Below, piece after piece: positions 1-64,000 of a stretch of DNA of 64,000 nt. Origin of the DNA: Fibrobacter sp. UWB10. Lineage in GTDB: Bacteria; Fibrobacterota; Fibrobacteria; Fibrobacterales; Fibrobacteraceae. The position numbers and the translations under genes were made by a program. The stretch lies in assembly GCF_900182935.1 (NCBI RefSeq), contig NZ_FXUE01000001.1:248001-312000 (forward strand), in the 5' to 3' direction. The first letter of the stretch is position 1. The number at the start of each line of letters is the position of its first letter. Below the pieces are notes generated by a model. It made no database searches and had not been told where the DNA came from. It was given only the letters and a program-made list of their open reading frames with translations.

Positions 1-1
1 C

Positions 2-160
2 TACGGAACCGTCAAGGTTGTAAAAGGCGACTTCCAGCGTTGCGTTTTTGCAGCGCTCGTCGACGACGCCATCTACATGATGACAGGCAAAGCAGATGCA
101 TCCGAAAAAGACATCTGCGAAACGGAAGCAGAAATCTGGGAAAGCCGAGAATCGTACTAG
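2..160 (+). CDS. C-terminal fragment of an unknown protein
   Basis: An open frame enters from the left edge and stops at a TAG at 158-160, giving 52 residues ending in EAEIWESRESY. The segment is moderately acidic and has no membrane segment. I do not recognise the family, and the start lies outside the window. It is convergent with the phosphatase-like gene to its right, with 8 bases between the two stops. Coding is supported only by the uninterrupted frame and by codon use like that of the neighbouring genes. Confidence 0.6.
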   Translation, partial: YGTVKVVKGDFQRCVFAALVDDAIYMMTGKADASEKDICETEAEIWESRESY

Positions 161-168
161 CTACAAGT

Positions 169-1530
169 TTATCTTAGCCGGTTTTTAAGGGCTTCGATTT
201 CCGAACTTTCCAAACCGAGCGAAAGCAGGTAGGATTCTGTTGCTGCGGCAAGGTCTACGTTTTCGAAATCCGAAATATCGACACCTTCCACCTTGTATGC
301 ATTTTGCATCAACCTCACGATAACCGCTTGAATCAGTTCCACTTGCGTTGACGTCAAGGCTACTTGATAGTCTTTGATAACGGTGAAGAAATTCTGGTGC
401 GTTTTCACGTAATCGGCCTTGATTTCTTCGGCAGTCGCCCCCATCAACGCCTCAAGCACGGCAATTGTATAGCCAGTACGGTCCATGCCATAAGTGCAAT
501 GCACCAAGTACGGGCCTTCGTGCTCAATCATATAGCGCAGCCCCTTGACGAGCCCTATCTTGAACGGCGAATTTGCAAAAGCGGGTTGCACATCTAGGTA
601 CACCACGTTCTGCGATGCATAATAAGATTCCGCATAGCCATTGTACAACTCGGCGTTTGCCTCATTGTCTGTAAGATTCAAGAATGTCTTGACGCCCGCG
701 ACCCGAGACAAGGAATCGGCATACTTATTACGGCCAATCGAAGGGTCCAGCGGATTCGACGAACGATACAGAGCACCCTCGCCCATTCCCGTGGTTTTCA
801 CCATCCTGAAATTGGCAAAGTCTTCGATGGATAAATCTGGATAAGCCTCTACGTAATACGATATCGAAAGCGATCGCAAATTTTTCAGGTGATCGATATA
901 GCCACCTCTTTTCTGTATTCGAATGGTAACGTCAATCGGGAATGTTATATCACGCCCAAAACCAACGATTTCAGCCATCTGACCATAGCGCGCTTCAAGC
1001 TTGATGTAATTTAAGCCCGAAGATACATACAAAAAGAATTCGCCCGGGAATACATCGCTAAAACTTGCAACTACAGGGACCTCTATCGTGTCGTAGCCCG
1101 GAATCATCACTGTCACGAAATCACCGTAATCGAACTTAGTCAAGAATGAATCTGCCGCAATATTGAAAATGACACTTCCGAAGGTAAATATTTCAAGCGT
1201 ATCTTCGACAACGGTCGTTGAAAAATACAAAGAATCTTCTGGAAGTAAATATTTTGAAGAATCTACAGAACTTGACAAAACAAGCGAAGAACTGGAAACA
1301 TTTTCAGAAGACGAACTTTCTGTTTCCGAAGAATTTTCTTTAGCAACAGAGGAACTAGAAGTCTTTTTCGACGATGTTACCGACGACGAACTGGATTCTT
1401 CATCAACAACGGCGCTGCTTTCGCCCTCTGCAGAGGTTGAACTGCTGGCATCATCGCCACAAGCGGCCAGAAAGAAAATCACAGCCGCTTGACACAAGAG
1501 ACTTATTGAGCGAAATAGAATTTTTTTCAT
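169..1530 (-). CDS. secreted lipoprotein with tyrosine-phosphatase-like domain
   Basis: The protein has 453 residues. A signal peptide ends in a lipobox with Cys24 (FFLAAC), followed by a Ser-rich acidic linker (about 29-93) typical of Fibrobacter surface proteins. The C-terminal half carries HCTYGMDRTG around residue 344, the CX5R loop of cysteine phosphatases. With the later YVKTHQNFF stretch it suggests the Y_phosphatase3 / dual-specificity group, with Cys345 as nucleophile and Arg351 binding phosphate. The ATG at 1530 is preferred because GGAGGG lies just upstream; an ATG at 1548 has no such site. It is probably anchored on the periplasmic or outer surface. The substrate is unknown; an inositol-phosphate or phosphoprotein phosphatase is possible. 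Confidence 0.8.
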   Translation of the reverse strand: MKKILFRSISLLCQAAVIFFLAACGDDASSSTSAEGESSAVVDEESSSSSVTSSKKTSSSSVAKENSSETESSSSENVSSSSLVLSSSVDSSKYLLPEDSLYFSTTVVEDTLEIFTFGSVIFNIAADSFLTKFDYGDFVTVMIPGYDTIEVPVVASFSDVFPGEFFLYVSSGLNYIKLEARYGQMAEIVGFGRDITFPIDVTIRIQKRGGYIDHLKNLRSLSISYYVEAYPDLSIEDFANFRMVKTTGMGEGALYRSSNPLDPSIGRNKYADSLSRVAGVKTFLNLTDNEANAELYNGYAESYYASQNVVYLDVQPAFANSPFKIGLVKGLRYMIEHEGPYLVHCTYGMDRTGYTIAVLEALMGATAEEIKADYVKTHQNFFTVIKDYQVALTSTQVELIQAVIVRLMQNAYKVEGVDISDFENVDLAAATESYLLSLGLESSEIEALKNRLR

Positions 1531-1563
1531 AGTCCCTCCACAGTTCATTCAGAAGATAACTTT

Positions 1564-2241
1564 TTATGTGCATGCGTTCAGGACGGCACACATTTCAGCA
1601 TAGCTTTCAACCGTATTTTCGGGCTTTAGCGGGAGTAAATTCACAGGTTTTCCAAAGCCACAAAGGAGCGTAATGCAATCGACCCCGGCATTACGGGCTG
1701 CAAGAATGTCCGGCTGGTCATCGCCCACCATTACCGCCTCTTCACGAGAAACGCCCGCCATTTCAAGAATCTTGAGCAAGCCAGCGGGGCTCGGCTTACG
1801 TTCGGGCGTGGTATCGCCGCAAAGAATAAATTCAAAACGGTCGCGAAGTCCAAAGTGATTCAGGATTTTTTCGCTAGGGCGAAGCGGCTTGTTCGTGAGC
1901 ATTGCCACGCGGGCTTTGGAATTGTTCAAAAATTCAACGATTCCCGGATTCGGAAGCGTGCGTTCGGTGCAATGTTCCCAATAAAAATCCGAATAGACCT
2001 TGTGAACCATTTCGATGGTCACACCGGAGCGAGCCATATTTTCAGGGAGCGCGGCCTCCCCCATACTACGCTCGATAAGCTTCATGGAACCGTTTCCGAT
2101 AAAGGTTCGCACGCGCTGTTCTTCGTGTTCCGGGAGCCCAAAATGGCGCAGCGCAAAATTCACCGCCACGGCAAGATCACCAAGCGTATTGAACAGAGTC
2201 CCGTCCAAGTCAAAAACAATGAGGGATTTCTTTTGGAGCAT
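1564..2241 (-). CDS. HAD-family phosphatase, phosphoglycolate phosphatase-like
   Basis: The 225-residue protein has the HAD motifs in order: FDLDGTLFNT with nucleophile Asp11 and general acid Asp13, TNKP (motif II/III region) and GDDQPDI (motif IV, Mg2+ ligands). The helical cap lies between motifs I and II, as in the Gph/PGMB subfamily. The likely reaction is removal of phosphate from a small metabolite such as 2-phosphoglycolate, but HAD substrates are hard to predict. The start has no Shine-Dalgarno site. On the minus strand a TACATTTG element ends only a few bases upstream, so the transcript is probably near-leaderless. It is followed by the phosphatase-like lipoprotein gene after 33 bases. 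Confidence 0.8.
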   Translation of the reverse strand: MLQKKSLIVFDLDGTLFNTLGDLAVAVNFALRHFGLPEHEEQRVRTFIGNGSMKLIERSMGEAALPENMARSGVTIEMVHKVYSDFYWEHCTERTLPNPGIVEFLNNSKARVAMLTNKPLRPSEKILNHFGLRDRFEFILCGDTTPERKPSPAGLLKILEMAGVSREEAVMVGDDQPDILAARNAGVDCITLLCGFGKPVNLLPLKPENTVESYAEMCAVLNACT

Positions 2242-2257
2242 AGCGCGCCCAAATGTA
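2242..2257 (-). promoter_or_regulatory. TAnnTTTG promoter element for the HAD phosphatase
   Basis: On the minus strand TACATTTG (2250-2257) is followed by GGCGCGCT and then the ATG at 2241. The same TTTCTACATTTG string precedes the helicase genes at 18041 and 39831. The initiation point predicted by spacing falls within a few bases of the start codon. Confidence 0.55.
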
Positions 2258-2262
2258 GAAAT

Positions 2263-2457
2263 TTACCGAATGAATTCCATCTCGACAAGGAATCGGTAAA
2301 AGCAAAGCGCCGACACACCCAGAATAAACACGACGACAATAACAAACTGCACCGGATGCTCATGGAAATCATAATCCGCCTTGCCGTAAGAAAACTTCCC
2401 ACGGACAATGGCGCTAATGAAAAGCGCTAGAAACAAAAGAGCAAGCAGAAGGGACAT
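2263..2457 (-). CDS. small two-helix membrane protein
   Basis: The 64-residue product has two hydrophobic segments (about residues 2-19 and 36-55) separated by a charged loop rich in Tyr, Asp and His. No family is recognised. The ATG at 2457 was chosen because the frame further upstream overlaps the end of the preceding gene and would add a hydrophilic, implausible leader. It lies 13 bases downstream of the TIM-barrel lipoprotein gene on the same strand and is probably co-transcribed with it. An orphan small membrane protein is the safest description. Confidence 0.55.
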   Translation of the reverse strand: MSLLLALLFLALFISAIVRGKFSYGKADYDFHEHPVQFVIVVVFILGVSALCFYRFLVEMEFIR

Positions 2458-2470
2458 GAAACTACGCGCG

Positions 2471-3982
2471 TTATCGGGATTGCAATAGTAGTTTATTATT
2501 TTCCTGAAGGCCGTCGTTGTCGAAACGGACGGTCGGATTTTTGCCACTCTTGAAGGCATCTTCGCTTTCGTTGAGGGATAGCGCCACGGAAACGCCCGGC
2601 TGCGTCACGATATTCGCCACACCAGTTGCCTTAAAGGAGAAATCCTTTGATGCGCCGTCCTTGAAAGTCGCCTTGGGAATGCGGACCGTCTCGCCAATTT
2701 GCGTAAGAGCCTTACCCGTAGAATCCACGAATTCCGCCACCATGTAGACATCGAAGAAGCAGGGTGCTACGCCAGTATTCTTGACGGTAATGTTCAATGT
2801 GCTTGTAGTATCTTTGGCGCTTGCGACGGTCAAAAGTTCCGCCTGTGTCACCGTAAAATTGTAGCCGATGACCTTGCTCATGGAATCGGCAAGAGCTTTG
2901 TTGTCCTTGTAGAAATAGTAACCACAATCGTTGTCCTGATCAAGAACATAGTAGGTCAGGTGCGCCGTAGTAATCGCATTCACCCAGCGCTGCGGAGTCC
3001 ACTTCTGGTTACCCCCGGGAATCAGATCGTCGTAAGTAAGCATCGTCTTGTAACCGGCTATATTTTCGGCAATAGTCGGTAGATTCGCATTGTACGCCCG
3101 CAACAAAGTATCCGGCCTACCGGGAATGCCAATGAACCCGTCATCTCGCTTGGTAATGCCGAGTTCAAGCGCATGCGTATAAACATCGCCAAAACCGTTA
3201 GATGGCAGAACCAGCTGGGTTTTCTTAAACAGGGATGCATAATAGTCCAGCATGTCAATCAACACCGAATCGGCAGGCATTTCGCTCCCTAAAATGTGAG
3301 ACGTGTGCCATTCGCCCCATTCGCCAAAAGTGCGGACGTCAATGTATTCTATGCGCGGATCGCCATCGTATTTTTCGGCCAGAGCTTTTGCAAACTCCTT
3401 TGCCGCCCAAATATAGACGGAATCATCCCAGACCGGAGCGTACGCATGGTATTCCGTCCCGCGCAAGTCAATCTGGATTTTCTTCGCGCCCATCTCATAG
3501 ACAAAGGGCGGAGTCCAGTCGTATTCTTCTTGCGGCGGAAAATCGCTCTTGATAAACGAAGGCGTGTACGGCAGCACGCGCAAGGCGTAAGTCATGTTGT
3601 GCTCGGCAAGTGCGTTCAGCAGTTTTTCCAGTTCCGTCCAGTCGTAAACGCCCTTAGCCGGGTTCAACTTGTTCCACTGCTGGTAACCGGAACCGTACGA
3701 GACCAAGTCCCACGCCCTGTTGTTCAAGGAACCGTAAGGGCCGTATTCAAATTCCGGAACAAACGTCCACGCGCCACCCGTCGGCACCGTGAAACCCTTG
3801 TGCGGGTTAGAAAGCGGGCCGTCGAAGGGATTGAGCGCGTAGGTGATTTTGGTGGTGTCGGGGAAACAGCTTTCGCCACCCTCGGGGCCGAAGCTACTCC
3901 CGTCATCGCCACAGGCGATAAACAGCGCTGCCGCAGTCATCAGAACAATCTTCCCAAAGCATTTGCTAAAAAGCTTCGCCAT
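2471..3982 (-). CDS. TIM-barrel glycoside-hydrolase-like lipoprotein
   Basis: The protein has 503 residues. The signal peptide ends in a lipobox (LFIAC, followed by GDDGSS). The mature N-terminus has LSNPHKGF, which resembles the N-terminal NPxRG motif of the DUF4874/DUF4832 glycoside-hydrolase-like families. The barrel core includes YIDVRTFGEWGEWH, with Glu residues placed like the acid/base of clan GH-A enzymes. The last 120 residues (VTQAELLTV onward) look like a beta-sandwich of Ig or CARDB type with conserved NTGVAPC. A surface enzyme acting on plant or bacterial polysaccharide is a reasonable inference, but neither activity nor substrate can be read from the sequence. A TATACT box lies within 11 bases of the ATG. 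Confidence 0.7.
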   Translation of the reverse strand: MAKLFSKCFGKIVLMTAAALFIACGDDGSSFGPEGGESCFPDTTKITYALNPFDGPLSNPHKGFTVPTGGAWTFVPEFEYGPYGSLNNRAWDLVSYGSGYQQWNKLNPAKGVYDWTELEKLLNALAEHNMTYALRVLPYTPSFIKSDFPPQEEYDWTPPFVYEMGAKKIQIDLRGTEYHAYAPVWDDSVYIWAAKEFAKALAEKYDGDPRIEYIDVRTFGEWGEWHTSHILGSEMPADSVLIDMLDYYASLFKKTQLVLPSNGFGDVYTHALELGITKRDDGFIGIPGRPDTLLRAYNANLPTIAENIAGYKTMLTYDDLIPGGNQKWTPQRWVNAITTAHLTYYVLDQDNDCGYYFYKDNKALADSMSKVIGYNFTVTQAELLTVASAKDTTSTLNITVKNTGVAPCFFDVYMVAEFVDSTGKALTQIGETVRIPKATFKDGASKDFSFKATGVANIVTQPGVSVALSLNESEDAFKSGKNPTVRFDNDGLQENNKLLLQSR

Positions 3983-4094
3983 ATTTTAAGTATAGTATAA
4001 TTTTTTAGACTCAGGAACATCCCTTTTTCAAGAATGTTTTAAGAAACATAACTGTCGAATTTTAACTAAAATCGCCATTTTTCAATAAACTCCC

Positions 4095-4180
4095 TTGAAA
4101 AAGTGTATTCAAGTACACAAAAGTGGGTCGAAAAAGTGCATCCAAACACTCAAAAGTGGGTTGGAAAAGTGCGCTCAGGG
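4095..4180 (+). repeat. 33-bp tandem repeat, 2.6 copies
   Basis: Units start at 4095, 4128 and 4161, each opening with TTGAAAAAGTG, TCGAAAAAGTG or TTGGAAAAGTG; the first two end in CAAAAGTGGG. The period is exactly 33. The third copy decays into the hairpin element. Because 33 is a multiple of three, a short open frame runs through as 11-residue repeats, but nothing else supports translation. Confidence 0.85.
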
Positions 4181-4263
4181 TTTTAGGGGCAGAGCCCTTA
4201 GGCGAAGGGGTAGCGGAAGACTCGGCTGTGCCGTGGCTGAAGCGAGGGGGACTCTTCCCCCTT
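4176..4263 (+). repeat. dispersed two-hairpin element, copy 1
   Basis: The element opens with GGGTTTTAGGGGC, whose AGGGGC pairs with GCCCTT to form hairpin one. It continues through the core GGGGTAGCGGAAGAC (4207-4221) and closes with a second hairpin, GGGGGA-CTCT-TCCCCC (4246-4260 region). The same order of parts, with the 15-base core identical, is found in reverse complement at 55781-55868 inside coaBC. This is therefore a mobile or amplified intergenic repeat, not a simple terminator. Confidence 0.75.
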
Positions 4264-4288
4264 CTATATTTTTTCTAAATTATCGCCC

Positions 4289-5611
4289 ATGAAAAAATAC
4301 CACTTGGCCACATACGGCTGCCAGATGAACGAGTACGACTCGGCGATGATCGCCCAGGAACTCGACATGTGCGGTTGCGTTGAAACGAGCAACCAAGAAG
4401 ATGCCGACTTCATCATCGTGAACACCTGCAGCGTACGCGAAAAGGCCGAGGAAACCGCCATCGCGAACATCAGCAAGCTCAAGTACCTGAACAAGAAGAA
4501 TCCCGACGTGAAGGTTGTCGTGTGCGGCTGCATGGCTAAAAATCGCGGGCCGGAACTTTTGAAGCGCCTTCCGAACGTGAGCTACGTCGTGGGCCCGGAC
4601 CAGTACAAGAAAATCCCGGAATTGCTGCTCGGCGACGCCCATAGCCCGCTGCACCTGACACACCACAAGATGTTCATCGACGAGGACCTGAGCGAAAACT
4701 ACTTGGGTGAATACGCGAAGCTCCAGAACGATTTCACGACTTTCGTCGCAATTCAGCGCGGATGCAACAAGCGCTGCAGCTACTGCATCGTACCGTACCT
4801 GCGAGGCCCCGAAAAGTACCGCAACATGGAAGACGTGCTCGCCGAAGTCCGCAAGGCCGCCGACAAGGGTATTACCGAAGTGACGCTCTTGGGCCAGACG
4901 GTGAACGCCTACAAAACGGAAGGCGGCAACTTTGCCGACCTCCTTACGAAGGTTTCTGAAATCGAAGGCATCCGCCGCATTCGCTTTACGAGCCCGCACC
5001 CGAGGCACTACACGAACGAACTCATCGACGTGTTGCTGAACAACCCGAAGGTCTGCCACTACGCGCACATTCCTATCCAGAGCGGCTCCGACGTCATGCT
5101 CAAGAAGATGCGCCGCCAGCACAACATGGAGCAGTACCTCTCGATTATCGAGCAGTTGCGCAGCAAAGATCCGTTCTATGGCATTTCGACGGACGTGATT
5201 TGCGGATTCGTGGGCGAAACCGAAGCAGATTTCGAAGACACGCTCAAGGCATTTGAACAGTGCCAGTTCGACAGCGCCTTCATGTTCATCTACAGCCCGC
5301 GCAAGGGTACAGAATCGTACAAGGAAGCCGAGACGCTCACCGAGCAGGAAAAGCAGGAACGCCACACACGCCTGGTGGAACTGCAGAACGCCATTACGCT
5401 CAAGCGCAACCAGATGATGCTCGGCCGTACCGAGGAACTTTTGGTGGAAAAGAATTCCGCACGCGACGAAACGGAACTACGCGGCCGCACCGACAACTTC
5501 AAGAAGGTAATTTTTAAGCCCGAAGAAGGCCGCATCGTGAAGCCCGGCGACTACGTGAAGGTGAAGCTCGACGACATTCGCGGATGGACGATTAGAGGAA
5601 AGTTAGTTTAG
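4289..5611 (+). CDS. miaB: tRNA-2-methylthio-N6-dimethylallyladenosine synthase MiaB
   Basis: The 440-residue radical-SAM enzyme adds the 2-methylthio group to i6A37 of tRNAs reading UNN codons. The N-terminal UPF0004 domain has the three cluster cysteines Cys11 (TYGCQMN), Cys47 (NTCSVRE) and Cys81 (CGCMAKN). The radical-SAM CxxxCxxC is Cys159, Cys163 and Cys166 (RGCNKRCSYC). The last 65 residues form a TRAM domain. Length and motif spacing match MiaB better than MtaB or RimO. The ATG at 4289 follows ATCGCCC without a Shine-Dalgarno site; a TATATT box lies 18 bases upstream. The SPOR-protein gene follows after 41 bases. Confidence 0.95.
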   Translation: MKKYHLATYGCQMNEYDSAMIAQELDMCGCVETSNQEDADFIIVNTCSVREKAEETAIANISKLKYLNKKNPDVKVVVCGCMAKNRGPELLKRLPNVSYVVGPDQYKKIPELLLGDAHSPLHLTHHKMFIDEDLSENYLGEYAKLQNDFTTFVAIQRGCNKRCSYCIVPYLRGPEKYRNMEDVLAEVRKAADKGITEVTLLGQTVNAYKTEGGNFADLLTKVSEIEGIRRIRFTSPHPRHYTNELIDVLLNNPKVCHYAHIPIQSGSDVMLKKMRRQHNMEQYLSIIEQLRSKDPFYGISTDVICGFVGETEADFEDTLKAFEQCQFDSAFMFIYSPRKGTESYKEAETLTEQEKQERHTRLVELQNAITLKRNQMMLGRTEELLVEKNSARDETELRGRTDNFKKVIFKPEEGRIVKPGDYVKVKLDDIRGWTIRGKLV

Positions 5612-5646
5612 ACGAGAGAACGGCGCAAGCGCCTACAGACGAGAGA
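5610..5646 (+). repeat. direct repeat flanking a small hairpin
   Basis: AGACGAGAGA occurs at 5610-5619 and 5637-5646, flanking the perfect stem GGCGC-AA-GCGCC (5622-5633). It fills the gap between miaB and the SPOR-protein gene. Its role is unknown. Confidence 0.6.
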
Positions 5647-5652
5647 CGAAAG

Positions 5653-6558
5653 ATGGATTCCAAAATCAGCGTACTTTCTATTCTACTTGCACTTTGCTGC
5701 ATAAACTCATTCGCGCAGACGATGGCTGATGCGCAAAAGGCATACGTTGCCGGCAACTGGAAAGAAGCCGCCGCCGCATACGAAGCCGCCTGCCCCAAGG
5801 AACCGGATTCCCTGCGTGCAGAATGCTACTTGTGGAACGTACTCGCTCTTTCGCAAATGGGTAGCGCCCAGTCGTTCAAGATTGCAGGCAATCGCCTCGA
5901 CAGTCTGATTAAGACTACGAACCCGCAAAGAGCGATTTATTCGGACTTGATGATGACGAGCGCCCAGTTCAGGCTCTACCTTGGCAAGTATGACAAGGCC
6001 GCCGAAGACTTGATTCAGGCAATCGAAACTTCGCACCCGCACCAAGCCATTGTACTGCAGAAGGTTTGCAAGGCCGTAAAGGCAAAAGTAAAGTCGGAAG
6101 ACTTGGATGACCGCTGCAACTTGCTGAACAACCCGGATTCAATCAAGGCTATTCGCACTGCATCGCAGGCCAAAGCAGCTCCGGTTGCACAGCCCGTTAC
6201 CCCTGAACCGGCACCGAAACCCGCCCAACCGGCTCCGGTGGTTGAACAACCTAAACCCGCTGTCCAGGCTACAGCCCCAGCACCCGCGCCGGCCCCCGCT
6301 CCTGCCGCCCAAGCCCCCGCTCAGGAATACTGGACCCTGCAGTTAGGCGCATTTGGAACAAAATCTAATGCTGATTTGTTGGTTTCGAGCCTGAAAAAGC
6401 AAAAAATCACCTGCACGATTATTGAGCAGCCACGCGGCGAAAGAACCCTCTATTTAGTCCAAACAGGCAAGTTTGAAACCAAGGATAAGGCGGTCGATTT
6501 CGCGGCAAGCAAGCTTGCCCCCCTAAAAATTGAATATCAACCCCTTTTGAAAAGGTAA
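5653..6558 (+). CDS. secreted SPOR-domain protein with TPR-like region
   Basis: The 301-residue protein has a signal peptide (about 1-22, ending NSFAQ). An Ala-rich helical region with TPR character (23-155) is followed by a Pro/Ala linker (about 168-222) and a C-terminal SPOR domain starting at YWTLQLGAFGT. SPOR domains bind peptidoglycan glycan strands lacking stem peptides and so locate proteins at division septa. The protein is probably periplasmic and may help division or wall remodelling. There is no transmembrane anchor beyond the signal peptide. It is probably transcribed with miaB. The ATG at 5653 begins the signal peptide. Confidence 0.85.
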   Translation: MDSKISVLSILLALCCINSFAQTMADAQKAYVAGNWKEAAAAYEAACPKEPDSLRAECYLWNVLALSQMGSAQSFKIAGNRLDSLIKTTNPQRAIYSDLMMTSAQFRLYLGKYDKAAEDLIQAIETSHPHQAIVLQKVCKAVKAKVKSEDLDDRCNLLNNPDSIKAIRTASQAKAAPVAQPVTPEPAPKPAQPAPVVEQPKPAVQATAPAPAPAPAPAAQAPAQEYWTLQLGAFGTKSNADLLVSSLKKQKITCTIIEQPRGERTLYLVQTGKFETKDKAVDFAASKLAPLKIEYQPLLKR

Positions 6559-6617
6559 ATTTGCACAAAAAAGAGCTTTTTTCGCGGTTTCCCCTGCAAA
6601 AAATGCTAAAATTGTTC

Positions 6618-6623
6618 TATATT
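6618..6623 (+). promoter_or_regulatory. -10/-7 box of tRNA-Leu
   Basis: TATATT, extended as TATATTTG, sits 14 bases before the tRNA and matches the TAnnTTTG element upstream of both tRNA-Glu genes. No clear -35 box is seen. Confidence 0.6.
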
Positions 6624-6637
6624 TGAGCAAACCCCGA

Positions 6638-6721
6638 GCCGGGGTGGTGAAATTGGTAGACGCGCCGGACTCAAAATCCGGTACTCGCGAGAGTGTGAGG
6701 GTTCGATTCCCTCCCCCGGCA
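6638..6721 (+). tRNA. tRNA-Leu (CAA)
   Basis: The acceptor stem pairs GCCGGGG (6638-6644) with CCCCGGC (6714-6720), followed by discriminator A. The anticodon stem CCGGA/TCCGG encloses CTCAAAA, giving anticodon CAA, which reads UUG. There is a long variable arm (TACTCGCGAGAGTG region) and the T-arm GAGGGTTCGATTCCCTC, as expected for a class II tRNA. CCA is not encoded. The next gene starts 23 bases downstream, so the tRNA is probably cut from a longer transcript. Confidence 0.97.
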
Positions 6722-6743
6722 TTACTTTTGAAGGAAGAAACTG

Positions 6744-7487
6744 ATGGCGAATTGGTGCAAGATTCTCACAACGGTGCTTTTGTGCGGCTCCATTGCGTTC
6801 GCACAGTTTGACGATGAATCTTCCGAAGATTCCTATTCTTACGGGGCTACTGAGGAAACGGACGACGTTTTTGCCGACAACAGCAACGAAGAAGCTCCTA
6901 GCGCAAATGTTGGCGAAGCAAAGGCTACTGCCGATGAATGGCAGGGCTTCAACTACGAAGAAATGGGTCTCACTCAGTGGGAATTCCAGCAAGCCAAGCA
7001 AGAAGGCATCTCGAGAGACAAACTCACGAACCTCGTAGAAATGGGCATTCGCCCCTCCGAATATCTCCAGAAACCTTGGGAAAAACTCGGTGTTTCCGAA
7101 CAGGAATGGATCAGCCAGCGTTCTGGCGGCCTTGAAGACGCCGATATCGACCGTTCTTACCGTAACCGCTCTGGCGACCAGGGCTATGCATACCTTTCCT
7201 TGCTGATTCCGTCGCTGTATCAGTGGCACAAAGATGAATCGATGAAAGCCATTTGGATGGATGCCCTTTGGGGTGTCAGCGTCGGCGCAACGGTTTACCT
7301 TGCAATCGACGGCAATTCCGCTTGGTGGTATGGTCTGATTTTCGTTGCGGGTGCACACATTTGGTCCTTCGCAGACGCATTCTTTAGCACTCAGTGGGAC
7401 AGCAACCCGGACGCAAACCGTTTCAGCTACGGAATCCTCCCGACCCCGGATAAGGGCGTTGCCGGATTCTTCAACGTAAAATTCTAA
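6744..7487 (+). CDS. secreted acidic protein with C-terminal membrane segments
   Basis: The 247-residue protein has a signal peptide (about 1-21, ending IAFAQF) and a Glu/Asp/Ser-rich stretch to about residue 65. Next comes a soluble part with two similar motifs, [11 protein letters not shown] and [11 protein letters not shown]. At least two hydrophobic segments follow ([19 protein letters not shown] and [19 protein letters not shown]), and the protein ends in FFNVKF. The ending resembles LMNVKF of the 31598-32308 protein, and [12 protein letters not shown] sits where that group has its PG-Y motif, so a distant link is possible. The function is not recognised. The gene lies directly after tRNA-Leu and 7 bases before panD. 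Confidence 0.75.
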
Positions 7488-7494
7488 GCGCATC

Positions 7495-7842
7495 ATGCAG
7501 CTAGAATTACTCAAAAGCAAAATCCATCGCGCTACTGTAACCGACGCAAACCTCAATTATGAGGGTTCGATTACTATTGCTCGCGATTTGATGGATGCCG
7601 CAAATATTCTTCCTTTCGAAAAAGTCGGCGTTTTGGACGTTAATAACGGCAACCGCCTTGATACTTATGTGATTGAAGGCCCTGCCGGTTCTGGCGTGAT
7701 TTGCTTGAACGGCGCAGCCGCAAGACTTGTTCAGCCGGGCGACCTTGTGATTATCGTTGCTTATGCAACCATGAGCGAAGCCGAAGCCAAGTCGTGGAAA
7801 CCCACCGTTATCCACGTGAACGCCAAGAACGAAATCGTTTAA
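7495..7842 (+). CDS. panD: aspartate 1-decarboxylase
   Basis: The 115-residue pyruvoyl enzyme makes beta-alanine from aspartate for pantothenate synthesis. The self-cleavage site is Gly24-Ser25 in NYEGSITI; Ser25 becomes the pyruvoyl group. The N-terminal SKIHRATVT and the NGAAARL motif are characteristic, and the length is usual. It follows an unrelated envelope gene after 7 bases and ends at a hairpin terminator. coaBC, a later step of CoA synthesis, is also in the window but far away. Confidence 0.95.
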
Positions 7843-7883
7843 ACACTCGGTCACAATTTTTTTTCATTCTATCGAAAAATTTG

Positions 7884-7911
7884 AGGTCTGTCATTCCGTG
7901 GCAGATCTTTT
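7884..7911 (+). terminator. intrinsic terminator after panD
   Basis: AGGTCTGTCA pairs with TGGCAGATCT across a short loop (10 bp with two G-U pairs), followed by TTTTG. It leads directly into the TATATT box of the flotillin gene. Confidence 0.6.
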
Positions 7912-7915
7912 GTTA

Positions 7916-7939
7916 TATATTTAGAACAAACAAAAGGAG
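7916..7939 (+). promoter_or_regulatory. -10 box and Shine-Dalgarno site of the flotillin gene
   Basis: TATATT lies at 7916-7921 and AAAGGAG at about 7933-7939, 9 bases before the ATG at 7949. This is a conventional leader, unlike the near-leaderless genes elsewhere in the window. Confidence 0.6.
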
Positions 7940-7948
7940 AATTAATTT

Positions 7949-9460
7949 ATGCAAACAAGCATTCTTTTAACAATTATTTTTGCCGTGGTATTTTTCCTCG
8001 CCATCATCTTTGTGATGTCGTATATCAAGGCCGCACCAGACGAAGCCATTATCGTTTCAGGCCTTCGGAAGCTTCCGAAAGTCATTATCGGACGTGCGGG
8101 CCTTCGAATTCCCTTCTTTGAACGCGCCGACCACCTTTCTTTGCAGTTGATTCAAATTGACGTAAAGACAGGAAGCCCGGTTCCGACAAAGGATTACATC
8201 AACGTTTCTGTCGACGCTGTCGTGACTGCCAAGATTTCGGATAATCCCGACCGTCTCAAGTCTTCGGCTCAGAACTTCTTGAACAAGAAGCCCGAAGATA
8301 TCCGCGCCATGATTGTAGATATCTTGGAAGGTAACATGCGCGAAATCGTAGGTCGCATGCAGCTGGTAGACCTTGTGGGAGACCGCAAGCAAGTTTCTGA
8401 ACTCGTGCTCGAAAACGCTATTCCCGACTTGGAAAAATTGGGTATTGTGGTTCAGACTTTCAATATCCAGAATTTTGAAGATGCCAACGGCGTGATTGAA
8501 AATCTGGGTGTGGACAAGACCTCTGCCATTCGCAAGGCAGCCGCCATTTCTAAGGCCAATGCCGAAAGAGATATCAGCGTTGCTCAGTCCCAGGCCAAGA
8601 AAGACGCCAACGACGCTGCCGTGGCCGCCGAACTGGAAATCGCCCAAAAGCAGAACGACCTCGCCGTGAAAAAGGCCAATCTGCAGAAGATTTCGGATAC
8701 AGAAAAGGCTATTGCCGACGCCGCTTACGAAATCCAGAAGCAGACCCAGCAAAAGGCAATCAACGTGGCCCAGGCCGAAGCAGAAGTCGCCAAGCAGGAA
8801 AAGGAAATTGAAATTCGCGAACGCATGGTGATGGTGACCGAAAAGGAACTGAAGGCTCAAATCGAAAAGAAAGCCGAAGCCGAACGCCAGGCCCAGATCC
8901 AGCGTTCTGAAGCGGAACTTTTCCAGCAACAGAAAGACGCAGAAGCCGACCGTTACAAGGAAGAACAGCGTGCCAAGGCTATTAAGCAGATAGCCGATGC
9001 AGAAAAGGAAAAAGCCTTCGCCGAAGCCGAAGCCACCAAGGCGAAAGCCATGGCCGAGGCAGAAGCCACGAAGGCAAAGGGTCTCGCCGAAGCAGAAGCT
9101 ATCAAGGCACAAGGCCTTGCCGAGGCTGAAGCGCTGAACAAGAAGGCAGAAGCCATGAAGCTCTATGGTGATGCCGCTCGCCAAGAAATGCAGCTGAAGA
9201 CTATCGAAAGATATTTCGAACAGATGCCGCAAATCGCAGCCGCTATTGCTAAGCCCATGGAAAAGATTGGAAACATCACCATGTACGGCGAAGGCAACAC
9301 GGCAAAGCTCACAGGCGACATTACCAAGACTCTCACGCAGGTCACCAACGGCCTCACGGATTCTCTCGGTATCGACTTGCGCACAGTTCTTGGATCCATG
9401 TTTGGAGCAAAGCTTGCTGGCGTTACCAAGCCCGATAACACGCAGGAAAACAACAAATAA
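7949..9460 (+). CDS. flotillin-like SPFH membrane protein
   Basis: The 503-residue protein has one N-terminal transmembrane helix (about 6-25) and an SPFH/Band-7 domain (about 28-200). A long Ala/Glu/Lys coiled coil follows (about 200-420) with repeated AEAxATKAK units. The flotillin C-terminus contains LKTIERYFEQMPQIAAAIAKP. Flotillins form large cages on membrane microdomains and act as scaffolds in secretion, division or stress responses. YuaG/FloT is the closest named relative I can infer. The gene has its own promoter, a good Shine-Dalgarno site and its own terminator, so it appears to be a single-gene unit. No NfeD-like partner is next to it. Confidence 0.9.
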   Translation: MQTSILLTIIFAVVFFLAIIFVMSYIKAAPDEAIIVSGLRKLPKVIIGRAGLRIPFFERADHLSLQLIQIDVKTGSPVPTKDYINVSVDAVVTAKISDNPDRLKSSAQNFLNKKPEDIRAMIVDILEGNMREIVGRMQLVDLVGDRKQVSELVLENAIPDLEKLGIVVQTFNIQNFEDANGVIENLGVDKTSAIRKAAAISKANAERDISVAQSQAKKDANDAAVAAELEIAQKQNDLAVKKANLQKISDTEKAIADAAYEIQKQTQQKAINVAQAEAEVAKQEKEIEIRERMVMVTEKELKAQIEKKAEAERQAQIQRSEAELFQQQKDAEADRYKEEQRAKAIKQIADAEKEKAFAEAEATKAKAMAEAEATKAKGLAEAEAIKAQGLAEAEALNKKAEAMKLYGDAARQEMQLKTIERYFEQMPQIAAAIAKPMEKIGNITMYGEGNTAKLTGDITKTLTQVTNGLTDSLGIDLRTVLGSMFGAKLAGVTKPDNTQENNK

Positions 9461-9480
9461 CAGGCAGAATTCCACTTATG

Positions 9481-9513
9481 GGGCTGAAAGGGAAATCCTT
9501 TCAGTCCCTTTTT
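9481..9513 (+). terminator. terminator of the flotillin gene, merging into the next promoter
   Basis: GGGCTGAAAGG pairs with CCTTTCAGTCCC (one bulge), followed by TTTTT. The T-run continues straight into CTATATT (9514-9520), the -10 box of the next gene. Confidence 0.7.
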
Positions 9514-9514
9514 C

Positions 9515-9520
9515 TATATT
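9515..9520 (+). promoter_or_regulatory. -10 box of a leaderless gene
   Basis: TATATT ends 6 bases before the ATG at 9527, so initiation at normal spacing would fall on the start codon itself. There is no room for a ribosome-binding site. Confidence 0.5.
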
Positions 9521-9526
9521 CTAAGC

Positions 9527-10093
9527 ATGCGGTTAATGCTGTTTTTGATGCTGTTTATGGCAATGACAGCCTTTGCGGAAAGTCCTGCGAAGGCCGATTC
9601 CGCTGTTGCAAACACCGCGAAAAAAACCGCTGCCGTCAAAGAAGCCCCGAAAGACACAATTGTCGACACCGTGTATGTGGTCCCAGATGACGGAATTCCC
9701 TGGAATCGCGAGCATTTTAACCCCGAACGTTTAGTTAGGCACGAAACCTTTGACCCCGCGCTAAAAGTCGCCTACTCGTATACAATCAGTTTTATGGGCG
9801 GTTCTTTTGGAACTTACGCCCAGCAAAGCTACATGGCACACCTCGCCTACGAATTTACGCCGGAACTACATTTATATGCAAATGTCGGACTTTGGATGCC
9901 GCTTTATTCCAACTTCCGTTTTGGTTCGCCCGTTGCAAAAGAAGATGTACGCCAAGGGCGCGTAGGCATTGTGATTCCTGATATTTCTTTGGAATATAAA
10001 CCCAACGACAACATGAGTGTCAGGGTCATGTTCATAAACGAAAACGACGCTTTCAAGGCATACGGACCTTACCGCCATTGGGGATTTTACTAA
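9527..10093 (+). CDS. secreted outer-membrane-type protein, unknown
   Basis: The 188-residue protein has a signal peptide (about 1-22, ending TAFAES) and an Ala/Lys/Asp-rich stretch. A C-terminal part of alternating hydrophobic and aromatic residues (YSYTISFMGGSFGTY, HLYANVGLWMPLY) looks like beta strands of a small outer-membrane barrel. It ends in an aromatic residue (WGFY), which suits barrel assembly. The family is not recognised. Transcription is predicted to be leaderless. The LytR_C lipoprotein gene follows after 14 bases. Confidence 0.7.
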   Translation: MRLMLFLMLFMAMTAFAESPAKADSAVANTAKKTAAVKEAPKDTIVDTVYVVPDDGIPWNREHFNPERLVRHETFDPALKVAYSYTISFMGGSFGTYAQQSYMAHLAYEFTPELHLYANVGLWMPLYSNFRFGSPVAKEDVRQGRVGIVIPDISLEYKPNDNMSVRVMFINENDAFKAYGPYRHWGFY

Positions 10094-10107
10094 ATTTGTG
10101 CTGACGA

Positions 10108-10548
10108 ATGTACCAAAGCATTTCTAAAGCATACCGCATTATTTCAGCCATCTTAACGGTGGTTACGCTGTTGTTTATTGCAACGGCATTTTTAGGTTGC
10201 GAAGAAAAGCCGAAAAAAGCCCAAGTTGTAAAGGTCAAACGAACCTACAAGGGCGATGTCGAGGTATTAAACAGTTGCGGAATGCAAGGCGCTGCAGCCA
10301 AGATGCGTTCTTACCTGCGCGACAACGGTTTCGATATCGTAAGTTCCAGGAACGACCGCTTGCAGAATTACGACGAGACTGTTCTCGTGCTTAGAAACCC
10401 CGAATGGGAAGGGGCCAAAGCTTTAGCTCAAGCGCTCAAGACCGACAACGTGCTTATCGTTCATAGTAGCCGCGCTGTTGTCGACGCCGCCGTCTACATA
10501 GGAAAAGACTTTAATCAAATCATTGAACCCGAACAGGGAGAAGAATAA
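10108..10548 (+). CDS. lipoprotein with LytR C-terminal domain
   Basis: The 146-residue product has a hydrophobic leader with a possible lipobox (AFLGC, Cys31). A LytR_C-type domain follows, VEVLNSCGMQGAAAKMRSYL through YIGKDFNQI. This domain often follows LytR-CpsA-Psr phosphotransferase domains, but here it stands alone, so a cell-wall-binding role is inferred. TAAATTTG lies about 10 bases before the ATG. The stop TAA overlaps the next ATG by one base (TAATG), implying translational coupling with rsfS. Confidence 0.75.
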   Translation: MYQSISKAYRIISAILTVVTLLFIATAFLGCEEKPKKAQVVKVKRTYKGDVEVLNSCGMQGAAAKMRSYLRDNGFDIVSSRNDRLQNYDETVLVLRNPEWEGAKALAQALKTDNVLIVHSSRAVVDAAVYIGKDFNQIIEPEQGEE

Positions 10549-10964
10549 TGACAACAAAAATCACAGACCTGCCAGAGTCCGTAAATATCGGAGCCAGCAT
10601 TCTTTTTGAACTGCGCGCCCAGAACGTCCAGTTGATTGACCTTCGCGGCATCAAGGACGTGACCGACTTTTTCCTTGTCGCCACCTGCGAAAGCGAAGCA
10701 CAGATGCAGGCTATTCTGAACGAACTGCGTAAGGAATTCAAGGCAAACAAGCTCCCGTCCGTGGGCGTGGAATACAAGGAAGGCGTGCGCTGGGCTGTGT
10801 TCGACGCAGGCCTCGACCTGATGGTACACCTGTTCGAAGAAGAAAAGCGTAACGAAATTTCGCTGGACCGTCTGTATGCCGACGGCAAGATCGAAAATCT
10901 CGACGAAAATGACTTTGTGAAGAAGACCTCTAAGAAGAAGAGCAGTGAAGATGAACTCGTTTGA
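10548..10964 (+). CDS. rsfS: ribosome silencing factor RsfS
   Basis: The 138-residue protein (YbeB/Iojap family) binds L14 on the 50S subunit and blocks subunit joining under starvation. The family core is clear: IKDVTDFFLVATCESEAQ, then GVRWAVFDAGLDLMVHLF. A Lys/Glu-rich tail of about 25 residues extends beyond the usual end. It is coupled to the upstream LytR_C gene and overlaps argS by 14 bases, so the three form one translation-linked operon. Confidence 0.92.
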   Translation: MTTKITDLPESVNIGASILFELRAQNVQLIDLRGIKDVTDFFLVATCESEAQMQAILNELRKEFKANKLPSVGVEYKEGVRWAVFDAGLDLMVHLFEEEKRNEISLDRLYADGKIENLDENDFVKKTSKKKSSEDELV

Positions 10965-12663
10965 GCAAGAAATCGCAGAAGCGCTCGCCGCTACCGGTTC
11001 CTTCGAAAAGGAAGCCGCCCTCAAGCTTATCTCTGTGCCGCCTGACACCACGCACGGCAACTTTACCATTCCGTGTTTTTCGCTCGCCAAGGTGATGCGC
11101 AAGGCCCCGAAAATGATCGCCGAAGACTTGGCCGCCCAGGTGAAGCTTCCGGCAGGTCTTTCGAAGGTCGAAGCCGTGAACGGTTACCTGAACTTCTTTA
11201 TCGACCGTAGCTTCTTAGCTAAGTCGACGCTCGAAGAAATCGCCGCCAAGGGCTTGGAATACGGCCATGCCGCATCGAACGGCAAAGTGGTCTGCATTGA
11301 CTTTAGCTCCCCGAACATCGGTAAGGAACTCGCCTTCCATCACCTGCGTTCAACAATGATTGGAAACTCGCTTTCCCGCATTTACAAGGCCGCCGGTTAC
11401 AAGGTGGAACGCATTAACCACCTGGGTGACTGGGGAACCGCTTTCGGCAAGCTCATCGTGATGTACCTGCGCGAAAAGCGCCCGACAGACGACGCTACGC
11501 TCGATAGCCTGACCGTGAAGGAATTGAACATTCTTTACGCCGCCTTCTCCAAGGCCAGCAAAGAAGAACCCGGCCTCGAAGATGAAGCACGCGCCGCATT
11601 CACCAAGCTCGAACAGGGTGATGAATTCTACCGCAAGCTTTGGACCGCCTTCCGCGCCGCCACGCTCAAGGAACTCATGCGCATCTACGACATGATGGGC
11701 GTGGGCTTTGACCACTACACCGGCGAATCCTTCTTCGAAGACAAGATTCCGGCCATTCTCGACGAACTCCGCGAAAAGAACTTGATGGTCAAGAGCCAGG
11801 ATTTGGACGTGGTGATGCTCGACGAATTCGACCTGAACCCTTGCCTGATTCGCAAGAGCGATGGTTCTACTTTGTACGCTACCCGCGACTTGGCCGCCGC
11901 TTGCTACCGCAAGAAGGAATACAACTTCGACAAGTGCCTTTATGTGGTGGACCTCGGACAGGCTCTCCATTTCAAGCAGGTGTTCCATGTGCTCAAGAAG
12001 ATGGGCCGCGAATGGTACAAGGACATGTACCACATTCCGTTCGGCGTGATCCTGCAGCTGGTCGACGGCAAGTGGGAAAAGGGCAAGACCCGTACGGGTA
12101 CCGCAAGCCTGCTTCGCGACGTGATTGAAGCTGCCCAGAAGAAGATTCTCGAATTCATCGACGCGAAGAATCCGGAGCTCGAAAACAAGGAACTTATCGC
12201 TCGCCAGATCGGTATTTCCGCCCTCACCTTCAACGACCTCAAGAACAGCCGCTTGAAGGATGTGCGTTTCGATTGGGATGCAGTGATGAGCTTCGAAGGC
12301 GATACCGGTCCGTATGTGCAGAACGCCCACGTGCGTCTTTGCAGCATTATGCGCAAGGCCGGTTACACGGTGAACATTGCCGATGTGGACATGGCCCAGC
12401 TCGGCGACGATGCTGCCTACAGCCTCATCAACATCCTGTCGAAGAAGGGCAAGAAGATTCTGGACGCCGTCGCCGGTGATGAACCGAGCGTTCTCGCCCA
12501 GTATGCTTTGGAAATCGCAGAAGCCGCACACAAGTTCATCCACGAAGACCGCGTGCTCGGTTCTGCCGAAGAAAAGTCCCGCCTGTTCTTGGTTCAGGCA
12601 ACACAGATCGTGCTCGAAAACGTGCTCGACCTGCTCGGACTCTTCCCGATTCGCCAGATGTAA
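10951..12663 (+). CDS. argS: arginyl-tRNA synthetase
   Basis: The 570-residue class I synthetase charges tRNA-Arg. An N-terminal Add1-type domain precedes DFSSPNIGKELAFHHLRST (about 117-135), where the HIGH signature would be. The anticodon-binding DALR domain ends at LLGLFPIRQM. Other hallmarks are NHLGDWGTAFGKL and DGKWEKGKTRTGT, the latter taking the degenerate KMSK place. The HIGH signature itself is AFHH: the first His is Ala and the Gly is His, which is unusual. The ATG at 10951 was preferred over GTG at 10945; either overlaps rsfS. A strong terminator follows. Confidence 0.93.
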   Translation: MNSFEQEIAEALAATGSFEKEAALKLISVPPDTTHGNFTIPCFSLAKVMRKAPKMIAEDLAAQVKLPAGLSKVEAVNGYLNFFIDRSFLAKSTLEEIAAKGLEYGHAASNGKVVCIDFSSPNIGKELAFHHLRSTMIGNSLSRIYKAAGYKVERINHLGDWGTAFGKLIVMYLREKRPTDDATLDSLTVKELNILYAAFSKASKEEPGLEDEARAAFTKLEQGDEFYRKLWTAFRAATLKELMRIYDMMGVGFDHYTGESFFEDKIPAILDELREKNLMVKSQDLDVVMLDEFDLNPCLIRKSDGSTLYATRDLAAACYRKKEYNFDKCLYVVDLGQALHFKQVFHVLKKMGREWYKDMYHIPFGVILQLVDGKWEKGKTRTGTASLLRDVIEAAQKKILEFIDAKNPELENKELIARQIGISALTFNDLKNSRLKDVRFDWDAVMSFEGDTGPYVQNAHVRLCSIMRKAGYTVNIADVDMAQLGDDAAYSLINILSKKGKKILDAVAGDEPSVLAQYALEIAEAAHKFIHEDRVLGSAEEKSRLFLVQATQIVLENVLDLLGLFPIRQM

Positions 12664-12704
12664 AATACGCCGCGCCTTCGGCGCGAGCTTCTCGCTATAA
12701 ATAC

Positions 12705-12735
12705 AGAAAGGGCTCCCGTTCGGGAGCCTTTCTTT
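12705..12735. terminator. bidirectional terminator between argS and the paralogous-domain gene
   Basis: GGCTCCC and GGGAGCC form a stem around a TTCG-containing loop, extended by AGAAAG/CTTTCT, so pyrimidine runs occur on both sides. It sits between converging genes. A smaller GC hairpin (CGCGCC-TT-CGGCGCG) lies just left at 12671-12685. Confidence 0.75.
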
Positions 12736-12754
12736 GTTGAATGTCAACTAAAGA

Positions 12755-13870
12755 TTAGTTACCGTTGATGCAACGGACGGAGTAGGCGTTGGTCTTGCTC
12801 GGCACGAGCTGGCGGACCATCTGGTCACTCATACGGCCCATGGCCCAAATCCAAATGGTTTCGTTACGACCGTTCTGTGCAGACCAGAAACCAGCGTATT
12901 CACCCATATCTTCGTAACGGACGATAGACTTACCCACCATCTTGCGGTAGCCCGAAGAGAAGATAGAGAAGCCGTATTCGTCGGTACCGCCACCGCCCTG
13001 CCAGCCAGTGGTAGCCTTCATCTTGTTAGCAAACTTTTCGCACTTGTCCACGCCATCGTAGCAGTGAGTCAGGCCAACGAGCAAGTCCATCCATTCGCGG
13101 TCACGCGGCAAGTGCCAGCCTTCGGGGCATGCCTTGCGGGCGCCTTCCAAGTCATACAGACGGCCACCACGAGCGCAGTAGTTTTCCTTGTCTTCGTAGC
13201 ACCAGGAGTGACCTTCCACATTGTAGTTCACGTTCTGAGCGAACCATTCACGGCCTTCAACCTTGATGGTGCGGTACACTTGGCCATCACGCGGGTCCTT
13301 AACCATGCCAGACACGTCGCGGAGAGAAGAGCGGTGTTCCTGTTCGGCGCGGCGGTATTCTACCACCTTTTCACGCTTGTACTTTTCGCGGCCTTCCAAA
13401 GTGTTTGCCCAAGCTTCCTGAGCCTTGGGGTTCGTGAACTTGATGCGCAAATCGCCCACAGCAAAAAGTTCATCGCCACAAGCGAGGTCCACGCCAGCAA
13501 TGTTGATAATCAGGTTTTCACCACCGAAATCGCGCGGAGTATTAAAGAACGAAATCCATGCTTCCATGGTTTCGTTACACTTTTCGTAGAAATGTTCCTT
13601 TTCGATCTTGTCGGAAGCAACAGTCATGTTACCGGCCACCGAGAAAGCGAACAAACTATCATTCACCTTGAAAGAAACCGGCTGGACTTCTTTATAGTGA
13701 GTGTACTTACCGAAACGGATTTTGCCTTCGATCTTGGCGGCAGAATAATCACCTTCGCCTTCGGCATTGTAGATAGCGTCCCAAGACTTCTGAGGAACAG
13801 CAAATGCCTGAACAACCGCCATACCGAATACGACAGCAAACATAGACTTGAAAGAGAATTTACGACTCAT
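12755..13870 (-). CDS. secreted Fibrobacter paralogous-domain protein
   Basis: The 371-residue protein has a signal peptide (1-24, ending VQAFA) and a beta-rich N-terminal region. A basic helical bridge (about 150-185) leads to the C-terminal domain found in many copies in Fibrobacter succinogenes (TIGR02145 type). Signature parts are DPRDGQVYRTIKV, EWFAQNVNY, GGRLYDLEGA, CPEGWHLP, FWSAQ and SVRCING. The Cys residues are placed to form disulfides. The domain's function is not established; adhesion or substrate binding at the surface is a common guess. AAGGA precedes the start. The second copy is at 58271-59200. Confidence 0.88.
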   Translation of the reverse strand: MSRKFSFKSMFAVVFGMAVVQAFAVPQKSWDAIYNAEGEGDYSAAKIEGKIRFGKYTHYKEVQPVSFKVNDSLFAFSVAGNMTVASDKIEKEHFYEKCNETMEAWISFFNTPRDFGGENLIINIAGVDLACGDELFAVGDLRIKFTNPKAQEAWANTLEGREKYKREKVVEYRRAEQEHRSSLRDVSGMVKDPRDGQVYRTIKVEGREWFAQNVNYNVEGHSWCYEDKENYCARGGRLYDLEGARKACPEGWHLPRDREWMDLLVGLTHCYDGVDKCEKFANKMKATTGWQGGGGTDEYGFSIFSSGYRKMVGKSIVRYEDMGEYAGFWSAQNGRNETIWIWAMGRMSDQMVRQLVPSKTNAYSVRCINGN

Positions 13871-13956
13871 TTTTCCTTCTCGTATAAAGTTTCCGGTTTA
13901 AAGTTAGAATATTTTAGATTTTCGGAAGGGAAGCAAAGACTTAATGCCTGCGTTTT

Positions 13957-13962
13957 TATAAT
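13957..13962 (+). promoter_or_regulatory. -10 box of purU, leaderless
   Basis: A perfect TATAAT is followed by TTTGGGCT and the ATG. Initiation at usual spacing falls within about one base of the start codon. No -35 consensus is seen. Confidence 0.55.
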
Positions 13963-13970
13963 TTTGGGCT

Positions 13971-14816
13971 ATGGCTATTACACGTTACATTTTGCAGATT
14001 CATTGCCCTGACCAAAAGGGACTTATTGCCGGAACTACCCAGGTACTCGCCAAGGCGGGCGCCAACATTGTTGATTTACAGCAACATACGGCAAAAGATA
14101 TCGAAACTTTCTTTTTACGTGCCGTTTTTGAAGCGGAATCCGAAAATATCGAAGAAGTCCGCAAACATCTGGAAACCTTGGAAGGTCACCTCCACCTGAA
14201 CTGGAAGTTGTTCGACACCACCAAAATTGAACGCGTAGCCATCTTCGTTTCGAAGACGGACCACTGCCTTTATGACCTTTTGCTCAAACACCGCGATGGA
14301 GACCTCCCCTGCGAGTTCAGTTGCATTGTGGGTAACCACCCCGACCTGGGCCCTGTAGGCGGAACCTTCGGCGTGCCGTTCTACTATGTGCCGTCGAACC
14401 CGGACAAGAGCATTCCCGAAAATCGTTTCCGCGAAATTATTGCCGAAACCAAGACCGATACTGTGGTACTCGCTCGTTACATGCAGATCTTGAGCGAAGC
14501 CTTTACCGAAGAATTCAAGTACCGCATTATCAACATCCACCACGGATTCTTGCCGGCATTCAAGGGAGCAAAGCCCTACCACCAGGCCTGGCACAAGGGT
14601 GTGAAGATTATCGGTGCAACCGCTCACTTTGCCACCGAAGACCTGGACCAAGGCCCGATTATTTGTCAGGATATCCAGCGCGTGCCTGAAACCGCCAGCA
14701 TCGACGAACTCGTGGAACTGGGCAAGGATATCGAAAAGCGCACGCTGTCTGCCGCCCTCAAGCTTTGGCTCGAACACCGCGTATTCGTTTACGCCGGCCG
14801 CACCTTTATTCTCTAG
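13971..14816 (+). CDS. purU: formyltetrahydrofolate deformylase
   Basis: The 281-residue enzyme hydrolyses 10-formyl-THF to THF and formate, balancing the one-carbon pool and feeding formate to PurT. An N-terminal ACT domain (about 3-85, starting RYILQIHCPDQKGLIAGTTQ) is followed by a formyltransferase domain. The catalytic motifs are NIHHGFLPAFKGAKPY and GATAHFATEDLDQGPII. TATAAT ends 8 bases before the ATG, so the mRNA is probably leaderless. It reads away from the paralogous-domain gene, and a small membrane-protein gene follows after 18 bases. Confidence 0.95.
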   Translation: MAITRYILQIHCPDQKGLIAGTTQVLAKAGANIVDLQQHTAKDIETFFLRAVFEAESENIEEVRKHLETLEGHLHLNWKLFDTTKIERVAIFVSKTDHCLYDLLLKHRDGDLPCEFSCIVGNHPDLGPVGGTFGVPFYYVPSNPDKSIPENRFREIIAETKTDTVVLARYMQILSEAFTEEFKYRIINIHHGFLPAFKGAKPYHQAWHKGVKIIGATAHFATEDLDQGPIICQDIQRVPETASIDELVELGKDIEKRTLSAALKLWLEHRVFVYAGRTFIL

Positions 14817-14834
14817 AATTTTACAGGAGACAAT

Positions 14835-15338
14835 ATGTCCGAAGAACTGAATCAAAACGAAGTCACAACCGAGGCTCCCGCCGAAGTTGCTCCGGTTGTT
14901 GAAAACGAAACCGCACCGGAATCTAGCGCCGAGAGCATTCCGCAGGAAGCTCCCGTAGAAGAATCCTACGCATCGCCGACCCAGCCGCAGGTGATTGTCC
15001 AGCGCGAACGCGGTTTCTCTCACTATGTCGGATTCGCCCTGTTGAGCGTCCTGTGCATTTGCTTCTACTTTATGCCGGGTATCGCCCTCACGTTTGCCAT
15101 CAGCCTGATTCCGGGTATTTCGCTCGGTGCCGTTGCCGCATGGACTTTCAGCGCTATCTTTAGTGTGATTGCTTGGGCCATTTTCAAGATGAAGATCAAG
15201 GGCTTCAAGAAGTCGTTCTATTTCTACATCGGTCTGTGCGTACTGATTACAATCCTCTTGGTTGTCATCGAAATTCTGACCGAAGAAACGAACGTGTTCG
15301 CCCGAATCTTCAGCCTTCTCTGCGGTGCAAGCGCATAA
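14835..15338 (+). CDS. membrane protein with acidic cytoplasmic N-terminus
   Basis: The 167-residue protein has a Glu/Pro/Ala-rich N-terminal tail (about 1-55). Three hydrophobic segments follow: about 62-85 (GFALLSVLCICFYFMPGIAL), 88-115, and 130-148 near YFYIGLCVLITILLVVIEIL. The family is not recognised. AGGAGA stands 6 bases before the ATG, a good ribosome site. It lies between purU and pyrE, 20 bases from the latter, and is likely co-transcribed, but nothing links it to nucleotide metabolism. Confidence 0.7.
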   Translation: MSEELNQNEVTTEAPAEVAPVVENETAPESSAESIPQEAPVEESYASPTQPQVIVQRERGFSHYVGFALLSVLCICFYFMPGIALTFAISLIPGISLGAVAAWTFSAIFSVIAWAIFKMKIKGFKKSFYFYIGLCVLITILLVVIEILTEETNVFARIFSLLCGASA

Positions 15339-15358
15339 CTAGCTACTAAGGTTCCATC

Positions 15359-16030
15359 ATGAATAATAAAGACCAATTTGTTCATTTTCTCGTAGAAGCC
15401 GGCGCACTCAAGTTCGGTGATTTCGTGACCAAGAGCGGCCGCAATACGCCGTACTTCATTAACACCGGAGAGTTCCGTACCGGCCGCACGCTTTCCAAGC
15501 TTGCCGAATTCTACGCCGCCGCATTCATGAAGCATTTCGACGGCAAGGCCCAAAACCTTTATGGACCGGCCTACAAGGGCATTCCGCTGTGCGCAGCCAC
15601 GGCCATGAAGCTTTCTGACGTGTACAGCCAAGACCTCACCTTTACCTACAACCGCAAAGAAGCGAAGGACCACGGTGAAGGCGGCATGCTCGTCGGTTAC
15701 AAGTACGCCGAAAAGACGAACGTCGTGATTATCGAAGACGTGATTACCGCAGGCACCAGCGTGAACGAAACGATGCAGGCTCTTTCGAAGATTGAGAATG
15801 CAAACGTTATCGGTCTCTTGATTTCGGTGGACCGCAAGGAAAAGCTCGATAACGGCAAGTCCGCGCTCCAGACCGTGCAAGACGAATACGGCATCGAAGC
15901 TCACTCCATCGTGAACATCAACGACATTATCGCCTTCCTCGAAAGCGAAGAAAATCGCAAGAAGATCAACGCTCCCGAAGGAATCCTCGACAAGGTGTAC
16001 GCTTACCGCGAAAAGTGGGGCGCACCGTAA
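15359..16030 (+). CDS. pyrE: orotate phosphoribosyltransferase
   Basis: The 223-residue enzyme joins orotate to PRPP to make OMP in pyrimidine synthesis. The PRPP-binding loop is NVVIIEDVITAGTS at residues 121-134, with acidic pair Glu126-Asp127. The catalytic-loop lysines lie in YNRKEAKDHGEGG (about 97-109). Orotate contacts come from FGDFVTKSGRNTPYF. Length is usual. It is followed by an envelope-protein pair in the same direction, with 13 bases between. Confidence 0.95.
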   Translation: MNNKDQFVHFLVEAGALKFGDFVTKSGRNTPYFINTGEFRTGRTLSKLAEFYAAAFMKHFDGKAQNLYGPAYKGIPLCAATAMKLSDVYSQDLTFTYNRKEAKDHGEGGMLVGYKYAEKTNVVIIEDVITAGTSVNETMQALSKIENANVIGLLISVDRKEKLDNGKSALQTVQDEYGIEAHSIVNINDIIAFLESEENRKKINAPEGILDKVYAYREKWGAP

Positions 16031-16043
16031 TCAGCAAGGATTA

Positions 16044-16733
16044 ATGGCACGCCTCTTTGGAACATTGTTTGTAATGGCGGCGCTACTCTTCACGGGTTGC
16101 GCCGATTCTTACCATTGGTCCAGCAGCCACCCCGCCTACAAGCAAGCGCCCTATGGCGAACTTACGGTAACGGGGCTCCAGAAGTCGTTTGTTATTACCC
16201 GAACCAAGTGGTTTGCAAACCGCCTGGACTTTGGCGACAGCACGCAAATTAAGGCGACTGAGTTTTGCTCCAAAGCCATGGAACACGAATTCCGCGGCGG
16301 TTACAGCAAGCTGAACGTTCTGCCCGATTCTGTGCTGGCAAGTTTCCCCGAAGAAAGCCAGAAACTCGACGACCGCATTTTCATGAAGGGGAAACTCCCC
16401 GAGCAAGGTGTGACAGTTAAAGCACCTGACGGCAGCGTTCCTCCGCAGATTCTCTTGATTCACGAAGTCATTATCGGCACCGACTTGAAGCGAGAAAACT
16501 TCTTTGACTACGCCTTGATTCACAACGAATTGGAAGACAAGCGCGAAGTCAAAAATATCAGCGCCATTGTATCGTATACACTGTGGGACAATGTAAAACA
16601 ACGCTCGTTGTTTAGCGCCGTCGACGAAATCCAGCACCCAGTTATCAAGCTCACTTTGAACGACCTTGAACAACTGATGCGACAAACCGTCCAACAGATT
16701 CGCAAGAACATGTACAAGGGGGCCGGCAAATGA
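16044..16733 (+). CDS. lipoprotein of unknown family
   Basis: The 229-residue protein has a short signal peptide and lipobox (LLFTGC, followed by ADSYHWSSS). The mature part is a mixed alpha/beta domain with a central beta motif, PPQILLIHEVIIGTDL, and an amphipathic C-terminal helix (LNDLEQLMRQTVQQIRKNMY). No family is recognised. Its stop overlaps the start of the next gene by four bases (ATGA), so the two products are probably made together and may form an envelope complex. Confidence 0.7.
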   Translation: MARLFGTLFVMAALLFTGCADSYHWSSSHPAYKQAPYGELTVTGLQKSFVITRTKWFANRLDFGDSTQIKATEFCSKAMEHEFRGGYSKLNVLPDSVLASFPEESQKLDDRIFMKGKLPEQGVTVKAPDGSVPPQILLIHEVIIGTDLKRENFFDYALIHNELEDKREVKNISAIVSYTLWDNVKQRSLFSAVDEIQHPVIKLTLNDLEQLMRQTVQQIRKNMYKGAGK

Positions 16734-18016
16734 GACGACTTTCCCTAATTGCATTTGCAGTCGTGATTTTTGCGCAAGCCTTTTTGGCAGGGAACGCCTA
16801 CGCCAAGGACATCTTCTTTGATTCCCACTGGACGCTGTGGCAAAACGCCGACATCTTGATTTGGACTCCCGACAAGGAGCCCGCCATTGACCCCAAGGAA
16901 TTCTGCCTATCGCTACGCCGCAACAATTCTGGCATTGGCGACCCCAAGTGCAGACTTTTCGGTGAATGGGAACGCGACACCGTCGCCATGCGTTACGCAT
17001 CTTGGCTTTCCAACAACATTGAACCCGGTCTGGACGCGCATCTTTTGAAAGCCCGCCACCCCTCCATGATGGCCAAAATCCAAGCACTCGAAGACAAAAT
17101 CGTTTTGTTTATTGCCGATAAAGGCAAAGACCTGCAAATCGCTATTTTCGACGAAACAACGCTTGAACCGAGAAGTGCAGGAACCGTTGCAAAGACATCC
17201 GACAAGATAGCCTTGGGTGATGATATTGCCAGCGCCTTTTTTGGTCGCCACACCAAGCGCCGTTTAACAAAAGAAGAACGTCTGAAAAAGGAAACGGAAC
17301 CCGACGAGCTTTACAAGGAAACGCCGACATTCAGATCTTGGGCAGGTATTTCTGCTGGATACGCCCAGGCCCAAATTCCGCTCACTCCGTACAGCTGGTA
17401 CAAGCGCAAAATCAGAAACCGCGTTTCAAATTACCGCGCAACACGAGACTCCGTTAGCCTCTGGAACTTTATGGACGATTCCACCCCGCTCTTTACTCTG
17501 TATGCGGGCGGAATCTGGTTTGGCTTTATCGGTGGCGAAATATTCTACCGCTATTCGGACCACGCCGTAAAAATAGACGACCGCGACGAAGTTTACGAAG
17601 AACTGGACCACTGGAATTTCTCTCAGCACGAAATCGGCCTGAACGTGATGTTTGCAAGGACCTACGAACCATTCAAATGGCTAGACTTGCACCTGTTCGC
17701 CTTCCTCGGATTCCAATACAGTTTCTACGCCGAAGACATAGAACTCAAAGATTCCAAGAAAAAGCCCTCTAGGGAATACGAGACCCGATTCAAGACCGAA
17801 GACCCCTACAAGGGCGCCCTCTTCGGATTTGGCACGCAATGCGTATTCTTGCAGCACTATGGCCTAAGCGTGCGTACAGGCATTTCGAGCCGCGGTAAAG
17901 ATGTCTATGTAGAACCCTCGCCCGACGCAGCAGCTGAACCCACAACCATTGGCGCAAGCACTGTTGACTGGTTTATCAGCGTTGGGTTGGAATACCACTG
18001 GACACCGTTTAAGTAG
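16730..18016 (+). CDS. outer-membrane-type protein coupled to the lipoprotein
   Basis: The 428-residue protein has a cleavable signal peptide (1-25, ending GNAYA). A globular N-terminal domain of about 180 residues with IVLFIADKGKDLQIAIFDET is followed by a basic bridge. The C-terminal part is rich in aromatic beta strands (SWAGISAGYAQAQ, LFTLYAGGIWFGFIGGEIFYRYS, FAFLGFQYSFY) and ends VGLEYHWTPFK, which suits a beta-barrel. The family is not recognised. It is coupled to the upstream lipoprotein by a 4-base overlap. A lipoprotein/barrel pair of this kind could serve in transport or surface assembly; that is inference. Confidence 0.7.
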   Translation: MRRLSLIAFAVVIFAQAFLAGNAYAKDIFFDSHWTLWQNADILIWTPDKEPAIDPKEFCLSLRRNNSGIGDPKCRLFGEWERDTVAMRYASWLSNNIEPGLDAHLLKARHPSMMAKIQALEDKIVLFIADKGKDLQIAIFDETTLEPRSAGTVAKTSDKIALGDDIASAFFGRHTKRRLTKEERLKKETEPDELYKETPTFRSWAGISAGYAQAQIPLTPYSWYKRKIRNRVSNYRATRDSVSLWNFMDDSTPLFTLYAGGIWFGFIGGEIFYRYSDHAVKIDDRDEVYEELDHWNFSQHEIGLNVMFARTYEPFKWLDLHLFAFLGFQYSFYAEDIELKDSKKKPSREYETRFKTEDPYKGALFGFGTQCVFLQHYGLSVRTGISSRGKDVYVEPSPDAAAEPTTIGASTVDWFISVGLEYHWTPFK

Positions 18017-18024
18017 GATTTTTC

Positions 18025-18032
18025 TACATTTG
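18025..18032 (+). promoter_or_regulatory. TAnnTTTG promoter element of the DEAD-box helicase gene
   Basis: TACATTTG is preceded by TTTC and followed by CGCTCACT and the ATG at 18041. Only 8 bases separate the element from the start codon. Confidence 0.55.
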
Positions 18033-18040
18033 CGCTCACT

Positions 18041-19435
18041 ATGAGTGAAGAAGTAAAAGAAGAAAAGAAAGAAGAAAAAGTAAATCCGTTTCTGACTCCC
18101 GTTAAGATTATCGAGCCCGAACACAAGCTCCCCGACTATACTTTTGACATGTTGCCCGAAGAACAGAAGGCTGTTCTCGCTCAGCACGGCTGGACCGACC
18201 TGATGCCGGTACAACGCAAGACGATTCCTTACATGCTCGCCGCCCGCGATATGCTGGTGCAGTCCAAGACCGGTTCGGGAAAGACCGGCGCCTACGTTCT
18301 CCCGCTTTTGCAGGTGATTGTTCGCGACCATATTTTCCCGCAGGCTTTGATTCTCGTGCCGACACGTGAACTCTGCTTGCAGGTTCAAGACGAAATCGAA
18401 AAACTTTCTGCCGGCACGGGCATTCGCTCCGTCGCCATTTTCGGCGGTGTGAGTTATGAACCGCAGCTGAAGGCCCTCAAGAACGGCGTGCATATCATTG
18501 TGGCAACTCCGGGTCGCCTGATGGACCATGTGCAGCGCGGCAATGTGGACTTCTTGGACATCCGCGACTTGATTCTGGACGAAGCCGACGAAATGCTTTC
18601 GATGGGTTTCTATCCCGACATGCAAAAGATTCGCAAGTACCTGCCCAAGCAGATTGCCTGCACCATGTTCAGCGCCACCATTCCGCAGACCGTGAAGAGC
18701 CTCGCCCGCGAATTCCAGCGTCCGAGCGCCGAATTTCTGTCGCTCAGCTACGACAAGGTGATCGCAAACAACCTGGAACACCGCTGGTATCCCTGCGACG
18801 TAATGGACAAGGATTCCATGACCATCAAGGTGCTGGAATACTACAATCCTGAAAGCTGCATGATTTTCTGCAACAAAAAGAGCGACGTGAGCTACCTGGA
18901 ACAGGTGCTTTCGGGCTACGGCTTCAACGTAGGCGCTCTGAGTGGCGATGTCGCCCAGAACATGCGCGAAAAGACCTTGAACGCTTTCCGCGACAAGAAA
19001 CTCCGCATTCTCATTTGTACGGACGTGGCAGCCCGCGGTATTGACGTGGACCACGTGACACACGTGATTGTGTACGACCACCCCGATGACCACGAAGTGT
19101 ATGTGCACCGTAGCGGACGTACCGCCCGTGCGGGCCGCAGCGGACTTTGCATTTCGCTGATTACGCCGGTCGAAGAAATCGACATGAAGCAGACCGCCGC
19201 CGACTTCGGCATCAACTTCATCAAGATGGAAGTTCCGACAAACGAAGAAATTTCAAAGAAGGTGAGCGAACGCGTGCGCGCCAAGCTCGAACAAGAAAAG
19301 AACCACTTTGGCGGACAGAAAGCCCGCGAACGCATCAGCCGCGTAATCCCGCTGGTGAAGGAACTCGCAAACGGCACCGAAGAAGACCAGATGCTTCTCG
19401 CCTACCTCGTTGACCGCTACGCATGGAAAAAATAG
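18041..19435 (+). CDS. DEAD-box ATP-dependent RNA helicase
   Basis: The 464-residue helicase has a Lys/Glu-rich N-terminus and a Q motif near LMPVQRKTIP. Motif I is SKTGSGKT, motif Ia PTRELC, motif II DEAD, motif III SAT, and motif VI HRSGRTARAGR. The C-terminus is a short charged extension without the RNA-binding domain seen in the 39831-42140 helicase. The family unwinds short RNA duplexes during ribosome assembly or mRNA decay. The specific subgroup (RhlE, SrmB or CshA-like) cannot be settled. map follows after 18 bases. Confidence 0.92.
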   Translation: MSEEVKEEKKEEKVNPFLTPVKIIEPEHKLPDYTFDMLPEEQKAVLAQHGWTDLMPVQRKTIPYMLAARDMLVQSKTGSGKTGAYVLPLLQVIVRDHIFPQALILVPTRELCLQVQDEIEKLSAGTGIRSVAIFGGVSYEPQLKALKNGVHIIVATPGRLMDHVQRGNVDFLDIRDLILDEADEMLSMGFYPDMQKIRKYLPKQIACTMFSATIPQTVKSLAREFQRPSAEFLSLSYDKVIANNLEHRWYPCDVMDKDSMTIKVLEYYNPESCMIFCNKKSDVSYLEQVLSGYGFNVGALSGDVAQNMREKTLNAFRDKKLRILICTDVAARGIDVDHVTHVIVYDHPDDHEVYVHRSGRTARAGRSGLCISLITPVEEIDMKQTAADFGINFIKMEVPTNEEISKKVSERVRAKLEQEKNHFGGQKARERISRVIPLVKELANGTEEDQMLLAYLVDRYAWKK

Positions 19436-19453
19436 GTTTGAAAGGGAAGAACA

Positions 19454-20215
19454 ATGGCTAAAATCAAAATCAAATCCGCAAAAGAAATCGAACTGATCCG
19501 CGACGCAGGCGCCCTCGCCGCAGAAACTCTCATTCGCGCAGGCGAAATGTGCAAACCGGGCGTATCCACTCTGGAAATCGATGAATTCATCGGCGACTAT
19601 ACCCGCAAGAACAAGGGTATTTCGGCCTGCATGGGTTACCACGGTTATCCGCGCTACGCTTGCATCAGCATTAACGAAGTCGTGTGCCACGGCATTCCGA
19701 GTGCAAACACCATCCTGAAAGACGGCGATATCGTGAACATCGATATCACCACGATTCTTTCGGGCTATCATGGTGATACCTCGGCCATGTTCTGCGTGGG
19801 CCGCGTGAGCAACCTCGCCCAGGAACTCGTGGACACCGCCAAATTCTGCATGGAAGAAGGCATCCGAGCCGCCGGCGAACAAGGTGCTCGCTACTACGAC
19901 ATCGGTAACGCCATCCAAGACATTGCCGACGAACATGGTTTCAGCGTAGTCGAAGATTATTGCGGTCACGGAATCGGTCGCGGTTTCCACGAAGAACCGA
20001 CCCTGTACCACTTCCGCAACAATGTGCTCAAGCAGTTCATTGAAGTCGGCAACGTGTTCACCATCGAACCCATGATCAACGTGGGTCGTCCGGGCACCAA
20101 GACGCTCTCCGACGGTTGGACGGCGGTAACCCGCGATGGTTCGCTTTCTGCCCAGTGGGAACACACTGTGGCCCGCACCAAGAACGGCATCGAAATCCTG
20201 ACGCTCCCCCGCTAA
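19454..20215 (+). CDS. map: methionine aminopeptidase, type I
   Basis: The 253-residue enzyme removes the initiator Met from nascent proteins. Metal ligands are visible: two Asp in NIDITTILSGYHGDTSAMF, His in CGHGIGRGFHEEP, Glu in FTIEPMI and Glu in SAQWEHTV. There is no zinc-finger extension. GAAAGGGAAG precedes the ATG. It lies between the helicase gene and a small unknown gene 3 bases downstream, suggesting one transcript. The common secY-map-infA order is not seen here. Confidence 0.95.
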   Translation: MAKIKIKSAKEIELIRDAGALAAETLIRAGEMCKPGVSTLEIDEFIGDYTRKNKGISACMGYHGYPRYACISINEVVCHGIPSANTILKDGDIVNIDITTILSGYHGDTSAMFCVGRVSNLAQELVDTAKFCMEEGIRAAGEQGARYYDIGNAIQDIADEHGFSVVEDYCGHGIGRGFHEEPTLYHFRNNVLKQFIEVGNVFTIEPMINVGRPGTKTLSDGWTAVTRDGSLSAQWEHTVARTKNGIEILTLPR

Positions 20216-20218
20216 GAC

Positions 20219-20554
20219 ATGTCGTTACTCGGAAACTTACGCAATAAGGCTGTCGAAGCCTTTGTCAAGAACCACGAACTGGTCAAGCGCTTTGGCGATG
20301 TCCAGTCCGTGTCTATTGACTCCGACAACGGCACTGCCGACGTAAGTGTGCTCTTGCACGGTGAAATTTTCCCGATTAAGTTTCGCGGCTACTACTTTTT
20401 CGACGATTCCGATACAGGTACCGACATCGTAGTACGTAAAATCACCTGCGAGCGCGAATGGATCGACCAGGCGCTTTCGTACTGGCTCGATGGCAAGACT
20501 CTCCGCTACAACATCCCCGGGCTCGCCGGCGGCATCGCGAAGATTATATTCTAG
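20219..20554 (+). CDS. small soluble protein, unknown
   Basis: The 111-residue protein has no signal peptide. It shows alternating beta segments (VQSVSIDSDNGTADVSVLLHG, IFPIKFRGYYFF), then an amphipathic helix with EWIDQALSYWL, and ends IAKIIF. No family is recognised; a small alpha+beta fold is likely. It starts 3 bases after map and is probably translated from the same mRNA. A run of ten C residues lies nine bases beyond its stop. Confidence 0.65.
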   Translation: MSLLGNLRNKAVEAFVKNHELVKRFGDVQSVSIDSDNGTADVSVLLHGEIFPIKFRGYYFFDDSDTGTDIVVRKITCEREWIDQALSYWLDGKTLRYNIPGLAGGIAKIIF

Positions 20555-20562
20555 AATCCTCG

Positions 20563-20572
20563 CCCCCCCCCC
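20563..20572 (+). repeat. homopolymer of ten C
   Basis: It lies between the stop of the 20219 gene and the promoter of the 20641 gene. Such tracts slip readily, so the length may vary between cells or reflect sequencing error. Confidence 0.8.
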
Positions 20573-20612
20573 TTCATCGCACATTTATCATTTCACATTA
20601 CACATTTAATAA

Positions 20613-20637
20613 TGTATATTAGTCTCGTAAGGAGACT
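20613..20637 (+). promoter_or_regulatory. -10 box and hairpin enclosing the Shine-Dalgarno site
   Basis: TATATT (20613-20618) is followed by AGTCTC-GTAAG-GAGACT (20621-20637). The ribosome site AAGGAG (20629-20634) is partly in the loop and partly in the right stem, 6 bases before the ATG. The transcript would start at or inside the stem. Confidence 0.5.
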
Positions 20638-20640
20638 TTT

Positions 20641-21264
20641 ATGAGCGACTGCACCGACGAAAAGATGGAAAAATTCAAGGAAAAACTAGCTTCCCTGCTG
20701 TTTGACCTGATTACCGACATTCCGGAATCCCTGCATTCCCCGAGCGAAAACTCTGACGATAAAATCAAGAAACTGATTCGCCAGGCCGCAGTCAAAGCCT
20801 CTTTGGTGAGCGCTACACTTTCGGTTCCGGCCGGAGTTACGGGTGTATTGACCTCGATTCCTGACATTGCCGCCATCTGGCGCATTCAAGCCCAACTGGT
20901 GTCCGATATTGCCGCCACCTACGGTAAATTTGCCCAACTGAGTCGCGAAGCCATGGTCTGGTGTCTGTTCCGCCATAGCGCCGCCCAACTTTTGCGCGAC
21001 ATCGCTGTGCGCACCGGCAGCCGCATTGTGGTCCAGAAGGTCTCTTTTGCGGTTCTAGAATCTATCCTGAAGAAAATCGGCCTCAAGGTCTCTACCAAAT
21101 TCTTAGGCAGGGCCGCTCTCCGTGCCATTCCGGCCATCGGAGCGCTTGGAAACGGAGCCTATTCCTTCTATGACACCACCGAAGTCGGCAAGACCGCAGC
21201 TTCCTACTTTAAGGCTTTGGCCGACAATCCCGAAGAAGTCGAAGACGCCGAAATAGCAGATTAA
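20641..21264 (+). CDS. EcsC-like protein
   Basis: The 207-residue protein has no signal peptide. A Gly/Ala/Ile-rich central region (SVPAGVTGVLTSIPDIAAIWRIQAQL, then DIAATYGK) recalls the EcsC family, where a membrane-associated helical hairpin precedes a DIP and an IAxxYG motif. A second Ala-rich hydrophobic stretch, FLGRAALRAIPAIGALGNGAY, lies near the end. Family assignment is tentative and EcsC function is itself unclear. Its stop overlaps the next ATG by one base (TAATG), coupling it to the polytopic protein. Confidence 0.6.
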   Translation: MSDCTDEKMEKFKEKLASLLFDLITDIPESLHSPSENSDDKIKKLIRQAAVKASLVSATLSVPAGVTGVLTSIPDIAAIWRIQAQLVSDIAATYGKFAQLSREAMVWCLFRHSAAQLLRDIAVRTGSRIVVQKVSFAVLESILKKIGLKVSTKFLGRAALRAIPAIGALGNGAYSFYDTTEVGKTAASYFKALADNPEEVEDAEIAD

Positions 21265-22706
21265 TGAAATCCGTTTTTTCAATCCTAGTCCCACTTCTTT
21301 TCGCGCTGTTTTTCCTTTCCCTGTTCGGAGAAAAGATTCCTTACAACGATGGGGCTGGATTCGACGGGACTTTCTACAGAGAAGTCTTTCGAAATTTTTC
21401 GAACGACTTTTTTTCTATCGGTTACGACGGTTTCCGAATACAAAGAATTTTCCCTTTCTGCGCCATGAATCTAGTCTATGGCGCATTAAACATCCCCCTC
21501 GACAATTCGCACATGTTATGGGGAATGGGCGTGCTGCACATATTCAATCTGATTCTTCAAGTTGTCTTCTTCTTTAAGCTTGCCATTCTGCGAAATTGGA
21601 AAAAATCGACCACAGCCATTCTCTTCTCGATTTTCTTCTTTAACTACTACGTCCTTAAAAACTGCGGCTACGAACTGTTCCAAACAGACGCTTTCGCCAT
21701 CACAATAGCCTTAGTCTCTTACTACCTATTGTTACGCGACAAGTTTGCGCTTTCCTTCGCCGTATCCCTTCTTGGACTTTTTACCTGGCCAACCATCACC
21801 ACCATAAACCTGTTGCTCATTCTGTTCAGGCAAAACCTGCAACCCATTCCAGAAGAAAACCGCTTGGGCAAAATTCTCTATCGAATCACCCCGGCTGCAT
21901 ACGCCGTCGCCGCAACAGGTATCATTACATTATTAATAGTATTGCACAAGCAAGACGCCCTTGTCCAATTCCTACAAGTCGATTTAAGCGCTGGCTTATT
22001 AATACTATCTCTTGTAACCGCTATTGGCCTGCTTTGGGTTTTATGCAAAAAAGGCTCCTTCCCCTTTTTCTATAGCCCGGCACAGTTCTATTTCATATTT
22101 TCACTTAAAACAGCCGTTTTACTGATCCTACCGATTATCGCCATCAAGGTTTTCCTTGGATTCCATACCAACGAAGAGGTTTTCTTTAACGGGAGGGTCT
22201 TCCTTTTTCAAACCCTCATTCGCCCGCTCAAGTACCCCGCCATCACCATCGCTGGGCATGTCGCCTACCTAGGAATCCTTCTTCCGCTCATTTTGCTCCA
22301 ATTTCGCCGTTTTTCGAAGGATTTCGTATCGATATCACCGGGGCATGCACTCGCCTTTCTCGGATTTTTGTTTCTTGCCATCGATAGTGAAGCCCGACAC
22401 ATCGTCACCTTCTTGCCGATCATCCTGATTCCGTTGGGAAGCGTTCTCGATTCCCTTGACCTAGCCCCCCGCAAAGCGGCTATTCTTGTCATTTTACAGC
22501 TCATACTGAGCCACTTCTATATTCCTATCAATGTCGAAGGGTTGGCGCAATCGCTTACGGACCTAAATTTCACCTCCGATGCCGCTCAGAGGTTCTTTAT
22601 GAGTTTCGGTCCATGGATGACTTTTAAAAGCTATCTCCTTTGGATTTTGACCTCTTTTGCCGTTTTTACCGCCATTTGGGCAGTCCTCAGAAAAACAAGC
22701 CCTTGA
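21264..22706 (+). CDS. polytopic membrane protein, unknown
   Basis: The 480-residue protein has about ten to twelve predicted transmembrane segments spread over its length. The largest extramembrane piece is between the first two (about 23-75, with GAGFDGTFYREVFRNF and the nearby YDGFRIQRIFPF). That first loop, with acidic residues near the membrane, resembles the layout of GT-C glycosyltransferases or the Wzy/EpsG group, but no diagnostic motif is certain. Codon use is less GC-rich than in the neighbours. It is coupled to the EcsC-like gene and followed by a terminator. Confidence 0.65.
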   Translation: MKSVFSILVPLLFALFFLSLFGEKIPYNDGAGFDGTFYREVFRNFSNDFFSIGYDGFRIQRIFPFCAMNLVYGALNIPLDNSHMLWGMGVLHIFNLILQVVFFFKLAILRNWKKSTTAILFSIFFFNYYVLKNCGYELFQTDAFAITIALVSYYLLLRDKFALSFAVSLLGLFTWPTITTINLLLILFRQNLQPIPEENRLGKILYRITPAAYAVAATGIITLLIVLHKQDALVQFLQVDLSAGLLILSLVTAIGLLWVLCKKGSFPFFYSPAQFYFIFSLKTAVLLILPIIAIKVFLGFHTNEEVFFNGRVFLFQTLIRPLKYPAITIAGHVAYLGILLPLILLQFRRFSKDFVSISPGHALAFLGFLFLAIDSEARHIVTFLPIILIPLGSVLDSLDLAPRKAAILVILQLILSHFYIPINVEGLAQSLTDLNFTSDAAQRFFMSFGPWMTFKSYLLWILTSFAVFTAIWAVLRKTSP

Positions 22707-22723
22707 AACAGGGCTTTTTTTTT
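22697..22723 (+). terminator. terminator of the polytopic-protein gene, overlapping the fusA promoter
   Basis: AAGCCC and GGGCTT pair across an 8-base loop, followed by a run of nine T. TTGAAA in the loop (22703-22708) lies 16 bases before TATCTT (22725-22730), so terminator and promoter share DNA. Confidence 0.75.
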
Positions 22724-22732
22724 CTATCTTTG
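22703..22732 (+). promoter_or_regulatory. fusA promoter embedded in the terminator
   Basis: A -35-like TTGAAA, 16-base spacer and TATCTTTG are followed by GGCGC. The leader to the ATG at 22776 is about 40 bases. Confidence 0.6.
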
Positions 22733-22775
22733 GGCGCAACTCAAACAAACATCAACTCCATTTGTGGAATAAAAT

Positions 22776-24905
22776 ATGAAAAACATTGAAAAGCACAGAA
22801 ATATTGGTATTTCTGCCCACATCGACTCCGGTAAGACCACCCTTACCGAACGTATCCTCTACTTCACAAAGCGTATCCACGCTATCCACGAAGTTCGTGG
22901 TAAAGACGGCGTCGGTGCCACGATGGACTCCATGGAACTTGAACGCGAACGCGGCATCACGATTCAGTCCGCTGCTACGTTTGCAAACTGGACCCACACC
23001 AAGTCTGGCGAAGCCGACTCCATCAACATCATCGATACCCCGGGGCACGTGGACTTCACGATCGAAGTGGAACGTTCTCTCCGCGTGCTCGACGGTGCTA
23101 TCCTCGTGCTCACCGGCGTGGAAGGTGTTCAGTCCCAGTCTATTACCGTTGACCGCCAGATGAAGCGCTACCATGTGCCGCGCGTCGTGTTCGTGAACAA
23201 GTGCGACCGCTCCGGTGCAAACCCGCTCCGCGTGGCTGTCATGCTCAAGGAAAAGCTCAACCACAAGCCCTGCGTCATGCAGATTCCTATCGGTCTCGAA
23301 GACCAACTGAAGGGCGTGGTCGACCTCGTCGAAATGAAGGCCTACTACTTCGAAGGCGCTAACGGCGACGACATGATCGAAAAGGAAATCCCGGCCGAAC
23401 TCGTTGACCAGGCTAACGAATACCGTGAAAAGCTGATTGACTGCTGCGCAGACTACAGCGACGAAATCATGGAAAAGGCTATGGAAGGCCAGTATGGCGT
23501 CGACGAAATCGACAAGAACCTCATCAAGGCCACCATCCGTAAGGCTACCATCAGCCTCGAAGTGACCCCGGTGTTCATGGGTTCCGCTCACAAGAACGTT
23601 GGTGTCCAGAAGCTCCTCGACGGCGTTATCGACTACCTCCCGAACCCGACCGAAGTTGAAAACAAGGCTCTCGACCTCGACAACAACGAAGCTGAAGTTG
23701 TCCTGAAGTCCGAAGACAACGCTCCGCTCGTTTGCTACGCGTTCAAGCTCGTGAACGACCGCTATGGCCAGTTGACCTACATCCGTATTTACCAGGGTAC
23801 CCTCAAGAAGGGCGACATGATCACCAACATGGCCACCGGCAAGAAGGTGTCTGTGGGCCGCTTGGTTCGTATGCACGCTGACGAAATGGTGGATATCACC
23901 GAAGCCGGTGCAGGCGACATTGTTGCTCTGTTCGGTATCGACTGCGCCTCCGGTACGACCTTTACCGATGGCAAGAACCACTACAACATGACTTCTATGC
24001 ACGTGCCGAATCCGGTGATCGAACTCGTGATCGAAGCCAAGAACCGTGACGACCTGGACAACATGTCCAAGGCTCTGAACCGCTTCACCAAGGAAGACCC
24101 GACGTTCCAGGTGGAAGTCGACAAGGAATCCGGCCAGACCATCATCAAGGGTATGGGCGAACTTCACCTCGACGTTTACATCGAACGTATGCGCCGCGAA
24201 TACAAGTGCGACGTGACGACCGGTGCTCCGCAGGTGGCTTACCGCGAAACCATTACCCGTCCGGCCAAGTTCGACTACACCCACAAGAAGCAGACTGGTG
24301 GTTCTGGTCAGTACGCTAAGGTTGTCGGCGAAATGCGTCCGATGGCTGTCGAAGGCGACCAGGAAAAGGTTTACAACTTCGTGAACTCCGTCGTGGGTGG
24401 CCGTATTCCGAAGGAATACATCCCGTCTTGCGACAAGGGTTTCCAGAGCTGCATGGAAGCAGGTTCCTTGATCGGCTTCCCGGTTGTGGGTATCGAAATG
24501 GAAGTCCAGGATGGTGCATACCACCCGGTTGACTCTTCTGATATGGCGTTCCAGGTTGCAGCCCGTATGGCCTTCCGCGAAGCTTTCGAAAAGGCTGGCG
24601 CTCAGATCCTCGAACCGATCATGAAGGTCGAAATCCAGACTCCGACCGAATTCCAGGGTTCTGTTGTTGGTAACGTTTCTCAGCGTCGTGGTACCATCAC
24701 CGGTACGAACGAAGAACTCGGCATGACCACCATCACCGCCGAAGTCCCGCTGTCCGAAATGTTCGGCTACGCCACTGACCTGCGTTCTATGACCCAGGGT
24801 AAGGCAGAATTCACCATGGAATTCTGCAAGTACCTCCCGGTTCCGAAGAACATCCAGGAAGAACTCATCAAGAAGTACGGCGACAAGGCCAAGGCTCGCG
24901 CCTAA
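22776..24905 (+). CDS. fusA: translation elongation factor G
   Basis: The 709-residue GTPase drives translocation. G1 is AHIDSGKTT, the switch region includes [11 protein letters not shown]3 is DTPGHVDF and G4 is NKCD, followed by EF-G domains II to V. The G1 loop has Ser where common bacterial EF-G has Ala, and the following [22 protein letters not shown] resembles the spdEFG1/mitochondrial EFG1 class. The gene stands alone between terminators, apart from rpsL/rpsG/tuf. Codon use is strongly biased, as expected of a highly expressed gene. Confidence 0.97.
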
Positions 24906-25030
24906 CAGACCGCACGGCTCTATCGCATTCATAAAAATGTGATATCGCCTTGCTCTCGCCACCACGACTCGTTTATACAAGTCGCTTGTGGCTCACAAAA
25001 AAGCTAAAGCCAAACTTCTTAGAAGTTTAA

Positions 25031-25064
25031 AGAACTCAGTGCATTGCACTGGGTTCTTTTTTTT
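25031..25064 (+). terminator. fusA terminator
   Basis: AGAACTCAGTGCA pairs with TGCACTGGGTTCT (one G-U pair), followed by eight or more T. It is a strong canonical intrinsic terminator. Confidence 0.85.
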
Positions 25065-25077
25065 GTTTATAGCAACG

Positions 25078-25109
25078 AAAAAATCCCGCAGGGGGACTAC
25101 CCTGCGGGA
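25078..25109 (-). terminator. mazG terminator
   Basis: On the minus strand TCCCGCAGGG and CCCTGCGGGA form a perfect 10-bp stem followed by TTTTTTCG. It lies 175 bases beyond the mazG stop, so the transcript has a long 3' tail containing the palindromic patch. Confidence 0.7.
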
Positions 25110-25230
25110 AAGTGGAATTAGAAGAAAACAAGCGTGCTTCCGGTCTATTCTACCCCGTGATTTGCTCCAGCATCCCTTCGCTAAACCAGAATGGACTGGA
25201 AGCACATTATTTAATATACCATCGGGATAT

Positions 25231-25275
25231 GGAATGCGAAAATATTTTTTCAATTTTCATATTCCAACATGGAAT
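25231..25275. repeat. AT-rich palindromic patch
   Basis: Two overlapping inverted repeats are present. GGAATGCGAAAAT pairs imperfectly with ATTTTCATATTCC (25231-25265), and ATTCCA-ACA-TGGAAT is perfect at 25261-25275. The second shares 15 of 17 bases with part of the perfect palindrome at 59302-59334. Confidence 0.6.
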
Positions 25276-25283
25276 GCTCCAAT

Positions 25284-26090
25284 TTAGAACGACTTGGATG
25301 CAGCCTTCGCTTGTTTCCACATTTCTTGCAAGCCTTCGAGGCCAACGTCTTTCATTTCCTTGCCTTGGTCACGAGCCATCTGTTCTACCACGCGGAAGCG
25401 GCGTTCGAACTTGGAATTCGCGCGTTCTAGTGCCAAGGCCGCATTAAAGCCGCAGTGGCGCGCCACATTCACCAAGCTGAACATGATGTCGCCGAATTCA
25501 TCTTCCATGCGTTCTACGTTGCGATTTTCAGGAGATGCCGCTTGCATTTCGGCGCGGAATTCGCTAAATTCTTCCACAGCCTTGTTAAAGACAGGTTCAG
25601 CCTCGGTCCAGTCAAAGCTCACTTTGGCGGCACGGCGCTGAAGCTCTTGAGCACGGGCAAGCGTCGGCAAGCTTTTGCTTACTTTGTCCATAGCGGACTT
25701 GCCTTGCATTTTTAGATTGTTTTTTTCTTGCGCCTTGATGCGTTCCCACTGGCGGACTACGCCGTTCGAATCATCAACCTTGGCATCGCCAAATACGTGC
25801 GGGTGGCGCCGGATCATTTTTTCGCAGATTCCCTGCACTACGTCGTCGATTGAAAAATCGCCGTTTTCTTTCGCGACTTGCGAATGGAACACCACCTGGA
25901 ACAAGACATCGCCTAATTCTTCGGCCATGTGAGCCTTGTCGTTTGCCTGGGCGGCATCGATGTATTCATGGGATTCTTCGACTAAATACGGGAGCAGCGA
26001 CTGATGCGTCTGTTGCTTATCCCAAGGGCAACCCTCGGGGGAACGCAGGGTCGCCATAATTTTCACCAAGTCATCAAAGGAATATTTCAT
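25284..26090 (-). CDS. mazG: nucleoside triphosphate pyrophosphohydrolase MazG
   Basis: The 268-residue enzyme cleaves NTPs to NMP and PPi, for house-cleaning and ppGpp control. It has two MazG-type helical domains. The first opens CPWDKQQTHQSL and has metal-binding LVEESHEYIDA; the second has ERMEDEFGDIMFSLVNVARHCG. The ATG at 26090 was chosen because the family begins MKYSFDDLVKIMATLR; the frame upstream would read into dprA. The start codon overlaps that of the divergent dprA by two bases. Confidence 0.93.
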   Translation of the reverse strand: MKYSFDDLVKIMATLRSPEGCPWDKQQTHQSLLPYLVEESHEYIDAAQANDKAHMAEELGDVLFQVVFHSQVAKENGDFSIDDVVQGICEKMIRRHPHVFGDAKVDDSNGVVRQWERIKAQEKNNLKMQGKSAMDKVSKSLPTLARAQELQRRAAKVSFDWTEAEPVFNKAVEEFSEFRAEMQAASPENRNVERMEDEFGDIMFSLVNVARHCGFNAALALERANSKFERRFRVVEQMARDQGKEMKDVGLEGLQEMWKQAKAASKSF

Positions 26091-27003
26091 GACAGACAAA
26101 GATAGAAAGTACGAAACACTCGAACCAAGCCAATACCCGCTTTCGCTCAAGGAATCTAGACTTGCGCCACCACGCTTGTACTACCGCGGAACATTACCTT
26201 CAAGCGACGCCATCGGGATTGCCATGGTGGGCACACGCCGCCCAAGCAGTTCCGCCCGCGAACTATGCAGGCGGCTCGTCAAATCACTGCAAGGCACACG
26301 CGCCGTTGTCGTATCAGGGCTTGCACAAGGTATCGACAGCTACTGCCACGAAGCGGCCATTGAATACGGGATACCAACCATTGCCGTCGTTGCTCAAGGC
26401 ATTAACACCCGCATTCACGGAGACCGTGCAACTTTAGCAAAGCGAATCATCGATGCCGGCGGCGGCATTATGACTGAATACGAAGAAGACTTCCCCGCGT
26501 TCAAGGGGAATTTTCCCGCACGCAATCGCATTATCAGCGGACTCAGCCGCGCCACAGTCTTAGTACAAAGTAAAGCTAAAGGCGGAGCTCTCATTACTGC
26601 CGACTACTGCCTGCAAGAAAACAAGCTCTTGCTCGCCATTCCCGGAGACTTCGACAGCGAAGCTGCCGGAGGGCCAAATCTTTACCTGGATCAAGGGAAA
26701 GCCATGCCCATCTTTTTGCCCGAAAGCTTGCGTACCGTCGCCGGGCTCCCCAAAATACAAAACGAAAGAAACGAGCCCGAAGCAATTTCCTTAAAGCAAA
26801 TCGAGGCCATCGGTTGCAATCTTTCAAGCGATGCATTAACCCTTTTTAAGCAATTCAACGGATTCAAGAAGACTTTTCAGGAGTTGCAAAACGAATGTAA
26901 CTTTAAGCCTAGCAATATTTTAGCTATATTAACGGAGCTAGAACTTTCGGGGCTAGTCCACACGCCGGACAACTTCCAGTTCTACTTTAACGGAGCAACC
27001 TGA
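26089..27003 (+). CDS. dprA: DNA processing protein DprA
   Basis: The 304-residue protein binds incoming single-stranded DNA and loads RecA in transformation. The Rossmann-like core is complete: GTRRPSSSARELC, VVSGLAQGIDSYCHEAAI, then ISGLSRATVLVQSKAKGGALITADYC. A C-terminal winged-helix domain (about 240-300) is present and the N-terminal SAM domain is absent. AAAGGAA sits 7 bases before the ATG. Only this competence-type gene is seen in the window. The FtsB-like gene follows after 1 base. Confidence 0.92.
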   Translation: MTDKDRKYETLEPSQYPLSLKESRLAPPRLYYRGTLPSSDAIGIAMVGTRRPSSSARELCRRLVKSLQGTRAVVVSGLAQGIDSYCHEAAIEYGIPTIAVVAQGINTRIHGDRATLAKRIIDAGGGIMTEYEEDFPAFKGNFPARNRIISGLSRATVLVQSKAKGGALITADYCLQENKLLLAIPGDFDSEAAGGPNLYLDQGKAMPIFLPESLRTVAGLPKIQNERNEPEAISLKQIEAIGCNLSSDALTLFKQFNGFKKTFQELQNECNFKPSNILAILTELELSGLVHTPDNFQFYFNGAT

Positions 27004-27004
27004 C

Positions 27005-27289
27005 GTGAAAAAGCGTTTTTTCTGGATAATCCTGTTTACGATAGTCGCAACATTCGCGATTGTCATTTCGCAGTTGATGTTCGGAAAAAACAGCTTAAAG
27101 CAACAGCAACGAATTATGCAAGACATCGAGATGTATCAAGCACAGATTGATTCTCTGCAGCATGCTATCGATTCTTGCAATATCGAAATCGGACGTCTTA
27201 AAAAAGATTCCTTGTACAAAGAAGAATTGCTCCGAACGCGCTACGGCATGAGCCGTAAAGGCGAACGCGTTTTCCAGCTCGTTGAATAA
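27005..27289 (+). CDS. FtsB/DivIC-like septum initiator
   Basis: The 94-residue protein has a short basic cytoplasmic tail, one transmembrane helix (about 5-25) and a coiled coil (about 30-68). A C-terminal part follows with KEELLRTRYGMSRKGERVFQL, matching the DivIC/FtsB signature ExxARExxGMxxPGE in a diverged form. The family joins FtsL and FtsQ in the divisome. Placement directly after dprA is operonic. It converges on the RND pump gene with a 1-base gap. Confidence 0.82.
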   Translation: MKKRFFWIILFTIVATFAIVISQLMFGKNSLKQQQRIMQDIEMYQAQIDSLQHAIDSCNIEIGRLKKDSLYKEELLRTRYGMSRKGERVFQLVE

Positions 27290-27290
27290 C

Positions 27291-30200
27291 CTACGCCATC
27301 TTCGAGGCGTCAGTCGTACTCGACGTTTCAACCTTGCCAGCAAAGAAGCTGTAGGCCGCCGGCACAATAAAGAGCGTCATGAAGGTCGCAAACGTAAGAC
27401 CGCCTGCGATGGCGATACCCATCGCGATACGGCTCGGAGTGCCCGTGAGAATCAAGGGCACGGCGCCCAATACCGTTGAAAGGCTCGTCATGAGGATTGG
27501 GCGGAAGCGGCGTTCCGCCGCCATCCGAGCCGCTTCGAGCTTGTTACAGCCGGTGCTCGCCGCAATCTGGTTTGCAAATTCCACAATCAGAATACCATTC
27601 TTTGTCACAAGTGCGATCAAAAGAATTAGAGCAATCTCGCTAAAGATATTGAGCGTCTGGCCCGTAATGAACAAGCAAGCGAGCGCTCCTGCCAAGGCAA
27701 GCGGCACCGTAAAGAAGATAACGAACGGAGCGCGGAAACTTTCGAACTGGCCCGCAAGCACCAAGAACACCAGCGCAAGCGCCAAGAGGAACACAATGTA
27801 GAGGCCGCTGGAACTTTCTTCGAATTCCTTCGAAGAACCGCTCAAAGCTGTACTCACATTCGGGTAATCCTTCAGCAAGTGCTTTGCAATGCGGCGCATT
27901 TCTTCAACGCCGTCGCCAATTGTCTTGCCGGGCACAAGTCCCGCCTGAATAGTCGCGGCGCTAAAGCGGTTGAATCTCGGGAGCGACGGCGATGCCGATT
28001 GCTCTGTGAAGGTGATAAAGTTATCGAGGCTTACCAATTCACCCTTCGCATTCTTCACCGAAAGCATCGAGATGTTTTCGGGCATGCTACGGTACTGGTA
28101 ACCGACCGCACCAATAATATCATACTGGCGGCCATCCTTATAGAATTCGCCGTAGCTCTGGTCGCTAATGGCAAGCTGTACCGCCTGCGCAATATCGTTC
28201 ACCGACACGCCTTCTTCGTTCGCCTTGTCGCGCAAAATTTCAATATGGAGTTCCGGCTTGGTAAAACGAAGGTTCGTATTCACCACGCTAAACACAGGAC
28301 TATGGCTCGCTTCTTCTTCAAACTTGGGAACAAGCGTACGCAAGATTTCGATATTCGGAGCCTGCAACACAAACTGCACCGGAAGGCCACCGCGCTGTGT
28401 ACTGATACTTTGCGGTTCAAACACCATCACGCGCAAGTCAGGATACTCGTTACCCAGCAGCTGGATTTCGCGAGCAATCACGCTCTGCGGGCGACGCGCC
28501 TTTTTATCATCATTCAACGTCAAGCGCATTCTCGAATTGCCAGCATTCCATGCACCCGCCTGGAATTCAGTATATTCGTTGCTGTCTAAAAGTCCAATCA
28601 CTTCTTCGGCAAAAGCATCGGCCATGCGCTTGGTTCGCGTAAGCGTCACGCCTTCGGGCATATTCAAGTTCACCATGACGGCATTCGAGTCTTCGGTCGG
28701 AGCCATTTCGCTACTCATATTATCGAAGCAGAAATAAGCCGCAATCAAAAGCCCCGCCACAATCGGGAACAAGAGCAAACGCATTCTAAGGAATCCGCCG
28801 AGAAGCACCGAATAGATTCGGTTCATTCCATCGAAAAACGGTTCCGTAACTCGGAAGAACCAGCCCTGCTTTTGCTTTTTCAGGAATTTAGAACAAAGCA
28901 TCGGCGAAAGAGTCAAGGCGCAAAGCGTCGAAAGAAACACAGTACCAATCATCACCGCCACAAATTCACGGAACAAAAGACCCGTCGTACCGCCCAGCGC
29001 AAGCACCGGCACAAACACAGCCATCAACACCACAGAGGTTGCAATCACGGCAAAGAAGATTTCATTCGTGCCCGCAACCGCCGCCTGCTTAGGCGTCATA
29101 CCGCGTTCAATCTTGTGATAAATGTTTTCCACAATCACAATGGCATCGTCAACCACAAGGCCAATGGCCAGCACCATCGCAAGCAAAGTCAGCACGTTGA
29201 TTGAGAAACCACACAAGTAAAGCACAAAGAAGCTACCAATCACTGACACCGGCACCACCACCATCGGAATCAGCGTCGTGCGACCTTCGCGGAGGAATGC
29301 AAAGATAATCGCAATCACCAACAGGAAAGCAATGAAAATCGTCTCCACCACTTCTTTAATAGAAGCACGAATATTGATAGAAGTATCTCGGCCATAAAGA
29401 ACATCGACACCTTCAGGAATTTCGCGACGGATATCTTCAACGCGCTTGTAGAATTCGTCAGCGATTTCCACATGATTCGAACCGGGTTGCGCCATCAACG
29501 CAAGCGTAATGGAATTCTTGCCGTTGCGTCTAAAGCCTGTACGCGTATCCTTCGGTTCGTAGTGAATGTCAGCCACATCGGAAATGCGAATCACGGTGCC
29601 ATCGGCAGCCGTCTTGATGGCGATGTTTTCAAAAGCCTTCGGGTCAAGAATTCGACCGAGCGTACGAATCGAAAGCGTGGTTTCGCTACCTTCGATAGAG
29701 CCAGAAGGCAGTTCCAAGTTTCCCTTCTTGAGAGCAGCCGACATTTCTGCACCAGAAACGCCTAAAGCCTGCAAGCGCACCGGATCAATCCACAAGCGAA
29801 CCGTTGGGCGCTTTTCGCCCCAAATAGCAATTTCAGAGACGCCGTTGATGGTCTGCAAGCGTTCCTTGACAAAGTTGTTGGCCAGTTCCGAAACTTCCAT
29901 CGGATCGAGCTTATCGCTCACAAGGCTCACCATCAAAATCGGGTCATTATCGCTGTCAGATTTATAGACCGTCGGTTCATCGACATCATCTGGCAAGCGA
30001 CGGCGCACGCGGCTCACGCGGTCGCGAATTTCGTTGGCAGCCGCTTCCAAGTCCATGCCGGTTTCAAATTCAATGTTAATGAAGGAGAATCCATCGCGGC
30101 TTGTAGAAGTCAGCGCTTTAATACCAGACGCACTGTTGATGGAGGCTTCCAAGATTTCGGTGACTTCGGCTTCGACCACGGCTGCGTTTGCGCCCGGGTA

Positions 30201-30350
30201 CGAAGTACGCACCTGAATGAGCGGGTAGTCTACGTTCGGGTATTCACGCACGCCCAAGTTAGAGGCTCCAAAGGCGCCGAGCAAAATAATCACTAGCGCC
30301 ATCACGGTCATAAGGACCGGGCGACGTACGGAAAGGTTCGCGACACTCAT
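27291..30350 (-). CDS. RND efflux transporter, AcrB-like inner-membrane pump
   Basis: The 1019-residue HAE1-type RND pump has the usual twelve-helix, two-large-loop layout. The proton-relay acids are in LAIGLVVDDAIVIVEN (TM4 pair equivalent to Asp407/Asp408 of AcrB), and the TM10 Lys is in LVTKNGILIVEFAN. It takes drugs, detergents or other amphiphiles from the periplasm and passes them outward. The adaptor is encoded 7 bases upstream, but no TolC-type channel is in the window, so that partner must be elsewhere. Its stop nearly meets the convergent FtsB-like gene. Confidence 0.95.
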   Translation of the reverse strand: MSVANLSVRRPVLMTVMALVIILLGAFGASNLGVREYPNVDYPLIQVRTSYPGANAAVVEAEVTEILEASINSASGIKALTSTSRDGFSFINIEFETGMDLEAAANEIRDRVSRVRRRLPDDVDEPTVYKSDSDNDPILMVSLVSDKLDPMEVSELANNFVKERLQTINGVSEIAIWGEKRPTVRLWIDPVRLQALGVSGAEMSAALKKGNLELPSGSIEGSETTLSIRTLGRILDPKAFENIAIKTAADGTVIRISDVADIHYEPKDTRTGFRRNGKNSITLALMAQPGSNHVEIADEFYKRVEDIRREIPEGVDVLYGRDTSINIRASIKEVVETIFIAFLLVIAIIFAFLREGRTTLIPMVVVPVSVIGSFFVLYLCGFSINVLTLLAMVLAIGLVVDDAIVIVENIYHKIERGMTPKQAAVAGTNEIFFAVIATSVVLMAVFVPVLALGGTTGLLFREFVAVMIGTVFLSTLCALTLSPMLCSKFLKKQKQGWFFRVTEPFFDGMNRIYSVLLGGFLRMRLLLFPIVAGLLIAAYFCFDNMSSEMAPTEDSNAVMVNLNMPEGVTLTRTKRMADAFAEEVIGLLDSNEYTEFQAGAWNAGNSRMRLTLNDDKKARRPQSVIAREIQLLGNEYPDLRVMVFEPQSISTQRGGLPVQFVLQAPNIEILRTLVPKFEEEASHSPVFSVVNTNLRFTKPELHIEILRDKANEEGVSVNDIAQAVQLAISDQSYGEFYKDGRQYDIIGAVGYQYRSMPENISMLSVKNAKGELVSLDNFITFTEQSASPSLPRFNRFSAATIQAGLVPGKTIGDGVEEMRRIAKHLLKDYPNVSTALSGSSKEFEESSSGLYIVFLLALALVFLVLAGQFESFRAPFVIFFTVPLALAGALACLFITGQTLNIFSEIALILLIALVTKNGILIVEFANQIAASTGCNKLEAARMAAERRFRPILMTSLSTVLGAVPLILTGTPSRIAMGIAIAGGLTFATFMTLFIVPAAYSFFAGKVETSSTTDASKMA

Positions 30351-30357
30351 CGTTTAC

Positions 30358-31452
30358 CTACTCCACTTCGTAATCGGTATTATGACGGATTTCGCGGATA
30401 CGGACAGAAGCACCTTCGCGAAGGCTAATCAAGCCAGAGGTAATCACCGTATCGCCTTCATCGAGGCCACCGGTGACATCAACAGCAATCGGTGTGCGAA
30501 GCCCCGTTTCAACATGCTTGATTTTAGCCTTGCCGCCAGTCGCCACAAACACGTAGGCGCCATCTTTATCGAGCGTGAATGCTTCTGCCGGAATCGGGAT
30601 GCTTTTTGCCATTCCCGTCTGCATGGAAACATTCACCTTGGCGTAAGAGCCAGCCAAAAGTTCATTGCCGGCGTTTTCGACTTCGACAAGCACCTGGCGC
30701 GTGCGGCTGCTTTCAGAAAGTGCAGCCTCCAAAGCCTTCACCTTGCCGGACTTAGCCACATTGCGTTCTTCGTCCTTTACATCTACGGCATCGCCCACTT
30801 TAAGTGTCGAGGCATAGCGCTGCGGGAGAGCAAACTTGGCTTTTAGTTTCTTGACTTCGCTCAAAGAAACAATCGATGTACCCGTCGTAAGCCAGGCGCC
30901 CACAGACACATTCACAAAGCCGAGCTTGCCTGCAAACGGGGCGCGAACTTCGGTCTTTGCAATTTGCGCCTTGATAAGTTCTACAGAAGCTTCGGCAGAT
31001 TTGAGCGAAGCATCAGCAGCTTCCATGTCAGCCTTAGTAGCACCGTCTTTTTCGAAAAGCGTCTTGACGCGGTCAAACTTTTGCTGAGCGAGCTGTTGGT
31101 TCGATTCCGCCTGCTTGAGTTGCGCACGGAGTTCGGAATCATCAATTTTAGCGAGGAGCGTACCCTTTTGAACTTGGGCGCCGTCTTTTGCATAAAGATT
31201 CGTGAGTCTGCCCGAAGCTGCCGCCGTCAGCTGTACATTGTTCTGCGGTTCAAGCGTTGCCATGGCAGTAAAAGTTTTGCCCGATTCGTGGGCCTCGGCA
31301 ATATAGCCTTCGACTGCGATTTCGCGAGCAGGTCTGCCGCCTGGGCCACCCTTACCAGCAGGGCCTTTACCAGGAGCACCTGCACCAGGAGTAGAATCAC
31401 CACCGCAAGCCATCAATAGCAACGCAACAGGCAACAATGCAAATTTTTTCAT
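30358..31452 (-). CDS. RND periplasmic adaptor lipoprotein
   Basis: The 364-residue membrane-fusion protein has a signal peptide with lipobox (LLLMACGGDS), a Gly/Pro-rich linker of about 25 residues and a beta-barrel/lipoyl/coiled-coil layout. The lipoyl halves are ASGRLTNLYAKDGAQVQKGTLLAKID and APFAGKLGFVNVSVGAWLTTG. The coiled coil between them contains QLKQAESNQQLAQQKFDRVK. It bridges the pump to an outer-membrane channel. The pump gene follows directly. The 145-bp region upstream carries TAGACAG-type repeats and probably the promoter. Confidence 0.93.
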   Translation of the reverse strand: MKKFALLPVALLLMACGGDSTPGAGAPGKGPAGKGGPGGRPAREIAVEGYIAEAHESGKTFTAMATLEPQNNVQLTAAASGRLTNLYAKDGAQVQKGTLLAKIDDSELRAQLKQAESNQQLAQQKFDRVKTLFEKDGATKADMEAADASLKSAEASVELIKAQIAKTEVRAPFAGKLGFVNVSVGAWLTTGTSIVSLSEVKKLKAKFALPQRYASTLKVGDAVDVKDEERNVAKSGKVKALEAALSESSRTRQVLVEVENAGNELLAGSYAKVNVSMQTGMAKSIPIPAEAFTLDKDGAYVFVATGGKAKIKHVETGLRTPIAVDVTGGLDEGDTVITSGLISLREGASVRIREIRHNTDYEVE

Positions 31453-31464
31453 AAATCAGTTTAA

Positions 31465-31594
31465 AGTAGACGGTGGTCAGTAATTAATTCTTATTTGTTA
31501 GATGATTAAACTCTGCAATTCGATGCATAGAAGTGAAAAGAAACAAAGAATTTTTTCTGCAACTCTGTCTACTAATCACTGTCTACTGCCTACT
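31465..31594. repeat. inverted TAGACAG-type repeats upstream of the RND operon
   Basis: AGTAGACGGTGGTCAGTAAT at 31465-31484 is an imperfect inverted copy of 31574-31594, in which GTCTACTGCCTACT is prominent; another GTCTACT lies at 31567. About 88 bases separate the arms. This resembles low-complexity intergenic repeats and may also hold the promoter. Confidence 0.45.
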
Positions 31595-31597
31595 ATC

Positions 31598-32308
31598 TTA
31601 GAATTTCACGTTCATTAAGATGCCGCTTCCATCCTCATAGAATTCCGGAACGAATTCCATGCGGTCCGTAAAGCTCTTGGAAGAAGTCGCCCTGTAAACT
31701 CTAATGGTATTGAGCATCGAAACCACGCGGTTCAAAAGAAGCGCGCCGACAGACACCTGAAACACAATTCGGCTTACGCGGTAATGACGCATACGGCTCT
31801 TAAATTCATCGATATGTTCGGTTGTTTCAGGATTGTCGCTAGAGCCCCAATCCCACTGAATATCAGAAGACAAATCTTCATCGATTTCTTTGCCAGCGCG
31901 AATCATCGCCTGGTTGTAGTCTTCATCCATGTCTGGCGAAGAATTCTGACCAGCGACGCCACTGCGGCTACGGTAATCGCCCACCGAATTGAGCATGGAC
32001 ACGCTCTTGCTGTCGGAATTAAGCCCAGCATGACGTACGGCGTAATTATGAGCAGACGAAATATAGCGTTCACCAATTACATAAGAACCGATTGCCGTAA
32101 ACCAAAGGGCTATGTCAGTCCAAACAAACGGGCGCACAAACTGTTGTTCACCGAGATAGCGTTCGCCCATACCAGGCAACAAGGCCGAAGACCCCATTGC
32201 CAAGAGCCAGCTTTTATCAGAATTCTTGCTCACATTTTGGTCAACCGAAATCACCACCTGCGAAAACGCAGATGCGGCGGCGAGCAACAAGACCAAAAGC
32301 AGTTTCAT
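31598..32308 (-). CDS. signal-peptide membrane protein with PG-G-Y motif
   Basis: The 236-residue protein has a signal peptide (about 1-17, ending AFSQ). A hydrophobic hairpin with SSALLPGMGERYLGEQQFVRPF and WTDIALWFTAIGSYVIG follows, then a charged region. A second hydrophobic stretch is FQVSVGALLLNRVVSMLNTI, and the end is ILMNVKF. The layout matches the next gene upstream and resembles DUF5683-type proteins (PG-GQ-Y motif), so the two look like diverged tandem paralogs. TAATG overlap with the upstream gene implies coupled translation. Function unknown. Confidence 0.7.
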   Translation of the reverse strand: MKLLLVLLLAAASAFSQVVISVDQNVSKNSDKSWLLAMGSSALLPGMGERYLGEQQFVRPFVWTDIALWFTAIGSYVIGERYISSAHNYAVRHAGLNSDSKSVSMLNSVGDYRSRSGVAGQNSSPDMDEDYNQAMIRAGKEIDEDLSSDIQWDWGSSDNPETTEHIDEFKSRMRHYRVSRIVFQVSVGALLLNRVVSMLNTIRVYRATSSKSFTDRMEFVPEFYEDGSGILMNVKF

Positions 32309-33738
32309 TAAAAGCCCCAGCTTGCCTGCACGTTAAAACCAAAGCCGTTTGCAAACGAAACTCCGCTATCGAAATGCAAGTGGTCGTACCAAGAAAGATC
32401 TTCTTCGTACAAGGCCTTGTTGTGCGAATTCGCAGTGAATGCTGCATCGACAGCCGAAATGATATGGTTCAAAATCAAGCCGCCAAAGAACCAAGCCTGC
32501 ATGTCGGCATAGTCATTTGCCTTGTTACGCATGCTACGGTACTTTTTCTGGTAATCCGATTCGGACTTCACCAACGATTCAGTTGCATGGTTCGGATCAT
32601 CGAGAGCAAGCGATGTTGCCACGGCCACATCTTCGTCACCAATGTCTTCCCAACCAAGCACATAGGCATCGTCAGAAATCAACTGATAAACTTCGGAAGC
32701 ATTGTCAAAGTCAACCTTTTCCATTTCGTCACCAAGGCTCTTCGGCGACTTAACAAACGTATTGACGTACTCCACATCACCAGAGTAGAGTTTGTCGCGG
32801 TCATAGCAACGATCCGTTGTCGCTACACCAAAAATGCCTTCGCAGAATGTTTCTCGAGAGCCTAAATAACGGCGACGGAATTCCGATTCGTAGTTCACGG
32901 CATCGGCATTGTACAAGCTACGCATGCGCTGTTCATAGCGACCGATAGAGTAATGTTCCTTAGCGTACTTCTTATACTTGTCCACCTGCTTATTGTACTT
33001 GTTCACCGAGAAGTAATACCAGCTACCCCACAAAGCGGCTTCAAGTGCAAGGTAAACACCACCGCGGACATAGGTAAAGTTGGAGCCACCCACGTACATT
33101 TGTCCGGAACCCGGAATAACCAACGACATGAACAAAGCCTTGCGCGGGCTCTTGTAGCGGCCCTTCATTTCGTCGATACCGTTCACCTTGGAGACCTTGA
33201 CAGGGCCCAGCAGTTCACGGCGGCTCATGCTGCTAGAAGACGGAGCATCAGTCGAAGAAGAAGAGACGGCTGCCATGGCAAGAGAATCGCGAATGCGGTT
33301 TTCTTCGTTATGCCTTTTCATTTCGGCGGCGTAGGCTTCTTCAGGAGTCATTTCCCTGACAGAATCGCCAGCGAGAGTGTCCACGAAAGCAGAATCAGCA
33401 TCGGCCGGAACTTCGGCCACAACCGCGGCGGAATCAACCGGAGCAGGAGCCTCGCTGCTAGAAGATACTTCGACAGAGCTAGAAACCGGAGCGACCGAAC
33501 TAGAGGAAACCTTCACACTGCTGCTTGATGCAGGAGCGGGTTTCGCTGCAGGGGCGGGTTTTGCCGCCACACTGGAACTAGAAGGAACCGAAGCACTACT
33601 CGGAGCCACAGCCGCACTGGACTGGGCAGCCTCGGCTTCAGCCTCGAATTCCGCAAAAAGGTCGCGGGGTTGAGCAAAAGACTGGGCAACAAAAATACTG
33701 GCCACACAGGCGATAATTGAATAGGCAAACTTGCGCAT
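32308..33738 (-). CDS. Ser/Ala-rich secreted protein with DUF5683-like domain
   Basis: The 476-residue protein has a signal peptide (about 1-22, ending AQSFAQ) and a long Ser/Ala/Pro/Val linker (to about 175) with repeated SSS tracts. Next comes KSPRKALFMSLVIPGSGQMYVGG, a PG-GQ-Y motif typical of DUF5683, and membrane segments. A charged region with many Tyr follows, then another hydrophobic segment (WFFGGLILNHIISAVDAAF) and a beta-like end (VQASWGF). A TATTTT box ends 8 bases before the ATG, so translation is probably leaderless. It forms an operon with the 31598-32308 gene. Function unknown. Confidence 0.72.
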   Translation of the reverse strand: MRKFAYSIIACVASIFVAQSFAQPRDLFAEFEAEAEAAQSSAAVAPSSASVPSSSSVAAKPAPAAKPAPASSSSVKVSSSSVAPVSSSVEVSSSSEAPAPVDSAAVVAEVPADADSAFVDTLAGDSVREMTPEEAYAAEMKRHNEENRIRDSLAMAAVSSSSTDAPSSSSMSRRELLGPVKVSKVNGIDEMKGRYKSPRKALFMSLVIPGSGQMYVGGSNFTYVRGGVYLALEAALWGSWYYFSVNKYNKQVDKYKKYAKEHYSIGRYEQRMRSLYNADAVNYESEFRRRYLGSRETFCEGIFGVATTDRCYDRDKLYSGDVEYVNTFVKSPKSLGDEMEKVDFDNASEVYQLISDDAYVLGWEDIGDEDVAVATSLALDDPNHATESLVKSESDYQKKYRSMRNKANDYADMQAWFFGGLILNHIISAVDAAFTANSHNKALYEEDLSWYDHLHFDSGVSFANGFGFNVQASWGF

Positions 33739-33883
33739 ATAACGCTAAAATAGCAAAATAAGGGCATTTAAGCGCATTAAAAGCCCTTAGTTTTCAGCTA
33801 TTATTATTTGTTTTTAGCCTAAAAAGAAAAATTCTCCCGCATTTTCGGAGAACAGGTTCAATATTGCATTTTCACATAAACAC

Positions 33884-33920
33884 AAAGAACCACCTAGCGA
33901 GGGATTACCCCGTTAGGCGG
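33884..33920 (-). terminator. possible rpmB terminator
   Basis: On the minus strand CCGCCTAACGGGG pairs with CCCTCGCTAGGTGG (a few mismatches), followed by TTCTTTGTGTTT. The stem is good but the T-run is poor. Confidence 0.5.
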
Positions 33921-33949
33921 CGAATCTTGGCAAACCTTAGAGATCTAGA

Positions 33950-34171
33950 TTAGATGCCGAGTTCCTGAGCAACAGCCTGGATACCAAGCTTGTTGATCGT
34001 GCGGAGACCAGCAGCGCTAACGCGGAGGGTCACCCAGCGGTCTTCTTCAGGAATGTAGAAACGCTTCTTCTGAAGGTTCGGCAACTGCTTCATCAACTTC
34101 TTGCGGTTAGAGTGGGAAACCATGTTGCCCACGAGGCCGGCCTTGCCGGTAACTTCACAAATGCGGCTCAT
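33950..34171 (-). CDS. rpmB: 50S ribosomal protein L28
   Basis: The 73-residue protein begins MSRICEVTGKAGLVGNMVSHSN and contains KKRFYIPEEDRWVTLRVSAAGLRTINK, both clear L28 signatures. The single N-terminal Cys and lack of a CxxC pair mark the zinc-free form. GGAG precedes the ATG. No rpmG partner is next to it; it stands alone downstream of ispH with 69 bases between. Confidence 0.95.
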   Translation of the reverse strand: MSRICEVTGKAGLVGNMVSHSNRKKLMKQLPNLQKKRFYIPEEDRWVTLRVSAAGLRTINKLGIQAVAQELGI

Positions 34172-34240
34172 AATAAACTCCGTTGTTTTATAACGGACGC
34201 AATTTTAGAAAAAAATCGCCGTTCCGTCAAGGTTAAATTA

Positions 34241-35173
34241 TCAATCTTGCAATGCCTTTGGCAGGTTAAATTTGGTAGATTCGACCAATTTTACGAAATT
34301 TTCGATTTCTACGGGGGCAAATTTTTCTTTAATCCAGTCTACGACCCCCTGAACGAGCACTTCGGGAGCACTTGCACCACTCGAAATACCCACCGATTCG
34401 ATATTTTCGAACCATTCCGGTTCCAAATCTTCGACCGAGGCAATCAAATGGCTCGGAATGCCCTGTTCAAGCCCGAGTTCCATAAGTCGACTAGAATTAG
34501 AAGAATTCTTGGCTCCCACGACCAGGAGCATATCCACCTTGGAGCAGAGATCGAGGACTGCCGCCTGACGATTGCCCGTTGCATAGCAAAGGTCGCCCGC
34601 ATCGGGCCCGATAATATTCGGGAAACGCTGCTTGAGCGCTTCGATAATCTTGCGGGTTTCCGCCACCGAAAGAGTGGTCTGCGTAATATAGGCGAGTTCC
34701 TTGTCGGCAGGGACTTCTACCGTTTGCGCATCGGCTTCGTTCCTGATAAGCGTGATTGCCCCCGGCGGGAGCTGTCCCAAAGTGCCTTCCACTTCGGCAT
34801 GGCCTGCATGACCAATCAAAATGATGTGGCGGCCAGCGGCATAATGACGCTTGGCGCTAAAATGAACCTTGAGCACCAGCGGGCAACTGGCGTCCAGCAC
34901 CTGCAGTCCACGTTTTTCTGCATCGGCGTAAATTTCTTCGGCAACCCCATGGGCAGAGAAAATCACCACAGAGCCCGACGGCACCTCGTCCAGTTCATCA
35001 ACAAAAACCACGCCCTTGGACCTAAGCGTATCGACTACGAACTTGTTGTGCACAATTTCGTGACGCACATAAATAGGGGTCCCGAATTTTCCAATTGCCT
35101 TTTCCACCACATGAATGGCGCGATCAACACCAGCACAGAAACCACGGGGAGTCGCAAGAATCACTTTTTTCAT
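34241..35173 (-). CDS. ispH: 4-hydroxy-3-methylbut-2-enyl diphosphate reductase
   Basis: The 310-residue iron-sulfur enzyme performs the last step of the MEP isoprenoid pathway, giving IPP and DMAPP. The three cluster cysteines are in RGFCAGVDRA (Cys12), DASCPLVLKVH and GDLCYATGNRQ; the catalytic Glu/His set (HEIVHNKFVV, GHAGHAEVEG) is also present. Length matches the bacterial enzyme without an S1 extension. Its ATG overlaps the end of waaA by four bases. The grouping with waaA suggests an envelope-lipid operon. Confidence 0.95.
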   Translation of the reverse strand: MKKVILATPRGFCAGVDRAIHVVEKAIGKFGTPIYVRHEIVHNKFVVDTLRSKGVVFVDELDEVPSGSVVIFSAHGVAEEIYADAEKRGLQVLDASCPLVLKVHFSAKRHYAAGRHIILIGHAGHAEVEGTLGQLPPGAITLIRNEADAQTVEVPADKELAYITQTTLSVAETRKIIEALKQRFPNIIGPDAGDLCYATGNRQAAVLDLCSKVDMLLVVGAKNSSNSSRLMELGLEQGIPSHLIASVEDLEPEWFENIESVGISSGASAPEVLVQGVVDWIKEKFAPVEIENFVKLVESTKFNLPKALQD

Positions 35174-36360
35174 AAGATTCCCTTTATAAAATTCAACAAC
35201 AGCTTATAAGAATTCAAGACCTTCATTCTTTCGCACATCAAATAAGTCCGCACCACATCTGGCGACGGATGCCGACGGCGTAAATAGTCCGAAGGAGAAT
35301 GGATTTGTCCCACCACATGCGCCGCAACCAGTTTGGTCACGACATCGTCATGCCCTTTGGCATAAGGTCCGACACAGGTAGCAACGCCCATTTGAAGCGG
35401 TTCCCAGAAATCATGGATTCCGAGCCGGCGATTGAACGAACCGCCCACTACCGCACTTTTGCTTTTCAAAAGGATTTCACGCGATAGTCCAAAGCGCGTC
35501 ACCAAAGAAACCATTCCACTTTGAACAGAAGGATAATCTACCACAGGCAGTCCTGCCTCGTACAATCGCCTGCGGAAGTAAACCAGTTCAGAAAGCCTGC
35601 GCGGCATGAGCACAACCGATTCACCTTTGTCCACAGAATCTTTCGCCATAGAAATAAACGCATCGGCTTCTTCCTGATGGAACGACAGAAACACCACGTC
35701 GATCGTAGTTTTTTCGGGGACACAGACAAGGCCACCATCGCGAGCCCAGTTCAGAAGTTTCCAGTCTCCACCCATGGTGCATGGCACAAAGCCCTTGCTT
35801 GCGTAAGTAAAGCGACCGAGGTCTGCAGCCGTCTGCATGCAGGCATAACCCATGCCTGAAAAATCAACGAACGGGAACGACTTGCGGTAACGCCCAGACA
35901 CAAGTGCAATGTTTCTGCGGGTCGAAAGTTTTGCCACCGTCGAAAGGTAACCAGGCCAAAGTTCGTTTTCGGCTAGAATCAAACCAATCGGCTGCACCGA
36001 GCTCACAAACGAATGCAACGCCGACAAAATATCGGCCGGCGCAATGGACACCTCCGCAACCCCCGCACAGGAATCCTTCAGAAACGAGACTACCTCAACC
36101 TTTTGCGAAGTAATCAAAATCTTCGGGCAATCAGGCAAATCTTCTTTGAGGGCAACAGCAAGTCCTTGCAGCATGCGGCATTCGCCAAGGCTTGCTCCGT
36201 GAAGCCAAAGATAGGGGCCATCGCTGGGCCACGGCCCTAACAGACGTTCTTCAATGTGATATTCTCGTTCAAGATGCGGCCATTTGCTAGCAGTCTTCGC
36301 CACCGTCCTAACGGCAGTCCCTACAGCAAGGCGTCCTAAGTTCTTTATGTTTAAGCCCAT
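35170..36360 (-). CDS. waaA: Kdo transferase WaaA
   Basis: The 396-residue GT30 enzyme transfers Kdo from CMP-Kdo to lipid IVA at the inner membrane. LWLHGASLGECRML contains the conserved Glu of the N-terminal Rossmann domain. The C-terminal domain has FGLSREILLKSKSAVVGGSFNRRLGIHDFWEPLQMG, the nucleotide-sugar contact loop. The protein appears to lack a long N-terminal membrane helix and starts with a basic amphipathic stretch. It overlaps the ICMT-like gene by 10 bases and ispH by 4. Its presence supports a Gram-negative LPS-bearing cell. Confidence 0.92.
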   Translation of the reverse strand: MGLNIKNLGRLAVGTAVRTVAKTASKWPHLEREYHIEERLLGPWPSDGPYLWLHGASLGECRMLQGLAVALKEDLPDCPKILITSQKVEVVSFLKDSCAGVAEVSIAPADILSALHSFVSSVQPIGLILAENELWPGYLSTVAKLSTRRNIALVSGRYRKSFPFVDFSGMGYACMQTAADLGRFTYASKGFVPCTMGGDWKLLNWARDGGLVCVPEKTTIDVVFLSFHQEEADAFISMAKDSVDKGESVVLMPRRLSELVYFRRRLYEAGLPVVDYPSVQSGMVSLVTRFGLSREILLKSKSAVVGGSFNRRLGIHDFWEPLQMGVATCVGPYAKGHDDVVTKLVAAHVVGQIHSPSDYLRRRHPSPDVVRTYLMCERMKVLNSYKLLLNFIKGIL

Positions 36361-37031
36361 AGGATAAAGTCAATCTTTCTAAACAGCATAATCCCAATCA
36401 CCAGCGCAAGCCAAATCCACGTATACTTGTCGGCTATAATAGCCTCTTTACCGCTACGAAGCGGACCCGGCACGTGAATTTCGCGAGGAATGAACGCGGG
36501 CGTATGCATGGCCCACAACTTCCATTCGTCACCAAAACGTTTTTCTAGATAACGATCATCCAGCTTGGCAAGGTATATACCAAAAGCCAGTGCGAATACA
36601 ATAAATGGTATAGTTATCCAGTTGATTCCCAAGTGCAAAACGACAATCGCAATAGCGATGGCAATGTTGGACACGTAAAGCGGATGGCGCAGACGTCCGT
36701 ATGCACCCCAGGTCACAAGAACCGGAGCGTCTTGTGCACTACCGCGAGTGTGGTCGCCAATGGCTCGGCGAGCCTTAACGCGTAGGTACACGGAAATAAG
36801 CAAAATATTGATAAAAATCAGAAACGGCACAATGGTAAGGTCTGCCGGCGGAAAAGCCAAGGCAACAAGCGCCACAATACCAAGAATTATCCCTCGATAA
36901 CGGTACACAAATGGACGCGACGGGCGCAGATCTTCAGCCGGCAATTTCACTTGAACTTCGGGTTTTGCTGTCTGCCCTTGATTTTCAGCACTTACCGTTG
37001 CATTTTCTTGCTGTTTAACCTGATCTTCCAT
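36351..37031 (-). CDS. isoprenylcysteine methyltransferase-like membrane protein
   Basis: The 226-residue protein has a hydrophilic Gln/Glu/Lys N-terminus (about 1-45) and four to five transmembrane segments. The C-terminal signature GAYGRLRHPLYVSN followed by DDRYLEKRFGDEWKLWAMHTPAFIP is that of the ICMT/PEMT superfamily, which uses S-adenosylmethionine at the membrane. The substrate is unknown; a phospholipid or protein acceptor is possible. It overlaps waaA and lies 11 bases after the ABC transporter gene, so it belongs to the same envelope operon. Confidence 0.8.
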   Translation of the reverse strand: MEDQVKQQENATVSAENQGQTAKPEVQVKLPAEDLRPSRPFVYRYRGIILGIVALVALAFPPADLTIVPFLIFINILLISVYLRVKARRAIGDHTRGSAQDAPVLVTWGAYGRLRHPLYVSNIAIAIAIVVLHLGINWITIPFIVFALAFGIYLAKLDDRYLEKRFGDEWKLWAMHTPAFIPREIHVPGPLRSGKEAIIADKYTWIWLALVIGIMLFRKIDFILWA

Positions 37032-37042
37032 AATCGCCTCCG

Positions 37043-38614
37043 CTAAAGCTTTGCAACATTAAATATACATTCAACTTCGGGAGATAGCACATCATGACTC
37101 ACAATAATTGTCCATTTGCCAAGCGATTCAGCCGTTTTTAGGTACGCTTTAAGTAGGGGTTCGCGGTCCACCAACGCCACAGAAGCAAAAGGTTCATCTA
37201 AAAGCACGGTACGACAGTCCGAGGCTAGCGCCCAAAGGAGCGCCACTCGGGCACGTTCACCGCCCGAAAGGCCCGATTTTTGAAGGAGGGAGGCGGCTCC
37301 CGAAGCCTGCATAAAGGATTTGAGAATCGAAGACTTTTCGGAAACGAAGCGTTTTTCGAGAAGGCGGGAAAGCATCCATCTGGGCGGAAGCTCCAGGTCT
37401 TGGGCGACAAAGAATACATCTCGAGGGGTATTCGCTTTGGCAGAATTCCAGCGTTCAAGCCCCGAAAGCAGGCGGAGCAATGTAGACTTTCCCACCCCGT
37501 TTTTGCCACGGACAAGAACAGGCTTTTCGCGGGACCAATTGAGTGCGAGGTCCGTAAATACAGGAGCTTCGGAGCCTTCGTAAGTGAATTTACCGCCGCG
37601 AATCGAAACCGCGCCGGAGGCAGCTTCGGGCGTTGCATTAGGTGCCGCGGCAAAATCCTTGCCAGCAGATTTTCCGGACAACTCAAGCCGTTCAAATTCT
37701 TCGAGGACATTGATTGCTGAAACCGCCGAGCGGAACTGCGGCATGACGCGGGCGCATTCCTTGACCGGCTTGTAGCAAAGAAGTACCGCCGAGGTAAACA
37801 GCACCAGGCCAGACGCATCCATATAGCCGCGGTTCATGAGGAGCGCACAGAAGGCCAACACCAAAACCATCGCGAGCACCGAAACCGTTTCAGTCAAAAG
37901 CGAAAGGCCTGACTTTTTGATGGCGGCATTCAGCCCGTTATCGCGGAGCCCGCGAACATCCTTTAAGAGACCGTCTGAAATATCCTTGCGTTCGTCGCGA
38001 CCGCTCCACTGCCTAAAAAGCCTACGGGCCAGCGACAGATTCCCGCGGAAATCGGAACGTGCCCGCAACAGGGATTCTTCGGCTGGGCCAAGCTTATGCA
38101 GTTTACGCTGAAGGACTGCCACCAGCGGCACAATCACCACAAAAAGGAATGCGGCAAGCGGCCAAGAGATGTAGAAAAGCACTGGCAAGAAAACCAGCAG
38201 CTGAAGCACCGCCTGCACAGCCTGAAAGAAAACGCCCCCGTTATTCTGCAACACGACCGTGGCCTCATAAGCTGATTCGACCATGCGTTCGCCCTTGGGC
38301 GTGTGGAAGTTCTTTGGAGCCAAATCGCGGAGCCTGTGCAGGAACCATGCCTGCACCCGAGCCGACACCTTATAAAGCCAACCTTCTGAAACCTTGGACT
38401 TGCCGTACAGGAATACAAGACGAAGCATGGCGAGCACCACCATTCCCCCGACCCAGGCTGCAAGCGGAATATCTGCCTTGCCCCCGACGATATCGATAAA
38501 GGAGCGAATACCCCAGAGCACCGCCGCATCGGCAGCACTTGCCAAAAGCGCCATCGGCAAAAAGCGGATTACGCCGCCTTTCAAGGATTTTTTCAGCCAT
38601 TTTCGCAGATTCAC
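37043..38614 (-). CDS. ABC transporter, fused permease and ATPase
   Basis: The 523-residue half-transporter has an N-terminal transmembrane domain (about 1-310, around six helices) and a C-terminal ATPase. Walker A is GKNGVGKST, the signature is LSGGERARVAL, Walker B is RTVLLDEPFA and the switch His is in IIVSHDV. Exporters of this form work as dimers. The ATPase is shorter than usual, with a compressed region between Walker A and the signature. It is first in the operon with ICMT-like, waaA and ispH, so export of a lipid or envelope component is plausible but unproven. Confidence 0.88.
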   Translation of the reverse strand: MNLRKWLKKSLKGGVIRFLPMALLASAADAAVLWGIRSFIDIVGGKADIPLAAWVGGMVVLAMLRLVFLYGKSKVSEGWLYKVSARVQAWFLHRLRDLAPKNFHTPKGERMVESAYEATVVLQNNGGVFFQAVQAVLQLLVFLPVLFYISWPLAAFLFVVIVPLVAVLQRKLHKLGPAEESLLRARSDFRGNLSLARRLFRQWSGRDERKDISDGLLKDVRGLRDNGLNAAIKKSGLSLLTETVSVLAMVLVLAFCALLMNRGYMDASGLVLFTSAVLLCYKPVKECARVMPQFRSAVSAINVLEEFERLELSGKSAGKDFAAAPNATPEAASGAVSIRGGKFTYEGSEAPVFTDLALNWSREKPVLVRGKNGVGKSTLLRLLSGLERWNSAKANTPRDVFFVAQDLELPPRWMLSRLLEKRFVSEKSSILKSFMQASGAASLLQKSGLSGGERARVALLWALASDCRTVLLDEPFASVALVDREPLLKAYLKTAESLGKWTIIVSHDVLSPEVECIFNVAKL

Positions 38615-38646
38615 GCAGAAAAATTAACTTTTTTCGAGTAGCACCC

Positions 38647-38675
38647 TTGACTAAAATTAAATAGTTACCTATATT
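38647..38675 (+). promoter_or_regulatory. promoter of tRNA-Glu copy 1
   Basis: TTGACT (38647-38652), a 17-base spacer and TATATT (38670-38675, extended to TATATTTG) lie 14 bases before the tRNA. It is one of the clearest promoters in the window. Confidence 0.85.
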
Positions 38676-38689
38676 TGGCCCTACTAAAC

Positions 38690-38762
38690 GCCCCTATCGT
38701 CTAGTGGCCCAGGACTCGGGATTTTCATTCCCGCAACAGCGGTTCGAAACCGCTTGGGGGTA
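38690..38762 (+). tRNA. tRNA-Glu (TTC), copy 1
   Basis: The 73-base tRNA has acceptor GCCCCTA against TGGGGGT, D-arm CGTCTAGTGGCCCAGGAC and anticodon stem CGGGA/TCCCG enclosing TTTTCAT (anticodon TTC). Its T-arm is AGCGGTTCGAAACCGCT. CCA is not encoded. It is identical to the second copy 222 bases downstream. Two terminators follow within 85 bases. Confidence 0.97.
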
Positions 38763-38765
38763 TAA

Positions 38766-38797
38766 AAGGAACCTTTCGAAAGAAAGGTTCCTTTTTT
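38766..38797 (+). terminator. terminator module 1a after tRNA-Glu copy 1
   Basis: A perfect 12-bp stem AAGGAACCTTTC/GAAAGGTTCCTT has a GAAA loop and T6. It is preceded by GGTATAAAA, and the same hairpin sequence recurs at 39040-39071. Confidence 0.9.
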
Positions 38798-38826
38798 CAA
38801 CCCTTCCAAGGTATAAAAAGAGCACT

Positions 38827-38847
38827 CTCAGCGAAGCTGAGTTTTTT
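38827..38847 (+). terminator. terminator module 1b
   Basis: CTCAGC-GAA-GCTGAG is followed by T6. It is introduced by CCAAGGTATAAAAA, starting 51 bases after the first module's GGTATAAAA. Confidence 0.85.
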
Positions 38848-38869
38848 ATTTTCAAATAAAAAAACACCC

Positions 38870-38897
38870 TTGACAAATAAAAATACTTACCTATATT
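38870..38897 (+). promoter_or_regulatory. promoter of tRNA-Glu copy 2
   Basis: TTGACA (38870-38875), a 16-base spacer and TATATT (38892-38897) within TACCTATATTTGG. The flanks CACCCTTGAC and TTACCTATATTTGG are shared with the copy 1 promoter, so the promoter was duplicated with the tRNA. Confidence 0.85.
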
Positions 38898-38911
38898 TGG
38901 TCGCACAAATC

Positions 38912-38984
38912 GCCCCTATCGTCTAGTGGCCCAGGACTCGGGATTTTCATTCCCGCAACAGCGGTTCGAAACCGCTTGGGGGTA
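38912..38984 (+). tRNA. tRNA-Glu (TTC), copy 2
   Basis: Identical in sequence to copy 1. It has its own promoter and three terminators in a row downstream. Two copies fit the heavy use of GAA codons in this genome. Confidence 0.97.
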
Positions 38985-38987
38985 TAA

Positions 38988-39020
38988 AAAGGATTCATCA
39001 TTAGATGAGTCCTTTTTTTC
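38988..39020 (+). terminator. terminator module 2a after tRNA-Glu copy 2
   Basis: AAGGATTCAT pairs with ATGAGTCCTT (one G-U), followed by T7. It starts from GGTATAAAAA at 38981. Confidence 0.85.
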
Positions 39021-39039
39021 AACCCATTCAAAGGTATAA

Positions 39040-39071
39040 AAGGAACCTTTCGAAAGAAAGGTTCCTTTTTT
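39040..39071 (+). terminator. terminator module 2b, same hairpin as 1a
   Basis: The 12-bp stem, GAAA loop and T6 are identical to 38766-38797. It is introduced by CAAAGGTATAAAA at about 39030, 52 bases after the previous module. Confidence 0.9.
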
Positions 39072-39092
39072 CAACCGCGACAAAGGGTATAA

Positions 39093-39122
39093 AAAGAGCT
39101 GATCGAAAGATTGGCTCTTTTT
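39093..39122 (+). terminator. terminator module 2c
   Basis: AGAGCTGATC-GAAA-GATTGGCTCT (two G-U pairs) is followed by T5. It is introduced by CAAAGGGTATAAAAA, 53 bases after module 2b. Confidence 0.85.
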
Positions 39123-39151
39123 GTTTTCACAAAAGAAGGGCATTGAGTTCG

Positions 39152-39180
39152 TAGACAGCCGAAAAATATTTTACTACATT
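39152..39180 (+). promoter_or_regulatory. promoter of tRNA-Ser
   Basis: TAGACA (39152-39157), a 17-base spacer and TACATT (39175-39180) lie 11 bases before the tRNA. Confidence 0.6.
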
Positions 39181-39191
39181 ATGCGAACCTC

Positions 39192-39276
39192 GGAGAGATG
39201 CCAGAGTGGTCGAATGGGCCGGTCTCGAAATCCGGAGTCTGTCACAGGACCGAGGGTTCGAATCCCTCTCTCTCCT
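39192..39276 (+). tRNA. tRNA-Ser (CGA)
   Basis: Class II tRNA with acceptor GGAGAGA/TCTCTCC and anticodon loop CTCGAAA between CCGGT and TCCGG. Anticodon CGA reads UCG; the stem ends in a T-T mismatch at 31-39. A long variable arm and T-arm GAGGGTTCGAATCCCTC are present. The base after the acceptor stem is T rather than the usual G for Ser, and CCA is not encoded. Confidence 0.94.
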
Positions 39277-39282
39277 TGAAAC

Positions 39283-39313
39283 AAAAGGGAACCCCTATAT
39301 GGGGTTCCTTTTT
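39283..39313 (+). terminator. tRNA-Ser terminator
   Basis: GGAACCCC and GGGGTTCC pair across a TATAT loop, extended by A/T pairs and followed by TTTTTG. Confidence 0.85.
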
Positions 39314-39830
39314 GTTTTAACGCAAGTTGGGATGAGAACCCTCGGAGAGGGTTCGATTAACTGCGCGAAAGCGAAGCGAAGCGAACTCAGCGCAGTTAAG
39401 GATTACGGCCAAAGGTCGTAACCCGAAGGGCAAAGCTTGAAACGAAGTGAAAGCTTTGTTCCATCCCTCTCTCGTATTGAGAGGGGGATGCCTAGCGAAA
39501 TAAAATGAGCTTGTAGTCCAAACCCGCTCTTGTTTTGAGAGAAAAAGCGTCGGCCAAGGAAAGGGAGGGTGCAGGGAGGGAACCGTGCGGCCTTCGCAAC
39601 TCCGAGCTGGGTTCCCTCCCGCAACAATACATTTTTACTAAAAAATTTCACGCCCTTTAAAAAGGGCCATCTTATTTCTACATTTGGCCGCAAATCCAAC
39701 AAAACGGATCCAAAAAACTTCAGGTTTATAAGCGCGAGTGCGCTTCGGGGCTTTTCAAGGTTCAAGACTGAACCAATCGATAGTGCGGCATGGGCCGTAG
39801 ATGAAGTTTACGGGTCCCTGAAGGTGCATT
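39314..39830. other. hairpin-rich intergenic region and helicase leader
   Basis: About 517 bases without a gene. From 39336 to 39480 there is a chain of hairpins: GAACCCTC/GAGGGTTC, TTAACTGCGC/GCGCAGTTAA, TTACGGCC/GGTCGTAA, CAAAGCTT/AAGCTTTG and CCCTCTC/GAGAGGG. Another large one pairs GGGAGGGAACC with GGTTCCCTCCC at about 39573-39622. TACATTTG at 39679-39686 is a likely promoter for the helicase gene, leaving a leader of about 140 bases with the stem AAGCGC-GAGT-GCGCTT. Confidence 0.65.
39679..39686 (+). promoter_or_regulatory. TAnnTTTG promoter element upstream of the second DEAD-box helicase
   Basis: TTTCTACATTTG followed by GCCGC is nearly identical to the elements before the 2241 and 18041 genes, but here it is about 145 bases from the ATG at 39831. 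Confidence 0.5.
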
Positions 39831-42140
39831 ATGACGAAGAATACTGAAGAACGTATTCCTGAAGAAGCTATTGACCCCAAATCCAAGATTGCTCGCGAAG
39901 CAGACGCGTTTTTGAACGCTATTGCAGGCGGTGCCGACGAAGACGAAGCTGACGAAGCAGCGTTCCTGGAACTGAACCCGAACGGTGTGGTCGTCGACGA
40001 AGAAGGCGACGTGCTCAAGAAGGGCAGAAAATCCGCCATCGAAGTCGGCACAAAGGTCGAATTTGAAGAAGGCGAAGTCGAACAGCCCGAGGAAGACGAA
40101 AGCGCCGAAGATTACGCCGAATCTAAAAAGAGTTGCGCAGAACCGGTAGTCGCTGAAGAAACTCCGGCCCAAGAAGAAGCGGCAGAAGAGATTGCTGAAG
40201 ATTCCTCCGACGATTCTGACGAAGAACCGGGCGACGAAGCCCTCGTAACTTTCGAAGACCTCGGACTTGCAGACGAAGTTCTTGAAGCCATCAAGGCACT
40301 GAACTACGAGACGCCCTCCCCCATTCAGGCAAAGGCCATTCCGGCCCTTTTGCAGGGAGGAAACTTACTCGGTACGGCTCAAACCGGTACTGGAAAGACC
40401 GCCGCATTCTCGCTCCCGCTGCTTTCGAGACTCGACTTTAACGGTCACGAGACCTCGATGCTCGTGCTCACACCGACCCGCGAACTCGCCATTCAGGTGG
40501 CCGAAGCCATTCAGCAGTATGCCGCCAAGATGCCGAAGGTGCATGTGGTTCCGGTTTACGGCGGACAGGACATCGCCGTACAGCTCCGCGCCCTCAAGCG
40601 CCAGGCAAACATCGTGGTTGCCACTCCGGGCCGCCTGATTGACCATATTAAGCGCGGCTCCATCGTGCTTTCGGGCGTAAAGGCCATCGTTCTCGACGAA
40701 GCCGATGAAATGCTCGACATGGGATTCATGGAAGATGTGGAAACAATCCTCAAGGAAATCCCGGCAAGCGCCCAGCGCGCCCTCTTTAGCGCAACCATGC
40801 CTAAAGAAGTCAAGAAGATTATCGAACAGCACTTGGGCGAATACGAAGAAGCCTGCATCGAAGGCAAGACGACGACTGTCGAAAACATCCGCCAGCGTTA
40901 TTTGCTCGTAAAGAACGAGCACAAGATCGAAGCCCTCGCCCGCGTGCTCGAAGGCGAAGACTTTGACGGCGTACTGATTTTCGTGCGCACCAAGCAGAAC
41001 ACCACCGAAGTCGCCGAAAAGCTTGAAAGCCGCGGATTCAATGTGGCCCCGCTCAACGGTGACCTTGCCCAGTCCATGCGCGAACGCACCATCAACCGAC
41101 TCAAGATGGGCAAGCTCGATATCGTTGTCGCCACCGACGTGGCCGCCCGCGGAATCGACGTGGACCGCATTACGCATGTGGTGAACTACGACATTCCTTA
41201 CGACACCGAATCTTACGTGCACCGCATCGGCCGTACGGGTCGTGCAGGCCGCAGCGGCAACGCAATCCTCTTTATCACCCCGCGTGAAAAGAAGATGCTC
41301 AAGATTATCGAAAAGGCAACCCGCCAGCCCATCGAAACGATGGAATTGCCGACCGCCGAAATCATCAGCGCAAAGCGCGTCGCCGCCTTCAAGGATAAAA
41401 TCAAAAGCGTTATTACCACTGGCGAACTCGACAAGTTCAAGGAACTTGTGGAAAGCATGGTCGCCGAAAGCGCTACAGAAGGTTCTGAACCGCTGACCGC
41501 CGCAGACATCGCTGCCGCCGTTATCAAGATTTGGCAGAAAAAACAGCCGCTGTTCCCGGAACTCAAGCCGCTGGACGCTCCGCGTGAACGCCGCGAACGT
41601 AACGATAACTTTGGCCTTGACCGCGAAGAAAAGAGCCGACTCCGCAAAGAACGCAACGAAGGCGCGAACGGCGTCGAAGAAGGCTACCTACGCTACTACT
41701 TGGGCGTGGGCCGCCGCGACCACGTGACGCCGCGAGACATCGTAGGCGCCATTGCCGGCGAAGGCAACATCAGCAGTTCCAACATCGGGCGCATCAAGCT
41801 GTTCGACAAGTTCAGCACCGTAGAACTCCCCGAAACCATGCCGCAAGAAGTCCTCGACATTTTGGCCGACATGACCATTCGCGGAAACGAATCCAGATTC
41901 CGTCTGATGACTGATGAGCCGCCTACCGGCCCCGCACCCGGAACCCGCCCGCGCGCGAGCCGCGAAGACCGCCGCAGTTTCCACCGCGGAGAAGGCCACA
42001 AGGAATTCGGCGACCGCCACGGCAAAAAGTTCGGTGACAAGAAGTTCGGCAAAAAGGAAGACCGATTCCACAAAGACCACGACGAGCGAAGCTTTGGCGA
42101 CAAGCCCTTCCGCAAAACTCGCCGTTTCGGAAGAGTGTAA
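39831..42140 (+). CDS. DEAD-box RNA helicase with C-terminal RNA-binding domain
   Basis: The 769-residue protein has a very acidic N-terminal extension (about 1-138), then a helicase core. The Q motif region is TPSIQAKAIP-like, motif I is AQTGTGKT, motif II DEAD, motif III SAT and motif VI HRIGRTGRAGR. A linker and a DbpA/CsdA-type RNA-binding domain follow (YLRYYLGVGRRDHVTPRDIVGAI). The tail is Lys/Arg/Asp/His-rich with repeated KKFGD. The layout fits DeaD/CsdA, active in ribosome assembly and cold shock. The long leader is in keeping with post-transcriptional control, but this is inference. Confidence 0.92.
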   Translation: MTKNTEERIPEEAIDPKSKIAREADAFLNAIAGGADEDEADEAAFLELNPNGVVVDEEGDVLKKGRKSAIEVGTKVEFEEGEVEQPEEDESAEDYAESKKSCAEPVVAEETPAQEEAAEEIAEDSSDDSDEEPGDEALVTFEDLGLADEVLEAIKALNYETPSPIQAKAIPALLQGGNLLGTAQTGTGKTAAFSLPLLSRLDFNGHETSMLVLTPTRELAIQVAEAIQQYAAKMPKVHVVPVYGGQDIAVQLRALKRQANIVVATPGRLIDHIKRGSIVLSGVKAIVLDEADEMLDMGFMEDVETILKEIPASAQRALFSATMPKEVKKIIEQHLGEYEEACIEGKTTTVENIRQRYLLVKNEHKIEALARVLEGEDFDGVLIFVRTKQNTTEVAEKLESRGFNVAPLNGDLAQSMRERTINRLKMGKLDIVVATDVAARGIDVDRITHVVNYDIPYDTESYVHRIGRTGRAGRSGNAILFITPREKKMLKIIEKATRQPIETMELPTAEIISAKRVAAFKDKIKSVITTGELDKFKELVESMVAESATEGSEPLTAADIAAAVIKIWQKKQPLFPELKPLDAPRERRERNDNFGLDREEKSRLRKERNEGANGVEEGYLRYYLGVGRRDHVTPRDIVGAIAGEGNISSSNIGRIKLFDKFSTVELPETMPQEVLDILADMTIRGNESRFRLMTDEPPTGPAPGTRPRASREDRRSFHRGEGHKEFGDRHGKKFGDKKFGKKEDRFHKDHDERSFGDKPFRKTRRFGRV

Positions 42141-42149
42141 TTCTCTAAA

Positions 42150-43409
42150 TCACTTGAACACGTTCAGCCTCGAAAGAGGCTGGCGGCCTTCAAACGAAAT
42201 TCCGATACTGAACTGATTCATAAAGGCACGACGTTTGCGGTTCTTTATCGGATCGTCAAATTTGAATGTCTTTACTAGCCATTGCAACTTGGGGACGATA
42301 TACGCCATATCGCCAAGGGGCAGTCTTCGCAAGGCCTGAACGCCACCCATGAAAGCTAGGCTCATGATGGAATCTTCGCCTACATAAATTTCTTCAAAGC
42401 CCAAGCCCGCAAGAACATCAACAGCATATTCGTCATTGAACTCAAATGTCGGCCCAATCATGGCATCCAATCCCGCAGCAGAAATACCATTCGCCACAAG
42501 GATATCCGCTTGAATTTGAAAGACAAAACGATAGACTTGAACGCGTCCATTAGGAAGAGAGAAAGTAAAAGTTTCATCGATGGGGTCGAGAGATGAGCTT
42601 TTTACAGTCTTCCCCACCGAAAGCCCTACACCAAGGGAAAGCACCCCACTCTTTTTATCGGCGTTGTACAACTCCGAAACGATATTTTCGTTAATCAAAG
42701 CATTCAATGCGTTACGGTAACGGCTATTGGGATACCGAGCTAGAAAGTTGTCACGGGCAACTAACAACCAGCTGTAATCAAATTCGTAATAGCTGTCACG
42801 CTCATAGGGACTTTCTTTCTGAATCCAGAGCATTGCCCATGATGCAGCCGCATCGGCAGCAATTGTAGAGGGTGCTAAAGCAACTTCTCTTGCCACATCA
42901 GCAACAGTACCTGGAGAAACCCGATACCTAAGCATATATTCAAGGAAGCCGCCCGTTGTTAGTCTAGAACTTGTCTGTAAAGAAGTCTTTTTCGCTAATG
43001 CATAGAATCCGTCGTACTTTGCAATAATGTAATCCAAAACTAGGTTATAGGCGGCATTGTCTTCTACAGTCAGTTTACGGCCATCGACTTCACGGCCTTC
43101 AAAACCAAAATATCTTGTGCTCACCTCAGGAACAGCACCAGAGCCTTCACGGTTGGTAGAATAAAGTTTCCCAGCCTTGTAAGTCAGCCCCTTTTGTTTA
43201 GACTTGTCTTTGCACAATTCATTCTTAACTTTAGGAGCATTTTCTACCAAGTAGTCCAACACCGCAGGGACCTTAGACAACTCAGGCTGAACAAAATGGT
43301 CCAAAAGGAAAAAGTCAAATTCGCAAACATCCTCAGCCCAAAGAGGGGCAACCCCAATGGTCAAGCCAAGCACAGAAAAAAGAATAATTGATTTGATACC
43401 CTGCAACAC
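42150..43409 (-). CDS. secreted envelope protein, unknown
   Basis: The product has about 419 residues. A hydrophobic signal segment ending APLWAED is followed by a helical domain with a TPR-like feel (FARYPNSRYRNALNALIN type stretch). A C-terminal beta-rich part (LSLGVGLSVGKT, VYRFVFQIQADILV) is consistent with an outer-membrane barrel. No family is recognised. No ATG stands near the signal peptide; GTG at 43409 or TTG at 43406 is the likely start, since longer frames would run through the divergent NERD gene. It converges with the helicase gene and shares its promoter region with the NERD gene. Confidence 0.65.
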   Translation of the reverse strand: MLQGIKSIILFSVLGLTIGVAPLWAEDVCEFDFFLLDHFVQPELSKVPAVLDYLVENAPKVKNELCKDKSKQKGLTYKAGKLYSTNREGSGAVPEVSTRYFGFEGREVDGRKLTVEDNAAYNLVLDYIIAKYDGFYALAKKTSLQTSSRLTTGGFLEYMLRYRVSPGTVADVAREVALAPSTIAADAAASWAMLWIQKESPYERDSYYEFDYSWLLVARDNFLARYPNSRYRNALNALINENIVSELYNADKKSGVLSLGVGLSVGKTVKSSSLDPIDETFTFSLPNGRVQVYRFVFQIQADILVANGISAAGLDAMIGPTFEFNDEYAVDVLAGLGFEEIYVGEDSIMSLAFMGGVQALRRLPLGDMAYIVPKLQWLVKTFKFDDPIKNRKRRAFMNQFSIGISFEGRQPLSRLNVFK

Positions 43410-43446
43410 AATAAATAAAATAAAAAAAATTTTCCCATTTAAAATT

Positions 43447-43454
43447 ACTATACT
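43447..43454. promoter_or_regulatory. overlapping divergent -10 boxes
   Basis: ACTATACT reads as TATACT (43449-43454) on the plus strand and TATAGT (43452-43447) on the minus strand. The plus box ends 6 bases before the NERD ATG; the minus box lies 37 bases before the GTG of the divergent gene. Confidence 0.5.
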
Positions 43455-43460
43455 TGCGGC

Positions 43461-44330
43461 ATGACTTTTTCGACTCTTATCGGCATTGTTCTGTTGCTCG
43501 CCCTTGTCTTTTTTAAGATTAAGGGCAAAACGCCGAAGAAGAATCCGAAAATGTACCATGGCGATGGTCGCCGAAAGACTTTCCGCGACTTTGAGCAGGA
43601 ACGCCGCAAGGGTCTGAGCGATGGAATTCGCGGGCTGGACAAGCCTTTTGAATTGGGCGGTTACGGCATCACGCATGCGCCTACCCGCAGCGAAAACTTC
43701 TTTAAGCCGGACCCAAAATTCAACGACGAGCGTATTGCAAACGACCCGCGAGGTATTTTTGGCGAAGCGGCCATGATGGCATTGACCGCACGCGTCTGCG
43801 ACACCGACAAGCGCCGTTATGTGCTAATGCGAAACCTTTACATTCCGGCCCGAGCAGGCTACACCGAAATCGACGCATTGCTTTTGCACCAATCGGGCAT
43901 TTACGTTCTTGAAAGCAAAAACCTTTCGGGCGAAATTGCAGGCGACCTTGAAAGCGAACGTTGGAACCAGCATTTGAACGCAAGTACCGAGCATACGTTC
44001 CATAACCCGATTCGCCAAAATATCGGACATATTTTAGCACTGGAACATTTCCTCAAAATCCGCCATGAGCAGGCACACTTTATCTCGTTCGTGGTATTCA
44101 GCGACCGCTGCACCTTACGAAAAGTGCCCAAGGATAACGAATTCTGGAGTATCGTTCACTGCAGCGAACTGCAAGACGCCCTACTCAAGCGCATCACAAG
44201 CCGCAAGACCATTTACACTATGCAACAGCTTGAAGACTTTTATTATAAATTGCAAGGTTGCATGAATGTGAGCGAAGAAGTGAAGGCAAAACATAGGGAG
44301 TATGCGAACGCAAGAGGAAATAAGACATAG
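43461..44330 (+). CDS. NERD-domain protein
   Basis: The 289-residue protein has an N-terminal hydrophobic anchor (about 2-17) and a basic linker. The NERD (nuclease-related) domain includes GYTEIDALLLHQSGIYVLESKNLSGEI, with conserved Asp and the ExK of the restriction-like fold, then RQNIGHILALEHFL and HFISFVVFSDRC. NERD domains are predicted DNA-processing nucleases, often membrane-tied; no activity is established here. The ATG follows its -10 box by 6 bases, so the mRNA is probably leaderless. Confidence 0.85.
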   Translation: MTFSTLIGIVLLLALVFFKIKGKTPKKNPKMYHGDGRRKTFRDFEQERRKGLSDGIRGLDKPFELGGYGITHAPTRSENFFKPDPKFNDERIANDPRGIFGEAAMMALTARVCDTDKRRYVLMRNLYIPARAGYTEIDALLLHQSGIYVLESKNLSGEIAGDLESERWNQHLNASTEHTFHNPIRQNIGHILALEHFLKIRHEQAHFISFVVFSDRCTLRKVPKDNEFWSIVHCSELQDALLKRITSRKTIYTMQQLEDFYYKLQGCMNVSEEVKAKHREYANARGNKT

Positions 44331-44355
44331 ATCCTTCGACTTCGCTCAGGATGAC
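44330..44355 (+). repeat. short dispersed intergenic repeat
   Basis: The sequence contains ATCCTTCGACTTCGCTCAGG followed by ATGAC. I recognise this as a widely dispersed intergenic repeat whose reverse complement is often misread as LSEVEGS peptides. It can form a weak ATCCT/AGGAT stem. Confidence 0.6.
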
Positions 44356-44374
44356 ACTTAAATAACAACTAGCT

Positions 44375-45646
44375 ATGAAACAGATTGTAAAGAAAACTAC
44401 CCTCGATAACGGAATCACTATTTTAACAGACTACATGCCGCATGCTTATTCGGTTGCGGTTGGCGTCTGGGTGCCGCGCGGATCGCGTCACGAATCGAAA
44501 GATGAATTTGGCCTGAGTCATTTTTACGAACACCTGGTATTCAAGGGAACCGAAAAACGCAGCGCCCTTGAAATTGCCCGCGCTATCGAAGACAAAGGCG
44601 GAAACCTGGAAGCCTACACCACCCGCCAAGAAACGGGATTCTACGCGCAAATTGAACGCAGCCACTTGCCGCTCGCCATCGACGTGATTGCAGACATGCT
44701 CATGCACCCACGCATGGACAAGAAGGAAATGGAAAAAGAACGCCGTGTGATTATCGAAGAAATCCACAGCTACGACGACATTCCCGAAGAAATCGTGGGC
44801 GACGTCTTTAACGCCATTCACTTCAAGGGATGCGGCATCGCCCATTCCATTACCGGGAACATCAAGCAAGTCAAGGCGCTCACCCACAAGCAAATGCTCA
44901 AATACAAAGAGCAAGTCATCAACGAGATTCCGCTCTTGATTTGTGCCTCAGGCAAGGTGAATCACGAAGAACTAGTCGCCCTCTGTGCCGAAAAATTTGC
45001 CGAAAAGAAAGTGAACGGCACCACGCCCACCGACATTTACAAGGCAAGCAATAGCGTCAAAGTCGTACAAAAGCAAGACATTGCACAGTCAAACCTTTTC
45101 TGGGGTTTAAGCTTTGACCGCAGCCTGATGGATGAACGCGCCCGCTGCGCCCTTTCGCTCTTTAACGTCGCGATGGGTGCGGGCATGGCTAGCCGCCTAT
45201 TCCAAAAAATTCGCGAAGACAAAGGCCTCGCCTACTCCGTGTATTCAACCGCAGACGTTTACCTCGACTGCACCGACTGGGGCGTATCTCTTGCCACAGA
45301 GCCGCACCAGTTGAACACGGCTCTCGAACTTTCTCTCAACGAAATCAGAAGTTTCTTGAAGCGCGGATTCAACAAGGGTGAATACGAACGCACCAAGACC
45401 AATATTCTGGGCGCCATGTACTTGGGTGCCGACAGCCCCGAAAAGCGCGTTGTCCGCATGGCCGAACAGGTGCTGCACTTGGGCGAATTCCATACCATGG
45501 AACAATCCGAAAAGCTAATCCAGTCTATGCCCGAAGATGAAGTTGTCGACATCACGAACCGCCTGTTTGCAGCGGCAAAGTTCTCGGCAGCAGTAATCGA
45601 GCCTGCAAGCAAGAAAAAGACGCAAATCCCGGTGCATTTTTTCTAA
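44375..45646 (+). CDS. M16-family zinc peptidase
   Basis: The 423-residue protein has the inverted zinc motif HFYEH (His49, Glu52, His53) and the distal Glu in RRVIIEEIHSYDD. The second, non-catalytic half has the RY-type region near FNKGEYERTKTNILG. Length matches the bacterial processing-peptidase-like subgroup (PqqL/YmxG/MPP-beta type), which acts on small proteins or peptides. No signal peptide is present. The Rrf2 regulator follows after a short gap with its own operator. Confidence 0.92.
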   Translation: MKQIVKKTTLDNGITILTDYMPHAYSVAVGVWVPRGSRHESKDEFGLSHFYEHLVFKGTEKRSALEIARAIEDKGGNLEAYTTRQETGFYAQIERSHLPLAIDVIADMLMHPRMDKKEMEKERRVIIEEIHSYDDIPEEIVGDVFNAIHFKGCGIAHSITGNIKQVKALTHKQMLKYKEQVINEIPLLICASGKVNHEELVALCAEKFAEKKVNGTTPTDIYKASNSVKVVQKQDIAQSNLFWGLSFDRSLMDERARCALSLFNVAMGAGMASRLFQKIREDKGLAYSVYSTADVYLDCTDWGVSLATEPHQLNTALELSLNEIRSFLKRGFNKGEYERTKTNILGAMYLGADSPEKRVVRMAEQVLHLGEFHTMEQSEKLIQSMPEDEVVDITNRLFAAAKFSAAVIEPASKKKTQIPVHFF

Positions 45647-45659
45647 GGCCCACAATTAA

Positions 45660-45676
45660 TTCCTATTATTTAGGAA
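45660..45676 (+). promoter_or_regulatory. palindromic operator before the Rrf2 regulator
   Basis: TTCCTA-TTATT-TAGGAA is a perfect inverted repeat that overlaps a TATTAT box and lies 14 bases before the ATG. A longer-spaced version precedes cysK, so autoregulation is likely. Confidence 0.6.
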
Positions 45677-45690
45677 AATAAGGTATCATT

Positions 45691-46149
45691 ATGAGAATTT
45701 CTACCAAAGGCCGCTATGCGCTCCGCGTCATGATTGACCTTGCTCAGCACAGCAAGGACGAATACGTGAAGTTACAGGAACTTGCCGAAAGGCAGCAAAT
45801 TTCTGAAAAATACCTTGAAGGCATTTTAGGTTCGCTCGTTCGCGGGAAACTGCTTACGGGCGCCCGCGGCAAAGCCGGCGGTTACAGGCTCAACTGCGAA
45901 CCCGCACAATGTAGCGTGTGGCAAATCCTTTCGGTTGTAGAAACATCCGTTTCTCCCGTCGCCTGCCTTGACGAAAAGGAAAACACCTGCGATCGCGCCG
46001 ACATCTGCATTACGCTCCCGGTGTGGAAAGAGCTCCATTCCATGATCAGAGATTACCTGGACGGAGTCAAGCTAGACCAATTTTTGCGCAATAGCCCCAA
46101 GGCCAGAGGCAAAATTCCAGGCGGGAAAAACTGGAATTGCGGATTATAG
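45691..46149 (+). CDS. Rrf2-family transcriptional regulator
   Basis: The 152-residue winged-helix regulator begins MRISTKGRYALRVMIDLA. The recognition region is SEKYLEGILGSLVRGKLL, and the wing is GARGKAGGYRL. Three cysteines in the sensor loop, Cys92, Cys100 and Cys106 (CX7CX5C), resemble the Fe-S ligand set of IscR/RirA; two more are at 69 and 74. The downstream cysK with a matching operator suggests control of cysteine or Fe-S supply, as for CymR or IscR. Which of the two it matches cannot be decided here. Confidence 0.9.
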   Translation: MRISTKGRYALRVMIDLAQHSKDEYVKLQELAERQQISEKYLEGILGSLVRGKLLTGARGKAGGYRLNCEPAQCSVWQILSVVETSVSPVACLDEKENTCDRADICITLPVWKELHSMIRDYLDGVKLDQFLRNSPKARGKIPGGKNWNCGL

Positions 46150-46238
46150 CGCATTCTAGCCACATTTCCGACCGCCAGTCATAGTTTAAAACTATTAGTA
46201 AGAAGATTGTAACAAAATAATTTCACGCAAGCCTTTGT

Positions 46239-46269
46239 TTCCCTATTGTTTTGATAGGAATATTATACT
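46239..46269 (+). promoter_or_regulatory. cysK promoter with Rrf2-like operator
   Basis: TTCCCTAT and ATAGGAA form an inverted repeat (46239-46260) separated by TGTTTTG, next to TATACT at 46264-46269. The half-sites match those at 45660-45676. Confidence 0.6.
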
Positions 46270-46336
46270 ATTTTATTTCTAACTTTTCAGTGTTAAATTC
46301 AAACAGCGTCCGCGACGCAAAAAAAAGGATTTCTAC

Positions 46337-47263
46337 ATGTCAAAGATCTACACCTCTGCCGACCAGCTCATCGGTCACACCCCGCTTCTCGAACTCACCC
46401 ATATTGAAGAAGGCCTTGGAGCCAAGATTCTCGGAAAGCTCGAATACTTTAACCCCGCCGGTTCCGTGAAGGACCGTATTGCAAAGGCGATGATTGACGA
46501 AGCCGAAAAGAGCGGCAAGCTCAAGAAGGGTGCCGTGATTATTGAACCGACTTCGGGTAACACCGGTATCGGTCTTGCATCTGTCGCTGCAGCACGTGGC
46601 TACCGCATCATCATCGTGATGCCCGAAACCATGAGCGTGGAACGTCGCCAGATTATGAAGGCTTACGGTGCAGAACTCGTGCTGACCGAAGGCGCCAAGG
46701 GTATGAAGGGCGCAATCGAAAAGGCCGACGAACTCGCCAAGGAAATTCCGAACAGCTTTATTCCGGGCCAGTTTGTGAACCCGGCTAACCCGGCCGCCCA
46801 CAAGGCAACCACCGGTCCCGAAATCTGGGAAGACACCGATGGTAAGGTCGATATCTTTGTAGCCGGTGTCGGTACTGGTGGTACGGTGACTGGCGTAGGC
46901 GAATACCTCAAGTCCAAGAACCCGAACGTGAAGGTTGTCGCTGTCGAACCGGCAAGCTCTCCGGTGCTCTCCAAGGGGACTGCAGGCGCCCACAAGATCC
47001 AGGGCATTGGCGCAGGCTTTGTTCCTGAAACCCTGAACACCAAAGTTTATGACGAAGTGATTGCTGTCGAAAACGAAGCCGCATTCGAAGCCGGCCGCGA
47101 AATCGGCAAGACCGAAGGCGTGCTCGTGGGCATTTCTTCTGGCGCCGCTCTCTGGGCCGCCAAGGAACTCGCGAAGCGCCCGGAAAACAAGGGCAAGACG
47201 ATTGTCGCGCTCCTCCCGGATACCGGCGACCGTTACCTTTCTACCGCCCTCTTCGCAGAATAA
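46337..47263 (+). CDS. cysK: cysteine synthase A
   Basis: The 308-residue PLP enzyme makes cysteine from O-acetylserine and sulfide. Lys45 in [11 protein letters not shown] binds [11 protein letters not shown] is the substrate loop and [12 protein letters not shown] holds the cofactor phosphate; GISSGAA is near the C-terminus. AAAAGGA precedes the ATG. It lies 187 bases after the Rrf2 regulator gene with a shared type of operator, and ends in a strong terminator. No cysE is seen in the window. Confidence 0.96.
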
Positions 47264-47300
47264 GATTCACAAAGTAACACCTCAACTTTGTTTATAGAGA

Positions 47301-47336
47301 ATGGCTTCTAGCAAAATTCTAGAAGCCATTTTTATA
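47301..47336 (+). terminator. cysK terminator
   Basis: ATGGCTTCTA and TAGAAGCCAT form a perfect 10-bp stem, followed by TTTTTA. The T-run leads into TATATT (47333-47338), a promoter box for the next gene. Confidence 0.8.
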
Positions 47337-47358
47337 TTTTTGCGGCGCACGGTAAGCT

Positions 47359-47988
47359 ATGGCATACAAGAACTTCATCTTTGATTTAGGCGGAGTCATT
47401 CTCGACATCAACATGCAGAAAGCCCTTGACGGCTTTGCTGCACTCGGACTCCCCGAAAGCGAACTTCGCTTTGATGTAGGCGAAGCCGCCGACTTGATGC
47501 ACCGTTACCAACTCGGACATTTTACGACCGATGAATTCTGCAGGCGCCTTGCCACCAGGTGCAATCCGGGCACAACCCCCGAACAAGTTGCTCACGCCTG
47601 GAACAGCATTTGCCTTGGCATCCCCAAACGAAAGCTGGACGCCATCAAGGCTCTCAAGCAACGTGCAAACGTCTACCTGCTCAGTAACACCAACGACCTG
47701 CACTGGCAATATTGCCTAGACCATTGGTTCAACGCAAACGGGAACCGATGCGAAGATTTTTTCGACAAGGTTTTCTTGAGTCAAGAAATGCACCTAGAAA
47801 AACCGCACGCCGAAATTTTCGAACAAGTTATTAAAACCATCGATGCAGGTCGCGGCTCAGAGACATCGGACACAATCTTCCTCGACGATAACATCGATAA
47901 CGTAAATGCCGCAAAAAATTGCTGCATTCAAGCGGTGCAAATCACACCCGATTTCGACTGGGTCGATTACCTTAAAGCGCTAGATTAA
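47359..47988 (+). CDS. HAD-family hydrolase, YihX-like
   Basis: The 209-residue protein has FIFDLGGVILDIN (motif I), LLSNTND (motif II), LEKPHAEIF (motif III Lys) and IFLDDNIDNVNAA (motif IV). The second Asp of motif I is Gly, as in the YihX and epoxide-hydrolase-N-terminal group, so it may still be a phosphatase of a sugar phosphate. Its stop overlaps that of the convergent TraB-family gene (TTAA shared). Confidence 0.85.
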   Translation: MAYKNFIFDLGGVILDINMQKALDGFAALGLPESELRFDVGEAADLMHRYQLGHFTTDEFCRRLATRCNPGTTPEQVAHAWNSICLGIPKRKLDAIKALKQRANVYLLSNTNDLHWQYCLDHWFNANGNRCEDFFDKVFLSQEMHLEKPHAEIFEQVIKTIDAGRGSETSDTIFLDDNIDNVNAAKNCCIQAVQITPDFDWVDYLKALD

Positions 47989-49154
47989 AACGCCTGGTAA
48001 ATCTTGAAAATCGCGAGAATCTTTCCGATAATCGCAGGAATACCCGGGCACAAGAAGCAGAGAATCACGCGCGTCACGCGGTTTTTCCACCAGCGCTTAA
48101 CCTGCCAAATGTCGTCGGTCAAAGTTTCCATTTCAGACACTCGCGGCGGGCGCATGTATACCTGCGTAAGTGCGGTAAAGAACCCGACACCAATCAGCGG
48201 AGTAAGACCTGTAAACGGAGCTGCGATTAGCGCCACCAAAACCGTAAGCGGATGACCACCAGCAACGATCGTGCCAAGCATGGCTCCACCGCCAGTAAGC
48301 ATCGCCCACTGCAAGCTAAGTTCGCCGGCCTTTTCGGCACCGGTATGAACACCGACAGCGATAATGCTTGCAATAATGGCAACCGGAATTGCCCAGCCGA
48401 TAATTTTCCAAATCGGAGCGCTCTTCGGAATCACGCTAATGGATTCTTCGCTCGGGAGTTCACGGTCTTCTTCGATAATGTGAGCAATGCCGTTCATGTG
48501 GCCTGCACCCACGACCGCCACAATCTTTTTGCCCGGAGCATTCTTGATTTTGCTTGCGAGGAACTGGTCGCGTTCGTCGATAAGCACCTGTTTGACTTCG
48601 GGGAACGACTTTCCGAAATCCTGCATCATGGCGCTCAAGGCATCTTGTTGCTTTATCTTGGCCAAGTCTTCTTCGCTGACTTCGGTCTTGTCGAAAATGC
48701 TTGCAATGAGTCCGCCCAAGAGGCTCAGCTTGCGGTACCAGGGCGTGCATGCCCAAGTGCGCTTAAGGGTAATCTTGATATCGCGGTCGGCAAGCACCAG
48801 TTCGGAATTCTTTTCGGCGGCGACATCGACCGCTTCCTTGAGTTCTGAGCCCGGCTTTACGCCAGTTTGGGCGCCCATGCGCTTTTGATAAGACCCGAGC
48901 ACCAAGTTTGCAATTAGCGTCGCCAGTTGTTTTTTCTTGATAACTTGTTTTAAATCAGTCTTTTTCCAGCGGTCCGGGTCCTTGATAGAATTCAAGCGTC
49001 CTTCGTCCAATTCAACACAAACTGTATCCGGTGATTCCGCTTCAATAGTCGCCCGAACCAGGTCCTTGGAGGCCTGCGAAATATGGGCGGTACCAATTAG
49101 AATAATTTCTCTATCGTCTTTTTTAATGCGGTAAATGTCTGATTTTTCGTTCAT
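47985..49154 (-). CDS. TraB-family membrane protein
   Basis: The 389-residue protein has the TraB/PrgY domain (about 8-240): IILIGTAHIS, TVCVELDEGRL and VVGAGHMNGI. Four or so transmembrane helices follow (from about 255). The fold is related to GumN/Tiki proteases with a GxxH motif, and PrgY blocks peptide pheromone in Enterococcus; here the substrate is unknown. The ATG at 49154 (MNEKSDIYRIKK) was chosen over an upstream start that adds a hydrophobic piece. It is convergent with the HAD gene. Confidence 0.85.
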   Translation of the reverse strand: MNEKSDIYRIKKDDREIILIGTAHISQASKDLVRATIEAESPDTVCVELDEGRLNSIKDPDRWKKTDLKQVIKKKQLATLIANLVLGSYQKRMGAQTGVKPGSELKEAVDVAAEKNSELVLADRDIKITLKRTWACTPWYRKLSLLGGLIASIFDKTEVSEEDLAKIKQQDALSAMMQDFGKSFPEVKQVLIDERDQFLASKIKNAPGKKIVAVVGAGHMNGIAHIIEEDRELPSEESISVIPKSAPIWKIIGWAIPVAIIASIIAVGVHTGAEKAGELSLQWAMLTGGGAMLGTIVAGGHPLTVLVALIAAPFTGLTPLIGVGFFTALTQVYMRPPRVSEMETLTDDIWQVKRWWKNRVTRVILCFLCPGIPAIIGKILAIFKIYQAF

Positions 49155-49211
49155 CGGACTAAATGATAGCAAGAAAATGGCTTGCAAATTGAAAAAAAAA
49201 CTTCTTTTTTG

Positions 49212-49265
49212 TTGACTTTATCAAAAAATGTTTATATTTATATAGAATTTTCGTTTTTTCGGAGG
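49212..49265 (+). promoter_or_regulatory. promoter and Shine-Dalgarno site of the 49275 lipoprotein gene
   Basis: TTGACT at 49212-49217 is followed by an AT-rich TATATT/TATTTA region at 49233-49240 (spacer 15-17). GGAGG at 49261-49265 stands 9 bases before the ATG. Confidence 0.6.
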
Positions 49266-49274
49266 TTTGGCCTT

Positions 49275-49886
49275 ATGAAAAAAATTTTGGCATATCTTTC
49301 TTTGGCAGCATTGGTTCTGACCGGCTGTGCAGGTTCTAGGTCTGATGACCCGGAAGCCCTGGACAACGCATTGGTCGGATTCACGTCTTGCGTGCAGGGT
49401 TCTCGCTGGCAGGAAGCTCTTGAATACGTAACACCGAGCGAAGCCGATGTTATCGCTACCTCTGACGGTTACGAATTCAAGGATGAATACAAGACTGCCG
49501 CCCGCAGACTTCCGCTTTCGACACTCCGCAGAGCTGGCCTCCAGGTTGATGGCCGCGGTCGCTTGGTTGGCATCAAGGACGCCATGGACGAAGCTAATGG
49601 TCGCTACGTGATGTCCGAAGATCAGGCCAAGGTTGGCACCAACCTCAAGCAGATGGAAGACGAACGCGTGAAACGCCGCATTGAACAGGGTCAGAAGATT
49701 CTTCAAGAAGAAGAGGAAGAAGCTCACCAGGAACAAGAAGAAATCGTCTATTCCAACAAGCTGACCGACGAAGAAAAGCGTAAGTACGGCAGCACCCGCG
49801 ACTTGCAGGCTCCGGAAGCTTACGAAGACGAAAGCACGCAGGAAGCTGAAGAACAGCTCTACGGCGGCGACTACGAAAATCCGTAA
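49275..49886 (+). CDS. lipoprotein with coiled C-terminus, unknown
   Basis: The 203-residue protein has a lipobox (LVLTGC, Cys18). A small domain of about 95 residues (LVGFTSCVQGSRWQEALEYVTPSEAD) looks like an NTF2 or TPR-like fold. A long charged Glu/Gln/Lys helix follows (about 125-165), then an acidic tail. No family is recognised. The ATG at 49275 has GGAGG at ideal spacing. The stop overlaps the next ATG by one base (TAATG), coupling two lipoproteins. Confidence 0.72.
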   Translation: MKKILAYLSLAALVLTGCAGSRSDDPEALDNALVGFTSCVQGSRWQEALEYVTPSEADVIATSDGYEFKDEYKTAARRLPLSTLRRAGLQVDGRGRLVGIKDAMDEANGRYVMSEDQAKVGTNLKQMEDERVKRRIEQGQKILQEEEEEAHQEQEEIVYSNKLTDEEKRKYGSTRDLQAPEAYEDESTQEAEEQLYGGDYENP

Positions 49887-50335
49887 TGATTAACGTATTC
49901 AAAAGTTTTTCGAAAACGGCGCTATTCAAGGCGTCGTTTTTTGCAGTATTATTTTGCCTAGCAGCCTGCGACCTTGGACCAGACCCAGCTGCAGACGGAG
50001 CTAGGTTCAACAAGCGTTTTCACTATTACTACACACAGGATTGCGATTTTAACGCATTTGAGGCATACAACTGCGGTCCGATTCATTCCATTAGTCCTTC
50101 GATGACCGTCAGCCTGCGAATCGACAGCGACGGATTGGCCACTTTAAGCCTCGATGGCGACTACTATTATTATCTTGCATCGGAATACACCGAAGGCTAC
50201 GACCCGGAATATGGTAGATATTACAACTTTTATCAAGATGATGATGAACTGACCGTCTATCAAGACGGCTATACCTTGGCATATTGGGACAATAATCACA
50301 GTATCGTGACTTATTACTATTACGACCTGTACTAG
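49886..50335 (+). CDS. Tyr-rich lipoprotein, unknown
   Basis: The 149-residue protein has a signal peptide and lipobox (CLAACDLGPD). The mature part is very rich in Tyr and Asp (FHYYYTQDC, GDYYYYLASEY, YDPEYGRYYNFYQDD) with alternating beta pattern and two internal Cys. No family is recognised. It is translationally coupled to the upstream lipoprotein. Its base composition is lower in GC than its neighbours. Confidence 0.68.
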   Translation: MINVFKSFSKTALFKASFFAVLFCLAACDLGPDPAADGARFNKRFHYYYTQDCDFNAFEAYNCGPIHSISPSMTVSLRIDSDGLATLSLDGDYYYYLASEYTEGYDPEYGRYYNFYQDDDELTVYQDGYTLAYWDNNHSIVTYYYYDLY

Positions 50336-50342
50336 ATTTTTC

Positions 50343-50348
50343 TATCTT
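50343..50348 (+). promoter_or_regulatory. promoter box of cmk
   Basis: TATCTT lies in TTTTTCTATCTTTTG, starting just after the upstream stop and ending 11 bases before the cmk ATG. No Shine-Dalgarno site lies between. Confidence 0.5.
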
Positions 50349-50359
50349 TTGCCCCACTC

Positions 50360-51028
50360 ATGAGCAATTCTGAAAATTTTGTCATCGCCCTTGATGGCGG
50401 TTCGGGTACCGGCAAGAGTACCACTGCAAAAATCGTTGCAAAGACTTTAGGTATTACCTATTTGGACACGGGTGCCATGTATCGCGCCGTGACACTTGCC
50501 GCCCTCGACGCAGGCCTCGCAGCCGAAGAAGGCCCCGCGATGGACAAATTGCTCGAAAACCTGACCCTCGGGTTCGATTCCGAAAATCACATCCTCATCA
50601 ACGGTGTCTGCCGCGAAAGTGAAATCCGCGGCATGAAGGTGTCGAGCAACGTGAGCATTTACTGCGCACTCCCGTCGGTCCGCGCCGCCATGACCAAGCA
50701 GCAGCGCGAAATCGGCAAGAAGCAGAGTTGCATTCTGGATGGCCGCGACATCGGTACGGTCGTCTTCCCCGATGCCAAGTACAAGTTTTTCATGGTCACA
50801 GACGTTAAAGTCCGTGCCGAACGCCGCTACAAGGAACTCCTTGAAAAGGGCGAAAAGGTAACGCTCGAAGAAGTCCTCAACAACCTGGTCGAACGCGACC
50901 GTCTGGATTCTTCGCGCGCTACCGCCCCGTTAAAGAAAGCGGACGACGCTATTGAAATTGACACTACACACATCTCAATCCAACAACAGGTTCAAAAGAT
51001 TCTCGACTACGTAGGTGTAGTGGCGTAG
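50360..51028 (+). CDS. cmk: cytidylate kinase
   Basis: The 222-residue kinase phosphorylates CMP and dCMP. The P-loop is GGSGTGKST, followed by YLDTGAMYRAVTLAAL (CMP site) and CILDGRDIGTVVFPDA. The lid region has RRYKELLEKGEKV, then RDRLDSSRATAPLKKADDAIEIDT. Length is usual. rpsA follows after 35 bases, the order also seen in E. coli and many other bacteria. Confidence 0.96.
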   Translation: MSNSENFVIALDGGSGTGKSTTAKIVAKTLGITYLDTGAMYRAVTLAALDAGLAAEEGPAMDKLLENLTLGFDSENHILINGVCRESEIRGMKVSSNVSIYCALPSVRAAMTKQQREIGKKQSCILDGRDIGTVVFPDAKYKFFMVTDVKVRAERRYKELLEKGEKVTLEEVLNNLVERDRLDSSRATAPLKKADDAIEIDTTHISIQQQVQKILDYVGVVA

Positions 51029-51063
51029 CCTGAATCCTTTGTTCCGCAACCCAATTAAACAAT

Positions 51064-52830
51064 ATGTCTCAAAATCTCAAATTCGGTACCGCTGAAGATC
51101 TCGCTGAAATCCTCGCCGCTCAGGGCGAATGCAGCCCCGACTTCCGTAAGCAGAACGCTGACGTTTACGCCGGCATGGATTGCCTCGAACAGGGCAAGCT
51201 CGTCACTGGTAAGATTAGCCAGGTGAACGACCAGGAAGTCTTGATCGACGTGAACTACAAGTCCGAAGGTGTCATTGACCGTGCTGAATTCAAGGACACG
51301 GACTCCCTCGAAATCGGTTCCGAAATCGAAGTGTTTGTCGAAAAGCTCGAAGATGAAGACGGTCGTCTCATCTTGTCGAAGCAGAAGGCCGACTTCGTGC
51401 GCGTGTGGGATCGCATCCACGCTGCATTCGAAAACAACGAAGTCGTGCGCGGTACGCTCACGAAGCGTATCAAGGGCGGTGTGGTTGTCGACCTGTTCGG
51501 CATCGACGCCTTCCTCCCGGGTTCCCAGATCGACCTCCGTCAGATCCCGGACATCAACGCCCTCATCGGTCAGGATTTCGACCTCAAGGTTATCAAGGTC
51601 AACAAGGCTCGCCGCAACATCGTCGTTTCTCGCCGTGTTGTTCTCGAAGAAGAACGCAACAAGCAGCGTGGCGACGTTCTCGAAACTCTCGAGAAGGGTC
51701 AGGTCCGCAAGGGTATCGTCAAGAACATCACCGACTTCGGTGCATTCATTGACCTCGGCGGCGTAGACGGCCTCCTCCACATCACCGACATGAGCTACAA
51801 GCGCATCAACCACCCGACCGAATTGCTCCAGCTCGGCCAGGAAGTCGAAGTTATGGTTCTCGACTTCAACGACAAGAAGGAACGTATCTCTCTCGGCATG
51901 AAGCAGCTTAAGCCGCATCCGTGGAAGGATATCGCCGAACGTTATCCGGAAGGCGCTATCGTTAAGGGTAAGGTTGTTTCCATTACCGATTACGGTGCAT
52001 TCGTTGAACTGGATAGCGGCGTCGAAGGCCTCATCCACGTTTCCGAAATGTCCTGGACTCAGCATGTCAAGCACCCGTCCAAGATCCTCACCGTTGGTCA
52101 GGAAGTTGAAGCTGTCGTGCTCAAGGTTGAAGAAGATGCAGAACGCATCTCTCTCGGCATGAAGCAGCTCGAATCTGATCCGTGGGATTCTATCGAAACC
52201 GAACTTCCGCCGGGTGCCCGCGTGGTTGGTGAAATCCGCAACATCGCTTCCTTCGGCGCATTCGTCGAAATCAAGGAAGGTGTTGATGGCCTCATCCACG
52301 TTTCCGACATGTCCTGGACCAAGAAGATTACTCACCCGAACGAAATGGTCAAGAAGGGCGACAAGGTTGAATGCGTCGTGCTCGCTGTCGATAAGGAAAA
52401 GCGTCGTATTTCCCTCTCCATGAAGCACCTCACCGAAGATCCGTGGGATACCATTGATTCCACCTACCCGGTGAACAGCGAAGTGAAGGGCAAGATCGTT
52501 CGCATGCTCGACCGCGGCGTCGTGGTTGAACTCGCTGACGGTATCGAAGGCTTCATCCCGGTTTCCAAGCTCACCGCTGAATACATCAAGGTTCCGGCCG
52601 ATGCATTCAAGGTTGGCGACGAAGTTCCGGCTGTCGTGACCGAAATCGATCAGAACAATCGTAAGATCTTCCTCTCTGTGGTTGACTACTTCAAGAACCG
52701 TGAATCCGCTGAGCTCAAGGCTTGGATGGACTCTCACAAGCCGGGCGAATCTGGCACCACCATCGGTGAAGCTACCGCCCCGAAGAAGAAGAGCTCCAAG
52801 AAGAAGGCTGACGCTGAAGCCGAAGCTTAA
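51064..52830 (+). CDS. rpsA: 30S ribosomal protein S1
   Basis: The 588-residue protein has six S1 repeats. The first two bind the ribosome; the later four bind RNA and share GLIHVSEMSW and RISLGMKQL type motifs (VDGLLHITDMSYKRI, VEGLIHVSEMSW, VDGLIHVSDMSW). The C-terminal tail is Lys/Ala-rich. S1 brings mRNAs to the 30S subunit. In this genome many start codons have no Shine-Dalgarno site, so its role may be large. Codon use is strongly biased. It forms a unit with cmk and ends at a strong terminator. Confidence 0.96.
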   Translation: MSQNLKFGTAEDLAEILAAQGECSPDFRKQNADVYAGMDCLEQGKLVTGKISQVNDQEVLIDVNYKSEGVIDRAEFKDTDSLEIGSEIEVFVEKLEDEDGRLILSKQKADFVRVWDRIHAAFENNEVVRGTLTKRIKGGVVVDLFGIDAFLPGSQIDLRQIPDINALIGQDFDLKVIKVNKARRNIVVSRRVVLEEERNKQRGDVLETLEKGQVRKGIVKNITDFGAFIDLGGVDGLLHITDMSYKRINHPTELLQLGQEVEVMVLDFNDKKERISLGMKQLKPHPWKDIAERYPEGAIVKGKVVSITDYGAFVELDSGVEGLIHVSEMSWTQHVKHPSKILTVGQEVEAVVLKVEEDAERISLGMKQLESDPWDSIETELPPGARVVGEIRNIASFGAFVEIKEGVDGLIHVSDMSWTKKITHPNEMVKKGDKVECVVLAVDKEKRRISLSMKHLTEDPWDTIDSTYPVNSEVKGKIVRMLDRGVVVELADGIEGFIPVSKLTAEYIKVPADAFKVGDEVPAVVTEIDQNNRKIFLSVVDYFKNRESAELKAWMDSHKPGESGTTIGEATAPKKKSSKKKADAEAEA

Positions 52831-52861
52831 TTAGCTTCTTCAAAAGCACAAAGCTTTAAGG

Positions 52862-52894
52862 AATCCCGCGGGTAACCGTGGGATTTCTTTTTTC
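52862..52894 (+). terminator. rpsA terminator
   Basis: AATCCCGCGG and CCGTGGGATT pair (one G-U) around GTAA, followed by TTCTTTTTTC. The TATCTT box of the next gene lies 12 bases beyond. Confidence 0.85.
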
Positions 52895-52905
52895 ATCAAT
52901 CTTTC

Positions 52906-52911
52906 TATCTT
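52906..52911 (+). promoter_or_regulatory. promoter box of the secreted cassette, leaderless
   Basis: TATCTT ends 7 bases before the ATG at 52919, in TTTCTATCTTG. Initiation would fall at about the start codon. Confidence 0.5.
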
Positions 52912-52918
52912 GTTTTTT

Positions 52919-54109
52919 ATGAGATGTTTGTTACAGCGTAGTCTGATAGCCCTGTTTTTTGTTTTCTCTACCGTTTCTTTTGGCGCAGACGTTAAAGTTT
53001 TACCATTGAACGCTCCGAACTTGCCCAATGAGAAATTGTATGCAACAATAACGACCCAGGTATTGAATGCAGTCCAAGAAACTGGAAACAGATCGGTAGA
53101 GAATGCCGACTATGCTTTGCGAGTTACTGTGCTGAACCCCAAAGGATTCCTGATGGTAGGGGCCGAAGTAAGAGGCGTAAACTCCTTTTATAAAAAGGAG
53201 AGTGTCAACGTAAGCAATGTATCCATGTTGAACGACGGTCTCAGACAAATTATTGGAGCAGTGTTAAAAGACATTCCAACAGCATCTGATGTTGATGAAG
53301 AGAGTGAAGTTCCTAGTATGGAGCCTTTGGTAAAGGTGGACACCGTAACAAAGAGGGATACCATCACCAGAGTAGACACTATCGTAAAGGTTGATACGAT
53401 TGCGAAAATCGATACTATTATCAAGGTTGAAACCATTACAGTTGTGGACACCATTGAAAGAGATGAAGCCAATCTAGTGAAAAAATCTAAGCATTACATT
53501 ATGGTTGGTTTTTCATTTGCGAATCTTTTCTTTTTACGTGAATACACAGAGCACTATTTGACAGCTTCACGAAGTTACAACAGCAATTATAATAGAAGAT
53601 ATGACATTTACAACACCGAAAAAATTTATACCACCGAAGAACAGGAACGCAGCAACCAACTCAATTTGGGTTATGCATACGAAACTCCGATAAACACAAG
53701 ATTGTCTAGAGTGTATTCTGCCGACTTTGGTTTTAACAATACGGATTGGTTCCTTGGTTTTGCGGGCAACTTAAAATTTGATTTGATAAAAAAACATCCC
53801 CTAAGAAAATGGAACCTGTTTATTCAAGGTGGGCTTGGCCCCGTCTTTGCTTATATAGGCACCTTTACTGCTGATAGCTGGGATAATGTTGACGCAAGCA
53901 ATGCGATTAAAAGTTTGGGCCACGAAATAGAAGCATCTTTTCATTTAGGGGCAATCTCTAACATTGCTTTAGGATTTGATTACAACATTAAGGGAAAATC
54001 GAAACTGGAATTTGCCGTAAGAATTGAGCAGGCTTGGATGGATTTTTTGGATAAGTTGAGTGGCAACAGAATGTTTGCCATAACCCCTTACGTAGCCTAT
54101 GGATTCTAG
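52919..54109 (+). CDS. secreted protein with DTI repeats and beta-barrel-like end
   Basis: The 396-residue protein has a signal peptide (about 1-22, ending VSFGAD). A small N-terminal domain (DVKVLPLNAPNLPNEKLYAT onward) is followed by a repetitive linker (about 138-180) made of six or seven VDTI/xK heptad-like units. The C-terminal region is rich in aromatic strands (HYIMVGFSFANLFFL, KWNLFIQGGLGPVFAYIG) and ends YVAYGF, typical of a barrel. The family is not recognised. The GC content is lower than in nearby housekeeping genes. It is followed after 3 bases by a Ser-rich lipoprotein gene. Confidence 0.7.
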   Translation: MRCLLQRSLIALFFVFSTVSFGADVKVLPLNAPNLPNEKLYATITTQVLNAVQETGNRSVENADYALRVTVLNPKGFLMVGAEVRGVNSFYKKESVNVSNVSMLNDGLRQIIGAVLKDIPTASDVDEESEVPSMEPLVKVDTVTKRDTITRVDTIVKVDTIAKIDTIIKVETITVVDTIERDEANLVKKSKHYIMVGFSFANLFFLREYTEHYLTASRSYNSNYNRRYDIYNTEKIYTTEEQERSNQLNLGYAYETPINTRLSRVYSADFGFNNTDWFLGFAGNLKFDLIKKHPLRKWNLFIQGGLGPVFAYIGTFTADSWDNVDASNAIKSLGHEIEASFHLGAISNIALGFDYNIKGKSKLEFAVRIEQAWMDFLDKLSGNRMFAITPYVAYGF

Positions 54110-54112
54110 AAC

Positions 54113-54811
54113 ATGAAGCTGCTGTTTGGATTGTTGTTTGGATTGTGCCTATATGGTTGTGGTGATATAGAATCACCCCAATCCGTAAGCAAGTATATTG
54201 AAACCGTTGATGCTAACGGCGAAGTGTCTACAATTGAATCTTCTTCCAGTTCGCTCCGAATAGAAAGTTCATCTAGTAGTGTTTGGTGGTATTACTCTTC
54301 TTCAAGTTATTCTTCGCATTATTCGTCATCTTCTTATTTTTCTTCATCCTCTTATTCCTCCTCATCTTCAGCCAAGTCCGCCTATCTTTCTGAAGAAAAG
54401 CAGATGGAACTGACTCTTACCTACTACCTCCAGCTGAAATCCTATGAAGGAACATCAAGCAAAATAGACGGTGACCCCATCATCTATTTTAATGTAATTG
54501 CAATCGACTCCACAGGTGACACCCTAACGACTATAAAGACATCGAAGATTTTCAACAGCAAGTCGGACAAGACAAATATTTCTACGTGGAGCGGGGATTC
54601 CAGCGTGGTTTTGACCATGCCTTACAACACTTACACCATTTCAGTATGTCCGATTGTTTATGACTACGATCCGCTTTCAAATGACAAAATGTCGTCGGGT
54701 TATTGCTATATTCGTCAACGAGTCGGCTTGTTGGAATCAAGAGATAAGGTTTATCAGGAAGACAGCTACGCCACCTATTATGAACTAGAGTGGTACTGGA
54801 ATTTATATTGA
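54113..54811 (+). CDS. Ser/Tyr-rich surface lipoprotein
   Basis: The 232-residue protein has a lipobox (LCLYGCGD, Cys16). A long linker of SSSS, SSSY and HYSSSS blocks (about 41-88) leads to a C-terminal beta-sandwich-like domain (MELTLTYYLQL, then VLTMPYNTYTISVCPIVYDY). The linker is of the type seen on Fibrobacter surface proteins. The function is unknown. It sits between the barrel-like protein and a second small lipoprotein, and the three are probably one transcript. Confidence 0.72.
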   Translation: MKLLFGLLFGLCLYGCGDIESPQSVSKYIETVDANGEVSTIESSSSSLRIESSSSSVWWYYSSSSYSSHYSSSSYFSSSSYSSSSSAKSAYLSEEKQMELTLTYYLQLKSYEGTSSKIDGDPIIYFNVIAIDSTGDTLTTIKTSKIFNSKSDKTNISTWSGDSSVVLTMPYNTYTISVCPIVYDYDPLSNDKMSSGYCYIRQRVGLLESRDKVYQEDSYATYYELEWYWNLY

Positions 54812-54819
54812 GAGGTAAT

Positions 54820-55233
54820 ATGAAAAAATTACTTTTATTGCTTGTTTTGGCAATCCTGTCTGCATGCACGACCCAGAAGGAATCGTTTCACACATACAAC
54901 GAGTTTCAAACAAACGTAGTTCTATCAGAAGCAAATTTTGTTGTTGTAAGAAATGTTGAAGCCAAGGCATCCCGTTGTTTTAATAGTGGGATTGCTCGAA
55001 ACCAAGCCATTGAAGAATTATTTAAAGTGGCTGATTTGAAAGGCTCTCAAACAATCGCCAACATTACCGTATCTCAGTCAGAAGGTACTTTCTGCGATAA
55101 GGCCAAGGCATTTGGAACGGTGATTGAATTCGTTGAACCCGGCAAAGGGAAAAAGACAAATTCCCAAGCAAACACAAATAATGGGGACTCCGCTTGCGAC
55201 AAGGCTGTATGGGGCGATGCTTGCGGTGACTAA
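54820..55233 (+). CDS. small lipoprotein, DUF6567-like
   Basis: The 137-residue protein has a lipobox (ILSACTTQ). A single domain follows with NVVLSEANFVVVRNVEAKAS and IARNQAIEELFKVADLKGSQTIANITV, a pattern I associate tentatively with the DUF6567 group of small lipoproteins. It ends in a Gly/Asn/Lys tail with two Cys. AGAGG precedes the ATG; longer starts would overlap the upstream gene. It ends the secreted cassette; coaBC starts 18 bases later with its own promoter. Confidence 0.7.
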   Translation: MKKLLLLLVLAILSACTTQKESFHTYNEFQTNVVLSEANFVVVRNVEAKASRCFNSGIARNQAIEELFKVADLKGSQTIANITVSQSEGTFCDKAKAFGTVIEFVEPGKGKKTNSQANTNNGDSACDKAVWGDACGD

Positions 55234-55238
55234 TTTTC

Positions 55239-55244
55239 TATCTT
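55239..55244 (+). promoter_or_regulatory. promoter box of coaBC, leaderless
   Basis: TATCTT in TTTTCTATCTTGC starts 5 bases after the upstream stop and ends 7 bases before the ATG at 55252. Confidence 0.5.
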
Positions 55245-55251
55245 GCATCCT

Positions 55252-56568
55252 ATGAACCTCGCTGGAAAGAAAATCTTGCTCGGAGTCTCGGGCGGCATTG
55301 CCGTATACAAGAGCTGCGAGCTGTTGCGCCTGTTGCAGAAGAAGGGCGCCGAAGTACGCGTATGCATGACCGATGCGGCCACAGAATTCGTAGCGCCGCT
55401 GACTTTTGCAAGCCTGAGTAAATGTCCTGTGTACCTGAAGAACGGAGCCGTCGAGGCGCGTCCCTTCCAGCATATTGATTTTCCGCGCTGGGCAGACCTC
55501 TATTTGGTGGTGCCCGCGACCGCGAACGTCATCGGGAAATTCGCCTGCGGTATCGCCGACGATCCGGTGAGCCTTTGCTTTATGAGCTGCACGTGTCCGC
55601 GCGTAATTGCGCCCGCGATGAATGTGGCAATGTACAACTCCTCCGCCGTAAAACGCAACCTCGAGATTTTGCGCGGCTTTGAAGACACGACCGTGCTTGA
55701 ATCGCCTGCAGGGGAACTCGCCTGTGGTGAAATCGGACAAGGTCGCCTGATGGAACCGGCTGAAATTGTGAAGTATTTAGAAGGGGCAAGTCTGCCCCTC
55801 GCTGCATCCGCATGCGCGTCTTCCGCTACCCCATCTCCTAGGGGCACGGCCCCTAAAACCCCCGCGCCAGCATGTCCTGTTGCACAAGATGTCCCGCCGA
55901 CACAAGATGCAAGCCTTCCTGGCTACGGCAAGAAGGTTCTCTTGACTGCAGGCCGTACCGAAGAAGCAATCGACCCGGTACGCTATATCAGCAATCGCAG
56001 TAGCGGCAAGACCGCTGTGGCACTCGCCTCGGTATTCTACGCCAACGGTTTTGAAGTCGAAGTTGTCGCAGGCCCGATGGAAGCGAAGTTCCCGGGCGGA
56101 GTGAAAGTGACTCGAGTGACAAGCGCCCGCGACATGCACGACGCAGTCCTTGAACGAATGAAGAGTGCAAGCGCGCTCGTTCACTGCGCCGCCGTTGCCG
56201 ACTATCGCCCGAAAGTGGCCGCCACCGAAAAGATTAAGGATAGCCGCAGTCAGCTGATTCTGGAGCTGGAACCGAACCCGAATATTTTGCGAGACAGCGT
56301 CGCCCAAAAACGCGACGACCAAGTGATTGTCGGATTCGCACTTGAAACCGATCACTTCGAAGAACACGCCGCCGAAAAGCTTGCAAAGAGCGGCGCCGAC
56401 GCATTGCTTTTGAACGCCCCTGTAGCCGCCGACTCTGGCTTTGGCCGCGACTGCGTGCGGTTCGCCTTGGTGGAAAAGGGCAAGCCCGTTCCACAGCTCG
56501 CCATGGGCGAGAAGGTCGATTTGGCCGAGACGATTTTGAACTTTTGCCTGGAGCGCCTGAATGGCTGA
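55252..56568 (+). CDS. coaBC: bifunctional CoaBC with repeat-derived linker
   Basis: The 438-residue protein joins 4'-phosphopantothenate to cysteine (CoaB, C-terminal) and decarboxylates the product (CoaC, N-terminal) in CoA synthesis. CoaC motifs are LLGVSGGIAVYKS, the His in FQHIDFPRWAD, APAMNVAMYNS and PAGELACGEIGQGRL. CoaB starts at KKVLLTAGRTEEAIDPVRYISNRSSGK. Between them, residues about 177-206 are encoded by an inverted copy of the hairpin element at 4176-4263; about fifteen more linker residues follow. Both catalytic domains look intact, so the insert is probably tolerated. The ATG at 55252 is used; TTG at 55243 is unlikely. The UDG-like gene overlaps its end by 8 bases. Confidence 0.93.
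   Translation: MNLAGKKILLGVSGGIAVYKSCELLRLLQKKGAEVRVCMTDAATEFVAPLTFASLSKCPVYLKNGAVEARPFQHIDFPRWADLYLVVPATANVIGKFACGIADDPVSLCFMSCTCPRVIAPAMNVAMYNSSAVKRNLEILRGFEDTTVLESPAGELACGEIGQGRLMEPAEIVKYLEGASLPLAASACASSATPSPRGTAPKTPAPACPVAQDVPPTQDASLPGYGKKVLLTAGRTEEAIDPVRYISNRSSGKTAVALASVFYANGFEVEVVAGPMEAKFPGGVKVTRVTSARDMHDAVLERMKSASALVHCAAVADYRPKVAATEKIKDSRSQLILELEPNPNILRDSVAQKRDDQVIVGFALETDHFEEHAAEKLAKSGADALLLNAPVAADSGFGRDCVRFALVEKGKPVPQLAMGEKVDLAETILNFCLERLNG
55781..55868 (-). repeat. dispersed two-hairpin element, copy 2, inside coaBC
   Basis: On the minus strand the order is GGGGTTTTAGGGGC, GCCCCTAGG, the core GGGGTAGCGGAAGAC (55818-55832), GATGCAGCGAGGGGCA and a closing GGGGCA/TGCCCC hairpin (55783-55797 region). 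The order is the same as in copy 1 at 4176-4263, with a 15-base identical core. It is read in frame on the plus strand as LPLAASACASSATPSPRG and so on. Confidence 0.75.
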
Positions 56569-57517
56569 CGAATTTGACTTTAGCGAACTGCGCAACTACC
56601 TTTCAGGACAAATCGACCTGGGCGAAGCGGAACTCTTGCTAGACGAGCCATGGACTCTCACACGCAAGCCAGCTGTTCCTGGTGCGCCCGCGCCCACCGC
56701 GACTCGCCCTATTGCACCGAGTCATGTTCCGCCAACTCCGGCCGCAGCCTCCGCGGCACGCCCGGTGCCGCGCAACCTGCCGCCTCAATTCCCGAACAGC
56801 TCGGCTCCCACAGCAGGATCTGCACAGGCCCCGATTCCAGACACTACCGGATTTGCGCCTTCGCTCTTCGGCGCCGTCGATTCCAAGGCAACCACCATTC
56901 CGGCAGCCAACATGCCGACAGCACGCACAGTCAAGCGCGCCGCCCACGCCTTCGAATCAGTCGATTCTCTTGATGCATTCTACGAATCCATCAAGAGCGA
57001 AGCCATGTACGCCAAGGAAGCCGCACTCGCCCGCTATGTTGGTCCCGCCAAACCGAAATTGCTTTTCCTGCTCCCCGCCATTAAAATGGCCGAAGCAGCC
57101 AACATCTCGGCCACAAGCACCGACGTATTCTTCGGAACACCCGTTGGCGAAATGCTTTCGCGCCTGTTCGCAAGCTTAAGCATCGAGCAAAAAGACATCG
57201 GCATCACGTACTTTTTCAAGTCCACCGAGCGCCCGCTCGCGCCGCTTCTCGAAGCCGCACTCCGCAAGATGCTTACCAAGGAACTCAGCTTTATCCAGCC
57301 CAAAATCATGGTGACCTTCGGGCAGCCGCTATTCTATCAGGTATTCGGCAAGGGCAAGAACTTCGACGAAAACGCCGGCACAGCCATGGACTTCGCTGGC
57401 GTCAAGAGTGTCGCTCTCGTAGACCCGTACGCCATGGTAAACGACAAGCAGATGAAATGGCTCACCTGGAAGGTTCACATCCCGCGCAGCGGCATGTTCA
57501 CCATCGCCGCCAAGTAG
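56561..57517 (+). CDS. UDG-superfamily-like protein lacking catalytic motifs
   Basis: The 318-residue protein has a Pro/Ala-rich N-terminal half (about 30-125), then a domain whose order fits family 4/5 uracil-DNA glycosylases. It shows [33 protein letters not shown] where the family has the iron-sulfur UDG helix and NxVKCRPP strand, then [19 protein letters not shown]. The GEAPG motif is replaced by LPAIKMA and the HPA motif by VDPYAMV, and no four-Cys cluster is seen. A lost or altered activity is likely. It overlaps coaBC by 8 bases and lies 7 bases before the acetyltransferase. Confidence 0.65.
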
Positions 57518-57524
57518 AGGTTCC

Positions 57525-58160
57525 ATGACCACACCGAATCCGAACACGGAGCATCCGATCGCGGGCTACGACAAGGAAATCTACGTCAAGCCTACCATCA
57601 AAAACCCGAATATTATTGTCGGGGACTTCACCTATATCGCAGATTCGGAGTTCGAAAGCCATGTGACGCACCACTATGACTTTATCGGCGACAAACTGAT
57701 TATCGGAAAGTTCTGCCAGATTGCCGCCGGCGTAGAATTCGTCATGAACGGCGCCAACCACCAGATGAATGCGGTTTCGACATTCCCGTTCTATACGCTG
57801 GAAGGCTGGAAAATGAATCCGCCCGCTAAAAGCGACATGCCATTCAAGGGCGACACCGTCATCGGAAACGATGTGTGGATTGGTCAAAACGCCACCATCT
57901 TGCCGGGCGTGCATATCGGTGACGGCGCCATCATCGGCGCGAACAGCGTCGTCGGCAGCGACGTAGAGCCTTATACGATTGTCGTCGGCAATCCCGCCGA
58001 AGTAATCCGCTATCGTTTTGATGAAGAACTGACAGAACTCCTGCTCAAATTCAAGTGGTGGGACAAGCCCATCGAAGAAATCAACGAATTGATTCCGATT
58101 CTTACGAGCAGCGATCTTGATAAAGTCAAAGCCGAAATCCGTCGGCTAATGAACGCTTAA
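57525..58160 (+). CDS. hexapeptide-repeat acetyltransferase, CatB/Vat-like
   Basis: The 211-residue protein has left-handed beta-helix repeats ([50 protein letters not shown]). The catalytic His79 in [15 protein letters not shown] and the WIG and [11 protein letters not shown] motifs are typical of xenobiotic acetyltransferases acting on chloramphenicol or streptogramin A. Members occur in many chromosomes without conferring resistance, so the true acceptor is uncertain. It is last in the coaBC unit. Confidence 0.9.
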
Positions 58161-58216
58161 AGCTTAATTCTTTTTGACAAAAAAACTGTACTTTCCCCCA
58201 AAAAAAAGTGAGAAAA

Positions 58217-58244
58217 TTAAAAAACCAGCCCGAGATGAGGCTGG
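58217..58244 (-). terminator. terminator of the paralogous-domain lipoprotein gene
   Basis: On the minus strand CCAGCC-TCATCTCG-GGCTGG is followed by TTTTTTAATTTT. Confidence 0.8.
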
Positions 58245-58270
58245 CAATATACATTTGATTGTTTTTTTTA

Positions 58271-59200
58271 CTAATCGAAATCTTCATCAGAAATGTGTTT
58301 TACACAACGAACACTAAATCCATAAAATCTACTATCACTTACTTCGTATGCAGCATCACTACTACCGTCCATCCAAACGCCAAAAGGACCACTACCATCA
58401 TCTGAGAGTCCCCAAAACCTAGTTGTTTTTCCTACACCCCCATAACCACCAATAGCTCCCCTAGAACCAGCCAACAAAGCGCTGAACCCAAATGCATCTA
58501 CAGCATTTGATTTCAGCATTCTTCCTGCAGACAATCTTCCGCCAACAGCATCAAACAACACATAAAAATCATTTTTCGTTGGCAAGTTCCACCCTTCTGG
58601 GCATGCATTTCTTGCAGCATCCCAATTATACAAGCGTCCAAACTTATTACATTTTTCCAATTCATCATCATAACAATAGCTATCATCCATTTCGTAATTT
58701 AGGTTTTGAGCCATCCATTCCTGACTTTCGATAACAACAGTCCTATACTCTTTTTGATCTCTTGGATCAATCATCTTCTTAAAAATAGGGCAAAAATTGG
58801 GATCATAAGACGAGTTATTATCATAGATATAATTCAAGAGATAATTACAATAAAGTCCCTTTTGTCCAAACCCACAATAACCGACTTCAAAAGACTCCGA
58901 ATTCGTATGCAACATGAACTGAATTACAACTTTTTGCGGATTTTCGCATTGTTGTTTTCGGTCTTCTAGAGTCACAAAACTTTTTCCCGGCCATCCTTTT
59001 GCCTCAACAACTTTCACCCCTTTTTCCGTCTCGAAATAAGTCCATTCTACTTCGCCAAAGACACTTTCAATAGCCTTGCCAACGGTCGTTTGCTCATACC
59101 CTTGCAAAGTTCCATTTTTTACCATATCAATCTCCGAATTACAACCACTTATAATGGTTGCAACCCCCAAAGACATTGCGAATTTTAAAATTTTTTTCAT
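58271..59200 (-). CDS. Fibrobacter paralogous-domain lipoprotein
   Basis: The 309-residue protein has a lipobox (IISGC, Cys20). A variable N-terminal domain of about 120 residues is followed by the TIGR02145-type domain: DPRDQKEYRTVVI, EWMAQNLNY, FGRLYNWDAARNACPEGWNLP, FSALLAGSRG, FWGLSDD and SVRCVKH. It shares this domain with 12755-13870, but the N-terminal parts are unrelated. AAGGAG precedes the ATG. A perfect palindrome lies about 100 bases upstream. Lower GC than the housekeeping genes. Confidence 0.88.
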   Translation of the reverse strand: MKKILKFAMSLGVATIISGCNSEIDMVKNGTLQGYEQTTVGKAIESVFGEVEWTYFETEKGVKVVEAKGWPGKSFVTLEDRKQQCENPQKVVIQFMLHTNSESFEVGYCGFGQKGLYCNYLLNYIYDNNSSYDPNFCPIFKKMIDPRDQKEYRTVVIESQEWMAQNLNYEMDDSYCYDDELEKCNKFGRLYNWDAARNACPEGWNLPTKNDFYVLFDAVGGRLSAGRMLKSNAVDAFGFSALLAGSRGAIGGYGGVGKTTRFWGLSDDGSGPFGVWMDGSSDAAYEVSDSRFYGFSVRCVKHISDEDFD

Positions 59201-59301
59201 TTGATTTTCTCCTTAATGTTCGTGAAATAATCCACGTCATAAATGTAACCACCCCAAAAAACAAAGTCAAGTGTTTTTGTGATTTTCGTCCATTTTGGGG
59301 A

Positions 59302-59334
59302 GGATATGATATTCCAAACTGGAATATCATATCC
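59302..59334. repeat. perfect 15-bp-arm palindrome
   Basis: GGATATGATATTCCA and TGGAATATCATATCC are exact reverse complements separated by AAC. It lies between the Rpn-type gene (upstream on the minus strand) and the paralogous-domain lipoprotein gene. It is not followed by a T-run, so it is not a plain terminator; an operator or cruciform site is possible. Confidence 0.9.
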
Positions 59335-59364
59335 AATAATCGTAGATTATTTCACCCCATACAC

Positions 59365-59389
59365 AAAAAAAAGCGGTCTTTCGACCGCC
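59365..59389 (-). terminator. terminator of the Rpn-type gene
   Basis: On the minus strand GCGGTC-GAAA-GACCGC is followed by seven T. Confidence 0.85.
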
Positions 59390-59412
59390 AGTAATTTGTT
59401 TTTTAAAAGCAA

Positions 59413-60315
59413 CTAGAGTTCGCGAATTTCTTTTTCGGAAAGATTAGTAGTTTCCTTTATAATGGAAACATCGACACCCTTATCGCGCATTTTCTTCGCG
59501 ATTTCGCGAGCTACATTATATTTCAGCCGCGCTTCGTCAAAATCTTTCATCAATTCGCAACGCATATATCTTGCACTAAAATTACACAATTTTACTTCGT
59601 TTTGCAAGACCTTGAATATTGGGTCAGCGGCAAACTCACTAAAATCGGCTTCACGATTGAGTGTATCAATGGCACGGAGCCACTGAGCAATGCGACTATT
59701 GTCTCCTTCGAACTTTTCCTTCTGCTTGAGAAACTTATTCACCTCAATGAGCGTCACCGTCTGCCGTTCGAAATACACACGCTGTTCTTGATTGCGCAAC
59801 TGCACCTTATGACGATAATTCGGAGATTCCTTGAATGCGTCAAAAAACTGAAAACTGACCACATGCAAATTTTCTAAGCGCGTAAACGTTCCTGCTTTTT
59901 CCATACCGCTCGTAAGACGAGCCACATAAAGAACCAAACGGTCATTAAACAAGAAATCATTATTTTCATGCTGAACATCAATGGAGATGCGATCACGTGG
60001 AATATTTTCTCCACGGTCGTTAGTCAGTAGCAAATCGGGTTCAACACTGCGGTAACCCAATTCGCCAGGAATATAGGGATTTACAAGCTTAGGATTCGCT
60101 ATACGGTCCGAACCAACAAGATTAAGGGCTGCATTAATAAGATCCGTCGTGAGCATCAGATTTTTCTCGTTTGCAAGAATCTTCTTGATGCATCCGTCGT
60201 TATAGAAATAGACATTCCTGTGTTCGTATTCCTTGATAATTGCGTCGAGATCCAATCCTCTTTCGTCGGCAGTTTTAAGTTTCCGCTGAAATTCAGCAAA
60301 TTCTTCTCTAGTCAT
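59413..60315 (-). CDS. Rpn-family PD-(D/E)XK nuclease / transposase-like protein
   Basis: The 300-residue protein has the YfkN-free, Rpn-like core: a mixed N-terminal region, VEPDLLLTNDRGENIPRDRISIDVQHENN with the conserved Asp and the IDVQ (in place of IExQ) active-site strand, then a helix with RLVLYVARLTSG. The C-terminus is helical with repeated KKMRDKGVDVSIIKETTNLSEKEIREL, as in the recombination-promoting nuclease/PDDEXK_2 group. Members cut DNA and raise RecA-independent recombination in E. coli. No terminal inverted repeats define it as a transposon here. It is a single gene with its own terminator. Confidence 0.88.
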   Translation of the reverse strand: MTREEFAEFQRKLKTADERGLDLDAIIKEYEHRNVYFYNDGCIKKILANEKNLMLTTDLINAALNLVGSDRIANPKLVNPYIPGELGYRSVEPDLLLTNDRGENIPRDRISIDVQHENNDFLFNDRLVLYVARLTSGMEKAGTFTRLENLHVVSFQFFDAFKESPNYRHKVQLRNQEQRVYFERQTVTLIEVNKFLKQKEKFEGDNSRIAQWLRAIDTLNREADFSEFAADPIFKVLQNEVKLCNFSARYMRCELMKDFDEARLKYNVAREIAKKMRDKGVDVSIIKETTNLSEKEIREL

Positions 60316-60356
60316 TTAAGCCTTTTTAGCGTTTCTTCATGGGACTTTCCACAAAG

Positions 60357-60375
60357 AGATAGGAATTCCCTATCT
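60357..60375. promoter_or_regulatory. palindrome in the promoter region of the Rpn-type gene
   Basis: AGATAGG-AATTC-CCTATCT is a perfect 7-bp inverted repeat next to TATATATA (60376-60383 region), read toward the Rpn start at 60315. It suggests an operator. Confidence 0.5.
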
Positions 60376-60458
60376 TATATATACACGCTTTTTTTGACCG
60401 TTTTACACCTTTTCAGAATGTAAAATTTTCGAAATACAGAAAATAAAAAAGAGAGTCT

Positions 60459-61415
60459 TTACACTTCAATCAGCGTTGCCACGAGGCAGCTATCTTTGGT
60501 GTGGCCGGAGCCGACGAAATCAATGTCCTGCGACTTGCTCCAAAGAGTTTTCGCTTTCGGGTGGACGGACGCAACCGATGCGAGCGCATTCCGCGAGAAG
60601 GCGGACAAATTAAATTCGCTGTAGTTGGAACTCACCATAAAGAGGCCGCCCTTATTCAGGAGCGTGGCACAGTCGGCCACGAGCGGCATCAAGTGTTCGC
60701 GTACGTTAAAGTTCTTGCCCTTGAAGCGGGCAAAGCTGGGCGGATCGAGCACGATGGCATCGAACTTGAGGCCTTTCTTTTGCGCCCAGTGAACATATTC
60801 AACGGCGTTGCCTCTGAAGAATTCGCCCTGCTTGGGTTCGAGACCATTGAGGGCATAATTTTCGCGCCCCTTGTCCAAAATCTTTGCGCTAATGTCGGCA
60901 TTCGTCGAAATCTCGGCGCCACCCAGGCGGCCATGCACCGAGAAAGCGCATGTATAACTGAACAAGTTCAGCATACGGCGCCCTGCTGCCCGAGACCCCA
61001 TCTCCAAGCGAATCGCACGCATGTCCAGGAATAGGCCCGGATTCACCGTATCAAGCAAATCGATGTGGAACTTTGCAGAACCTTCGCGGACAACACCCGT
61101 AGAATCTTCGGGACGGCCCACCAGCACTTCCATCGGCGGATTTTCCAGCGACTTGCCGGAACGGGAAAGGCGTTCCTTTACAACGAGGCAAACGGGAGAA
61201 AACTTCTGCGCAATCGCATCGGCAATGGCACGCTTTTCGCGGAGCAGTTCATCACCGAAAAACTGAATCTGGTAACGATCGCCGAACTTGTCGAGCGTCA
61301 TGCCAGGGAATCCATCTGGCCCCCCGTTCACAATGCGGAAAGCCTCCGTCGTTTCAAACAACGGAGAACGCTTGTTGAAAGCCGCATCTAAAAGTTTCGG
61401 GAAATCCTGGTTCAT
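60459..61415 (-). CDS. SAM-dependent methyltransferase, RlmI-like
   Basis: The 318-residue protein begins with a PUA-like region cut short (TEAFRIVNGGPDGFPGMTLDKFGDRYQIQFFG). A class I methyltransferase domain follows: FLDMRAIRL, MLNLFSYTCAFSVHGRLGGA (SAM loop), FDAIVLDPPSFARFKG (DPPSF motif) and LFMVSSNYSEF. The family methylates 23S rRNA cytosine (RlmI) or related bases. The ATG at 61415 is preferred to TTG at 61424. It stands alone with AT-rich flanks and no Shine-Dalgarno site. Confidence 0.88.
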   Translation of the reverse strand: MNQDFPKLLDAAFNKRSPLFETTEAFRIVNGGPDGFPGMTLDKFGDRYQIQFFGDELLREKRAIADAIAQKFSPVCLVVKERLSRSGKSLENPPMEVLVGRPEDSTGVVREGSAKFHIDLLDTVNPGLFLDMRAIRLEMGSRAAGRRMLNLFSYTCAFSVHGRLGGAEISTNADISAKILDKGRENYALNGLEPKQGEFFRGNAVEYVHWAQKKGLKFDAIVLDPPSFARFKGKNFNVREHLMPLVADCATLLNKGGLFMVSSNYSEFNLSAFSRNALASVASVHPKAKTLWSKSQDIDFVGSGHTKDSCLVATLIEV

Positions 61416-61488
61416 GCAGAACAAATCTTTTTAATTACCACACGGATTCGATTTTACTAACGTAAAATCAATTCTAGCAAAAAGCGCG

Positions 61489-61932
61489 CTACTTGTCCAT
61501 GCTCTTGATTTGGTCCACGAATTCGCCGACTTCCTTGAATTCGCGGTAAATCGAGGCAAAGCGCACGTAGGCGACGGCATCGAGTTTCTTGAGTTCCTGC
61601 ATCACCAGGTTGCCAATCTGTTCGTAGCTGACTTCGAAGTTTTCAGTCACGGTCAGGGCGTTTTCCACGTTGGTCGCGAGCTGTTCAATGTCAGCGACCG
61701 AAACGGGGCGTTTTTTGCAGGAATTCATGATACCGCGCAGGAGCTTTTCGCGCTGGAACGGTTCATGTTCGCCGCTGCGCTTGATCACGGTCAGCGGCTG
61801 GACTTCGATGTATTCACGAGTGGTAAAGCGTTTGCCGCATTCGCAGCATTCACGACGGCGACGGATAGACGAACCGCTCACACGGCTGTCCACCACCTTG
61901 TCGTTATCTTTCTTGCAGAATGGGCAAATCAT
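61489..61932 (-). CDS. nrdR: transcriptional repressor NrdR
   Basis: The 147-residue repressor senses ATP/dATP and controls ribonucleotide reductase genes. The zinc ribbon is CPFC (Cys3, Cys6) and ECCECG (Cys29, Cys32), followed by RFTTREYIE. The ATP-cone starts at VIKRSGEHEPFQREKLL and includes LDAVAYVRFASIYREFKEV. It is 8 bases downstream of the transketolase gene, in the same direction. No nrd gene or NrdR box is evident in this window. Confidence 0.96.
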   Translation of the reverse strand: MICPFCKKDNDKVVDSRVSGSSIRRRRECCECGKRFTTREYIEVQPLTVIKRSGEHEPFQREKLLRGIMNSCKKRPVSVADIEQLATNVENALTVTENFEVSYEQIGNLVMQELKKLDAVAYVRFASIYREFKEVGEFVDQIKSMDK

Positions 61933-61940
61933 CTTAAACC

Positions 61941-64000
61941 TTAGTTGAACTTCTTGAATTCAGCGACGTTTGCCTTGAATTCAGCGAGGTATTCCTTCGC
62001 GGCGGCCACGACGGCTTCCGGAGTGTAACCGAATTCCTTTTCGAGCACGGCAGCCGGAGCAGAGGCGCCAAAGCGTTCAAGACCGGAGACCTTGCCGAAG
62101 CCACCCACAACCTGGGCGAACAGAAGCGGAAGGCCGCTGGACTTTGCGAACACCGGAGTCCAAGGAACGATGATGGAATCGCGGTAAGCCTTGTCCTGAG
62201 CCATGAAGAGGGCCGGGCTGATCATGGAAACCACGCGGACCTTGAGGCCTTCGCCACGGAGGATTTCAGCAGCGTCGTGAGTCAGGAGCACGTCGGAACC
62301 GTTAGACACGAAGGTTAGGTCCGGGCGTGCGGAACCGCAATTGTCGCTCACGATGTAGGCACCCTTGCGGCAAGCCTTGGAAGCTTCGTAGCGCTTGTCA
62401 CCGGGGAGCGTCTTCACATTCTGGCGGGTAAGGATGATCGCTGTCGGGCGATCGTTGTTTTCAAAAGCCATTTCCCAGGCGGTCACGGTTTCGAAGGCGT
62501 CGGCCGGGCGGAGCACCAGCATTTCGGACTTGCCGTCTTCGCGCTTGAGACCTTCGAGCAAACGGATCTGGGTTTCGTGTTCGATCGGCTGGTGCGTCGG
62601 GCCGTCTTCGCCCACGCGGAAGCTGTCATGCGTGTACATGAACTTGACCGGGAGCTTCATGAGGGCTGCCATACGGATAGCCGGCTTCATGAAGTCGCTG
62701 AACACGAAGAATGTAGCACAAATCGGATAGAGGCCGCCGTGCAGTGCGATACCGCAGCAGATGGCGCCCATAGTCAGTTCGGCAACGCCCACCTGAACGA
62801 AGGCACCCTTGAAGTCGCCTGCGCGGAAGATGCCGGTCTTGTTGAGGAAGGCCTGGGTGTTGTCGGAGTTAGAAAGGTCAGCAGAGCTGCAGATGCAGTT
62901 CTTCACGTTTTCAGCGAGGTAGCCGAGCACGGTACCGGAAGTCACGCGGGTAGCGACACCTTCCTTGAGTTCGAGGCCAGAAAGGTCGATCTTCGGAGCC
63001 TTGCCCGAGAGCCATTCCTTGAGGGTGGCAGCCTTTTCCGGGTTCTTGGCGTCCCAAGCAGCCTTGGCTTTCTTCCATTCGGCAACCTGCTTGCGGAGTT
63101 CTTCCTTGCGAGCTTCGAAGCCAGCCTTCACGTCGTCAAAAATCTTGAATGCATCGGCCGGATCGCCGCCGAGGTTCTTCACGGTTGCATCGGTAGAAGC
63201 ACCAGCAGCGTTCAGCGGCTGACCGTGGGTAGAAACAGCACCTTCAAAGGACTTGCCGTCTTCGGCGATGGCGCCCTTGGCCATGGTGGTGTGACCGATG
63301 ATGATGGTCGGCTTTTCAGTTTCGGCCCAAGCGGCCTTGAAAGCCTTGCGGAGTTCAGCAATGTTGTGACCGTCGGCCACGTCAATCACGCGGAAGCCCC
63401 ATGCTTCGTACTGACCAGCCAAGTCGTGGCTCATCACGTCTTCAACCTTGCAGGAGAGCTGCACCTGGTTGGCGTCGTAGAAGAAAATGAGGTTAGAAAG
63501 CTTGAGGTGACCAGCAATACGGCCCACGCCGTAAGCGATTTCTTCTTCGAGACCGCCGTCAGACACGAGGCATACGACCTTGTGCTGCAGAATGTCGCCA
63601 AAGCGTTCGACCATGAAGCGTTCGGCAATAGCGTTACCGAGGGCTACGGCATGACCGATACCGAGCGGGCCCGAGGAGTTTTCGATGCCGAGGGCGACTT
63701 CGACTTCGGGGTGACCCGGAGTGCGGGAGCCGAGCTGGCGGAAATTCTTGAGATCTTCCATCGAGAGGTTGCCGAGCATGGCAAGTTCGCCGTACAGGAG
63801 CGCGGACATGTGGCCCGGGTCCATAAAGAAGCGGTCGCGGGCTTCCCAGTAGGGGTTTTCGGGGTCAAAACGGAGAAATTCCGAATACAGGAGCGTAATG
63901 GCGTCTGCTGCGCCCATGGCTCCACCCGGGTGACCGGACTTTGCCTTCTGCACCATGGCAGCGGAAAGGATTCGAATGTTGTCAGCCGCTTTTGTAACCA
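61941..64000 (-). CDS. tkt: transketolase, 5' end outside the window
   Basis: At least 685 residues are visible. The frame continues to the right edge without a stop and with good family sequence (NIRILSAAMVQKAKSGHPGGAMGAADA), so the start lies outside; the ATG at 63956 is internal. Thiamine diphosphate motifs include SGHPGG and SDGGLEEEIAYGVGRIAGH. The PYR domain has GVAELTMGAICCGIALHGG, and the substrate loop is HDSFRVGEDGPTHQP. DPGHMSALLYGEL follows the Bacteroidetes-like version of the first substrate loop. It links the pentose phosphate pathway and glycolysis. Confidence 0.95.
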   Translation of the reverse strand, partial: VTKAADNIRILSAAMVQKAKSGHPGGAMGAADAITLLYSEFLRFDPENPYWEARDRFFMDPGHMSALLYGELAMLGNLSMEDLKNFRQLGSRTPGHPEVEVALGIENSSGPLGIGHAVALGNAIAERFMVERFGDILQHKVVCLVSDGGLEEEIAYGVGRIAGHLKLSNLIFFYDANQVQLSCKVEDVMSHDLAGQYEAWGFRVIDVADGHNIAELRKAFKAAWAETEKPTIIIGHTTMAKGAIAEDGKSFEGAVSTHGQPLNAAGASTDATVKNLGGDPADAFKIFDDVKAGFEARKEELRKQVAEWKKAKAAWDAKNPEKAATLKEWLSGKAPKIDLSGLELKEGVATRVTSGTVLGYLAENVKNCICSSADLSNSDNTQAFLNKTGIFRAGDFKGAFVQVGVAELTMGAICCGIALHGGLYPICATFFVFSDFMKPAIRMAALMKLPVKFMYTHDSFRVGEDGPTHQPIEHETQIRLLEGLKREDGKSEMLVLRPADAFETVTAWEMAFENNDRPTAIILTRQNVKTLPGDKRYEASKACRKGAYIVSDNCGSARPDLTFVSNGSDVLLTHDAAEILRGEGLKVRVVSMISPALFMAQDKAYRDSIIVPWTPVFAKSSGLPLLFAQVVGGFGKVSGLERFGASAPAAVLEKEFGYTPEAVVAAAKEYLAEFKANVAEFKKFN

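Follow-up and report, generated by a model that had tools for sequence, protein, structure and literature searches.

A three-gene cassette between rpsA and coaBC in Fibrobacter sp. UWB10, a proposed accessory variant of an outer-membrane protein and predicted C2-fold lipoprotein pair with a possible role in calcium-dependent attachment

Results

Organisation and composition of the locus

The window analysed here, a stretch of 64,000 nucleotides from Fibrobacter sp. UWB10 (contig NZ_FXUE01000001.1, positions 248,001 to 312,000), carries three open reading frames on its forward strand between rpsA, which ends at 52830, and coaBC, whose ATG lies at 55252. As read from the sequence, gene 1 (52919-54109) encodes a protein of 396 residues (P1), gene 2 (54113-54811) an apparent lipoprotein of 232 residues (P2) and gene 3 (54820-55233) a small lipoprotein of 137 residues (P3). 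The genes are separated by gaps of 3 and 8 bases, and these boundaries, gaps and flanking genes agree with those given in an earlier note on this DNA. By eye, P1 has an ordinary signal peptide and P2 and P3 have lipoboxes, LYGC and LSAC respectively. A terminator-like hairpin with a T-run (52862..52893, plus strand) closes rpsA and the trio starts after it; in the relatives compared, rpsA is followed by an equivalent hairpin at empty and filled sites alike. Sequence comparison also picked out a TATCTTG box (52906..52918, plus strand) that abuts the ATG of gene 1. This box is promoter-like, and from its position gene 1 would be expected to give a leaderless message. A TATCTTG-type box likewise precedes coaBC, at 55239 directly after gene 3, and also in the relatives compared.

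The GC contents of genes 1, 2 and 3 are 0.398, 0.406 and 0.418 (GC3 0.41, 0.44 and 0.39), against 0.54-0.58 for rpsA and coaBC (GC3 0.68 and 0.64), which bears out the compositional contrast with the housekeeping flanks reported earlier. Similar genes elsewhere are also GC-poor, more mildly (means of 0.450 and 0.421 against flanks at 0.482), and the trio is the more extreme. Since low GC is partly a trait of this gene class, it is weak evidence of transfer, and an argument for transfer from composition alone was rejected.

The earlier note had also held that none of the three products is recognised. This stands for genes 1 and 2, for which neither Pfam nor NCBIfam returned a significant family, and falls for gene 3, whose product matches the Pfam family DUF6567 (PF20205) with an E-value of 4.6e-12 (46.4 bits, cut-off 27) over the whole profile. 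None of the three proteins matched the PADLOC anti-phage models at E up to 0.1, and identification of the trio as a defence system was dropped. A phage or viral origin was also rejected; when viral contigs were scanned, P1 and the P2 family gave 58 and 44 pattern-matched stretches, respectively, none of which codes for a relative.

P2 is an apparent stalked lipoprotein of a widespread family

P2 is composed of a lipobox with its cysteine at position 16, a Ser/Tyr-rich stalk and a C-terminal domain with a predicted C2 fold. The Ser-rich stalk, read from the sequence, spans about residues 43-87 (54239..54373, plus strand), so that the Ser-rich lipoprotein of the earlier note is the product of gene 2, and similar stalks occur in many relatives. 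Searches of 167 genomes of the phylum found the P2 family in 52 with the single sequence and in 58 with a profile, the latter covering 74 places in 5 of 40 genera. The 41 distinct family sequences analysed below come from the loci in hand, a subset of these 74 places. A lipobox-like motif is present in 38 of the 41, and the lipobox cysteine of P2 is invariant across the 15 rows of alignment A5. P2 may be anchored to the outer membrane and exposed outside the cell.

When 84,980 species genomes were scanned, 14 loci of the P2 family came up, of which 12 are titled Fibrobacter (F. intestinalis ATCC 43854 included), one is titled Fibrobacteraceae and one lies on a 3.8-kb contig with a Bacteroidales title. 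These 14 relatives are 32-45% identical to the P2 of the window. Within the family the P2 copies from trios form a single clade (SH-aLRT 100).

The C-terminal domain of P2 has a predicted C2 fold with acidic loops

An AlphaFold model of P2 residues 88-232, made from 15 sequences (the window copy and the 14 loci of the species-genome scan), has a pLDDT of 89.2 and a pTM of 0.85. On the evidence of this model, of Foldseek and VIA comparisons and of conservation, the domain, at residues 91-232 (54383..54808, plus strand), is predicted to form the eight-stranded beta-sandwich of a C2 domain. Foldseek gave 28 matches to solved structures at E up to 0.001, with C2 domains first and all 28 being known C2-domain proteins; the best was cPLA2 (1rlw), with an E-value of 8.8e-6 and a TM-score on the target of 0.66. 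In VIA-align the best 50 rows had Z-scores from 11.5 to 9.9, with an rmsd of 3.0 over 120-122 residues at Z 11.5, on a scale where models with no clear match typically reach a best Z of 7-8 and where a shared fold by itself says nothing on function. Of these 50 best rows, 49 are known C2-domain proteins, the remaining row being a ciliary chain, 9nw3, that we left unclassified. None of 15 family members matched the Pfam C2 family (PF00168) at E up to 1, and the P2 domain is thus C2 by its predicted fold, not by membership of the PF00168 sequence family.

A C2 domain was first suspected from the sequence pattern GDPxIxF ... VxDxDxxxxD. Searched by sequence against solved structures, the profile of the domain hit four designed trefoil proteins and nothing else (best E 0.001); no single stretch passed, and these matches were taken as chance.

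Known C2 domains carry acidic ligands in three top loops, and in the P2 family acidic residues or Asn are found in three predicted loops, as in C2 domains of the calcium type. Across the 41 sequences, the six loop positions hold Asp or Glu in 37, Asp or Glu in 39, Asp or Asn in 41, Asp or Glu in 41, Asp or Asn in 41 and Asp or Glu in 39; when acidic residues and Asn are pooled, at profile positions 22, 31, 61, 90, 92 and 97, the counts are 37, 41, 41, 41, 41 and 40 of 41. All six positions are Asp in 20 sequences. At least one departs from Asp in the other 21, which include the window copy, and the departures are mostly to Glu or Asn. The columns of the loop acids are some of the best conserved in the family. 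In the window the putative Ca2+ site would be formed by E112, D121, N155, D184, D186 and D191, residue numbers that were counted by hand and of which four, or their neighbours, are invariant in the 15-row alignment; two of the six positions are thus Glu and Asn in this copy. The confidence of the model drops in two of the three putative calcium loops, to 69 and 64 in blocks of 10 residues. Two cysteines, C179 and C198, bracket the third loop and are both present in 35 of the 41 sequences and both absent in 6, never occurring singly, as expected of a putative disulfide outside the cytoplasm. The conserved acidic loops suggest that the domain may bind calcium.

The C2-fold lipoprotein is usually paired with an upstream barrel

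At most loci the P2-family gene follows a gene for a different secreted protein, the usual partner barrel. The profile of this barrel matches within 1 kb upstream and on the same strand at 57 of the 74 C2-family places, and, counted the other way, 58 of the 70 barrel matches have a C2-family place downstream (one barrel of genome G119 being counted as two). At 13 of the 14 loci of the species-genome scan a long secreted open reading frame ends just upstream. Barrel and C2 gene are separated by 9-16 bases in most of these pairs, compared with 3 bases between the genes for P1 and P2. Among the 41 distinct family members 34 adjoin the barrel profile; the trios account for three of the seven that do not, and the rest are L042 and L165, which share one orphan type, L193 at a contig end and L197, which has other neighbours. 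Besides the trio, the barrel profile is missing upstream at 14 of the 74 places, and at L197, L054 and L165 no outer-membrane gene adjoins the C2 gene in the stretch read. The usual partners have an N-terminal part ahead of their C-terminal domain. In Pfam one of 13 matched OMP_b-brl weakly (best E 0.0029) and two matched OMP_b-brl_2, and 8 of 12 had more strand alternation than shuffled sequences at the 5% level.

An ordinary pair of this kind is also present in the genome of the window, at about 676.8-678.6 kb of its first contig (G000:C1), and the same pair is found in G136. Since the genome also holds an ordinary pair, the trio represents an additional, variant copy of the common one. P1 occupies the position of the barrel, as the secreted protein encoded directly upstream of the C2 lipoprotein, and has no detectable homology to it. 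The trio is therefore an optional form of a pair that is common across the genus; the unrelated P1 replaces the barrel and a DUF6567 lipoprotein is added.

P1 has a linker of repeats and a C-terminal domain of its own

P1 consists of a signal peptide, an N-terminal domain, a linker of DT[IV] units and a C-terminal domain that ends in Phe. The N-terminal domain (residues 23-125; 52985..53293, plus strand) has a remote hhalign match, with a probability of 79 and an E-value of 1.6e-5 over 70 columns, to its N-terminal counterpart in a putative outer-membrane protein that is itself genus-wide, with matches in 69 of 80 genomes of the genus. The linker, of repeated (V/I)DT(I/V) units at about residues 139-180 (53333..53458, plus strand), corresponds to the DTI repeats noticed earlier in the locus. 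The two relatives of P1 have a linker longer by 12 residues, and linkers of this DT-repeat type are common to many proteins of the phylum. In the search of 167 genomes full-length relatives were found in G119 and G120 only; G137 gave a match to the N-terminal domain, and apart from these all other matches of P1 lie in or around the linker.

The C-terminal domain (residues 189-396; 53483..54106, plus strand) stands in the place of the usual partner barrel, and from this position and the architecture of the protein an outer-membrane barrel can be guessed; by eye, the C-terminus has the terminal Phe and strands rich in Gly and aromatic residues. P1 was considered as a relative of the usual barrel and this was rejected, with no profile match either way (hhalign probability 0.1 against profile A3, and no hit of the barrel profile on P1). 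A sequence search of solved structures with P1 gave no match. The barrel-like character ascribed to gene 1 in the earlier note is left unproven by these results, given that P1 matches no family, that 198 of 1000 shuffles reach its strand-alternation score and that a single-sequence AlphaFold model, at a pLDDT of 31, is too low for use.

Small lipoproteins accompany the pair

DUF6567, the family of P3, was found in 7 of the 167 phylum genomes and, within the genus, in the three trio genomes only. A different small lipoprotein-like gene, of a family with a GFRGG motif, stands near the pair and on the same strand at 6 of the 41 C2-family loci, and because of this the small extra lipoprotein appears as a recurring but changeable companion of the pair.

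The trio is accessory and occupies a variable slot

The complete trio is present in 3 of the 167 phylum genomes (that of the window, G119 and G120); the gene order is the same in each, and the site is invariably the one between rpsA and coaBC. Its occurrence intact and in order in three genomes is more than chance. G136, which is labelled as the same species as the genome of the window, lacks the trio and has 68 bp between rpsA and coaBC, and the near relative G063 (coaBC 98% identical) has 85 bases there without the trio. The trio is polymorphic within the species. Between genomes the trio proteins are about 66-83% identical and coaBC of the same genomes about 76-79%; because the two divergences are similar, the trio copies are not the product of very recent exchange among themselves.

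The earlier note had proposed a lineage-specific or transferred surface system. The trio is indeed accessory and restricted, and the surface part fits P2, with its stalk, its predicted C2 domain and an outer-membrane-type partner found across the genus; transfer does not follow from low GC by itself, and the trio is not one unknown unit. The idea of a joint unit, for which scattering of the genes among relatives had been named as the check, fared unevenly. The family of gene 2 extends to 58 of 167 genomes, usually with a different barrel as partner, and gene 3 falls in an already described DUF family; gene 2 is widespread without genes 1 and 3, and full-length gene 1 and gene 3 are found in the genus only with gene 2.

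A match to coaBC was obtained in 72 of 80 genomes of the genus, of which 70 were examined, G074 and G128 being set aside since their contigs end there. Upstream rpsA was found in 61 of the 70, and the slot was counted in these 61, the nine genomes with no rpsA in the stretch being left out. With classes assigned by short motifs, and by Pfam on one representative each of three classes, the slot is empty or short in 20, holds one kind of acyltransferase-like gene in 20 and another kind of acyltransferase in 7, a collagen-like lipoprotein in 6, the trio in 3 and other genes in 5. Representatives of the two acyltransferase classes matched Pfam Acyl_transf_3 (E 6e-22 and 1e-32). The collagen-like representative matched Fib_succ_major, and Collagen was just below the cut-off (27.0 against 27.2 bits). 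On a coaBC tree of 31 rows, 27 of them labelled, at least 17 changes of cargo are needed and the three trios do not group together; as 11 of 28 branches are strongly supported and coaBC may itself recombine, the tree is used only for the statement that the cargo changes often. No repeats or integrase were seen by eye at the slot edges in the junctions compared. The simplest reading is that cargo may be exchanged by recombination in the conserved flanks.

Discussion

We interpret the trio as an accessory variant of a two-gene module of the Fibrobacterales, made up of an outer-membrane protein and a stalked C2-fold lipoprotein, that would serve calcium-dependent surface attachment or ligand capture. 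We give this reading as a whole a probability of roughly 0.36, with attachment or capture as the most likely role. P2 would be displayed outside the cell on its flexible Ser-rich stalk, and its C2 domain would bind Ca2+ through the acidic loops. The calcium-loaded domain could then bind a lipid or another ligand, such as the membranes of vesicles, neighbouring cells or protozoa, or anionic polymers. An outer-membrane partner, here P1 in the place of the usual barrel, would hold or position P2, the DUF6567 lipoprotein P3 may act as a helper, and strains might vary the attachment function by swapping the cargo of the rpsA-coaBC slot. We infer both the surface display and the partnership of P1 with P2.

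C2 domains are best known as a calcium-dependent membrane-attachment module of eukaryotes, in animal and plant cells. A broader proposition, about which we are more doubtful, is that Fibrobacter has a prokaryotic counterpart of this module, a surface system whose calcium-binding C2 domains, carried on lipoprotein stalks and coupled to dedicated outer-membrane partners, would bind extracellular membranes or ligands, the partner being replaceable and strain copies being exchanged via a fixed slot.

The arrangement of the genes could also mean that the outer-membrane protein is a dedicated exporter of the neighbouring lipoprotein, in the manner of Slam and the Type 11 secretion system (T11SS), the C2 domain being mere cargo and the pair a secretion unit. 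We regard this as unlikely. It would suit the frequent one-to-one adjacency, with the outer-membrane gene first and the lipoprotein gene second, and the N-terminal part that the outer-membrane proteins carry before the C-terminal domain; passages of PMC12282271 describe cargo and exporter genes of the T11SS as co-occurring too. However, C-terminal domains of only about 200 residues would make a small translocation pore, Pfam gave no DUF560-type match for P1 (E up to 10) or for any of 13 usual partners (E up to 0.1), and P2 ends in a predicted C2 fold where T11SS cargo ends in an eight-stranded barrel.

We find it similarly improbable that the C2 domain is periplasmic and works with the outer-membrane protein to sense or brace the envelope, for instance by binding the inner leaflet or peptidoglycan. 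Lipoprotein and porin sensor pairs such as RcsF offer a comparison, the periplasm is the default orientation of lipoproteins in many bacteria, and the genes are packed like one operon. Nevertheless, the length of the Ser-rich stalk and the marked divergence of the 14 relatives from the window copy suit an exposed protein, and the trio varies within one species, unlike core envelope sensors.

Next comes the case, which we think quite unlikely, of a C2-like sandwich that binds neither calcium nor lipid, having lost or never had this ability, and that serves as a rigid surface module varying under phage or predator pressure. Other cargo of the slot, the acyltransferases and collagen-like lipoproteins, could change the surface as well, and half of the family, with the window copy, has a residue other than Asp at one loop position or more (21/41). 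Against this stand the rank of the loop acids among the most conserved columns and the conservative nature, Glu or Asn, of most departures. The least probable reading is that the trio has no shared function and is a set of secreted-protein genes that happen to lie in a gap, bounded by a terminator and a promoter, that tolerates insertions. This gap takes unrelated cargo across the genus, and in 55 of 58 genomes relatives of gene 2 are found with neither gene 1 nor gene 3. Yet all three trio genomes retain the gene order and the tight spacing at the protein identities given above, and full-length gene 1 and gene 3 occur in the genus only together with gene 2.

For calcium-dependent attachment, the reading that we prefer, the setting is that of fibre-digesting bacteria. 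Passages of PMC6851124 and PMC4619616 call the mechanism of cellulose degradation by Fibrobacter, adhesion included, not fully elucidated, and the former reports many lipoproteins and outer-membrane proteins in the envelope proteome of F. succinogenes. The passages retrieved from the open-licence literature searched contain no description of a C2 domain in Fibrobacter. A family that combines a predicted C2 fold, acidic loops, a stalk and a recurrent partner is a candidate for calcium-dependent attachment in Fibrobacter, and a fixed gap that takes interchangeable surface-type genes offers a handle on how Fibrobacter varies its surface.

Among known systems, the OMP_b-brl and OMP_b-brl_2 barrels are matched weakly by a few of the usual partners, most of which have alternating strands, and P1 matches neither. 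P3 spans the whole DUF6567 profile, and within the genus its family is confined to trios. The likeness to the T11SS lies in an outer-membrane-type gene adjoining a lipoprotein gene; the module differs from it in having no DUF560-type match, a small C-terminal domain and a cargo without a C-terminal barrel. With C2 domains of the cPLA2, PLC-delta, dysferlin and synaptotagmin types and the N-terminal C2 domain of Notch ligands, P2 shares its predicted fold, and its acidic residues cluster in the loops between model strands 1-2, 3-4 and 5-6, an arrangement that we take to be type II (cPLA2/PLC). It differs from these domains in having no significant Pfam C2 match, in its predicted extracytoplasmic position on a bacterial lipoprotein stalk and in the cysteine pair that brackets its third loop.

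The gap between rpsA and coaBC (window positions 52830-55252), which here holds the three plus-strand genes of the trio (52919-55233), is a variable cargo slot throughout the genus. When the same gap was compared in relatives (loci L046, L047 and L066-L155) its cargo differed: in some the slot was empty, and in others it contained an acyltransferase-3, a lipoprotein of the collagen-like/Fib_succ_major kind, the trio, or genes of other types.

Elsewhere the usual module is a pair, an outer-membrane-barrel gene followed by a C2-fold lipoprotein gene. The ORFs upstream at loci L156-L169 encode the usual outer-membrane partners, and in most of these proteins the barrel is preceded at the N-terminus by one or two Cys-rich modules with the pattern CxxLCxxC...DxxCxKxxxxCxC. 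At L063 (G077:C147) two partner-family barrel genes stand in tandem with a small gene in between, and the C2 lipoprotein gene follows the second barrel only. In 6 of the 41 loci compared (L157, L158, L159, L187, L048 and L062) the pair has close by, on the same strand, a small lipoprotein-like gene of a family marked by the motif C[YV]x-x-GFRGG. L159 is a 3.8-kb contig titled Bacteroidales (JAGCNN010000173.1) with a complete barrel and C2-lipoprotein pair that closely resembles the Fibrobacter pairs, reflecting either transfer or a mis-binned contig.

With regard to base composition, GC falls to 0.38-0.40 at window positions 58001-60000, where the GC skew (-0.28 and -0.21) is the strongest in the window.

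The window contains 12 copies of the box CTA[AT]NTT with an ATG 5-9 bases further on, among them those at 52906 and 55239, compared with 4.5 (maximum 8) in a crude control of 30 shuffled versions made by permuting two-base blocks. Seven of the 12 boxes open an ORF of at least 100 residues. The box looks like a promoter box of the kind that would yield leaderless messages.

Follow-up and report, generated by a model that had tools for sequence, protein, structure and literature searches.

A palindromic repeat of Fibrobacter translated in the linker of CoaBC and in other genes

The linker between the CoaC and CoaB domains in the coaBC gene of Fibrobacter sp. UWB10 contains a translated copy of a dispersed two-hairpin repeat of about 85 bp, named here R1, a second copy of which lies between genes of the same window (the whole 64,000-nucleotide stretch of contig NZ_FXUE01000001.1 that was analysed, Table 1). 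R1 forms a family in this genus and is read in frame at ten genic sites. In sister species, the same sites may hold other repeats in its place or nested within it, while the R1 copies of coaBC show compensatory changes in a stem and unusually slow change at silent sites. Based on the results below, R1 is probably a Fibrobacter-specific, non-autonomous palindromic repeat of the REP- or RPE-like kind, whose coding minority has survived in permissive sites.

Table 1. Repeat elements and the coaBC gene in the window (coordinates are those of the window).
Feature	Position	Strand	Basis or remark
coaBC, 438 aa	55252..56568	+	CoaC 6-174, R1 linker about 176-203, CoaB 226-403 (Pfam)
R1, variant A, within coaBC	55779..55863	-	Covariance model and BLAST; + strand translation EGASLPLAASACASSATPSPRGTAPKTP
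3' hairpin of the R1 element, AGGGGCAAGTCTGCCCCT	55782..55799		Fold
15-base core, GGGGTAGCGGAAGAC	55818..55832	-	Same in both window copies
Exchangeable 5' module hairpin, variant A, TAGGGGCACGGCCCCTA	55839..55855		Fold; A or B in coaBC of other species
Intergenic R1 copy	4176..4265	+	Upstream of gene starting at 4290 (MiaB-like by sequence)
R2, second dispersed palindromic repeat, GACGAGAGAACGGC-loop-GCCTACAGACGAGAGACGA	5611..5649	+	Also translated in other genes

The original prediction, made from the window alone, held that part of coaBC is an inverted copy of an intergenic element. When the reverse strand of 55781-55868 was aligned locally with 4176-4263, the score was 53, against 19 for the best other 200-base piece on both strands of the window. 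When the intergenic copy was used as a BLAST query against the whole genome, the copy in coaBC was found with E = 5e-14 (5.2e-14), together with a dozen more copies at E < 1e-6. The inverted match is thus real, and only its ends had to be corrected, to near 55863 and 4265. The predicted identity of the core was also correct, as it occurs exactly at 4207 (+) and 55818 (-); with up to two mismatches it was found at 15 sites genome-wide versus 7 for a reversed control. The peptide is of low complexity (22% Ala, 19% Pro, 15% Ser), as would be seen in an ordinary linker resembling intergenic sequence by chance, but this explanation is refuted by the alignment score, the genome-wide E-value and the size of the family (45 copies), and we give it practically no credence.

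To describe the family, a covariance model of 83 positions was built from 12 aligned copies. The coaBC copy matched this model with E 7.7e-18 (G000:C1:303779-303863), but it was itself among the 12 training sequences, and the BLAST value is the independent figure. Based on the model, the Fibrobacter sp. UWB10 genome contains 45 copies at E <= 0.1, and 39 at the stricter threshold of E <= 0.001. When 25 genomes were searched, the 15 other Fibrobacter genomes contained from 2 to 73 copies each, whereas R1 was not found in seven of the nine genomes of other families, the remaining two having five and one matches; copy numbers are derived from these searches and from individually fetched loci. Beyond Fibrobacter, five weak matches to the model (best E 1.1e-7) were found in G028, which belongs to another family of the same class. 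The search of the whole genome and of relatives therefore revealed a family and not a coincidence of two copies. The unit is 75-90 bp long, with two hairpins conserved across the aligned copies. Its 5' hairpin module exists in two forms, A (GGGGTTTTAGGGGC..GCCCCTAGG) and B (GGGGCGTTGCGGGG..CCCCGC), and is followed by GGGGGTAGCG, a variable central part and the 3' hairpin AGGGGGAGxCTTCCCCCT. No curated Rfam family matched R1 up to an E-value of 1, and a known structured RNA was rejected as its identity on this basis.

The coaBC frame is open from the ATG at 55252 to the stop at 56568 through the repeat, as had been predicted. R1 contributes about 28 Ala/Pro/Ser-rich residues between the two domains, close to the 30 originally estimated, and both domains (Pfam Flavoprotein and DFP) are intact in one chain. 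In an AlphaFold model built from 28 CoaBC sequences, the domains on either side of the insert were mostly ordered, and pLDDT was about 25 over R1 and below 50 for residues 180-212. Both domains align with the CoaBC of PDB 6tgv (residues 4-172 and 189-366), but the linker of the latter is about 16 residues against about 50 in Fibrobacter CoaBC; in class-level outgroups, the two domains are joined by about 15-20 residues. The R1 peptide may act as a flexible passive spacer between two autonomous domains.

Every stop-free frame was read across 44 R1 copies of the genome itself and the 80 top-scoring copies from relatives. Five of the 44 and about 19 of the 80 lay within long ORFs. Since bacterial genomes are mostly coding, five genic copies out of 44 indicate that R1 is strongly depleted within genes, which fits the removal of most insertions into coding sequence and the survival of tolerated ones. 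At least ten different genes, coaBC among them, carry in-frame copies, and Pfam domains were found in nine of ten, the PHP-like protein giving no match. R1 lies between the 3' DNA-binding and helicase domains of PriA, between the S4 and catalytic domains of a RluA-type pseudouridine synthase, between the two domains of a GT4 glycosyltransferase, ahead of the plug of a TonB-dependent receptor and also in FeoB. The original prediction of insertion at domain borders holds for CoaBC, PriA, RluA and GT4, but not for RsmB (a loop immediately before DxPC), the RlmL-like methyltransferase and the BtuF-like binding protein, where R1 occupies loops within domains.

R1 is in reverse orientation at eight of the ten genic sites, although this bias of 8 to 2 is not significant. 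All eight of these sites share one frame, in which the core is read as ATP-S and the peptide is rich in Ala, Pro, Ser and Thr. Of 59 intergenic copies, 43 are stop-free in the ATP-S frame and 39 in another reverse frame; if frames were chosen by openness (43, 39, 10), the probability of all eight sites falling in one named frame would be about 0.002. This suggests selection for a harmless peptide. The orientation also bears on the possibility that R1 is primarily an intrinsic terminator and that the coding copies are rare ones made harmless by orientation or tail. The 3' hairpin with the T-rich tail at about 4244-4273 is predicted to be an intrinsic terminator, and the genic copies in the same orientation have poor T-runs. 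However, a GC stem followed by a T-run, present at the 4176 copy, is weak in many others, and no difference in T content after the stem was seen between coding and intergenic copies (p 0.63); the tail was consequently rejected as an explanation for the coding copies. Together with the non-significant orientation, this makes a primary terminator role unlikely.

To assess the fate of the same site in sister species, CoaBC linkers were compared in a sample of 43 Fibrobacter genes recovered by name and several recovered by genome. R1 in its A or B form was scored in 27 of 44 linkers, the classes being assigned by a simple pattern under which L298 counts as lacking R1 despite a B remnant. Other linkers carry unrelated repeats, for example TRDERRETRDER heptamers, CHCENSQSSK, LSKGRE and SVTLSETKGP. 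Related CoaBC proteins thus do not share a single linker with ordinary codon-level divergence, which would have spoken against the original prediction. The expectation that sister species lack the linker held only in part: it is short in the class-level outgroups, but in Fibrobacter plain absence is rare and a different repeat usually occupies the site. Other palindromes are nested in frame within some of the R1 copies of CoaBC: SRHSGLEPESS in L300, CHPRAGGDL in L302 and L315, PVLSNAEAS in L306 and L308, and GCTKVGEPVEP in L299 and L329. In a maximum-likelihood tree built from the two domains without the linker, the presence of R1 changed at least nine times and the 5' module was swapped between A and B at least eight times, counts that could be inflated by between-species recombination and by 13 poorly supported forks. 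In the A/B swaps, the rest of the element and of the gene stays unchanged, and such swaps need some kind of exchange.

Similar replacement was found in other genes. The RsmB loop contains R1 in G000, G003 and G016; elsewhere it is occupied by TCTCGTC heptamers or GAGCGACC-type repeats. PriA has R1 in Fibrobacter sp. UWB10, a shortened remnant in G003 and R2 in G009. In the RlmL-like loop, R1 is present in at least seven species, while the gene of the UWB10 genome itself (L262, C2:550863-551678) carries a GTCATCCCGGC palindrome instead, two relatives of which occur in G009. Palindromes of the GTCATCCCGGCGAAGGCCGGGA type are in frame in the RlmL-like genes L262 and L265, with two copies in G009. 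It was also observed that the RlmL-like linker of L278 (G010) contains several near-identical translated repeats (TKGYVTLEEGTTDRVLDDCRKLS), the protein being more than 80 residues longer, and that the cytosolic linker of FeoB in L236 (G002) is an apparent in-frame stack of SESGIQNSESN, R1, VIARSDSAEAIF and VIPATEPESG. The comparison revealed no cleanly empty site showing a target duplication, and species without R1 mostly hold another repeat there. These protein linkers are best explained as tolerant sites which gather successive, replacing and nested inserts of several unrelated repeat families.

One of these families, R2 (AGACGARAGAACGGC..GCCTACAGACGARAGACGA), is translated as DERTxxxxLQTRDER in RlmL-like, PriA, FeoB and CoaBC genes of various species. 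A strict fixed-spacing pattern recovered only two copies of it, because the loop length varies. In the window, R2 directly precedes an ORF starting at 5654. In addition, a pattern search of this genome for GTCAT-type palindromes gave 11 matches and none for a reversed control. At 38690-39122 of the window, two tandem tRNA-Glu(TTC) genes are each followed by hairpin-plus-T-run units (GGTATAAAAGGAACC..GGTTCCTTTTTT), three or four altogether.

From the comparison of aligned sequences, it is apparently the DNA palindrome, rather than the peptide, that is preserved in the coding copies of R1. In 11 aligned CoaBC copies, the 3' hairpin is paired in 77 of 77 cells (100%), and its covariation score of 0.301 exceeds the mean of shuffles, 0.128, with none of 500 reaching it, and also the slid controls, which stay at or below 0.114. 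At the pair beside the G4/C4 arms, 26 Fibrobacter coaBC genes have C-G (9), A-T (9), G-C (7) or G-T (1), so that 25 of 26 have one of three Watson-Crick types; the encoded residue (Ala, Glu, Gly) changes with the pair, yet the stem is kept. Silent divergence (pS) in coaBC was 0.091 for R1, 0.328 for the domains and 0.356 for the rest of the linker, and replacement divergence (pN) was 0.048, 0.061 and 0.105, respectively, over ten pairs consisting only of species with the same R1 form, with L297 serving in two of them. The silent sites of R1 are thus 3.6-fold more conserved than those of the flanking domains, being lower in 10 of 10 pairs (Fisher p 5e-17). Seven pairs from six other genes gave 0.094 for R1 versus 0.532; in two of these pairs, the stretch of low divergence ran on past R1 for up to about 120 bases. 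In FeoB, R1 is 93% identical and stands between stretches of linker that are unlike one another. Silent sites of an insert that change several times more slowly than those of the surrounding gene are a clear anomaly, and a neutral passive element alone does not explain it. The palindrome would instead be kept by a constraint at the level of the element or of the nucleic acid, and not by selection on the protein.

Such a pattern could arise by concerted evolution, in which gene conversion from other family copies overwrites coding copies, keeps their palindromes and swaps A/B modules. The repeated swaps that leave the rest of the element and gene unaltered speak for it, and donors could be hidden by draft genomes. 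However, a copy usually resembles its orthologue in another species more than it does the copies found in its own genome. Sister-species orthologues are 91-100% alike (BtuF-like, RluA, FeoB, the TonB receptor and most RlmL-like pairs), and copies within one genome are mostly 80-90% alike, the two GT4 copies being exceptional at 70%. Homogenisation within genomes is therefore not supported for whole copies, same-genome conversion was rejected as the cause of the silent-site conservation, and we regard concerted evolution as improbable, if worth keeping in mind.

It is also conceivable that the hairpins are domesticated, being useful to the host in mRNA or DNA, for example by slowing the ribosome at the border between the domains so that CoaC folds before CoaB is made or by binding a nucleoid protein. 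The slow silent sites and the compensatory pairs that retain the stem at the cost of the amino acid agree with this, as does the folding of the coding strand of the coaBC copy, which is better than that of shuffles (z -2.3). On the other hand, the gains, losses and replacements of R1 in CoaBC, its presence at sites away from domain borders, such as the RsmB loop, and the fact that none of the hairpins is indispensable across species make domestication rather doubtful. We are equally sceptical of a broader proposal, that these linkers are permanent in-frame landing sites where unrelated palindromic cassettes replace each other and nest, and where selection at the nucleic-acid level (e.g., for a translation-pausing or protein-binding hairpin) holds the resident palindrome.

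Returning to the non-autonomous repeat that we favour, we suggest the following course of events. Copies of R1 would be spread by an enzyme or other activity supplied in trans, and most would settle between genes. A few would fall in a loop or interdomain linker that tolerates them, with the length a multiple of three and the frame open, and these could survive and be translated. Read on the reverse strand in the ATP-S frame, such a copy would give a flexible peptide rich in Ala, Pro, Ser and Thr, which in CoaBC may be a passive spacer. No transposase capable of moving R1 was found in the genome; the one Y1 transposase gene there is IS200-like and has no R1-like sequence at its ends, and R1 as a RAYT-driven REP was rejected for this reason. 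This tnpA gene (L170, C2:304741-305097) has an R1 copy about 1.5 kb downstream, past a MurA-like gene.

Among known systems, the palindromic elements of Rickettsia, to which the original prediction had pointed, are by analogy the closest parallel. They are dispersed palindromes of about 100 bp that lie between genes and also, in frame, inside housekeeping genes unrelated to one another; one reading frame is preferred, and the genus has several families (Ogata 2000, 2002, as reviewed in PMC10969869). R1 likewise is a many-copy palindromic repeat with two hairpins, in frame at ten genic sites as well as intergenic, with a conserved frame of the encoded peptide (8/8 reverse-orientation sites). 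The likeness is one of working, the Rickettsia elements belonging to another phylum, and it does not extend to membership. Fibrobacter differs in that one linker can receive several unrelated families, in place of or inside one another, in that coding copies exchange a hairpin module, and in that their silent sites change unusually slowly.

GTAG- and CGTC-tagged REPs are reported in frame in repair and RNA-modification genes of Opitutus, Thauera, R. conorii and others (Di Nocera 2013, PMC3733652); Fibrobacter is not mentioned in the main text of that paper. In most R1 copies GTAG starts the central part (GTGG or GTAA in some), followed by an imperfect stem. However, R1 is 75-90 bp long with two hairpin modules instead of 20-40 bp and could be composite, and no RAYT gene flanked by the repeat, as in the GTAG REP system, is seen in the genome. 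A palindrome of the Fibrobacter RlmL-like genes, GTCATTCCGGC...GCCGGAATC, looks similar to REPs of the CGTC type. MITEs are also small, non-autonomous and hairpin-forming, with occasional in-frame fusions (PMC10969869), and R1 shares these traits, but none of their hallmarks (terminal inverted repeats, target duplication, a parent IS) was seen in the R1 alignments or partly empty sites. An earlier report of coding palindromic repeats in Fibrobacter was not found in the literature searched, which covered few subscription journals, in agreement with the original statement. The claim of a new family of coding repeats holds for R1 as a family, but the kind itself is already known from Rickettsia and from REPs.

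To our knowledge, in-frame palindromic repeats have been thought of mainly as an oddity of Rickettsia, with scattered REP cases elsewhere. Here they are found in a free-living gut phylum with a deep comparative record, comprising 44 CoaBC linkers, several repeat families, nesting and module swaps. With such a record, the question of whether inserts of this kind are junk that is tolerated or supply linkers becomes directly testable. It should be noted that differences between the linkers of Fibrobacter proteins are not to be taken as functional divergence in annotation. If the doubtful proposal of landing sites with selection at the nucleic-acid level were true, a mobile repeat would have been turned into a regulated component of housekeeping genes, among them coaBC, the rlmL-like gene and rsmB.
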